Shown: positions 1 through 32,918 of the stretch, piece after piece
Numbering within the stretch: the stretch's first letter is position 1
Layout: every line of letters starts with the position of its first letter
Source of the DNA: a virus
DNA: 32,918 nt
Virus record (IMG/VR): IMGVR_UViG_3300009431_000077
Span: 1 to 32,918 of that record
Strand: one strand, 5' to 3'
Made by a program: the position numbers and the translations under genes
The notes under the pieces: model-generated
Seen by the model: only the letters and a program-made list of their open reading frames with translations
Databases searched by the model: none
Told to the model about the DNA's origin: nothing

Positions 1-143
1 TTCAATGCGACGGAGGTATGTGTCTTGCGCGTAAATAGATAGAGCACCCAACCGAACAGGCCACCGGGGCGATAGTATAGCTTGTATCCCCGTATCCCGT
101 CGTCAATCTTGAACGGCGCACGGGGAACCGACCTAGTCGCCAT
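1..143 (-). CDS. Partial hypothetical protein, runs off the left edge
   Basis: An open frame begins at an ATG (141-143) and continues without a stop for 47 codons to the window edge. The start overlaps the end of the preceding small gene (ATGGCGACTAG), the coupling seen throughout this operon. The visible residues include FKIDDGIRGYKLYYRPGG followed by a hydrophobic GWVLYLF stretch, so the composition looks protein-like. No family is recognised. There is no strong Shine-Dalgarno sequence, so expression probably relies on coupling to the gene before it. Confidence 0.5.
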   Translation of the reverse strand, partial: MATRSVPRAPFKIDDGIRGYKLYYRPGGLFGWVLYLFTRKTHTSVAL

Positions 144-372
144 CGGTCAGAGGAACGAGGAGCTTTTCGGCGACCGCCGTCAAAAGCGCCTCAATGAAAG
201 CCACCTCCTCCTCTTCTGACAGATCGCCGGGGAGGTCGAGCTTGCCGGCCAGGGAGACCGCGACCTTGTGGCGCTCTTCCGGTGTGTCGAGTGAACGCAA
301 GAACAGTTTGAGACCGAGTCTCAAGAAAAGCGGGAACACCGCCTTGCCTAGATTGAACAGTAGTGTTTTCAT
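133..372 (-). CDS. Small hypothetical protein (79 aa)
   Basis: This 79-residue protein has an amphipathic, hydrophobic N-terminus (KAVFPLFLRLGLKLFLR) and an acidic middle (DLSEEEEVAFIEALL). An AGGAGG-like site lies just upstream of the ATG. The long aliphatic start could be a membrane-associated helix, but it carries several Arg and Lys and is not a clean transmembrane segment. It lies between a coiled-coil membrane protein and a truncated gene in a tightly packed minus-strand operon. No function can be assigned; its base composition is GC-richer than the capsid genes. Confidence 0.6.
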   Translation of the reverse strand: MKTLLFNLGKAVFPLFLRLGLKLFLRSLDTPEERHKVAVSLAGKLDLPGDLSEEEEVAFIEALLTAVAEKLLVPLTDGD

Positions 373-389
373 GTTGTCCTCCTGTTTTG

Positions 390-794
390 TTATGGTGAAA
401 TGATTGCGTGATCACGAACGAATTCCAATACTCTGATTGCTAGGTTGATGAGTCCCACGCCGAAAAACGCCAGGATGCCTCCGATAAGACCCCAGCGAAT
501 TCGTCGCTTATCCTGCCAGCGCTCCCTCTGTCCATCTCTGGGTGCATGTGCCGCCACAAAGGCCTGGAGTGCGGTTTCAAACCCCTCTGCTTGTTTCTTG
601 AGCGCCTCCTGGAAGCTGCCATTCATGGCCTGGTTCAACTTTTGGATCTCTGCCAACAGCGCATTGCTGGCTATAAGCAACTGCTTGAATCCGTTCTGGC
701 TGCTGTCCTCATGCTGGCGCACCCGCTCTATGGCGGTGGTCATGGCTTCAGTGTTCTTTTCGATCAGCCTGATTAGAGCTTCTTCGGAAGGCAT
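390..794 (-). CDS. Coiled-coil protein with one C-terminal membrane segment
   Basis: This 134-residue protein has a long helical, heptad-rich N-terminal part (about residues 1-85), a charged Arg/Lys/Asp/Gln linker, and one transmembrane helix at about 101-121 (WGLIGGILAFFGVGLINLAI). It starts at an ATG behind AGGAGA. The soluble coiled coil plus C-terminal anchor resembles some phage lysis accessory or haemolysin XhlA-like proteins. The similarity is architectural only. The product of 3330-3758 has the same layout, so this operon encodes two such proteins. Confidence 0.6.
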   Translation of the reverse strand: MPSEEALIRLIEKNTEAMTTAIERVRQHEDSSQNGFKQLLIASNALLAEIQKLNQAMNGSFQEALKKQAEGFETALQAFVAAHAPRDGQRERWQDKRRIRWGLIGGILAFFGVGLINLAIRVLEFVRDHAIISP

Positions 795-828
795 AATGTC
801 TCCTAACAGAATATCCCAGCCAGCACTA

Positions 829-2811
829 TCAGTTCAGCCCGCCCTTCCAATGATTGCCGGGCTGTGGTGCGTCATTGTACAATTCCAAGTCATGTGCGTC
901 GGGCACGTAATCAGGCCACTCAACCACACGAATAGTATCGGTTGCATCCCAAGCCGCCAGGCTGGTCAGAGAATCGCCCGCCATTGTAATAGTGGCGAAG
1001 GTATATGGCACCGATGGCAACTGGCTATGTTGCAGAACTCCGCGAGTAATCCAATTATGCGGCAGTGTTAGCCGCGCCTGTCCCAGAGTATCGCCGCCCC
1101 AATAATGTCGCCAGTTTCGACTTGTTACATCGGTATCGTCATTCAAATCGTTGCTACCATAGATCGAACCGGCAAGCCAGTAATCGGGGTTGCTATCGGA
1201 AGAGTCGCAATTGATGAACGTATTCGCAAAGGCCGTGTTATCATAGCAGCTATCCGCATGTGTGTAACCGTCAATAGCGTCTTCATCAGGGATACGAATA
1301 CCGATATCAGAGTCAACGATATGATTGTTGTACACCTGGTTGTCATTGCAGTCATGAAGAATGTAGATCGCTTCGTCGCAATCTATCAGATAGTTGTTGA
1401 AGATTCGGCATGTATCCGCGCTATACTCCAAAATGATGCCCCAACCTGTACTGTCGAAGCCGCTAACGGTGTTATTGTAGAAATCAACATTGTAGCTGAA
1501 ATAAGCCGGCGTATTATCCTCCTCGCCGCCGATATGGAACCCATGCAACCCGTTGTCCTCATTGCCGTCTGAAGTGTAGGTGTTGCCGTGAATCGTTCCG
1601 TCATGAAACTCGCCTACAAACAGCGGTGCGCCCCAGGTGCCGTTAAAGGTGTTGTCCGCGATTTCACCGCCTGTGTAGTTGCCCTTCAACTCCAATCCAC
1701 GGCTGCCGGCATTAAAAGCACCTGTATGGGTAAAGGTGTTACCGGTAATAGTCACATCGTAAGCACTGGCCGTGTTGGCGGAAATAATGCCATCAGCAGT
1801 CCCGGCAACATTGATTGTCGAATTTGTTACGATCAAATGCCCAGTGTTAGTTGAAATCATTTTGATCGCCTGGTACGCCGTACCAGTTGGCACGTTGAAA
1901 GTGCAATCGTCAACTGTTAGCTCGCACGCACCACCGCCAGCATAAACGGCTTCTTTACTGTTACCCGGATTAAACGTAGTGCCGGAAAAGTCGTAAGTTC
2001 CAGGGCCATCAAGTTGAATTGAAGCCAATGCACCTAGAGCCGCGCCAACGGTACAGTTATCAAGATTCAAATTACCAGTACACCGCCAACCGCCATAACT
2101 GGAACCTGAAGAGGCCAGCATATCTTCAATCGTAGTGTTGCTGATTGTGAGAGTATCATCACCCACAAGATAACCATAGCCATATTGTAGACCATTGTAC
2201 TCGATTATACAGGAATCAATATAGTTATGTGTTGCTCCTCCTATTTCATCACTAGTAAGACATAGTATATTATAATCTGAAGTATACGCAAGATACAGGT
2301 TCCTCAGCGTAATCGCATCAGCATCCATCTTAATGCTGTAATACTGCACTAAAGGCGCATAACAAGAGTCGAATGCAGCAGAAAAGTGCAGGTACAATGA
2401 ATCAGTATCCGCACTGAACCAGACCGTATTATCTGCACCGTCCATTGTAGTCGAATCGACAGCAAAAGCATAGAAGGTGTTATCAACCCACACTCCTTGA
2501 TCAGGATTGCTTGAATTAGGGTGATGCACAGAATAGATGTCGCTATTCAGAAAGCAAGAATCCGGCTCATAGTAATGTGCGCCCATAACACGAGTATCGT
2601 CTGAATTATTGCCACGAATCAGCACTGACTCATTAATATTCAGATATTCGTAGTAAGTTCCTGCCGCTACATTGATTGTATCGCCTGTTGAAGCAGCAGT
2701 AATCGCAGCGGAGATAGTACTCTGCTCCGCAGGCACTTCGATCTGCTCGCCTATTCCTTGACCATAAAATAGTAAAAGAGATAGAGCGTAAAGAGCCCAC
2801 TTAGATTTCAT
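829..2811 (-). CDS. Exported parallel beta-helix protein
   Basis: This protein of about 660 residues opens with a signal peptide (MKSKWALYALSLLLFYGQG, then a likely cleavage before EQ). It continues with a pectate-lyase/NosD-like opening (STISAAITAASTGDTINVAAGTY) and many short repeats rich in Asn, Gly, Thr and Asp such as DNTFNG, GNTYTSDG and YNNTVSGF, typical of right-handed parallel beta-helices. I place the start at 2811 because GAGG lies six bases upstream; another ATG pair lies at 2826. The likely role is a secreted or surface carbohydrate-binding or hydrolysing protein. A tail spike is less likely, because spikes normally lack signal peptides. Base composition becomes GC-richer towards the C-terminal half, suggesting domain exchange. 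Confidence 0.75.
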   Translation of the reverse strand: MKSKWALYALSLLLFYGQGIGEQIEVPAEQSTISAAITAASTGDTINVAAGTYYEYLNINESVLIRGNNSDDTRVMGAHYYEPDSCFLNSDIYSVHHPNSSNPDQGVWVDNTFYAFAVDSTTMDGADNTVWFSADTDSLYLHFSAAFDSCYAPLVQYYSIKMDADAITLRNLYLAYTSDYNILCLTSDEIGGATHNYIDSCIIEYNGLQYGYGYLVGDDTLTISNTTIEDMLASSGSSYGGWRCTGNLNLDNCTVGAALGALASIQLDGPGTYDFSGTTFNPGNSKEAVYAGGGACELTVDDCTFNVPTGTAYQAIKMISTNTGHLIVTNSTINVAGTADGIISANTASAYDVTITGNTFTHTGAFNAGSRGLELKGNYTGGEIADNTFNGTWGAPLFVGEFHDGTIHGNTYTSDGNEDNGLHGFHIGGEEDNTPAYFSYNVDFYNNTVSGFDSTGWGIILEYSADTCRIFNNYLIDCDEAIYILHDCNDNQVYNNHIVDSDIGIRIPDEDAIDGYTHADSCYDNTAFANTFINCDSSDSNPDYWLAGSIYGSNDLNDDTDVTSRNWRHYWGGDTLGQARLTLPHNWITRGVLQHSQLPSVPYTFATITMAGDSLTSLAAWDATDTIRVVEWPDYVPDAHDLELYNDAPQPGNHWKGGLN

Positions 2812-2812
2812 A

Positions 2813-3259
2813 CTAATCCTCATCATAGTAGGTGTTCAACTCAAAAGTTCCAGCAACAGAGTCACTAAGAGTAATTTTGAAGTATACCCCACAACACCTG
2901 TCCATAGTTCCAAGAGACCAGTGATCTACATATGAACTGGAAAGAGTCTCAGAGCTACAGAGTGTTGTGTAATCAGAAGCATCACTGGAGATGTTCCCTT
3001 TGCACGAAATTTCCTGAAATTCAATCTTCAAAGTTCCTGTACAAGTAGAACTAGCTTCTTCAACCCAAACAGACCAACCAGAGCCAGAAGCAGCCCTATA
3101 AGCAGCACCGATCCCAAGCCAACTCTTCTCAAAGTATACAGTAACATATTGAACGCCTGCTTCCGAGCAGGTAATTTCATTTACCTTAACTTTTGTCTTC
3201 CCTTGAGCTGCACAAAAGATAAGTGTGCAAGCAAGGAAAGTCATCAGAAATTTCTTCAT
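2813..3259 (-). CDS. Small exported cysteine-rich protein
   Basis: The 148-residue product has a classical signal peptide (MKKFLMTFLACTLIFCAAQG). The mature part carries about seven Cys and is rich in Ser, Thr and Gly, with alternating hydrophobic residues that suggest a beta sandwich held by disulphides. The ATG follows AAAAGGAG at good spacing. The stop codon overlaps the start region of the beta-helix gene, so the two exported proteins are probably co-translated. No family is recognised. A cell-surface or periplasmic role is inferred from export alone. Confidence 0.65.
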   Translation of the reverse strand: MKKFLMTFLACTLIFCAAQGKTKVKVNEITCSEAGVQYVTVYFEKSWLGIGAAYRAASGSGWSVWVEEASSTCTGTLKIEFQEISCKGNISSDASDYTTLCSSETLSSSYVDHWSLGTMDRCCGVYFKITLSDSVAGTFELNTYYDED

Positions 3260-3329
3260 AGTTCACTCCTTTTTAGTAAACAAAAGCTTTTGTATCTAAT
3301 TTATGGAAAATAAATAAAAGTCAATAGAA

Positions 3330-3758
3330 TTATAGCCACCACTCAGGAAAGGCTATTTGAAGATAGTGTTTAAGGAAATATTGAAAGACTTTTTCAAGTC
3401 CCAACACTGATAAAGCAATTACAAACCAAACATTCTCACGTTTGTACCATTTAGGCTTTTCACTCTCAACAAAAGGAGTTTTAGCAAGAGTCTTCTCAAC
3501 AGCATCTACTCTTTCTTCTATCTCTTCACCAGGATACTTGTCAAGAACATGCTCCACTTCACTAACCCTGTTTTTGAGGTTGATAGCACAGCTTTGTATT
3601 TCTTCTTTGACCTTTTTCAGATCATCAACCTGTAATTCCAACTTCAAAACAGTATCATGAGTACTCGTTACAGCTTCTTTCAGATCTCCAACAGTTTCTT
3701 TGATAGGATCTACAACAAGCTGTAGTAATTCAACCATTCCTATTTCATCATTGCCCAT
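3330..3758 (-). CDS. Coiled-coil protein with C-terminal membrane segment
   Basis: This 142-residue protein has a heptad-like N-terminal region (about residues 10-95, with VGDLKEAV, LKLELQVDDLKKVKEE and VDAVEKTL) and a hydrophobic segment at about 108-122 (ENVWFVIALSVLGLEKVF). It ends with an aromatic tail (FPEWWL). The layout matches the 390-794 product. Possible roles are a lysis accessory protein or an inner-membrane tether; neither is shown by the sequence. It directly follows the cupin-like gene in the same operon. Confidence 0.6.
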   Translation of the reverse strand: MGNDEIGMVELLQLVVDPIKETVGDLKEAVTSTHDTVLKLELQVDDLKKVKEEIQSCAINLKNRVSEVEHVLDKYPGEEIEERVDAVEKTLAKTPFVESEKPKWYKRENVWFVIALSVLGLEKVFQYFLKHYLQIAFPEWWL

Positions 3759-3759
3759 A

Positions 3760-4179
3760 TTAATCTCCTGTCAGAGGTCGAGGATACAGCCAAAATCGAC
3801 AAACACCATCTTCAACCCCAAACACCTCAAGGAGTTGTGAAGATTTTACATAGAACGAGTCCCCAGGCCCAACGATTCGCTCACAAACAACATCCTCTGA
3901 GCCTTCGTTCCTTATAAAAACATGAACCCAGCCAGACAATACATGAGCATACATAGAGGCTCCTTTATGCCCATGAGAAGCAAAGTGTGCGTTCTTCTTA
4001 AAAGTCCCCTCACGCATCTCCCAATCTTCACCAATCCAAAGACAATCTCCAGTCCCATAAACATGCCCATCTACATCAACATATTCCTTTCTACACCTTT
4101 TAACTTTCTTAGTAAGATTCTTGATGTAGTTAGAAACCTCCTCCAAGCGTGCAAAGGAGTCTGTTTTCTTTTCAAGCAT
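3760..4179 (-). CDS. Cupin-like protein
   Basis: The 139-residue product ends with a small beta-barrel pattern: HKGASMYAHVLSGWVHVFI, then IVGPGDSFYV, then LLEVFGVEDG and CRFWLYPR. The spacing of a His-rich first motif, a PGD turn and a final strand is typical of cupins, although canonical metal-binding residues are not all evident. I start it at 4179 (MLEKKTDSF) because GGGAG lies eight bases upstream; the frame extends to 4230 without a ribosome site. Its function is unknown; it could be a small-molecule or metal-binding protein. Confidence 0.5.
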   Translation of the reverse strand: MLEKKTDSFARLEEVSNYIKNLTKKVKRCRKEYVDVDGHVYGTGDCLWIGEDWEMREGTFKKNAHFASHGHKGASMYAHVLSGWVHVFIRNEGSEDVVCERIVGPGDSFYVKSSQLLEVFGVEDGVCRFWLYPRPLTGD

Positions 4180-4204
4180 ATTTATCTCCCAAGTAAAAAG
4201 AGAA

Positions 4205-4233
4205 GGGATGAGACATGTGTATGATCCCATCCC
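4205..4233 (-). terminator. Terminator-like hairpin ahead of the cupin gene
   Basis: Read on the minus strand, GGGATG and CATCCC form a 6-bp stem around a 17-base loop, followed directly by the T-rich run TTCTCTTTTTAC. It lies downstream of the stronger capsid-end hairpin and only about 25 bases before the cupin start, so it might instead be a leader structure. Confidence 0.4.
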
Positions 4234-4283
4234 TCCAACAAGAAAGACATTAAAATATTAATAGAAAAGGATCATAAATATGT

Positions 4284-4318
4284 TTGAGGAGGGGAGAGGA
4301 CAGGACTCCCCTCCTCAA
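4284..4318 (-). terminator. Strong hairpin after the major capsid gene
   Basis: TTGAGGAGGGGAG and CTCCCCTCCTCAA form a perfect 13-bp stem around a 9-base loop, starting 15 bases after the major capsid gene stop. There is no good U-tract on the minus strand. It may act as a terminator, an attenuator or an mRNA 3' stabiliser that boosts capsid expression relative to downstream genes. Confidence 0.6.
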
Positions 4319-4332
4319 TATAATCATGAACC

Positions 4333-5547
4333 TTAGTCAATCTTTGCAACCCAACGGTAGTCGGTATTAGCAACACCGAAATGAGTGTTAACCTTGAATC
4401 GGTAGACAATCTTACGACTGAATGCCAGATCAGAATCAGCACCCTGAGATGCAGTAGTGGGCTTCTCTACCCAGTTCAGTTGCAGCTGGTTCTTCGGAAC
4501 TCCAAGGAAGAAGTCCGCAGAGTCAGCCAGATAAGCAGACTCAACCACATTGAACTTATTCTTAAAGAAGTTTGGCAGATCCTTAGATACTCCCGTAGTA
4601 GTATCAGCAGTGGCCCCATGTGCATCCTGTGCAACATACGAAGCACCCAACAGCTTAAAGGTCTCGATTGTCTGTCCAGGCGGAATTACCAGAGTATCTG
4701 GTACAATCGTGATCTTCTCACCACGATCATCCACCATATCAGCAAACAAGTTGTAAGCCGCAGCTAAAGTAGCCCAAGTTACTCCAGCACCACTATGATC
4801 AGCATAGTTAGCATTAGTCTGCAAATCAATCACAGCCGAGTGATCAGTTGAATAGAAGCCACTGGCAGTAACAGTAGATCCATTGTAATAGAATCCCTTG
4901 TTCGCAGCCTCATCAAACACAGAACGAGCAGTGCCCATCTCCAAGGTCTGGATGATACCTTTCGCAACCTTCTGCATAGCTTTGTTAGCCAAACGATTCA
5001 CACGATCAATAACCTGACCAGTCTGATCATTGTAAATAACTTCCCAAGTCAGAGACACAATACGACCGAAATCCCAGTAGAAGATTCCAACCTTTTTGTC
5101 TCCGATGTCCGATTCCTCGTAAGGCATGCTTGGGCCACGCAGCGCCAACTCTTCATGCGCACCAAATCCAGGAATTTCCTCGAAATCAGTGTGTCCCGCA
5201 TCACCTTCCGTTACCAGAGACAGCTCACGCTGTCCCGCATAATCCTCATATACACCCAGAACCAGATCGGTGAAATAAGAGTCAACGATGTAAGGCATAG
5301 CAGAATGCGTAATTGCCTCAGCAATAGCAGCATGTCCTGATCGACCTGGGCCACCCAGAACACCATCAGGATCTACAACTGATTCATAGACTTCTTTCAG
5401 CGAGAAAGAGAGAGGATCATTTTCCTTTTTAGCCTTCTGCAAGAGCCGACTAAAATGTTTACCAGTAGCAACCTTCGAACGAGCAGTACCTTTGCCGTAC
5501 TTGTTCTCAGCTTGCTCCACAATAGTCCCGTAAAAATTCTTACTCAT
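4333..5547 (-). CDS. Major capsid protein (Mu gpT-like, HK97 fold)
   Basis: This 404-residue protein follows the protease-scaffold and decoration genes, the standard capsid-gene order. It shows features of the Mu gpT-like major head subunit group: an N-terminal helix-rich section, SLVTEGDAGHTDFEEIPGFG, a long helix with ARSVFDEAANKG, and the late motif DRGEKITIVPDTLVIPP typical of the HK97 P/A-domain region. Its length suits HK97-fold capsids. The ATG follows GGGAGG. A 13-bp hairpin directly after the stop may set high mRNA stability. Family placement is by motif reading, so the exact subgroup is uncertain. Confidence 0.85.
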   Translation of the reverse strand: MSKNFYGTIVEQAENKYGKGTARSKVATGKHFSRLLQKAKKENDPLSFSLKEVYESVVDPDGVLGGPGRSGHAAIAEAITHSAMPYIVDSYFTDLVLGVYEDYAGQRELSLVTEGDAGHTDFEEIPGFGAHEELALRGPSMPYEESDIGDKKVGIFYWDFGRIVSLTWEVIYNDQTGQVIDRVNRLANKAMQKVAKGIIQTLEMGTARSVFDEAANKGFYYNGSTVTASGFYSTDHSAVIDLQTNANYADHSGAGVTWATLAAAYNLFADMVDDRGEKITIVPDTLVIPPGQTIETFKLLGASYVAQDAHGATADTTTGVSKDLPNFFKNKFNVVESAYLADSADFFLGVPKNQLQLNWVEKPTTASQGADSDLAFSRKIVYRFKVNTHFGVANTDYRWVAKID

Positions 5548-5564
5548 GTATTTACCTCCCTTTC

Positions 5565-6014
5565 TTAAGCGCCAGCTACTGTGTTATCACCATACTGCAC
5601 AAAGTCGAAATACACCGGATAACCACTCGCAGTGGTTGCTGCAGAGTCCGTCATAGGACGACCAACCAACACATAAGTAGCACCCGTTGCCGAAGTAGCA
5701 GAATTAGGCTGGAACTTGTACTTAGAGTCAGTATAAGACAGGAAGCCCAGAGCCGCGAAATTACTCGCACTGTTATTCCCCAGCAGAGGAACCTCAGCAG
5801 TAAACTTTCTCAGGATAGTAGCAGTTCCGTTATTGACTTCAACAACCAGACCAAGGACAAGATCAGCAACCGCTTCGGATTGCTCCACATTGTCATTGGT
5901 GACATTGTATTTCACCAACATACCTACAGCAACAGTGGTAGCGCAAGCAAGTTTAATAGTGTCTTCATGAGAAGAATAAATAGAACGTACAACAATTCCA
6001 TAATCATCAATCAT
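5565..6014 (-). CDS. Putative head decoration protein
   Basis: The 149-residue, Ala/Thr/Val-rich product is predominantly beta, with repeated short strands (TIKLACATTVAVGMLVKYN, VLGLVVEV, TYVLVGRPM). It lies between scaffold and major capsid genes, the usual place of a decoration or stabilisation protein such as lambda gpD or the DUF2190 group. The pattern 'initial attribute, becomes regular, value over time' resembles DUF2190 proteins. It starts at an ATG with GGAGG upstream. Assignment rests on gene order and composition. Confidence 0.6.
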   Translation of the reverse strand: MIDDYGIVVRSIYSSHEDTIKLACATTVAVGMLVKYNVTNDNVEQSEAVADLVLGLVVEVNNGTATILRKFTAEVPLLGNNSASNFAALGFLSYTDSKYKFQPNSATSATGATYVLVGRPMTDSAATTASGYPVYFDFVQYGDNTVAGA

Positions 6015-6025
6015 TAGAGACCTCC

Positions 6026-6589
6026 TTATTCATCTTCATGATTTAATTCAAGTAATTCATCATCAGAGAGTTCCTTCTCATCTTCATCGGTCTCTTTCTC
6101 TTCGACCACGACTTGACCATCGGGAGTCTCCTTAGTCTTCAGAGTAACAAGATTCTCCTTCAGACTCTTCATAGCCTCCTCGATATCGGCTCTCTCTTCC
6201 CCAATCCACTTTTTGTGGAACCAGTTGTCCTCGTCAAGAACAAACTCTTTGAGCTTATCAGGAAGTTCAAGTTCCTCAACAATCTGGGCATACTCTGCCT
6301 GATCATCAGCGTTCTTGACCCTCTCCTCAAGCTTCTCCTTCTCATCAGTCGCAGTCTTAAGATCTGCTGTCAACTGATCCTTCTCCTTAACCAAATCCGC
6401 TTTGGCAGTTTCAAGATCGGTCTTCTCAGTCTCAAGAGTAGCGATAGAATCGTTAGCAGTCTGCAAATCGGTCTTTAGACCTTCAATCTCAGCTGTACGA
6501 GCTTCAATGAGTTCCTTAATGGCACTCATGTTGTCCGTACTGAGACTTTCTTGCAGCTTCTCAAAGAGTTTCTTCAGCTCTTCATTCAT
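6026..6589 (-). CDS. Nested in-frame scaffold protein
   Basis: Inside the protease-scaffold gene, an in-frame ATG at 6589 (MNEELKKLFEK) follows a perfect AGGAGG eight bases upstream (6598-6603). Translation from here would give a 187-residue protein made only of the coiled-coil scaffold. This matches the established arrangement in lambda, where Nu3 is made from an internal start in gene C. The site lies exactly at the protease/scaffold junction, which makes chance unlikely. Expression is inferred. Confidence 0.65.
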   Translation of the reverse strand: MNEELKKLFEKLQESLSTDNMSAIKELIEARTAEIEGLKTDLQTANDSIATLETEKTDLETAKADLVKEKDQLTADLKTATDEKEKLEERVKNADDQAEYAQIVEELELPDKLKEFVLDEDNWFHKKWIGEERADIEEAMKSLKENLVTLKTKETPDGQVVVEEKETDEDEKELSDDELLELNHEDE

Positions 6590-7204
6590 AGACGCTTCCT
6601 CCTTAAGTTTAGGTTCATTAGTTTTCAGTTTATTTAGTTCTTCGTTCATTTGAATCTTAGTAGTTGGTCTCCAAGACTCCTTCATCAAAGCTCCGGCAGC
6701 GGCAGGTCTGTGAACCCAATCAGAACTAGCCAATGAGATCCACACGAGGGGGGTTATAACAACACGACCGTCTTCTAACTCTTCCTCTTCTGTCTCACAA
6801 TACCCGTGCACCGAAATCCCTATTTTTTCAGGGGTTGCAGAAGCTTTCGCGAATACTTCTTCAGCCAAAGGAGTCTCGTCATAAAAGGCCACCTTAGAAT
6901 AAACCCCGTCGGCTCTAGCATCGAATGTGCCGGGGATATGATAAGAAACAGCATCTTGTACTCGTCTAGAATAAGCATCCCACTCCGAATGATTACAGAA
7001 CATCACCGGAGATTCTTCAAGCACAACTCTAAAAGACTCAGAGCTGGCCAGCGTGAAATTTGTCCCATTCGCGGAAATCCCGTGGCGGTAGTGCCTCACA
7101 AGAGCTTGTTTCTCCTCTTTACCCTCAGAGTTCTTTACCACATTACACTCAATAATTTCAGAACCAGGGAAAATAAATTCTTTCAAATTCCTCTTATTTG
7201 GCAT
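6026..7204 (-). CDS. Prohead protease fused to scaffold
   Basis: The N-terminal half (about residues 1-190) looks like a phage prohead protease of the herpesvirus-assemblin-like type: PVMFCNHSEW holds the likely catalytic His (about H72), GISVHGY the likely nucleophile Ser (about S131), and SSDWVHRPAAAG the conserved exit strand. The C-terminal half is a long, highly charged coiled coil ending in an acidic tail, typical of scaffolding. I start it at 7204 (MPNKRN) because GGAGG lies seven bases upstream; the frame opens at 7237. It overlaps the endonuclease gene before it by 11 bases. The scaffold half also has its own start (separate entry). Confidence 0.8.
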   Translation of the reverse strand: MPNKRNLKEFIFPGSEIIECNVVKNSEGKEEKQALVRHYRHGISANGTNFTLASSESFRVVLEESPVMFCNHSEWDAYSRRVQDAVSYHIPGTFDARADGVYSKVAFYDETPLAEEVFAKASATPEKIGISVHGYCETEEEELEDGRVVITPLVWISLASSDWVHRPAAAGALMKESWRPTTKIQMNEELNKLKTNEPKLKEEASMNEELKKLFEKLQESLSTDNMSAIKELIEARTAEIEGLKTDLQTANDSIATLETEKTDLETAKADLVKEKDQLTADLKTATDEKEKLEERVKNADDQAEYAQIVEELELPDKLKEFVLDEDNWFHKKWIGEERADIEEAMKSLKENLVTLKTKETPDGQVVVEEKETDEDEKELSDDELLELNHEDE

Positions 7205-8171
7205 CAACACCTCCGTCTCTGTATCTACAATTATCAAAGTGCCATCTCTTCATAGTAAGCCCCACTCCTTCTTTTCCACAATGAGGACAAACAAGAATTT
7301 CTCTCTTGCCACAGTTTTCAAAGTGCCACTGTTTCATAGTACTTTCTCCTCCAACTTTCCCACAAACAGGACATGTTACCACTTTTTGTTTAAACTCTTT
7401 ACCACAGTTGTCGAAATGCCAGCGCTTCATTTGAGAAATCCCACCAACTTTTCCACAGTGAGGACAGGTAACATTATGCCCTTTTCGAGCTTCCGACATC
7501 TTCTGCTTAGTTTCTTCTGAAGGGTATCTCCCCTGACCAGCCTCGCCTATCTTTTGCTTATGCTCCTCAGAAAGCTTTTTACCAAAGAAATGATGCCTTT
7601 CACCTTTCCGGGCCTCAGACATCTTCCTTTTCGTTTCTTCAGTATGATGCCTATCTTCCTTTTTCTTCTTACTCCAAGGATTCACCCACTCAGACTCTTC
7701 TCGTATTTTCTGAAGAACTGCTCTTTTCTTTTCTAAAACCTCACCACTATACTTCCTGCCAGAAAGAGCCTCACTTATCTTCCTTCTTGACTCTTTCGTA
7801 TGGGTCTTCCCGTAAAAGTGATTCTTTTCCCCCATACGAACTTCTGACATCTTCTTCTTGGTTCTATCAGATATCTCATAACTTCCACCGCCAGTAGTAA
7901 GATTATACCCAGAATTGAAAGTGTTGTAGCTCTTAATATACAACTTCTCAACATCATTCAAGGTATCTCTAGTAGCATCTGGTGAAAGTACCTCAAGAAC
8001 AAACCACTCAAAAGCATCCTCACCATATTTCCTAAGAGCATTATGAAAATAATTAGAAGATCCTCTGGATGAGAAGAAGTGATGCTCTTTCCTTCTCTCT
8101 TTCAAAGTCTTAGTAGTCTGCCCAACATAAGACTTCCCATTCACCTTGTTTACAGCCCTATAAACAATCAA
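7194..8171 (-). CDS. GIY-YIG homing endonuclease with NUMOD3 repeats and zinc fingers
   Basis: The 325-residue protein starts with a GIY-YIG nuclease domain (VYRAVNKVNGKSYVGQT; a conserved Arg near 26, Glu 76 in VEKLYIKSYN, Asn 90 in GYNLTTGG). NUMOD3-type DNA-binding repeats follow (KKKMSEVRMGEKNHFYGK, RRKISEALSGRKYS and others, about 103-230). It ends with three CxxC-x12-HxxxC zinc-finger-like units at 236-256, 267-287 and 295-315. It starts at TTG. As a free-standing mobile endonuclease it would cut a related phage lacking it and spread by repair. It is the first gene behind the promoter at 8212-8240, ahead of the capsid genes. Confidence 0.9.
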   Translation of the reverse strand: MIVYRAVNKVNGKSYVGQTTKTLKERRKEHHFFSSRGSSNYFHNALRKYGEDAFEWFVLEVLSPDATRDTLNDVEKLYIKSYNTFNSGYNLTTGGGSYEISDRTKKKMSEVRMGEKNHFYGKTHTKESRRKISEALSGRKYSGEVLEKKRAVLQKIREESEWVNPWSKKKKEDRHHTEETKRKMSEARKGERHHFFGKKLSEEHKQKIGEAGQGRYPSEETKQKMSEARKGHNVTCPHCGKVGGISQMKRWHFDNCGKEFKQKVVTCPVCGKVGGESTMKQWHFENCGKREILVCPHCGKEGVGLTMKRWHFDNCRYRDGGVDAK

Positions 8172-8211
8172 ATCAACCCCTAAAAATTAGATGTCTTTGA
8201 TCTGTACATAT

Positions 8212-8267
8212 AATATACGAAAAAAAAATGATAAAGTCAAGTTTTCCAAGGGTCTAGGAGACTAATT
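8212..8267 (-). promoter_or_regulatory. Late-type promoter for the capsid operon, with upstream box
   Basis: On the minus strand TTGACT (8235-8240) and TATATT (8212-8217) are 17 bases apart, with a T-tract and TCG before the -10. The region upstream to 8267 (AATTAG, CTCC, AGACC) aligns without gaps with those of the promoters at 15743-15798 and 17213-17268. The sigma-70-type core is near consensus. The shared upstream box may bind a phage activator. Confidence 0.75.
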
Positions 8268-8274
8268 CGACCCC

Positions 8275-8300
8275 TTTCACCGGGTTTTTGGGGGGTGAAA
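8275..8300 (-). terminator. Hairpin between packaging and capsid operons
   Basis: TTTCACC and GGTGAAA form a 7-bp stem around a C/A-rich loop on the minus strand, about 40 bases after the stop at 8340 and just upstream of the capsid promoter. It lacks a U-tract. It could be a weak terminator of the packaging operon or part of the control region of the next promoter. Confidence 0.4.
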
Positions 8301-8339
8301 TGCTTACAATTGTCAATTTGCGGTCATTTACACAAATCT

Positions 8340-8594
8340 CTACGAACCATATATTCCCTCCAAAAGATACCTAAAATGAGACTCGATTTTGATCGTTTTG
8401 CGCTCAATGCTAGGGTCGCACGTTCTTCCACCCATAAGAGGTACAACAATTTTACCGTAGAGCCCTTCCCCTTTATTATCAAGAATATACTTAATTACAA
8501 GAATCGTATAAAGTCTATCCTCAAAGTCTTCAATCTGCTTAATATCTGCAACCAAAGACTCAATTAATTCATCTAATTTACTCTCCTTGCTCAT
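8340..8594 (-). CDS. Small hypothetical protein
   Basis: This 84-residue protein begins MSKESKLDELIESLV. A GAGG lies nine bases upstream of the ATG at 8594; in-frame ATGs at 8600 and 8618 are alternatives. It is helical at the N-terminus and carries the odd segment VPLMGGRTCDPSIERKTIKIE near the end. The start overlaps the end of the preceding gene by 17 bases. It is the last gene before the hairpin and promoter that separate packaging from capsid genes. No family is recognised. Confidence 0.55.
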   Translation of the reverse strand: MSKESKLDELIESLVADIKQIEDFEDRLYTILVIKYILDNKGEGLYGKIVVPLMGGRTCDPSIERKTIKIESHFRYLLEGIYGS

Positions 8595-8835
8595 TTTCAT
8601 TTTCCTCAAGCTTTTCAACCTTAGTATCTGACAAGTCCTGAGTCTCCAACATATGAAGAGCTTCTCGTAGAATACCCTTTAACTCCAACAAATTCATAGA
8701 ACTAGCACAAACTTTTTCCACTGTAACCTGTCCCGTTTCTGGGTAGAAAGCAATATGAATATGTCGTGGAGTAGTGGGATTCAACTCCAAAGCCTCTTCA
8801 ATCTGTTCTTTAATCCGATCATCATCAGTTCCCAT
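8578..8835 (-). CDS. Small hypothetical protein
   Basis: The 85-residue product has an acidic start (MGTDDDRIKEQIEEALEL), a beta-like middle (RHIHIAFYPETGQVTVEKV) and an acidic, Glu/Asn-rich end. It lies between the portal gene and the small gene at 8340-8594, where some phages encode head-assembly accessory proteins. No family is recognised. The ATG follows AAAGGAG. Confidence 0.6.
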   Translation of the reverse strand: MGTDDDRIKEQIEEALELNPTTPRHIHIAFYPETGQVTVEKVCASSMNLLELKGILREALHMLETQDLSDTKVEKLEENENEQGE

Positions 8836-8846
8836 AGAAAACTCCT

Positions 8847-10487
8847 TTACTCTTTTTCAGTTTTAGGTTCTTCTTCAGGTGGATTCAACACCTTCGCAAT
8901 TTGCTGTTCTTGAATCATCTTAACCAACTCATGCTTACGATCAAGACCCATCTTATCAGAGAATGACTCAAGAGACAGGACACCGGCACCTCGTTGAATA
9001 TCAAGAGACTCTGTGTCCTCTTTACTATTCTCAGTAAACACATTTGGAAAGATAAATACGAAATAGTCAGAAATAGTCTCAGTTGGAACAGCTGTCTTGG
9101 ATTTAAGCATTCCAGCAATCTTACTTGGATCTATCTCATCCAACCCATGATTCATTTCAACCAGTAAAGTTGGAATCCTTACTTTCTTCTTAAGCAATCC
9201 TTTGCTAAGACCAAACGAGATCTGAGTCGCTAATAGCTTTCTGAATGACTCAGAGGTTCGTCTTCGCATAGTTAGAATGTTTTGATGGAAAGCATTGGCT
9301 GACCTCTTAATCGACGCGTAGACCTGCTCATTTGCCCTCTGAGTCATGATATCCATTGGTTGTCTTGCAGCAGTAGCTATCAAATAAATAATAGACAGAT
9401 AATCATCCTTCACCTCAGCCGCACGGATATTAGCAGCCACAGCTTCCCACTCCTCATGTGGAGGCACAACCATAGTCGTACCAGTCGCAGGAGCACGATT
9501 AGTATGAGGATAAGTATCACCAACTACTTTCACATCAGTTGCTGCACTCTTAATTTTCTTGAACCAGACTACTCGTGAACGCTCATGATTCAAAATAACA
9601 CGATCAATAATGAAATCCTCAGCCCAACGAGCCGGTCTTAATGCTGTTTCAATTGGCACAACACCACGGATCTCATCCCCATCACTCCACTTCGTAAACA
9701 GAATGCCTCGTGAGTTCTTCTTGAAAGAGAACTCAGGATGCTCAATATTGGGGATCTCAACCGTCTTAACCTTTCCACCCTCTAACCAAGAAACCTTAAA
9801 CGCCCTGACAAGATCTCTGTTATTGTCATCAAGAACAAGTCCTTGAATCTCAGAAGGATACAACTTTCTCGCTACCAAAGTCTTCCCTCTCTTAGTCAAA
9901 AGCCAGAAATACTCACCGTCAATAGTCATAGACTGAATAAAACGCCTTTGAACTGGTTGAATATCTGAATTCCAGAAAGGTGTTAAGAACTTAGCAATGT
10001 CATCATTTGGTACATAGAAAGCTACGCCTTCACCCAAAACATAGTTCTTGTAATTCTCAACAACAGAATTGATATGAGGATCTAGGTGATACTTAGCATA
10101 AGCAGCATCTTGAGTGTTCCTTAAGACAGTTGTTCCCTGAGCCCTACCTGAAGCACCCCCTGATGTCCGACTCCATTGATCATACCCCTCCTTGATGTTA
10201 ACTCCAGCATTTTTAAGGTCTTGCTCAGAGAAGTTGAACCAACCCATATGCTGCCAGAATGACATCTTCTCACCATCAAGCTTGAAAGGAACGACTCTCC
10301 CCTCACTTTCCCATAAGCCCCCCATCATATACTCAATAGCAGACGGGTTATCCTTCCGAAAACGATCTATATCCCTATAGATGTTCTGAATGCTAGAACC
10401 TATCTCCTGCTTCATCTGTTCAAGATCTTCCTCAGAAAGAATTCTTACATTAAAACGATTTTGAACGAAATTCTTAAACTTTCCCAT
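8847..10487 (-). CDS. Portal protein
   Basis: The 546-residue product is the expected size for a portal and lies between the terminase nuclease and the head genes. Seen features are an N-terminal helical region, HLDPHINSVVENYKNYVLGEGVAFY (the wing region seen in many portals), DGEYFWLLTKRG, the ERSRVVWFKK segment and the late stem/crown region LIATAARQPMDIMTQRANEQ followed by ASIKRSANAF. The C-terminus is acidic. A portal forms the dodecameric DNA entry ring and docks the terminase. The ATG overlaps the nuclease gene's stop (10487). Confidence 0.85.
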   Translation of the reverse strand: MGKFKNFVQNRFNVRILSEEDLEQMKQEIGSSIQNIYRDIDRFRKDNPSAIEYMMGGLWESEGRVVPFKLDGEKMSFWQHMGWFNFSEQDLKNAGVNIKEGYDQWSRTSGGASGRAQGTTVLRNTQDAAYAKYHLDPHINSVVENYKNYVLGEGVAFYVPNDDIAKFLTPFWNSDIQPVQRRFIQSMTIDGEYFWLLTKRGKTLVARKLYPSEIQGLVLDDNNRDLVRAFKVSWLEGGKVKTVEIPNIEHPEFSFKKNSRGILFTKWSDGDEIRGVVPIETALRPARWAEDFIIDRVILNHERSRVVWFKKIKSAATDVKVVGDTYPHTNRAPATGTTMVVPPHEEWEAVAANIRAAEVKDDYLSIIYLIATAARQPMDIMTQRANEQVYASIKRSANAFHQNILTMRRRTSESFRKLLATQISFGLSKGLLKKKVRIPTLLVEMNHGLDEIDPSKIAGMLKSKTAVPTETISDYFVFIFPNVFTENSKEDTESLDIQRGAGVLSLESFSDKMGLDRKHELVKMIQEQQIAKVLNPPEEEPKTEKE

Positions 10488-11527
10488 TAATATCTCCTTT
10501 TCAAGTCTCTATAGAATCCATCCTCATTTGGACGCTGATCCCTATTCATTCCCTCTTCCCTTCCCATAATATCCCGCTCCATCCTCTCAGCAAACTCACG
10601 ATCTAAATCATTCTTCAAATCCTGAGCAGGGGCTTTCACTCCCTCAAAGTGCACAACATTTGACTCAGCATTAAAGACTGCGCCTGCAATCGCTTGGACA
10701 AGATCATCCCGCCCGTTCAAGATCTTCCTGACTCGACCCTTCTCTTCCTCCTGCTCCTTGATCTCCTGTATCCACATAGGATGATAAGGCATCTTGAAGC
10801 GTTCACCATACAAAGATGTTCTCAAAGCAGAGTAAGCTGCCATGTGATCACCTCGAACAGATACAAGATCATATCCTTTGTCTTTGTCATAATTAAGAAC
10901 TACTCTAGAAGTAGTCCTATCAATAGATAAGTGAGCTGAGATGATTCCCCGTTTCTCCAAGTTCTGAATTGAGTGCAAACTCTGAAAGCCATCATATGTA
11001 ACCAAACCTACCGGAAAACCAAGATCTTTGAAATCATAAATGATAAACTCAATATCAGACAATTCAATGTCCTCACCCTTTCTCGGCTCTATTCGTGCTG
11101 CGAAATCAACCACAAAGGAGGGCATGTGAACAGTCTCTTTCCTCTTCTCTCTAGTATTAAAGACTTCTACAGCAACAAAATGAGGTACATGCACAGCACA
11201 TACACCAACAGCGTCTCGATTCTGTGCCAGATCCACATGCATGAATCTCAAATGATTTGGGTTTGGGCAAGTCGTACCATCAACAAACTTCCCCAGAACT
11301 TCATCAAAGATATTAGGAAGATCTTCATCAATAGCCTTCTCCACATATTCTAGACGACGAATATATGGGGAAATAGCACCAGTTACTCTTGAAGCCTTGT
11401 CTCTCAGAAAGGTCGGAGGATTATCCTTTGCATTGCCAATAAGCTCCAGAGGAGCATCAAACCAATGCTCAATGTCCTCTGGAGCCTTAAAAGACTTAAT
11501 GACAGCTTCCAACCCGGATTGTCTCAT
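10487..11527 (-). CDS. Terminase large subunit, nuclease domain (separate gene)
   Basis: The 346-residue protein shows the RNase H-like nuclease half of TerL with no ATPase: a preceding linker with FLRDKASRVTGAISPYI, motif I MHVDLAQNRDAVG (D99), motif II VTYDGFQS (D179) and motif III GRDDLVQAIAGAVF (D274/D275). These acidic residues bind the two metals used to cut the concatemer. The ATPase lies upstream at 11906-14299, with a co-chaperonin gene between them, so TerL is split over two cistrons. The ATG overlaps the co-chaperonin stop by four bases. Confidence 0.85.
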   Translation of the reverse strand: MRQSGLEAVIKSFKAPEDIEHWFDAPLELIGNAKDNPPTFLRDKASRVTGAISPYIRRLEYVEKAIDEDLPNIFDEVLGKFVDGTTCPNPNHLRFMHVDLAQNRDAVGVCAVHVPHFVAVEVFNTREKRKETVHMPSFVVDFAARIEPRKGEDIELSDIEFIIYDFKDLGFPVGLVTYDGFQSLHSIQNLEKRGIISAHLSIDRTTSRVVLNYDKDKGYDLVSVRGDHMAAYSALRTSLYGERFKMPYHPMWIQEIKEQEEEKGRVRKILNGRDDLVQAIAGAVFNAESNVVHFEGVKAPAQDLKNDLDREFAERMERDIMGREEGMNRDQRPNEDGFYRDLKRRY

Positions 11528-12018
11528 TCTTCCTCTTGTGGTTCTTCCTCTTGTTCAGTATAACGAGGTAATCCCAAAACATCTTTAGCCATGCAAAGAC
11601 GATAGAAAACCGTGATCTTCTCACCATCCTCATCCTCGTTCTCATGCTCACCATAAAGACCTTCAAGAATAATCCCTGAGAACTGCCCCACAATAACCTT
11701 CATACCTATGTCAAGATCAAGTTCCTCAATGAATTCCCCATTACCCTTTTCAATAATGGTTCCCACATTAAGTTCCTGCTCAGTTCTAACCTTCGCAGGA
11801 TTGAACAAAAGAATCCCTTTGTATGTGGTCTTTGCCTCATACTTAATGATAATCTGATCCTGTAACAGTGTAATACCAGACACACCTTTGTTCAGAGGAT
11901 ACAAATCACTCAGATAAGAATGTGGTTGCTCTACTTCTTTTGGCATCTGTTGCTGTTGTGCTGCCATCTGTCTCGCCAGATCCTCTGGAACCAGTAATCC
12001 GTCGTTGTTTCCACTCAT
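11524..12018 (-). CDS. GroES-like co-chaperonin
   Basis: Residues about 48-150 follow the GroES plan: GITLLQDQIIIKYEAKTTYKG at the barrel start and mobile-loop region, then VGTIIEKGNGEFIEELDLDIG, then MKVIVGQFSGIILEG, and a closing strand with LCMAKDVLGL. An extra 45-residue Gln/Pro-rich head and an acidic tail (EQEEEPQEEE) flank the domain. A phage co-chaperonin such as T4 gp31 replaces host GroES to fold the capsid protein, which fits a place in the head operon. A clear AAAGGAG precedes the ATG. It sits between the two halves of the large terminase. Confidence 0.7.
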   Translation of the reverse strand: MSGNNDGLLVPEDLARQMAAQQQQMPKEVEQPHSYLSDLYPLNKGVSGITLLQDQIIIKYEAKTTYKGILLFNPAKVRTEQELNVGTIIEKGNGEFIEELDLDIGMKVIVGQFSGIILEGLYGEHENEDEDGEKITVFYRLCMAKDVLGLPRYTEQEEEPQEEE

Positions 12019-14299
12019 TCGTTTCTCCTTTTTGTTTGTTTAACTTGTAGGCTAAAGTCATCATTTTCAAAAAAACATCAAACAACATCACTTCCATAGG
12101 ATCTTCCAAGATGCTGTAATTGTCATCATGCATGAAGAACTTCTCGTTCCTCTCATGATAACCCAGATACCATAGTAAATCCTCATCCTCCTCATCCTCC
12201 TTCCCATACATGATATCAGAAGTATCATAATTAGGATCGGGGCTTGGACTATATTTCCTGCTCTTAGGCTTCGCTTCCCATATAGATCGTTTACGCCAAA
12301 AGCATTTTGTTCTTCTTATCCCCTCTTCACCCTCTGTCTGTTCTATATATTCCAGATTTCTGATTCTAGTCTCCAGAAAATCCTTTTGGTATCTGGCGGA
12401 GGAGATCATGATAATAAAACCAGCCTCATTCAACTTATTTCCGAAACGAGATTCACGACGAGCATCAAGACTATCATGCATCTGCTGCGCTTGATCAAAG
12501 ATCTCTGTAGTTGACCCAGACCCCCGCTTACTCCCCTTTACCTGCTCCAAGAAATTAGCTTCATCAACCACCGCACCCCATACATCAAAACCAAGAGCAG
12601 AAGCAACATCACCGGAACCAGGAAACAACACAGTCCTGTTCCGGGGTATATGAAGACGACTAGTGATACGAGAGTTAATTGGGAAATACTCCTTGTTAAA
12701 CTGGCTCTGGAATAAAGGAATCACTTTATCAAACATTACCTTCTGAGCCAGATTAGCATTCTTAGACATGAAGACTTGCGCCACCGTAGAATTAGAAGCT
12801 AATCCAAAATGCTCAAACGGATTATAGTGAGCAGTGAACCTAAACCACTCAATGTAAGATAGTATAGACGCCATGAAACTGTTATGCGTAACGATAAAAT
12901 CATCCGTAAGATATAAATGATCGTCATCATCTAAAGTTATACAACTAGCAAAATCATCAAAAACATACTCAACAGCTGTAATAAACCTTACTGGAAGATA
13001 CTTCTTATTTACAGACAATCTTTCTTTTTTTCTAGGTAAAGTAAAAACTTCTCTATGTAAATCTTCCGGTAAATTAACAGTTAGATTGTAGTTAATAGCC
13101 CCTTTTAATTTCCTTCCATCATGTGTGTACCAAGGATTTTTTGTACTTACTGTAGCAACGCCCCCCAAAGATTCAACCAGTATTTTTATATCTTCTTTAA
13201 GTTGCTTGGATGATGTTGAATATGAAGGATTCTTTCCAAACTTAGTTCTGTTCTTCATCATTTTATCAGCTGTACCATCCGTATCCATCAAACCTTGTAG
13301 CAAAGACATTCTTACATCAACACTGTTGTATAGGTAATCCTCAGGAATAAACTTACTACAACTCTTGCGGCCTATCAAACCCATATCCCTTAAATCATAG
13401 AGCAGCTTATTCTGCACAGATTGAGATCTTCCACTCGATATCCTGTAACCATATTTAGAACCAACTACCTTCTTTAAGACCAATTCAGGATAATCTCTAA
13501 CTAAGATAAGTTTTATCTTTTCCAAGATAAAATCTTCTGAACTAGTTAAAGTAACATTAACTGTCAAACCACCATCCCCAAGCAAAATCCCTAACAAGTA
13601 AGGATCAACTGAGATATCCTTCTCCTTGAAATAAACAGGTTTTGTCATAGGAATGCTATGATTCTTCATATCATTCCATTTAACCCGCTCAAACATAAGA
13701 GAATTGCTTATCTCTTTAGTGGTTTTAACAGAAGAAACAGGATGTTTTGTTACTTTTCCATTTATCCTCTTTTTTCTACCTCTTTCGTTCCTAGTAGAAG
13801 TCAACCACAAATGATCTTCGGTCACATGAGTACATGAACCATCAGAAAAAGACACTTTGTAAATTGGAACTACTCCTTGAGGATGTACTTGAACCACTTT
13901 AGCAGTAGAACCATTTGGAGTTGATACAATATCACCAACCTTAATATCTCCCATCAATTTAAAACCATCTGGAGTATACACCTTGGAATCATTTTTTCCG
14001 GCTTTCCCACTTCCAATAGCCTCTTCTAAAAAGACAAAATGAATCGGTCTCTCTTTCCGTTCCTCATACAGAGCTTCAATATCATCTAAAATTGGAGGAT
14101 ATATTGCGCCCCCCAAATTCAAGAAATAATCATCAAATATCAACTCTCTAATAGACACATTGGCAAAGGACTCAGCAATCGAGGGTGTCCAAGCCTTAAG
14201 ACCTTTCCCCTCCCTCTCCAGTATATTCCGAAGAGAGTCCTCAGCCCCTCTTTGAAGCATCTCACCAACATACTTGTTAATATCCTGACCTTTTTTCAT
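11906..14299 (-). CDS. Terminase large subunit, ATPase domain, interrupted by an intein
   Basis: The 797-residue precursor contains a 374-residue intein (residues 100-473). Spliced, it is 423 residues: an N-terminal adaptor region, Walker A (EAIGSGK joined to SFMAS), Walker B GAVVDEA (D579/E580 in precursor numbering) and the coupling motif MISSAR (632-635). No nuclease motifs follow; they are in the gene at 10487-11527. The last ~37 codons overlap the co-chaperonin gene and look low-complexity (GSRGSGETDGSTT), so the native stop may have been lost. This protein powers DNA packaging. The ATG overlaps the preceding gene by four bases. Confidence 0.85.
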   Translation of the reverse strand: MKKGQDINKYVGEMLQRGAEDSLRNILEREGKGLKAWTPSIAESFANVSIRELIFDDYFLNLGGAIYPPILDDIEALYEERKERPIHFVFLEEAIGSGKAGKNDSKVYTPDGFKLMGDIKVGDIVSTPNGSTAKVVQVHPQGVVPIYKVSFSDGSCTHVTEDHLWLTSTRNERGRKKRINGKVTKHPVSSVKTTKEISNSLMFERVKWNDMKNHSIPMTKPVYFKEKDISVDPYLLGILLGDGGLTVNVTLTSSEDFILEKIKLILVRDYPELVLKKVVGSKYGYRISSGRSQSVQNKLLYDLRDMGLIGRKSCSKFIPEDYLYNSVDVRMSLLQGLMDTDGTADKMMKNRTKFGKNPSYSTSSKQLKEDIKILVESLGGVATVSTKNPWYTHDGRKLKGAINYNLTVNLPEDLHREVFTLPRKKERLSVNKKYLPVRFITAVEYVFDDFASCITLDDDDHLYLTDDFIVTHNSFMASILSYIEWFRFTAHYNPFEHFGLASNSTVAQVFMSKNANLAQKVMFDKVIPLFQSQFNKEYFPINSRITSRLHIPRNRTVLFPGSGDVASALGFDVWGAVVDEANFLEQVKGSKRGSGSTTEIFDQAQQMHDSLDARRESRFGNKLNEAGFIIMISSARYQKDFLETRIRNLEYIEQTEGEEGIRRTKCFWRKRSIWEAKPKSRKYSPSPDPNYDTSDIMYGKEDEEDEDLLWYLGYHERNEKFFMHDDNYSILEDPMEVMLFDVFLKMMTLAYKLNKQKGETNEWKQRRITGSRGSGETDGSTTATDAKRSRATTFLSE
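12881..14002 (-). other. Class 3-type intein with LAGLIDADG endonuclease
   Basis: The insertion splits Walker A between Lys99 and Ser474 of the precursor. It starts with Ala (AGKNDSKVYTPDGFKLMGDI) instead of Cys or Ser. It has block B TEDHLW (H163, W165), a block F with ASCITLDDDDHLYL (C453) and ends VTHN before Ser. Trp, Cys and Thr in these places are the WCT signature of class 3 inteins, in which the block F Cys starts splicing. A LAGLIDADG endonuclease lies inside (YLLGILLGDGG at 234-244 and LLQGLMDTDGT at 333-343). The class assignment comes from motif reading. Confidence 0.85.
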
Positions 14300-14922
14300 T
14301 TGACAAGATCCACAACTTCAACTTCAGTAACCTCTCCTGTATATTCCCCCCTAAGCTGTCCAGGTAGCACAACCTGTTCCCAAATTTCAGTCAGAATCTC
14401 TCTAGACTTATTCTTTGGCAGCATCTGATTAACCACAACAAAGATCTGTTCCACAAATGCCAAAATAATCTTAGGATCAAGTTTCAGGTTAGATTCAATA
14501 CGAGATTTAGCTTCTTTAATTGCAACAATATCCTTTGCCAATTTCGATATGGCTCGAAGCTGCTTGAGATCAAACTGAGAACTCGGCATGAACTTAGCAA
14601 CAGCCTCACCATCTCCCCCCTCCTGAGATCCCGGCATTTCTATAAGAGCTTCCCCCTCTTGTAACCTCTTAAGATACAACTGCATAACAGCATATAGAAT
14701 CTTAAGTTCTGCATCTGGGGATGTTAGATCAGTAGCCCCTAATTCAGAGGCTTCCCTAAGAGCGTCTCCCAGTTCGTTTCCCTCATCCAAGGTCTTAGAT
14801 ACAAGACCTACCACAGCATCATGAGATTTAACCGTAGGGCGTGTTTCCTCAGGAGAATTGTCTACTATATCTGAAAAGACCTTTACCGGCGTTGTGCTAT
14901 TGTTTTCTGGTACTTCTCCCAA
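14296..14922 (-). CDS. Putative terminase small subunit
   Basis: This 208-residue protein sits directly before the terminase ATPase gene with a four-base overlap, the usual place of TerS. It is mostly helical: a flexible acidic N-terminus, then LSPDAELK-like helices and FDLKQLRAISKLAKDIVAIKEAKSRIE followed by EILTEIWEQVVLPG. No clear helix-turn-helix is visible, so the call rests on position. It starts at TTG with AAGGAG six bases upstream. Alternatives include another head-assembly factor. Confidence 0.45.
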   Translation of the reverse strand: MGEVPENNSTTPVKVFSDIVDNSPEETRPTVKSHDAVVGLVSKTLDEGNELGDALREASELGATDLTSPDAELKILYAVMQLYLKRLQEGEALIEMPGSQEGGDGEAVAKFMPSSQFDLKQLRAISKLAKDIVAIKEAKSRIESNLKLDPKIILAFVEQIFVVVNQMLPKNKSREILTEIWEQVVLPGQLRGEYTGEVTEVEVVDLVK

Positions 14923-15035
14923 ATCAAACTCCTTATAAATTGAGGAATATATTCAATATTCTCCTCAAGAAATTTCATGTGTTTCTTGGAAAGCCTGAAG
15001 GACACCCTCTCTGTATACTTCTCATCCCTCTTCAT
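14883..15035 (-). CDS. Tiny ribbon-helix-helix-like protein (50 aa)
   Basis: A 50-codon frame from the ATG at 15035 encodes MKRDEKYTERVSFRLSKKHM, then KFLEENIEYIPQFIRSLIWE and a basic tail. The pattern of a short strand (RVSFRLS), a helix, a turn (IPQ) and a second helix (FIRSLIWEKY) fits the Arc/MetJ/CopG fold. GAGGTGG lies just upstream of the start. It overlaps the preceding ribbon-helix-helix gene by 14 bases and the putative TerS by 40. Such proteins dimerise and bind DNA as repressors, and some small terminases use this fold. Short length keeps confidence moderate. Confidence 0.5.
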   Translation of the reverse strand: MKRDEKYTERVSFRLSKKHMKFLEENIEYIPQFIRSLIWEKYQKTIAQRR

Positions 15036-15219
15036 ATTCCACCTCAAGGATGTATTCATCAAGCATATCTCTCACCACATCAGAAAGATCTTTGTTAAGC
15101 ATTTGCACAAGATTACGGAGCATTTTATCTTCCTCCTCCGTGATTCTTATGCTTTGAGGGATGCTTAGACTTTCCTTTTTTCTTTGCTTTAAGTTGCTTT
15201 TTACTATACTTTTTGACAT
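15022..15219 (-). CDS. Ribbon-helix-helix-like DNA-binding protein (65 aa)
   Basis: After a basic N-terminus (KSNLKQRKKES) this 65-residue protein shows a strand IPQSIRITEEE, helix DKMLRNLVQMLN, turn KDLSD and second helix VVRDMLDEYILEVE, the layout of ribbon-helix-helix regulators. The ATG follows GGAGGTAGAGG. Its first 95 bases lie inside the TnpB-like gene in another frame. With the 50-residue gene after it, this is a tandem of two small DNA-binding-type proteins. Candidate targets are the shared boxes upstream of the late-type promoters; that link is inference. Confidence 0.65.
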   Translation of the reverse strand: MSKSIVKSNLKQRKKESLSIPQSIRITEEEDKMLRNLVQMLNKDLSDVVRDMLDEYILEVEYEEG

Positions 15220-15736
15220 AATCCTCTACCTCCACAATAGTAGAATATGAATAAGATCTTCCCCCTTTATTTCTTTTTCTTCCAACTTCCACCGAAATAA
15301 TCTTACCTTCAAACAGAGGTAGTTTACAGCCAACTTTTACAGAAATACCCCCAAAGAAAAGTAATACACCTTCAGGCCAAACAGACTTTATACCACATTG
15401 ATCAGTACACTTAAATGATCTGCAATTCTTCCTAAAATTAATAGTATTGGTATCCCCAACATAGAAAGAATTAAAATCATGCAGAGCATCTTTAATGATC
15501 TCTGCAATAAATGAACATGAAACAGAGTTTAACCAAGGACTCTTTGGCTTCAAATAAGTATTCACCTCTCGTTCAAGAACAATAAATGAAACTGGATTAC
15601 TTTCACCTATTTCATTAAGACGCCTTAAACACCAGTTATAAACCAAACAAGTAGCATCAAAGTGATGATTAAGCTTCTTATACAGCACCGAGCCAGACAC
15701 CATCGAAAGAATTGGAAGAACAACTTTTGCTTTCAT
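15125..15736 (-). CDS. Stand-alone TnpB-like N-terminal domain, no RuvC nuclease
   Basis: The 203-residue product follows the N-terminal part of TnpB/OrfB: FDATCLVYNWCLRRLNEIGE (27-46), LKPKSPWLNSVSCSFIAEII (62-81), a helix ending in FNSFY, FRKNCRSFKCT, and the wedge-like beta region GGISVKVGCKLPLFEGKIISVEV leading to STIVEVE. TnpB proteins would continue into RuvC-I here. This one ends in a Lys/His/Gly tail (KAKKKGKSKHPSKHKNHGGG), so nuclease and zinc-ribbon domains are absent. In TnpB this half helps bind the omega RNA. The gene directly follows a putative giant RNA and starts almost at its promoter's transcription start. Confidence 0.7.
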   Translation of the reverse strand: MKAKVVLPILSMVSGSVLYKKLNHHFDATCLVYNWCLRRLNEIGESNPVSFIVLEREVNTYLKPKSPWLNSVSCSFIAEIIKDALHDFNSFYVGDTNTINFRKNCRSFKCTDQCGIKSVWPEGVLLFFGGISVKVGCKLPLFEGKIISVEVGRKRNKGGRSYSYSTIVEVEDYVKKYSKKQLKAKKKGKSKHPSKHKNHGGGR

Positions 15737-15742
15737 ACTAAT

Positions 15743-15798
15743 AATATACGAAATTTTTTTGTTAAAGTCAAGTTTTTACAATGGTCTGAAGTCTTTTG
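15743..15798 (-). promoter_or_regulatory. Late-type promoter for the packaging operon
   Basis: TTGACT (15766-15771) and TATATT (15743-15748) are 17 bases apart on the minus strand. The upstream box (AAAGACTTCAGACC) aligns without gaps with the promoters at 8212-8267 and 17213-17268. The -10 lies only six bases before the ATG of the TnpB-like gene, so the transcript should be nearly leaderless. Confidence 0.7.
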
Positions 15799-16056
15799 GC
15801 ATACCAAAACCCCTCTTTTCAACCTTAATAGTAACTATTAGCATTAAGCGCAATATTGTATCTCTGAACTTGGAACCCTCCGCATAGGTAAGCTGGCGTA
15901 GCCAGCTTCCCTAGCGAGAGAACTTCTATCAAGGTGTTAAACTGGGAGGAATCGTTTGGGTATGGTTAAAGGGCTTTTTTGGTCTTGGCTCAATCAAGAC
16001 GCATTTCCCCAGGTAAGCTATCACCGAGTCCCTAGAGTGTATGAAAGGTAAGTTAG

Positions 16057-16239
16057 AACTAGTGAGAGACTTTGGAGTTGAGAGTTAACTAGTGTTTAGA
16101 GCCCGCTTAGGTTCCATACCCCCTACGGGGCTATGCACACCCACGCGGTCTGTCAGCCAGCAAAGCTGGCTGACAAAGTAAACTACTCTCTTGAAGTTTG
16201 AAGAGAGAAGAGTAACTTGTTTTCTAGTAATAACTAGTG
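16057..16239. repeat. Three AACTAGTG copies in the RNA region
   Basis: AACTAGTG occurs at 16057-16064, 16087-16094 and 16232-16239. The core ACTAGT is self-complementary, so copies could pair with one another in the RNA. They lie in a GAGA/CTCT-rich section between clear hairpins. Confidence 0.5.
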
Positions 16240-16307
16240 AGTAACTCTAACTCTCTCTAATCAAGAGGAAGGAAGAGTGAGTTCTCTTTAATCTAACTCA
16301 AACCTCA

Positions 16308-16342
16308 CTCAAAGTTAAAGTTAACTCAAAGTTCTCAAAGTT
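16308..16342. repeat. Three CTCAAAGTT copies in the RNA region
   Basis: CTCAAAGTT is at 16308-16316, 16325-16333 and 16334-16342; the last two are directly adjacent. This part of the region has fewer strong hairpins than its flanks and may be a repeat-rich linker in the transcript. Confidence 0.6.
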
Positions 16343-17212
16343 AATTAGCAACTGGAAGAAGACCAACAGGTTCCTACGTCCCTAACGGGTCGTAGTCACT
16401 ATCCTGTGTCTGTTCTAAAGGGTGGGAAAGTTGTAGTGAGAGGAGTAGATACACTTCTCCTTTACCTGTCAATTTGAGTTTACAACGCACTTTTTATGCT
16501 CATGAAGAAGTAACTCGATCTTCTCCTTGAGAGTTCTCCCTGAAGTTACCTTCGTAACTTCATAAAAAACAAATATAAGTGCGTCGTAGACATCTTTAGG
16601 AGATGCTGAGGAGAGATGACGACCCCCAATGACTCGGTGGCAACTACTGGTGATCTGACAAGCGATCCTAGACTTCCAGTCCAGTTGTTGGAATATTTAA
16701 TGGTTCAATAATTCTTTGAGGTTACACCCTTTAGGGTTTTACTGGAGGACTTTGATAGGACAGAAAGCTGGATAGCCTATCATCGTTTGTCATCATTGTG
16801 AGTAGAAAAGCGAGGTTCTAATGTAATGAATGACTGAGTTTATGCTTGTGCACCTTCCCTAACATCCAATTGTAACGATACGATTTCCCACCCATAGCAT
16901 ACTGTTCGCACACACCCCTAAGGTTCTTAGGGCCCGGTAGCTAATCGAGTAGAGCGGTTGTCGTCATGGTCTAAAGCGGTTACAATCAAATCCGAGCTGG
17001 ACAGAGTACCGTTGCATTAGTCCTGGGAATAAACTTTACCTTGGGTCAGTTGTAATGATCACGAAGCAGCACGACATCCCTATATGTCTCTTGCAAAGCA
17101 AGGCTCCCAGCGAGATTACGACCCAATACCTTCGGCGATTGAGAAGACAAACTCATAAAAAACGCCTTCTCTTCGGAGCATTCCCACAAAGAATATTTCA
17201 ATGAACTCCTTT

Positions 17213-17268
17213 AATATACGAAAAAAATATGACAAAGTCAAGTTTTTCTGACCCTCTGGAGTCTAATT
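17213..17268 (-). promoter_or_regulatory. Late-type promoter for the putative giant RNA
   Basis: TTGACT (17236-17241) and TATATT (17213-17218) are 17 bases apart on the minus strand, with TTTTTTTCG before the -10. The upstream 27 bases align without gaps with the two other late-type promoters. Transcription should begin near 17206 and run into the non-coding region. It lies back to back with the plus-strand promoter at 17301. Confidence 0.75.
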
Positions 17269-17300
17269 AGGGTAACTTTATCGAGTTTTTTCTTCGGAAA

Positions 17301-17329
17301 TAGACATTTCGTAGTTCTGTTCCTATATT
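17301..17329 (+). promoter_or_regulatory. Early-type promoter 1
   Basis: TAGACA (17301-17306) and TATATT (17324-17329) are 17 bases apart, with TTCC directly before the -10 and GTAT after it. Three more copies with the same features lie at 23052, 26935 and 31391. It drives the first plus-strand operon. Confidence 0.75.
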
Positions 17330-17354
17330 GTATGAAACAAAATTAGGAGGAATT

Positions 17355-17678
17355 ATGAACAGAGCTGAAAAGAGATGGTCAAGATTTTATTTGGTTGTTT
17401 CTTATTGTTCTCAAATATTAGGTGCTTACTGTGCTCCTCTATTTGAACAGATTACAAAGGTACATAGTGGAAGCCTTAGAGTACGAGAATTCTACATGAA
17501 TCTTTTCATTTATGCTTGTATCACATCAGGAGTCATTTTAATAGGCTTCAAATACCCTCAAATATTTGCATATGTCATTTTAATTGCTTATATTGTTCTT
17601 AGTATCATCGTAGTCTTGTCAGGGATTTGGCTGGGCTTGATGATTGCATTAAGTAGGTTTCATAACAAGGTAGATTAA
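17355..17678 (+). CDS. Small multi-span membrane protein
   Basis: The 107-residue product has a basic N-terminus (MNRAEKRWSR) and about three hydrophobic segments: residues 11-30, about 47-66 and about 70-97 (FAYVILIAYIVLSIIVVLSGIWLGLMIAL). I start it at 17355 because AGGAGG lies five bases upstream; the frame opens at 17328. As the first gene after the divergent control region, it would be among the first phage products made. No family is recognised; a membrane-acting early protein is plausible but unproven. Confidence 0.65.
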   Translation: MNRAEKRWSRFYLVVSYCSQILGAYCAPLFEQITKVHSGSLRVREFYMNLFIYACITSGVILIGFKYPQIFAYVILIAYIVLSIIVVLSGIWLGLMIALSRFHNKVD

Positions 17679-17682
17679 CTAA

Positions 17683-18570
17683 TTGATTCCTAAGAAGATA
17701 AGACGTAGAGAAAAGACTTTTTTTGGTACTTTGGGAAGAGATGTTGAAGCGAAATATTATAAACATCATCCTAACAGAGTACTGAGAAAGATTATAGCAT
17801 TCTACCCTTCCAGTCGCTTCATGTCATTTTCTTTTGAAGGGTCTGAGAAGCCCAAGAGGTATATTCAAGCTTTTCGTAAAGAAGCAACTAAAGCTTGGAT
17901 AAACAGGTTCTTAGATATACTTCCTGACATTAAAGACGACCCGGAAAAGGTACTTGCTTACATCTTTGTGATGAAGGTGTCTCTTGAGAAATTTGATCAG
18001 AAGATGTGGAACCTGCTCAAATACTATTTTCACTATCCGATGAAAGATTTGAAGCTGTATCAAACCTTTCAGACGAAACGGAGATTCTTTAAGACAATGC
18101 TTAATCCGACATTTATACAAGATAAATTACGGGTATCAATGAATACACAATTAATGGCTTTCAATTTGATACAGTTAATCTGGAATAAAGAGTTTCTTAC
18201 CCCTGGCCAGAAGTCATTACTCTGGCTCAATACCTACAAACACCCCTTCCTTATGTACGCCTTCTTTCATACACTTCCCTTTGAGAACTGGTTGGATGGT
18301 GTCCCCTTCAGCCTGCGTCAGGAGATCAGAGAGAAGCTCCCTAATCTACTAGGGCTTTATGCCAGACGGGGGTTGATAGCAAGAGACAACAGATTCGGGA
18401 TTCAAGACCCAACTTTCAGAGAACGAAAACGATTCAAATACTCTCAATCTGAGAAATACCTCAAGATGAAGAAAAGTTACAAGCGCCGTGAGAAAAAGGC
18501 GGATCAAGAGGTAAGAGCAACCAAGACTTTCTTAATTAATAAGCGTTTTGAACAAAGATACAAGGAGTAA
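17683..18570 (+). CDS. Hypothetical basic protein (295 aa)
   Basis: This protein of about 295 residues is strongly basic, with Arg/Lys-rich ends (KKIRRREKTFFGTLGRD; YKRREKKADQEVRATK) and an alpha-helical middle rich in Phe, Leu and Trp. It probably starts at TTG (17683), five bases after the preceding stop, with no clear ribosome site, so coupling is likely. The charge suggests nucleic-acid binding. No family is recognised. It is followed two bases later by the metallophosphoesterase gene. Confidence 0.6.
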   Translation: MIPKKIRRREKTFFGTLGRDVEAKYYKHHPNRVLRKIIAFYPSSRFMSFSFEGSEKPKRYIQAFRKEATKAWINRFLDILPDIKDDPEKVLAYIFVMKVSLEKFDQKMWNLLKYYFHYPMKDLKLYQTFQTKRRFFKTMLNPTFIQDKLRVSMNTQLMAFNLIQLIWNKEFLTPGQKSLLWLNTYKHPFLMYAFFHTLPFENWLDGVPFSLRQEIREKLPNLLGLYARRGLIARDNRFGIQDPTFRERKRFKYSQSEKYLKMKKSYKRREKKADQEVRATKTFLINKRFEQRYKE

Positions 18571-18572
18571 TT

Positions 18573-19646
18573 ATGGCTAAGAAACCAATAACAGATGATG
18601 TAGTCGTTCAGATTTACATTCTTAAGGGCTCAGGGCGCAACTGGGACGAGATCGCAAAGGAGTTGGACATTTCCTATGAGGCAATTAAATATCCCGGCAG
18701 ACGCCCTGCACGCAACTATATCCACTTCTTCACATCACATCATCGGAGCTTAAAGGAGACAGCACTCTTTCTTGGAATACCTTTGAATGATGATACCAAG
18801 GTGAATGTTAAGAAGGAGTTGCAGGCTCTGGATTTGATTGGAATCCGAGTCTTTCACCGAGACAATAATTACTACATGAAGATGCCACAATATGCATCAA
18901 ACCACATTTTTGAGTTTGAAAGCAGCCCAAACATTGCCATTGTGTCAGACACTCATATTGGTAGTAAACACACCCGCCTTGACTATCTAACCGATTTCTA
19001 TAACATTGCCGTCAATGAGTATGGAATTACGCACTTCTTTCATGCTGGTGATTTGACAGATGGTGTTGGTGTTTATAGAGGACATGAGTTTGAAGTTGAT
19101 TATCATGGATTTGAAGAACAGAAAAGAGCAGTGATTGAGCAGTATCCTTATATTCCTGGAACAGTTACTCATATTGTATCCGGCAACCATGACATGAGTT
19201 TTCATGATAAGCAAGGTGCTCATATTGTGAATGCTGTTTGTCAGGAAAGAGATGACTTTCATTTCCTTGGTGATTATGGTGCGTTCTTCATGATAAATGG
19301 ATTCAAGGTCTACATCCTTCACCAGAAAATGGGAATGGCATATGCTCAATCCTACCCTGCCCAGAGGATCATGCAGGGTCTTTATGGAGATATGAAACCT
19401 AACCTGTTGATTCTTGGTCACTTACATTCACTGGTTAGTCTAAACATCCAAGACACTGAAATCATTCAATGTGACTCATTCCAAGATCCTACCGACTTAG
19501 CTATCCGAAAAGCCTATCCTCATAATATATCAGGAGTTATCTTGAACATTAATAGCCTAAAGGTGGATGAGGATCACAAACAAAGATTTACATACGAGAA
19601 AATTAGGTATGGTGTAGGAGAAAATAAACTATTGACAGAGAGGTAA
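18573..19646 (+). CDS. Calcineurin-like metallophosphoesterase with N-terminal HTH-like region
   Basis: Residues about 120-290 carry the full two-metal phosphoesterase set: SDTHIG (D126, H128), GDLTDG (D160), SGNHD (N205, H206), a His at 250 in YILHQ and GHLHS (H283, H285). Residues 1-60 look like a helix-turn-helix (ILKGSGRNWDEIAKELDIS, then YEAIKYPGRRPA), so it may act on or near DNA. Family members include Mre11/SbcD-type nucleases and nucleotide phosphatases; no SbcC partner is visible. It follows AAGGAG at its ATG. Confidence 0.85.
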   Translation: MAKKPITDDVVVQIYILKGSGRNWDEIAKELDISYEAIKYPGRRPARNYIHFFTSHHRSLKETALFLGIPLNDDTKVNVKKELQALDLIGIRVFHRDNNYYMKMPQYASNHIFEFESSPNIAIVSDTHIGSKHTRLDYLTDFYNIAVNEYGITHFFHAGDLTDGVGVYRGHEFEVDYHGFEEQKRAVIEQYPYIPGTVTHIVSGNHDMSFHDKQGAHIVNAVCQERDDFHFLGDYGAFFMINGFKVYILHQKMGMAYAQSYPAQRIMQGLYGDMKPNLLILGHLHSLVSLNIQDTEIIQCDSFQDPTDLAIRKAYPHNISGVILNINSLKVDEDHKQRFTYEKIRYGVGENKLLTER

Positions 19647-19648
19647 AC

Positions 19649-19906
19649 ATGCAACTTCTTGTTGAGCGACGAGTTAAGTATTCAGAACTCTACTTTTGGT
19701 GCTTCTGTTCAGAGGAGAACATTGATTGTGACATCAGGGAACAGTTCAATCCAGATTTGTACATTGAGCTTGATATCCTTATGCCTTTAGACAGTGGGAT
19801 CATTGAAGTCTCAGATCATTTCTACGAGGAACTCTTCTCAGCTTCTGTTTCAGTTGACAGGTTTGGGGATGAGCCTCTTAGATCTCCTGTAGATGACGAG
19901 GATTAA
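19649..19906 (+). CDS. Small acidic hypothetical protein
   Basis: The 85-residue product is acidic and beta-like (LLVERRVKYSELYFWCFCSE, DLYIELDILMPLDSG). It starts at an ATG preceded by GAGAGG, three bases after the phosphoesterase stop, and ends one base before the next start. Position suggests one co-translated operon. No family is recognised. Confidence 0.6.
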   Translation: MQLLVERRVKYSELYFWCFCSEENIDCDIREQFNPDLYIELDILMPLDSGIIEVSDHFYEELFSASVSVDRFGDEPLRSPVDDED

Positions 19907-20602
19907 ATGAACACTCTATTACTTGTCTTGAAATCATACTTGTGTATGATAGATAGAGAATTGACAATAAGTCTACCCGTCAAGTATAATGTACATTTTG
20001 TCAGAGCTTGGATGGAGACCTTCTTTGAGCAAGATCTTCAGACATGTCAGTACTTCATAAAGACAAAGCAGAACATTAAAGGCAAAGATCAGAATACTTG
20101 TGCTGGGTGTCCTTTGCACCCTGAATTTTCTCTAGACATGTTACTACACCCGGAGAAGTACACAATTGGAGATTTGATGTGCTTCAATTCAGTCTCACCG
20201 GATCAGCACCCTCTTAAGATCTGGAAAGAATACAGGGACGTCCTTAAGGAAAGGCGTAGTAATGTTGAGAAGATTATACAGCAACTGCAAGATAAGGTTT
20301 TTGATAACAGTCCTGATCTTCGCAAGAATCTTGGTAGAAAAGTACTCATTGCATATACTCAAATGCACAAAAAGTTTACCCCTTTCCATTTACTTGCTTT
20401 AGAGACTTGGAATATGTATATTTACTTGTCAAAGATTCCTAGAGAGGAAATAGAAGAAAGGACGCCAGAAACTATTATGAAAATCAGGAAAAAGGTAGCT
20501 GACTCGAAAGACTTACTGGTATGGTGGGATGGTGTCTTGTCTGGACGGATAACGGAAGATGTGGAAGTTACCTTCAACGGCGAGGTGTTATGCAAACTGT
20601 AG
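19907..20602 (+). CDS. Hypothetical protein with a Cys cluster
   Basis: The 231-residue product has Cys at 47, 65 and 68 (CQYFI, then CAGCPLHPEF), a possible metal- or iron-sulphur-binding site, followed by helices with a charged segment (KIWKEYRDVLKERRSNVEKI). A GAGG overlaps the preceding stop. It lies just before the ribonucleotide reductase gene, but no motif links it to that enzyme. Its function is unknown. Confidence 0.6.
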   Translation: MNTLLLVLKSYLCMIDRELTISLPVKYNVHFVRAWMETFFEQDLQTCQYFIKTKQNIKGKDQNTCAGCPLHPEFSLDMLLHPEKYTIGDLMCFNSVSPDQHPLKIWKEYRDVLKERRSNVEKIIQQLQDKVFDNSPDLRKNLGRKVLIAYTQMHKKFTPFHLLALETWNMYIYLSKIPREEIEERTPETIMKIRKKVADSKDLLVWWDGVLSGRITEDVEVTFNGEVLCKL

Positions 20603-20745
20603 AGGAAGTGAAAGTGAAAACGAGGGGTGAAGCTGTCAGAGAGATAGACAAGATCAAGGAAAATAATCCAGATGCTCAGGCAAGCTTTAAAAAGTTGGTT
20701 GTTAGTACCACAAACATAATCTATAAATTCAAAATCAAAAAATAA
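20590..20745 (+). CDS. Small hypothetical protein (51 aa)
   Basis: An ATG at 20590 behind GAGG gives MQTVEEVKVKTRGEAVREID and a basic C-terminus (YKFKIKK). It overlaps the end of the previous gene by 13 bases in another frame and ends 16 bases before the reductase gene. Operon fit and ribosome site support it; length alone would not. Confidence 0.45.
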   Translation: MQTVEEVKVKTRGEAVREIDKIKENNPDAQASFKKLVVSTTNIIYKFKIKK

Positions 20746-20761
20746 GGTGGAGTAACAAATT

Positions 20762-23047
20762 ATGGAAATGAACAATTTCAGTAGGGAACTTTTTCTTCAA
20801 CGGTATGCCTTTCCGGGGGAGACAACTTGGGAAGAATTAGCACATAGAGTATCAGCACATGTAGCCTCAGCTGAAGCTAATGGAGAGATCCCAGTATGGA
20901 AAGACAAATTCTTTGAAGCTATTGATTCAGGTGATTTCATTCCTGGAGGAAGAATCCTTTATGGATCAGGAAGACGCATAGGGGCTTTGCTTAACTGCTT
21001 TTCACTTGGGGTTGATGATGACCGTTTTTCAATTGCACAACTGTCTTATGATATGTATATTATTTCTACTTATGGAGGAGGAGTAGGAATCTGTTACGAT
21101 GCCATCCGGCCCAAAGGGGCTCCCATTCAAGCTATAGATGGAGCTGCTCCAGGGGTGGTGTCTGAGATTACAAAGATAGATGCTATTGGTGGTGAAGTAG
21201 TTTCAGGGGGGAGTAGAAGGGTTGCTCTGTTAGCTCTTCTATCAATAGAACATCCAGATGTCTTAGAGTTCATTAATGTAAAAACCCAGTTGCATAGATT
21301 AAACAATCATAATATCTCTGTGGGGATTACAAGAGACTTCATAAAAGCCATTAAGAAGAACAAAGAATGGACTTTTACCTTTGGTAACAGAGATTATAAG
21401 ATGTGGAAGTTCTTAAGAAGGAACCCCGATGGCCGAAGAAAAGAAGAAGAGGTACTTGTACCGGGGGTGACAGCAGAAAAAGCTCTTATAACTGCTGAGA
21501 ACCACTGGAAAACCCATTTCAATGATGAGTTTGAGCTTCTCGGCAAAGAGAAGGTTATGGCTAGAGATCTCTGGAGTCTTATTATCTCAAACAACATCCA
21601 ATCTGGAGAACCTGGGTTTCTCTTTGTTGATAATATCAAAGACAATTTCCCTAATTATATTGGTAGTTTCAATTCTACAAACCCTTGTCAGCCAGATTTT
21701 GCTACTGTACTTACTCCAGATGGAATCAGAACGTTTGCTGATATTGATGTAGGATCAACAATTTGGTCTGGAGATGTATGGACGTCTGTAATAAACAAAG
21801 TAGCCACAGGAATTAAGAAAGTCTATGAATATGAAACTGATCATGGAAGCTTTATTGGAACGAAAAATCATAAAATTGTACAAGAAGGGAAGAAGGTTGA
21901 AGTAGAAAAGGCAAGATCTATTGACCGTGCTAACACCCCCTTCTCTAGTAAAGAATCGAACTCCTCTGAAAACTTTACTTCACCCATAAAAACAAAAAGA
22001 CATCTTGGAGAATTTCCTGTCTATGATATTACTGTTGATGATCCAAAACACACATATTGGTCTGGTGGATGTCTTGTTGCAAATTGTGGAGAAGTAGTTG
22101 GAGAACGGGATGCTAGTTGCTGCTTAGGATCTATTAATCTCTTTAACTTCTATAATGAGAAGACTAATGATGTTGATTGGTCAAGACTTGGTAAAACAAT
22201 AAGAATTGCTGTAAGATTTCTCGACGATGTTCTCACTGTAAATCACTACCCAACATCTGCAACTAAAGAAGCAGCTTCAAGAGGTCGAAGAATTGGAATG
22301 GGAATTACAGGATTAGCATATCTTCTTATCTCCCTTGGTTTTCGTTATGGCAGTAAGAAAAGCATTGAATTCTTAGAGCGACTCTTTGCAACTGTGCGAA
22401 ATGAGGCTTATGAAGCATCTATTGAGTTGGCAAAGGAGAAAGGAGCATTTCCTGCTTTTAATCTAGAGAAACACTTGGATAATCCATATCTTCAAAAGCT
22501 TCCGGCAAGGTTAATCAGGAGAATGAAAAAGTATGGGCTAAGGAACGTTGCTCTACTCACCATCCCACCTACTGGAACGACTAGTATGGTTGCTGGGATA
22601 TCTACAGGGATAGAACCCATCTTTGCCCCCGTGTATCTTAGAAAGTTCAGGAAAAACAACACTATGCATGAGGAATTAGTGATGGATAGGCTTTTTGCAG
22701 AATATCTTAAAGAGGGGAAGGACACCTCTGCTTTTGTAGGAGCAAACGAGATAGCTCCTGAGGAGCATTTGGAGATTCAAGTTGCTGCTCAGGCCCACAT
22801 AGATAATTCGATCTCGAAAACAATTTTAGTTCCTGAGGACTATACTTCTGAACAGCTTGAAGAGTTACTTCTAGACTTTGTTGACCATCTTAAGGGGGTT
22901 ACTATTTTCCGTAGTGGATCACGAGAAGGTGCTCCTTTACAACCAGTTTCAATAGATCAGTTTACACAAGAAGAACTTCTAGAAACAGCGGCTAAATATA
23001 CAGTTTCATCCGATGATAATTGCAGAAATGGCACCTGTGATTTGTAG
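20762..23047 (+). CDS. nrdJ: Class II ribonucleotide reductase NrdJ with mini-intein
   Basis: The 761-residue precursor carries a 133-residue intein (309-441). The enzyme reduces ribonucleotides to deoxyribonucleotides. Class II features are GFLFVDNIKDNFPNY, the split STNP/CGE active site with radical Cys C442, the partner pair C79 (LLNCFSL) and C453/C454 (SCCLGSINL), APTGTTS-like IPPTGTTSMVAGISTGIEP and LKGVTIFRSGSREG. The C-terminal CRNGTC supplies reducing Cys. Class II needs adenosylcobalamin and no small subunit, and none is visible here. The gene would support phage DNA synthesis. GGTGGAG precedes the ATG. Confidence 0.9.
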   Translation: MEMNNFSRELFLQRYAFPGETTWEELAHRVSAHVASAEANGEIPVWKDKFFEAIDSGDFIPGGRILYGSGRRIGALLNCFSLGVDDDRFSIAQLSYDMYIISTYGGGVGICYDAIRPKGAPIQAIDGAAPGVVSEITKIDAIGGEVVSGGSRRVALLALLSIEHPDVLEFINVKTQLHRLNNHNISVGITRDFIKAIKKNKEWTFTFGNRDYKMWKFLRRNPDGRRKEEEVLVPGVTAEKALITAENHWKTHFNDEFELLGKEKVMARDLWSLIISNNIQSGEPGFLFVDNIKDNFPNYIGSFNSTNPCQPDFATVLTPDGIRTFADIDVGSTIWSGDVWTSVINKVATGIKKVYEYETDHGSFIGTKNHKIVQEGKKVEVEKARSIDRANTPFSSKESNSSENFTSPIKTKRHLGEFPVYDITVDDPKHTYWSGGCLVANCGEVVGERDASCCLGSINLFNFYNEKTNDVDWSRLGKTIRIAVRFLDDVLTVNHYPTSATKEAASRGRRIGMGITGLAYLLISLGFRYGSKKSIEFLERLFATVRNEAYEASIELAKEKGAFPAFNLEKHLDNPYLQKLPARLIRRMKKYGLRNVALLTIPPTGTTSMVAGISTGIEPIFAPVYLRKFRKNNTMHEELVMDRLFAEYLKEGKDTSAFVGANEIAPEEHLEIQVAAQAHIDNSISKTILVPEDYTSEQLEELLLDFVDHLKGVTIFRSGSREGAPLQPVSIDQFTQEELLETAAKYTVSSDDNCRNGTCDL
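21686..22084 (+). other. Mini-intein at the NrdJ radical cysteine
   Basis: The insert begins with Cys (CQPDFATVLTPDGIRTFADI) and ends LVAN before the extein Cys of CGE. Block B is GTKNHKIV and block F is YDITVDDPKHTYWSGG. There is no LAGLIDADG or HNH motif, so it is endonuclease-free. The residue before the final Asn is Ala instead of the usual His, a known but unusual variation. It interrupts NPCGE exactly before the thiyl-radical Cys, so the enzyme is inactive until splicing. Confidence 0.85.
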
Positions 23048-23051
23048 AAGA

Positions 23052-23080
23052 TAGACAAAGTAAGATTCTATTCCTATATT
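23052..23080 (+). promoter_or_regulatory. Early-type promoter 2
   Basis: TAGACA and TATATT are 17 bases apart with TTCC before the -10, as at 17301. The -35 lies just after the NrdJ stop. The predicted start leaves a leader of only about eight bases with GGAGG right at its 5' end. Confidence 0.7.
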
Positions 23081-23094
23081 GTATGGAGGATAAT

Positions 23095-23388
23095 ATGTCA
23101 GACAAGAAAAAGATGCATCAGCATCTACTTAAGGAATTGCATGAGATTTGGGAAACCAAAAATGCTAAATATGGTGACTCGTTTGGAGAAACTCATCAAG
23201 AATTTGGCAGTATTGCAGCTTTAGTAAGAATCAGTGATAAGTACCGTCGAATGAAGCAACTGATAACTCATCCTGAAGAGCCTAATGATACAGATGAGTC
23301 TTTAGAGGACACTCTCACTGACATGGCTAACTACTGCGTAATGTTGGCTTTAGAACTTCGTGTAGAGAAGGAAATGACTAAGGAATAA
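23095..23388 (+). CDS. DUF1599 / nucleotide-modification-associated-like protein
   Basis: The 97-residue product shows IWETKNAKYGDSFGE, RISDKYRRMKQL and SLEDTLTDMANYCVMLALEL, the KN-x-YG, K-x-R and D-x-x-x-D-x-A-x-Y pattern of DUF1599-type small proteins. These resemble MazG-fold proteins and occur beside nucleotide-metabolism genes in phages. I start it at 23095, where GGAGG gives good spacing. Its location between nrdJ and rtcB fits a role in nucleotide supply or modification. Confidence 0.7.
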   Translation: MSDKKKMHQHLLKELHEIWETKNAKYGDSFGETHQEFGSIAALVRISDKYRRMKQLITHPEEPNDTDESLEDTLTDMANYCVMLALELRVEKEMTKE

Positions 23389-23391
23389 CTC

Positions 23392-24573
23392 ATGTTTGTA
23401 CACAAACTTAAGAATCAGCTACCAGTAAAAGTGTGGTCTGATGAGCAAGCCTTGTATTCTGATGAAACATCTCTTCAACAGATCAATCACTTATCTTTGT
23501 TTCCTGCTGCATATCATCATGTAGTGGTTATGCCAGATTTCCATGCTGGGTATGGAATGCCCATTGGAGGTGTTCTAGCTACTGAGGGTGTAATAATTCC
23601 TAATGCAGTCGGTTTAGATATTTCATGTGGAATGCTTGCTATACCAACTAGTTTATCAGACATCCTTGTAGATGATCTAAAGAAAGTTATGAGTGGAATC
23701 AGAAAGAGAATCCCAGTAGGATTTGATCATAGAACAGATTCTTGTTCTATTAATGAAATGCCACATTTTGAAGTAAATAAAAAGGAGTATCCTATTGTTT
23801 CTCAAGAATTTGCATCAGCAAGAAAACAACTAGGAACTCTCGGTGGAGGTAATCATTTCATTGAAATCCAAGAGGGTAGTGATGGTTTTATTTGGTTTAT
23901 GATTCACAGTGGAAGTAGAAATCTTGGATACAAGGTAGCAAGGCACCACAATAAAGTCGCTATCAAATTAAACGAGAGATGGAGGAGTGGTGTTCCTAAG
24001 AAATGGGAGTTAGCTTTTCTACCTATTGAAACTGATGAAGCTAAGATCTATCTCCGAGAGATGGAATATTGTATGGATTTTGCAAGTCTCAATAGAAAAA
24101 AGATAGCAGTAGATATTATTACTGCATTCAGAGAAATATTTCCAGATATCTCCGTTGGAAACCCTTATCATATAAATCATAACTATGCTCGGTGGGAGAA
24201 CCATTTTGGTAAGAACGTGATTGTTCACCGCAAAGGGGCTACTAGTGCTAGAAAAGGTGAGCTTGGTATCATTCCAGGCTCACAAGGAACCACTAGTTAC
24301 ATTGTCAAAGGTCTTGGCAATCCAGAAAGCTTCATGAGCTGTTCTCACGGTGCTGGACGAACTATGAGTCGTACACAGGCTAAGAAAGAACTCAGCCTCG
24401 AAGCCGAACAAGATGTACTTAATTCTCAAGGGATTGTTCACAACATTAGAAATCTCAACGATTTAGATGAGGCTCCTTCTGCTTATAAACCCATACAAGA
24501 AGTTATGGATCATCAGAAAGATCTTGTTGAAATCATTGTTACACTCAGGCCATTAGGCGTAATCAAAGGATAA
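23392..24573 (+). CDS. rtcB: RNA-splicing ligase RtcB
   Basis: The 393-residue protein has the RtcB hallmarks: MPDFHAGYGMPIGG, GLDISCGM with metal-binding C79, GGGNHFIE (H155), IHSGSRNLG (H172), VHRKGATSARKG and SCSHGAGR with guanylylated H319. RtcB joins RNA with 2',3'-cyclic phosphate or 3'-phosphate ends to 5'-OH ends using GTP and Mn2+. A phage RtcB could heal tRNAs or other RNAs cut by host anticodon nucleases. It follows the DUF1599 gene by three bases; no archease gene is visible. Confidence 0.9.
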   Translation: MFVHKLKNQLPVKVWSDEQALYSDETSLQQINHLSLFPAAYHHVVVMPDFHAGYGMPIGGVLATEGVIIPNAVGLDISCGMLAIPTSLSDILVDDLKKVMSGIRKRIPVGFDHRTDSCSINEMPHFEVNKKEYPIVSQEFASARKQLGTLGGGNHFIEIQEGSDGFIWFMIHSGSRNLGYKVARHHNKVAIKLNERWRSGVPKKWELAFLPIETDEAKIYLREMEYCMDFASLNRKKIAVDIITAFREIFPDISVGNPYHINHNYARWENHFGKNVIVHRKGATSARKGELGIIPGSQGTTSYIVKGLGNPESFMSCSHGAGRTMSRTQAKKELSLEAEQDVLNSQGIVHNIRNLNDLDEAPSAYKPIQEVMDHQKDLVEIIVTLRPLGVIKG

Positions 24574-24575
24574 AT

Positions 24576-25268
24576 ATGGCACCAGACACTAGAGGATTCA
24601 TCAACAGCTTCTATAATGCTGACTGCCTTGAGATTATGAGAGGTCTTCCAGACGAGATCATCGACTTGATCTTGACCGACCCTCCATATTTGATTAATTA
24701 TCATACAGGTCGCCGTCAGAATCGTGAACATAGGTTCTGCCAGCCTTGTAACGGTGATAATAACCCAGAACTCATTCAGGAGGCTATTAAAGAGTATTAT
24801 CGTCTCCTGAAGCCGGATTCGGCCCTTTATATGTTTTGCGGATCACAACATGTTGATTTCTTCAAGCAAGAGCTTGAGAAGTATTTCACAATTCGCAATA
24901 TTATCTGCTGGATCAAACAAAATCACAGTGCCGGGGATCTTCGTTATGCTTTTGGCAAGAAGTATGAGATGATCTTTCTTGTAAATAAAGGCAAAAAGCC
25001 GTACATAGGAAGTCGTCTCACAGATGTTTGGGAGTTTGATAAAGTACCTCCCTCTGAACAAATACACCCCAACCAGAAACCTGTGGGACTCTTGGCACAG
25101 TCTATTCTCAAGCATTCTAATCCAGGTGACTTGGTGCTGGACACTTTTGCAGGAGTTGGAAGTACAGGAATTGCCTGCCTACGCACAGGAAGAAACTATA
25201 TGATGATAGAAAGTGATCCCGGATTCTACAAGCTTGGTCTGGAGAGAATAAACAGGGAGCTTGTATGA
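24576..25268 (+). CDS. DNA methyltransferase (N6-adenine/N4-cytosine, beta order)
   Basis: The 230-residue enzyme has motif IV LTDPPY (35-38) near the N-terminus and the SAM-binding motif I LDTFAGVGSTG (about 188-198) near the C-terminus, the beta-class order. The HPNQKPVGLL segment is also typical. It transfers a methyl group from SAM to adenine N6 or cytosine N4; the recognition site cannot be read. No restriction nuclease adjoins it, so it probably protects phage DNA or regulates expression. It starts two bases after rtcB. Confidence 0.88.
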   Translation: MAPDTRGFINSFYNADCLEIMRGLPDEIIDLILTDPPYLINYHTGRRQNREHRFCQPCNGDNNPELIQEAIKEYYRLLKPDSALYMFCGSQHVDFFKQELEKYFTIRNIICWIKQNHSAGDLRYAFGKKYEMIFLVNKGKKPYIGSRLTDVWEFDKVPPSEQIHPNQKPVGLLAQSILKHSNPGDLVLDTFAGVGSTGIACLRTGRNYMMIESDPGFYKLGLERINRELV

Positions 25269-25633
25269 TAAGTCATGATGGGTTATTAGGAAATCATATC
25301 ACTAAGGTTAAAGAAATAGACGACTTCAAGACGGAAATATCCTTTGAGGAAGACGGTAGTTGTGATCTGTTTTTGTCTTTTTCCACGGGAGGAGACAAGA
25401 CAAGAGATCTTCTTGAAAAGATATTTCAAAACATCAGTGAGTTAACCAACCCGGAGATGCCTTATCCAAATGTTAAGCAGTGTTATGTCTTTACAGAACA
25501 ATGTGTTATGTGTACTTTGGAAGGACATCCTGACGTTCTTGAACCAATTCTGGAACAGATAGAACTACTGTTTCCAGTCTTAAGAGTATCCTACCGCGAT
25601 AGTGGTTGGATCGACAATTTAAACATAGATTAG
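25265..25633 (+). CDS. Hypothetical protein (122 aa)
   Basis: Its ATG overlaps the methyltransferase stop (ATGA), so the two are coupled. The product is acidic with beta-like N-terminal strands and two close Cys (QCVMCTLEG). A four-stranded ferredoxin-like layout is possible (VSYRDSGWID near the end). No family is recognised. Confidence 0.6.
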   Translation: MISHDGLLGNHITKVKEIDDFKTEISFEEDGSCDLFLSFSTGGDKTRDLLEKIFQNISELTNPEMPYPNVKQCYVFTEQCVMCTLEGHPDVLEPILEQIELLFPVLRVSYRDSGWIDNLNID

Positions 25634-25645
25634 AAGGAGAAAAAT

Positions 25646-26419
25646 ATGGAAGTTAAACTTTTACGATACCCCGGTATAGATATATCGGAATATGCGGCAC
25701 GTAAGTGTACCAATCTTGAACAAAAATGCGAGAAACATATAAATTGGAAATTCCTTGATAAACTTTTCAACGAGCTGAAGCATCGTTCAGTATTCAGACA
25801 CACTACTTTTCAATTCGAGTTGAATTTCACCAGAGATGTTCTACAAGAATTGTCACGTCATGATGTAGGTGTGGTATCCTCAGTAAGATCAACTAGATAC
25901 ACATTAAGACCTTTGGTCAAGCTTCTAGAGGACGGGGACGAGGACAAGATAATTAAGTACCTTGAAAAGAACACGGGTCTTTCTCCTCAACTGCTTAGAC
26001 GATACATACCTGTTCTTGATTTTGTCTTGGTTTCACACGCCGAAAGTACAATGAAGGAGAAAATCAATGCCCTGAAGACCGTGTTAGTTGAGGGTTGGGC
26101 TAGTAGTGGGGTCTATACTTTTAACCTACAAAGTCTTGAAAATCTCCTTAGACAAAGGTTAGCGTCAGATGCTTTGGAGCGGTTCAGAGAACTCTGCTTT
26201 GAGATCTGGAAAGTCTTACCTAAGGGAATCCAGTGGTTACTGAGGTACACTTACCAAGAAGCTACAGGTGAAGAGCTTGAATTTAATGATGTTCAGGAGT
26301 TTGTGGTAGATGGATACTTCGAGTACAATACTCTCTTAGTGAAGAGATTAGACAATAGTGACAAAGATGTGGCAGAAGAGTCTGCCAAAAAGACAGCCCC
26401 ATCAAAAAAGGAGAAGTAA
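25646..26419 (+). CDS. thyX: ThyX-like flavin-dependent thymidylate synthase, divergent
   Basis: The 257-residue product shows FRHTTFQFELNFTRDVLQEL then SRHDVGVVSSVRSTRYT, corresponding to the ThyX signature region, and a C-terminal TFNLQSLENLLRQR followed by ASDALERFRELC that matches the second ThyX region. ThyX makes dTMP from dUMP using FAD and methylene-tetrahydrofolate. The usual RHRx7S is here RHD with one extra residue before STRY, so activity or specificity may differ. A Lys-rich tail ends the protein. AGAAGGAG precedes the ATG. Gene order next to nrdJ supports a nucleotide role. Confidence 0.75.
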   Translation: MEVKLLRYPGIDISEYAARKCTNLEQKCEKHINWKFLDKLFNELKHRSVFRHTTFQFELNFTRDVLQELSRHDVGVVSSVRSTRYTLRPLVKLLEDGDEDKIIKYLEKNTGLSPQLLRRYIPVLDFVLVSHAESTMKEKINALKTVLVEGWASSGVYTFNLQSLENLLRQRLASDALERFRELCFEIWKVLPKGIQWLLRYTYQEATGEELEFNDVQEFVVDGYFEYNTLLVKRLDNSDKDVAEESAKKTAPSKKEK

Positions 26420-26446
26420 CCTCTTGTTTATAAACGACTTGTAAAA

Positions 26447-26463
26447 TTGGCATGGTTTTTGCA
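26447..26463 (+). promoter_or_regulatory. Sigma-54 (RpoN) promoter before hsp20
   Basis: TTGGCATGGTTTTTGCA matches the -24/-12 consensus YTGGCACGRNNNTTGCW at all but one defined base, with GG (26449-26450) and GC (26461-26462) separated by exactly 10 bases. Transcription should start about 12 bases after the GC, leaving a short leader before the AGGAGG and ATG at 26499. Activation would need a host or phage enhancer-binding protein; none is encoded in the window. Confidence 0.7.
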
Positions 26464-26498
26464 GGAGTGGCAGTTACATAAACAAAATAGGAGGTTTT

Positions 26499-26885
26499 AT
26501 GTTTGATTTAAGTCCCTCCAGAGTCCATCTCTGGAACCGTTCGTTTGATGATTCTTTTGATAGAATCTTTAACACATGGCCTTTTCACTTCCTGTCAGAG
26601 GATTTCCAAGCACCTTGCTGGAAAGAGAATGAGAAGAGTTATGAGATCGCATTTGATGTACCCGGATTAGAGAAGAAAGATCTCAAAATTCTGTCAGAGG
26701 GCAACGCTCTTTCTATTAAAGCTGAATGGGAAGTATTAGGACGGAAGTACCACATCAACAAGCTGATTCGATTCTCTGGTGTGAATGCTGAGAAGACCAC
26801 GGCTAAGTTGGAGAATGGCATCTTAATCATCACAATTCCTAAGGAGAGCTTCACATCGAAGCAGAAGTTGATTGATGTCAAGTAA
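26499..26885 (+). CDS. hsp20: Small heat shock protein (Hsp20/alpha-crystallin)
   Basis: The 128-residue product has an N-terminal aromatic region (WNRSFDDSFDRIFNTWPFHF) and an alpha-crystallin domain: YEIAFDVPGLEKKDLKI, LSIKAEW, then LENGILIITIPKE. It is an ATP-independent holdase that keeps unfolded proteins soluble. AGGAGG precedes the ATG. It is flanked by a sigma-54 promoter and a terminator, so it forms a single-gene unit controlled apart from its neighbours, unlike the rest of the plus-strand operon. Confidence 0.9.
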   Translation: MFDLSPSRVHLWNRSFDDSFDRIFNTWPFHFLSEDFQAPCWKENEKSYEIAFDVPGLEKKDLKILSEGNALSIKAEWEVLGRKYHINKLIRFSGVNAEKTTAKLENGILIITIPKESFTSKQKLIDVK

Positions 26886-26891
26886 GTCTGA

Positions 26892-26933
26892 AAACCAGAT
26901 GGGGGTGCAAACTCCTGTCTGGTTTCATTTTTT
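26892..26933 (+). terminator. Rho-independent terminator after hsp20
   Basis: AAACCAGA and TCTGGTTT form an 8-bp stem with GGGG/CTCC partial pairing inside, followed by CATTTTTTC. This is a good intrinsic terminator for the Hsp20 unit, just ahead of the next early-type promoter. Confidence 0.75.
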
Positions 26934-26934
26934 C

Positions 26935-26963
26935 TGGACAAATTGAGGTTTTGTTCCTATATT
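26935..26963 (+). promoter_or_regulatory. Early-type promoter 3
   Basis: TGGACA (26935-26940) and TATATT (26958-26963) are 17 bases apart with TTCC before the -10. It restarts transcription after the hsp20 terminator for the small-gene cluster. Confidence 0.7.
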
Positions 26964-26981
26964 GAATTAGGAGGGGTACTT

Positions 26982-27197
26982 GTGGGCAAATGTGTTGAAA
27001 CTGTTCCTAAGGAAAATGGACAATATGGAATTATGATAAACGGGACTGAGATTGGAAGACCTTTCCGTTCTCACCCTGTTGCACTTGATGTTCTAATCTG
27101 GCTAACCAATAATATAACAGAGCTGTTAAAAGTTCTAACAAACAAAGAGGAGGACTGTGAAAAAGGAATTGACCGAGAGGGAAGTAGAAATACTTGA
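26982..27197 (+). CDS. Small hypothetical protein (GTG start)
   Basis: The 71-residue product begins at GTG (26982) with GGAGG seven bases upstream (VGKCVETVPKENGQYGIM). An earlier ATG in frame at 26943 lies inside the promoter and lacks a ribosome site. The end is acidic and helical. No family is recognised; it overlaps the next gene by 41 bases. Confidence 0.55.
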   Translation: MGKCVETVPKENGQYGIMINGTEIGRPFRSHPVALDVLIWLTNNITELLKVLTNKEEDCEKGIDREGSRNT

Positions 27198-27483
27198 AGC
27201 CCTCAAGAATGAAGGTTTCATTCTTGGAATGATGTTCAGAGATGAGCATCCATCAGATTTTGTTGTATACAAAGCTAATATCATAACTAAAGAAACGGGG
27301 AAAATATGGTTTGGAGATTTGAATTTGACTCAAGATGGAAAAGCTCTTAAAGGATTGGCTAAGAGGTTAAAGACCACTTTCTATGTTCTTTCTGAGTCTG
27401 ATGGTCGATATGGAAGGGAAAATAGATCAATGGAGAAACTTATAAGTAAAGCTCTATGGAGCACAGAAAATGAAAACACTTGA
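27157..27483 (+). CDS. Small hypothetical protein (GTG start)
   Basis: The 108-residue product starts at GTG behind AGAGGAGG. It has a helical start (KKELTEREVEILEALKNEG) and a beta-like middle (SDFVVYKANIITKETGKIWF). The C-terminus overlaps the next gene by 14 bases. No family is recognised. Confidence 0.6.
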   Translation: MKKELTEREVEILEALKNEGFILGMMFRDEHPSDFVVYKANIITKETGKIWFGDLNLTQDGKALKGLAKRLKTTFYVLSESDGRYGRENRSMEKLISKALWSTENENT

Positions 27484-27853
27484 CAATGTTTTAGAGAAGT
27501 TTATTGGAGGAGATCCTGAGAAACTTGTGAATGCTGGTGAACTTTCAATCGTCTTAAAAGAGTCCTTTAATATTCTCATTTGGTTACTCATACTCATCTT
27601 TATCTGGACATTGATTAAAGATGTTATGATATCCCTTGTTCGTGGATTCCTTTTCTACAGGCAGAAGGATTTCCTCGAAGACGATATGATTTTCGTGAAC
27701 GGGCGTCGTTGTAGGATTCACCATATTGGCCCAAGAAAGACAAGTTTCATAATGAAAAATGAGGAGACAGGAGTTATCACAAAACTTGTACTAAGCAATG
27801 ATGTCTTGAGAAATCAAGTTATGGAAAAGATTCTTTCCAATAACGGGAATTAA
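27470..27853 (+). CDS. Membrane protein with MscS-like soluble segment
   Basis: The 127-residue protein has one clear membrane helix at about 34-57 (FNILIWLLILIFIWTLIKDV). The following RQKDFLEDDMIFVNGRRCRI, HHIGPRKTSFIMK and TKLVLSNDVLRNQV follow the beta-domain pattern of mechanosensitive channels of the MscS type (F-x-x-x-D-x-I, G-x-V-x-x-I, R-x-T, P-N). It is much shorter than a channel. A membrane-anchored protein using only that module is likely; channel function is doubtful. Confidence 0.5.
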   Translation: MKTLDNVLEKFIGGDPEKLVNAGELSIVLKESFNILIWLLILIFIWTLIKDVMISLVRGFLFYRQKDFLEDDMIFVNGRRCRIHHIGPRKTSFIMKNEETGVITKLVLSNDVLRNQVMEKILSNNGN

Positions 27854-27863
27854 GGAGGAAACT

Positions 27864-28277
27864 ATGCAAGACTTGTTCGATTTGAATTATCGGCAGTGGG
27901 TTGAAAGTAACTTTCACATTTTCAACAGCCGTATTGGACGAGTAGGAAGATTTGAAGAAGGAGAAAATGCTGTTTGCATTCTCCTTTTTGAGGTAGGAGA
28001 GCATAATTCAGAAGCAGAAACCCTATTCTGCAAATACATTCTTGGTACTTTGAAAAACACATACGAAGGGAAAATAACGGATACAGATTTTGTTGCAGAA
28101 TCAAAAGAGGACGGCACTGCTGTTCTCTATGTTGGAGGTTTTGAGTTCCATTTTCTTTTCATGACAAAGGATGAAATTGGAGACATGCCTTGGAAGGAAG
28201 TTTACAACATTATAACACTAGAGAAGGATCTCTATCGTTTTGAGATAATGAGCTATGAAAGCAGTAGTACCCACTAA
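27864..28277 (+). CDS. Hypothetical protein (137 aa)
   Basis: The product is acidic and beta-like, with FNSRIGRVGRFEEGENAVCI and LYVGGFEFHFLFMTKDE. Its ATG follows AAGGAGG. It overlaps the next gene by 23 bases. No family is recognised. Confidence 0.6.
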   Translation: MQDLFDLNYRQWVESNFHIFNSRIGRVGRFEEGENAVCILLFEVGEHNSEAETLFCKYILGTLKNTYEGKITDTDFVAESKEDGTAVLYVGGFEFHFLFMTKDEIGDMPWKEVYNIITLEKDLYRFEIMSYESSSTH

Positions 28278-28521
28278 TCCACTTGAGAACACAGTTAGAC
28301 CAGTAAGCAAGAGTGTACCAAAAATGACTCTACTGGGAGCTGTTAGTTGGTGTATTAAACATCAAGCTATTGTTACTTTTAAGGAAACTGTTCCTGATGA
28401 AAAAGGAGGTCTAGTTACTTACATTAGAATACGTACCAGACATTTGATAACCGAAGCATCTTACAAGTCTTTACAAGATGCAGTAGAAGCCCATATTATA
28501 CAGTCAGAAAGGAATATATGA
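28255..28521 (+). CDS. Hypothetical protein (88 aa)
   Basis: The product begins MKAVVPTNPLENTVRPVSKS and has a beta/alpha character (KEGGLVTYIRIRTRHLI, then SLQDAVEAHI). The start lies inside the previous gene and its end overlaps the exported beta-helix gene by four bases, indicating coupling. No family is recognised. Confidence 0.5.
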   Translation: MKAVVPTNPLENTVRPVSKSVPKMTLLGAVSWCIKHQAIVTFKETVPDEKGGLVTYIRIRTRHLITEASYKSLQDAVEAHIIQSERNI

Positions 28522-29288
28522 TGACAAGGTTGTTAATAGCATTTTGTATATTTTTTCTAGTGTCTATGGCTCAATCCGCAGAGATCCGAATCCCAGCTGG
28601 GTTTTATATAGAGACAATGGAAAATTTACAAGATTCAACAGTTTACTATGCTGCACCAGGAGATATGGTTACAATAATGGGGAACCCTGCTGTCTTGTTA
28701 ACAACAGAACGTGCCATTACATTTCGTAATTTTCATTTTCGGGCAAGACCGGACACTGGAATTACAAGAGTTGTATCAGTTACTAAAGCCGCAGAGAATA
28801 TTCGATTTGAAGATTGTGAGTTCTGGGGAGGAACAAGTTGTATTTCCATCAGTCGTCCTAACTGTACTCTAATTCGTTGCCGGATTCACGGTGCTACTTC
28901 GCATGGTGTTTATGTATCAGCTCATGATAGAGGTGGTCTTAATAATGGTTCACGCACTCCTGACAGCTTACAAATCATTGATTGTATGGTTTATGACTGT
29001 GGTAAATGGGGGCTACATTTCAACAATGAAGACTGGGAGGCAACACCAACAGGAATGTACATTGAAGGAACCATTGTAAATAACTGTGGTGGTGGATTAG
29101 TAATTGCGATGGGAATAGACACTGTTGTTAGAGATTGCGAGTTTAGAAATAATCGTAATGGTGTTTGGGTAGGTTATAAAGACTCTGAAGGTACTTTGTT
29201 TATTGATTGCGTAAGTGAAAACAATAACGGAAGAGAATGGACTTTTGACTATCCTGCTAGGATTGTTACGAGAAAGAAAGACAAATGA
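28518..29288 (+). CDS. Exported parallel beta-helix protein
   Basis: The 256-residue product has a signal peptide (LLIAFCIFFLVSMAQSAE) followed by short repeats with N/G/D ladders: FRNFHFRARPDTGITRV, IRFEDCEFWGGTSCISI, LIRCRIHGATSHGVYVS and FRNNRNGVWVG. This is a right-handed parallel beta-helix of the NosD/pectate-lyase type. It would act at the cell surface or periplasm, possibly on polysaccharide. It is unusual among early-type genes. The smaller relative lies at 829-2811 in the other operon. A ribosome site AAAGGA precedes tandem ATGs. Confidence 0.75.
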   Translation: MMTRLLIAFCIFFLVSMAQSAEIRIPAGFYIETMENLQDSTVYYAAPGDMVTIMGNPAVLLTTERAITFRNFHFRARPDTGITRVVSVTKAAENIRFEDCEFWGGTSCISISRPNCTLIRCRIHGATSHGVYVSAHDRGGLNNGSRTPDSLQIIDCMVYDCGKWGLHFNNEDWEATPTGMYIEGTIVNNCGGGLVIAMGIDTVVRDCEFRNNRNGVWVGYKDSEGTLFIDCVSENNNGREWTFDYPARIVTRKKDK

Positions 29289-29506
29289 GCTTAATCAAAT
29301 GGGCAGACAATGGTGATTATCTCATAGCAACTGTTGAAAATGGTAGTTGGATATTTCGTAGTAAGAAAATCGTAGGAGAGATTCTTAAAGAAGACGATGG
29401 GCGATGGGGTGCTTATCCAAAACGAGCGCCTTGTTTAGGCACTTTTAAGTTTAGGTGGTTAGCTAAAATGAAAATAGAGCAATACTATCACAAAGGATTA
29501 GCATGA
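29285..29506 (+). CDS. Small hypothetical protein
   Basis: The 73-residue basic product has a beta-like pattern (YLIATVENGSWIFRSKKIVG; LGTFKFRWLAKMKIEQYY). It overlaps both neighbours by four bases (ATGA), so translation is coupled. It may be a small adaptor of the following methyltransferase; nothing in the sequence proves it. Confidence 0.55.
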   Translation: MSLIKWADNGDYLIATVENGSWIFRSKKIVGEILKEDDGRWGAYPKRAPCLGTFKFRWLAKMKIEQYYHKGLA

Positions 29507-30546
29507 ATCGTCTCATTGTTGGGGACTCTCTAGAAGTTCTCAAACGAGTAAAGTCTTCTATTTTCGACTGCATTATCACAGATCCTCCATACGCACTGAT
29601 CTCTGGAGGGTACAGAGAAAATCGTTCTGGTGGATTCATGAATTCCAAGTGGGATGCTGCACTCCCCTCTGTTGAGATGTGGAGAGAATGTCTAAGAGTT
29701 TTGCGTCCGGGCTCTTTCGCCTTCGTCATGTCAAGCCCAAGGCAAGATCTTCTATATAGGATGATTCAAAGGCTTGAAGAAGCTGGATTTATGATCAATT
29801 TCTCAAGTCTGGCATGGGCTTACTCTAGCGGCTGGCCCAAAGGTCTGAATTTAGGTAAAGCGACAGGAGACCCAAAATTAGAGGGGTGGTTTGCTGGACT
29901 CCAAACCAAACCATCCTCGGAAATAATTATCGTAGCGATGAAACCAATAAAGGAAAAGAGTTTCAAGGCTCAAGCTCTTAAAAATTTGAAGGGGTGTACA
30001 AACATAAATGCTTGTCGTATTCCCAGTGATAATATGCCAAAAGTCTATTCCTCTGCTACCCCTAGTCAATCAGGACGATATAACTGGAATCGTGAAGGAT
30101 ACACCAAGAAAGGTGAGCCACAATCAGCTGATCCACGAGGAAGATTTCCAGCTAACATCTTGTTTTCCAGTAACTTCGGGGGTGACTTCAATGAGTACTT
30201 CAGTTTAGATGCTTGGTGGAAGAAATCTGGAGCACTTGATGAGATCAGAGAAACTTATCCTTTCCTTTTTGTGTCCAAGCCAAATAAGAAAGAAACCAAT
30301 TGTGGCTTACCTAAAGGCAGAAAAAACAAACACTTAACCGTAAAGCCATTGAAGCTCATGTCCTACTTAATCATGTTAGCAACACGAGAGAATGATTTAA
30401 TCCTTGATCCTTATGTGGGCTCAGGTACAACTTGCATTGCTGCTAAAGCATTGAAAAGACGAAGTATAGGTATTGATATTGACAGAGACAACATCGAGAT
30501 TGCTAAGAAACGCCTCGAAGCTTTCGAGGAAGGAGAGTCGTTATGA
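29503..30546 (+). CDS. DNA methyltransferase (N6-adenine/N4-cytosine, beta order)
   Basis: The 347-residue enzyme has motif IV ITDPPYALIS (about 26-30), RENRSGGFMNSKWD and SSGWPKGLNLGK typical of phage DNA methylases, HLTVKPLKLM, and motif I LILDPYVGSGTTC (about 299-311). The order marks it as beta-class. It transfers methyl from SAM to DNA. It is larger than the enzyme at 24576 and shares no close similarity outside motifs, so the two likely target different sites. Confidence 0.88.
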   Translation: MNRLIVGDSLEVLKRVKSSIFDCIITDPPYALISGGYRENRSGGFMNSKWDAALPSVEMWRECLRVLRPGSFAFVMSSPRQDLLYRMIQRLEEAGFMINFSSLAWAYSSGWPKGLNLGKATGDPKLEGWFAGLQTKPSSEIIIVAMKPIKEKSFKAQALKNLKGCTNINACRIPSDNMPKVYSSATPSQSGRYNWNREGYTKKGEPQSADPRGRFPANILFSSNFGGDFNEYFSLDAWWKKSGALDEIRETYPFLFVSKPNKKETNCGLPKGRKNKHLTVKPLKLMSYLIMLATRENDLILDPYVGSGTTCIAAKALKRRSIGIDIDRDNIEIAKKRLEAFEEGESL

Positions 30547-30824
30547 GTGATAAAAAGACTCCAAAGATCACAGGAATCAAGATCAAGATTAAGGATCAGG
30601 AAATAGAAGTTACTCTAGAAGAAGCACGAGATCTTTATTTAGAACTACGCAAAATTTTTAGAGAAAACCCTAATTTTGATACTCCTCCAGTGACTATTCC
30701 AATACCTGTTGAACCTTATAAAACTCCTCCTTGGGTTCCTGATCCTTGGAGTCCTTGGTGTTCATACCCAAACTCTTGTCAAATCGAAGGAGACTACATT
30801 CAAGTATTTTGGGGGTGGGAGTAA
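30543..30824 (+). CDS. Small proline/tryptophan-rich protein
   Basis: The 93-residue product has a basic start (KTPKITGIKIKIKDQEIEVT), then a helix, and a Pro/Trp-rich tail (PVEPYKTPPWVPDPWSPWCS). The tail resembles a flexible binding segment. It overlaps the methyltransferase by four bases and the next gene by one. No family is recognised. Confidence 0.55.
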   Translation: MSDKKTPKITGIKIKIKDQEIEVTLEEARDLYLELRKIFRENPNFDTPPVTIPIPVEPYKTPPWVPDPWSPWCSYPNSCQIEGDYIQVFWGWE

Positions 30825-31393
30825 TGATCAAGTTAGGTATTGATCTAGATGGAGTGATTCGTAACTGGGCTCGTGCTGTTATGGATGTCTTTTGGGAAAG
30901 AGTCCCTCTTTCAGTAAGATCAAATGAGGTCACTGATTGGGGTTTCTCAAACATTGATCTTCCAATGGAGGTCAAAGTCAATCTTATCTTCAATATTTGG
31001 TGGAGACCTATTTACAGAAAGATGATTCCTTTAAGAGATGCACTTTTTGGCTTAAGAGTTCTTGGAGATTGGGTAGCTGATAAGCCAATCAAATTGATTT
31101 GTGTAACTGATCAGAAAAACGATGCTCTCAAAGAAGCAACACTGAACTGGTTAGGTCAGTATAATGAAACTCGCATTTTTGATGAAGTTCTTATTGAGCC
31201 TGACTTAAATAAAGCAAAGCTTGGCCTTGATTGGCTTGTAGACGATGCTCCACACAATTTTGAGCAGTGGGTTGAAGAGGAAAATGATATCTCAAGGTTT
31301 ATTCTTATGGGTGCTAAATACAATCAAGATGTTCCTGCATTACACAGAATCAAATCATTGATCGAAGTTCCTCAAATTATCAACGGAAAATAG
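30824..31393 (+). CDS. HAD-family 5'-nucleotidase-like protein
   Basis: The 189-residue product starts MIKLGIDLDGVIRNWARAVM with the HAD nucleophile pair D7 and D9. Later motifs are LICVTDQKNDALKEATLNWL and LDWLVDDAPHNFEQW (acidic motif IV). This fits the NT5C-like deoxyribonucleotidases common in phages, which hydrolyse nucleoside monophosphates. Another HAD phosphatase is possible. The ATG at 30824 overlaps the previous stop (TAATG); GGGGGTGGGAG lies upstream. Confidence 0.7.
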   Translation: MIKLGIDLDGVIRNWARAVMDVFWERVPLSVRSNEVTDWGFSNIDLPMEVKVNLIFNIWWRPIYRKMIPLRDALFGLRVLGDWVADKPIKLICVTDQKNDALKEATLNWLGQYNETRIFDEVLIEPDLNKAKLGLDWLVDDAPHNFEQWVEEENDISRFILMGAKYNQDVPALHRIKSLIEVPQIINGK

Positions 31394-31419
31394 ACATTTT
31401 TCAAAAAGGTTCCTATATT
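31391..31419 (+). promoter_or_regulatory. Early-type promoter 4
   Basis: TAGACA (31391-31396) and TATATT (31414-31419) are 17 bases apart with TTCC before the -10. The -35 begins with the TAG stop of the HAD gene. The predicted leader starts almost at AGGAGG and is about ten bases long. Confidence 0.7.
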
Positions 31420-31434
31420 GTATAGGAGGAAACT

Positions 31435-31617
31435 ATGCCGATTTATCATTACAAGTGTTCTGTCTGTGGAAAGGTAGTTCATCGCTTTCGCAAGATTGCT
31501 GATAGAGAAGATCCTGTTTGTTGCAAGCAACAAATGTCAAGATTGTTTTTAAGTGCTGATTTCATACTTCGAGGGAAAAACTGGGCAAAAGATGGTTATG
31601 GAAAGGGTTTAAAATGA
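31435..31617 (+). CDS. FmdB-like zinc-ribbon protein
   Basis: The 60-residue product starts MPIYHYKCSVCGKVVHRF, close to the MPxYxYxCxxCG opening of the FmdB/CxxC putative regulatory family, with a second Cys pair (C29, C30). It would bind one zinc. Its role is unknown in most phages. AGGAGG precedes the ATG; it ends with a four-base overlap to the exonuclease gene. Confidence 0.7.
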   Translation: MPIYHYKCSVCGKVVHRFRKIADREDPVCCKQQMSRLFLSADFILRGKNWAKDGYGKGLK

Positions 31618-32237
31618 GCAAGTTGCGTAATTATGGTAAGAAGGTTCTCTGGATTGATACAGAGACAACTGGCACTAATGTTTTCAAAGATGATGTTATT
31701 CAGATTGGTGCAATTCTAGAGATCAATGGTGAGGAGAAAGACACACTGAAGCTTACATTTCAACCTAAAGATGTTGATCTTGATAATCTGAATCCTTATC
31801 AAGAAACGGCCTTGTCTGTAAGTGGTCTCACACCGGAGATACTCAAGGAGTCTCGTGATAATCCAACAGCTTGGAATGTCTTTAAGACTTGGTTAAGGCA
31901 ATATGTTGATCCTTATGATCCTTTAGACAAACTGACTGTATTTGGTTACAATGTCAGATTTGACATGGATATTCTCAGGACTTGGTGGAAAAAGAATAAC
32001 GATAAATTCTTTGGAAGCTTCTTTTACCCAATTCCTATTGATGTTATGATTCTGTTTGCAAATAATCTCTACGAGTTTCAAAAAGTGTTAAATGGAACCA
32101 GAGAGTTTCCTAATAATATGCAACTCAAGACAGCTCTTGACTGGTGTGGGATTGAAGTAGATGGTCAGCTTCATGATGCCTTTACTGATATTAAAGCAAC
32201 AAAAGCTCTTTATGAAAGGTTAAAAGGAGAAGAATAG
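31614..32237 (+). CDS. DnaQ-type 3'-5' exonuclease
   Basis: The 207-residue protein shows WIDTETTG (D15, E17), GYNVRFDMDIL (D117) and LHDAFTDIKAT (H187, D192), the DEDDh catalytic set of DnaQ-like exonucleases. It would remove nucleotides from 3' ends for proofreading, repair or RNA turnover. Its length fits a stand-alone member. The DNA polymerase is not in the window. It is the second gene behind early promoter 4. Confidence 0.85.
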   Translation: MSKLRNYGKKVLWIDTETTGTNVFKDDVIQIGAILEINGEEKDTLKLTFQPKDVDLDNLNPYQETALSVSGLTPEILKESRDNPTAWNVFKTWLRQYVDPYDPLDKLTVFGYNVRFDMDILRTWWKKNNDKFFGSFFYPIPIDVMILFANNLYEFQKVLNGTREFPNNMQLKTALDWCGIEVDGQLHDAFTDIKATKALYERLKGEE

Positions 32238-32449
32238 TGGATGTTTATGAGCGGTGTCCTTATTGTGACACAGCATTGTATAATGACATTTATGACTATT
32301 GGTGGCATCACGAAAGCCCAACCAGTTTTGACTTTAAGTGTCCTGAATGCAAAAAGGTTTTCTCTGTTGAGGTCGAGGCTATACCAGATTTTCTGTGTTA
32401 TTCAAAGGATGTCCCGCAGAGTACAGAGGAGGAGAGTGGTAATGAGTGA
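32237..32449 (+). CDS. Small zinc-ribbon protein
   Basis: The 70-residue product has two CxxC pairs (C7/C10 and C35/C38) separated by an aromatic loop (DYWWHHE), a plain zinc ribbon. It starts at GTG overlapping the exonuclease stop by one base, so it is probably coupled to it. No specific family is recognised; the C-terminus is acidic. Confidence 0.6.
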   Translation: MDVYERCPYCDTALYNDIYDYWWHHESPTSFDFKCPECKKVFSVEVEAIPDFLCYSKDVPQSTEEESGNE

Positions 32450-32473
32450 GTGGGAACTCGACGCGGGGGAACA

Positions 32474-32776
32474 ATGAATGATATAATGTTTATCAAACTT
32501 GAGTCAGACAAGGAGTTTGACCATACGAGTGTTCTGATGGAAGTCAATCAACTTGTTGGCGCTGAGAATTTCATTGTCAGCGAGACGAAGCCGCTCGACC
32601 CGGCGCTACTGCGGGAGGCGGAACGGGGCTTCAATAATGTCACAAGGGACTTGAACAAAGTTCTGATTCAGCATCCCGATTCATTTGAAACAAAGTCTGC
32701 CTATTCAACAGCGAGAGATATGGTGACACAACTCCGCGCCGCGCTGGGTGACGGGGAGCGGGGAGAGGAGGGGTGA
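32474..32776 (+). CDS. Hypothetical protein, GC-rich coding region
   Basis: The product of about 100 residues starts MNDIMFIKLESDKEFDHTSV at 32474, with GGGGGA upstream; the frame opens at 32450. It is mostly helical with charged residues. Its second half uses GC-rich codons (AAGCCGCTCGACCCGGCG) unlike its neighbours, which may mean recent acquisition. No family is recognised. Confidence 0.55.
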   Translation: MNDIMFIKLESDKEFDHTSVLMEVNQLVGAENFIVSETKPLDPALLREAERGFNNVTRDLNKVLIQHPDSFETKSAYSTARDMVTQLRAALGDGERGEEG

Positions 32777-32778
32777 TG

Positions 32779-32918
32779 ATGAGTAAGATTGAATTGATAC
32801 AAGGTGATTGTATAGAACGAATGAAAGATATTCCTGATGGAAGCGTGGATATGGTGTTAGCTGACCCACCTTATGGCACAACTGCTTGCAAGTGGGACAG
32901 CACCATACCGCTTGAGCC
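32779..32918 (+). CDS. Partial DNA methyltransferase, cut by the right edge
   Basis: From an ATG (32779) seven bases after AGGAGG, the frame reads MSKIELIQGDCIERMKDIPD then ADPPYGTTACKWD and is open to the window end. DPPYGTT is the catalytic motif IV of beta-class N6-adenine/N4-cytosine methyltransferases. At least 46 residues are visible; motif I should follow beyond the window. This is the third such enzyme in the window. The adjacent ATG at 32776 is an alternative start. Confidence 0.8.
   Translation, partial: MSKIELIQGDCIERMKDIPDGSVDMVLADPPYGTTACKWDSTIPLE

Follow-up and report, generated by a model that had tools for sequence, protein, structure and literature searches.

The window analyzed here is the whole of a linear IMG/VR virus record of 32,918 bases, a fragment of the genome of an uncultured tailed phage. 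To the left of ~15.7 kb, its main genes all lie on the minus strand and form a late/packaging module coding for a TerS-like protein, TerL, a second terminase part, a portal-like protein, and a capsid protein. From 17.3 kb rightward, the plus strand carries the main genes, which include those for a metallophosphatase, a ribonucleotide reductase, RtcB, methylases, ThyX, and Hsp20. The region that concerns us sits between these divergent late and early modules (Table 1). The TerL intein, which contains a LAGLIDADG domain, sits exactly within the Walker A motif (GSGK/S); contig L012, the nearest diverged relative, carries the same gene without an intein, and the higher-identity TerL matches to EL-like and other phages stem from the intein.

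Table 1. Coordinates of genes, predicted promoters, and predicted RNA domains around the region
Feature	Positions	Strand	Remarks
TerL gene	11906-14299	minus	Intein within the Walker A motif; LAGLIDADG match
TerS-like gene	14296-14922	minus	
Gene for a small basic protein like the N-terminal half of TnpB	15125-15736	minus	203 aa; phrog_506 transposase, E 2.8e-10, residues 20-173
Second promoter copy, predicted to drive the TnpB-like gene	15743-15771	minus	
Candidate large structured noncoding RNA	15780-17206	minus	~1.43 kb, putative start to next promoter; both ends putative
Domain V (3' end): closed by a CATACC/GGTATG stem; 10-bp stem inside	15800-15964	minus	Pair probabilities 0.71-1.00
Low-complexity domain, 9-bp stem GAGTTAACT/AGTTAACTC	16082-16327	minus	Pair probabilities 0.61-1.00
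Short direct repeats of the AACTTTGAG type, iteron-like	16317-16344	minus	Tandem repeat, 2.7 copies, score 42
Domain containing a GACAGGT/ACCTGTT stem plus three inner stems	16365-16470	minus	Pair probabilities 0.73-1.00
Domain III: closed by a 12-bp stem with one G-U; two long hairpins inside	16481-16588	minus	Pair probabilities 0.92-1.00
Domain II: long-range arm ATGACGAC/GTCGTCAT, span 351 nt	16616-16967	minus	Arm pair probabilities 0.90-0.93
Domain I: 7+5+4-bp long stem with hairpins inside	17041-17126	minus	Pair probabilities 0.91-0.99
Predicted promoter TTGACT-17 nt-TATATT	17213-17241	minus	10/12 consensus; putative start near 17206

The gene directly downstream of the region codes for a basic protein whose similarity to TnpB is confined to the N-terminal half: a PF12323 match falls below threshold, the RuvC part is absent, and no HNH or IscB family match was obtained. 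The -10 box of the promoter copy in front of it ends ~7 nt before its ATG, and the TnpB-like mRNA would therefore be nearly leaderless. With a promoter of its own, this protein is possibly a domesticated RNA-binding module and a possible RNA-binding partner of the candidate RNA, a role that is a guess because L012 lacks the gene and the AlphaFold model (pLDDT 35) is unusable.

A gene-free interval and its promoters

At an 80-aa cutoff, no part of the window other than the interval from 15737 to 17327 is free of ORFs over more than 400 nt, and we found no plausible gene in this interval on either strand, recoded stops included. The longest ORF wholly within it has 51 aa and a TTG start, a length that is usually exceeded in shuffled sequence (15 of 200 shuffles were equally poor or poorer), and its open frames under the standard code and four recoded ones (TGA, TAG, TAA, and TAG plus TAA) are no longer than those of shuffled sequence. 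Six-frame translated pieces gave no convincing match (the lowest E value among 2.4 Mb of loci was 0.04), the short ORFs matched no PHROG, and no remnant of any protein family was detected. Genes hidden by stop codon recoding were accordingly rejected. A preliminary description of this DNA, which had reported ~1.4 kb without a convincing gene, is thus borne out. The GC skew, which is -0.2 to -0.3 in the late genes, is about 0 in the region, as expected of noncoding and self-paired sequence.

A sigma-70-like promoter, AACTTGACTTTGTCATATTTTTTTCGTATATTA, is predicted to read into the region from its right-hand side, in agreement with the near-consensus promoter reported earlier. Near-copies occur in front of the TnpB-like gene and at 8212 to 8240, both on the minus strand, against a chance expectation of 0.00, and each of the three copies lies directly upstream of a minus strand unit. 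Consensus match and repetition thus point to a predicted promoter belonging to the region itself, a trait expected of a large ornate RNA. Given that the TnpB-like gene has its own copy, the one at 17241 to 17213 has only the 1.4-kb region to drive. The designation of this promoter as late type is apt insofar as its copies precede units in the late direction, but a promoter pattern search found the same shape to be frequent in many unrelated phages, including contigs that carry two known RNAs, manA and tmRNA, and it is therefore not specific to this lineage. A terminator scan found no intrinsic terminator at the 3' end of the region or before the next gene. Directly behind the third promoter copy is a gene for a GIY-YIG endonuclease with three NUMOD3 motifs (7194 to 8171, minus strand).

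Excess structure and the question of strand

The minus strand of the region has a minimum free energy of -450.2 kcal/mol, compared to -389.6 ± 11.0 kcal/mol in 40 dinucleotide shuffles (z, -5.5), and the plus strand one of -431.6 kcal/mol (z, -4.1 with 40 shuffles or -5.2 with 16). The same method gave z values of -3.4 forward and -1.1 reversed for Escherichia coli 16S rRNA and of +0.6 to -2.2 for four coding stretches of the same phage. With 100 shuffles, the excess is seen in both the 3' half (-5.8 minus, -5.0 plus) and the 5' half (-3.2 minus, -2.0 plus). Pairs with a probability above 0.8 number 264, compared to a mean of ~145 to 148 in shuffles, of which single ones reach 242 to 245. The region thus combines, like the large ornate RNAs, a long noncoding sequence with structure well beyond chance.

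All of the domains in Table 1 are predictions from a single-sequence fold. The interior of domain II is occupied by nested 5- and 7-bp helices and hairpins (inner-helix pair probabilities, 0.62 to 0.98); the low-complexity domain contains an 11-bp perfect hairpin (16175 to 16151), which grows to 13 pairs in the full fold (16177 to 16149), and domain V contains another perfect hairpin (15908 to 15890). Both of the long stems singled out in the preliminary description recur: the 11-bp stem with a G-U (16482 to 16492 with 16577 to 16587) is real and reaches 12 bp in the full minus strand fold at a pair probability of 0.97, and the two-part stem of 7+5 bp (17041 to 17056 with 17115 to 17126) is present with probabilities of 0.91 and 0.95. 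Its figure of at least ten hairpins holds if near-perfect stems are counted, but just 5 perfect hairpins have stems of at least 7 bp and loops of 3 to 9 nt (0.68 in shuffles, 1 of 500 of which reaches 5), and 3 have stems of at least 8 bp (0.15 in shuffles).

The advantage of the minus strand over the plus strand, 18.6 kcal/mol, is unexceptional, being reached by 4 of 24 shuffles (mean, 5.5; standard deviation, 9.5); for 16S rRNA, by contrast, the strands differ by 97 kcal/mol (-585 versus -488). Of the 264 strong pairs, 127 (about half) are common to both strands and are plain inverted repeats, and the wobble positions in shared helices, one G-T versus three A-C, display no minus strand bias. 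Because the opposite strand shows almost the same fold excess, the assignment of strand rests on the promoter, and the case for a transcript, as opposed to structure at the DNA level, would likewise depend mainly on it. The evidence for strand and for RNA is thinner than the preliminary description implied.

These features have to be weighed against a replication origin or other control region, in which the hairpins and direct repeats would act in the DNA between the divergent modules. The cumulative GC skew has its minimum at ~16 kb, within the region, and such a DNA-level origin therefore stays a live rival, albeit one that we consider unlikely. It would also account for the iteron-like repeats, for the 3-nt loops of three of the five perfect hairpins and the strict Watson-Crick stems of all five, and for the similar fold excess on both strands. 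The skew minimum, repeats, and hairpins are compatible with an origin but confounded by gene orientation, which by itself also explains the turn in the skew. Further, one would hardly expect a strong promoter to read into 1.4 kb of bare origin, and the minus strand is the slightly but consistently better folder. Replication origins usually measure a few hundred bases, whereas the structure here fills the whole space between two promoters and is longer than that.

Decay offers a second way to explain inverted repeats without an RNA. In favor of a sequence with no present function, none of the relatives searched carries it, and the mostly perfect stems could be young duplications or palindromes. 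Nevertheless, we regard this as decidedly improbable in view of the absence of any protein family remnant, the compactness of phage genomes (no other ORF-free gap in the 32.9-kb window exceeds 400 nt), the intact promoter, and a fold with long-range nested stems and not palindromes alone.

Relatives, known RNA families, and the proposed ornate RNA

Relatives were sought with the terminase, capsid, TnpB-like, and ribonucleotide reductase proteins and with the promoter pattern as probes, and the terminase alignment yielded 34 related contigs. Two contigs, L002 and L003, are 100% identical to the window, and L002 spans the 3' two-thirds of the region. Beyond these, BLAST and nhmmer recovered no homologue of the region from phage and plasmid records, contigs of terminase relatives, or contigs with promoter hits, nor did covariance models built on domains I, III, and V detect one in 65 sources and 17 relative records. 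The sole match of these models beyond the window (L217, 2945 to 3068; E, 0.015) was taken as chance, as it overlaps the edge of a TerS gene. With the only other copy (L002) identical and no diverged homologue at hand, compensatory changes cannot be assessed, nor can a new class be demonstrated.

The terminase of L012 is 58 to 63% identical to that of the window, and its promoter (469 to 500) shares 26 of 32 bases (81%). Upstream of this promoter, L012 has at least 470 nt (1 to 470, where the contig ends) that contain no convincing gene and give fold z values of -2.95 on the plus strand and -2.27 on the minus strand; this moderately structured stretch occupies the same genomic place as the candidate, is unrelated in sequence, and has strong G+C-rich hairpins. 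By eye, a terminator-like AACCAAA-TTTTT-TTTGGTT-TTTT, not called by the terminator scan, is seen in it at ~197 to 217. More distant relatives (30 to 39%) have little or nothing comparable at this place, and in L135, L150, and L230, hardly any space is left between the divergent genes where the candidate would be. A 748-nt gap upstream of the terminase in L210/L211 was rejected as a counterpart, being unstructured.

The same comparison bears on the idea that the region is a very long structured 5' leader regulating, in cis, late expression of the packaging operon (the TnpB-like gene, small ORFs, TerS, and TerL). The region runs in the direction of the late operon, no intrinsic terminator separates it from the next gene, and L012 has a promoter and noncoding sequence ahead of the same operon. 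We nonetheless judge such a leader quite unlikely, less so than decay but more so than an origin, considering that the downstream gene has its own promoter copy ~7 nt before its start codon, that a leader of 1.4 kb would be very long, and that distant relatives have the same operon without the region.

None of 4,227 Rfam families, including GOLLD, ROOL, OLE, and HEARO, matched at the gathering threshold or at E values up to 10, other than two meaningless chance-level matches below an E of 10 to plastid and tombusvirus elements. For the four named families, to which the preliminary description had looked for kinship, the check included a covariance search with short input and lax filters, and none of them matched at E up to 10. 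What stands of the giant structured RNA that it proposed is a long, promoter-driven, noncoding, structure-rich region that is none of these families. GOLLD and ROOL were recently shown to assemble into RNA-only cages that exceed the ribosome in size and whose function is unknown, and whether RNA-only assemblies are common among large natural RNAs is an open question (PMC12286853). By the membership criteria for these families, the GOLLD cage is a 14-mer and that of ROOL is an octamer.

GOLLD (RF02032) is, like the candidate, a large, structure-rich noncoding RNA of phages and prophages. Its members are often longer than 800 nt, and it is expressed more strongly when phage-infected cells lyse (PMC12286853), as would suit the late-direction promoter of the candidate. 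In contrast to GOLLD, the ~1.4-kb candidate has no covariance model match and no tRNA island nearby; proximity to phage tRNA genes is common, not universal, for GOLLD, and the 32.9-kb window, itself a fragment, contains no tRNA gene. ROOL is likewise a large ornate RNA of phages and prophages, and the 520-nt RNA of Lactobacillus salivarius is presumably a ROOL RNA. That RNA is abundant (PMC5643018). The candidate is much longer than 520 nt and differs from ROOL further in having no Rfam match and no tRNA island. A highly divergent GOLLD or ROOL missed by the Rfam models would suit the phage origin, size class, and character in the published description (PMC12286853), but with no tRNA nearby and neither family matched at E up to 10 despite the universally conserved 3' region of GOLLD (PMC12286853), we deem it extremely improbable.

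OLE and HEARO are large structured bacterial RNAs with partner proteins, and the candidate has the TnpB-N-like basic protein directly downstream; however, neither model matches, and this neighbor, devoid of a RuvC part, has no match to HNH or IscB families. The phi29 pRNA also resembles the candidate as a noncoding phage RNA beside packaging genes, and it is multimeric. It measures 174 nt as opposed to 1.4 kb, and the relatives have related TerS/TerL genes without an adjoining RNA of this kind.

The observation of a gene-free, promoter-led, structure-rich region is confirmed. Our favored explanation, to which we give about an even chance, is a lineage-specific large structured noncoding RNA, on the minus strand and in the late direction, acting as a scaffold in trans; in kind, the candidate is most likely an ornate RNA like GOLLD and ROOL that belongs to no known family. 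The promoter at 17241 to 17213 would start a transcript of ~1.4 kb that adopts a series of five or more stable domains, one of them closed by a long-range stem, and stops at or before the next promoter (15771). In infection, this RNA would most likely serve as a structural scaffold, whether by itself, in multimeric form, or together with a basic protein as its partner. We favor an RNA because the promoter is repeated at three units and has only 1.4 kb before the next one; because there is no coding signal, the GC skew of the late strand vanishes, and the fold z value is below that of 16S rRNA; because both halves exceed shuffles, and in each the minus strand shows the larger excess; and because L012 keeps a promoter and a structured noncoding stretch in the same place. 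Against an RNA, we counted the lack of a homologue, the almost equal folding of the plus strand, the missing wobble bias, the lack of a 3' intrinsic terminator, the distant relatives without the region, and the absence of tRNA neighbors.

More tentatively, the region may represent a new class of giant ornate phage RNA, at ~1.4 kb longer than most described GOLLD RNAs and without kinship to known families, which would belong to one lineage of uncultured phages, be expressed in the late direction, and possibly form an RNA-only or RNA-protein assembly; L012 may have a nonhomologous counterpart at the same place. If this is true, a third, unrelated phage RNA of the size of GOLLD and ROOL would suggest that giant structural RNAs arise repeatedly in phage evolution and would provide an independent molecule for asking what such RNAs do. 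At present, it is a single-sequence candidate, of value mainly because it offers a well-delimited target to probing experiments and to deeper searches of metagenomes.

We also looked for structured gaps at other places in seven longer relative records. The strongest of these gaps (G013; z, -5.3) was set aside, as it holds tRNA-like genes: in this terminase-related phage, L253 (4720 to 5040) has two tRNA-like cloverleafs with GGTTCGAATCC-type arms that were called by neither ARAGORN nor Rfam (gathering threshold). Among the contigs found with the promoter pattern, six (L155, L159, L161, L152, L187, and L208) carry manA RNA (RF01745) in ORF-free gaps of ~680 to 1200 nt. In L120, a promoter of the same shape precedes a short hairpin-terminated transcript, probably a small RNA (3087 to 3000, minus strand; GATCTGTAC...GTACAGATC and then a T run), and the gap around it has a z value of -8.1 (8 shuffles, standard deviation floor applied).
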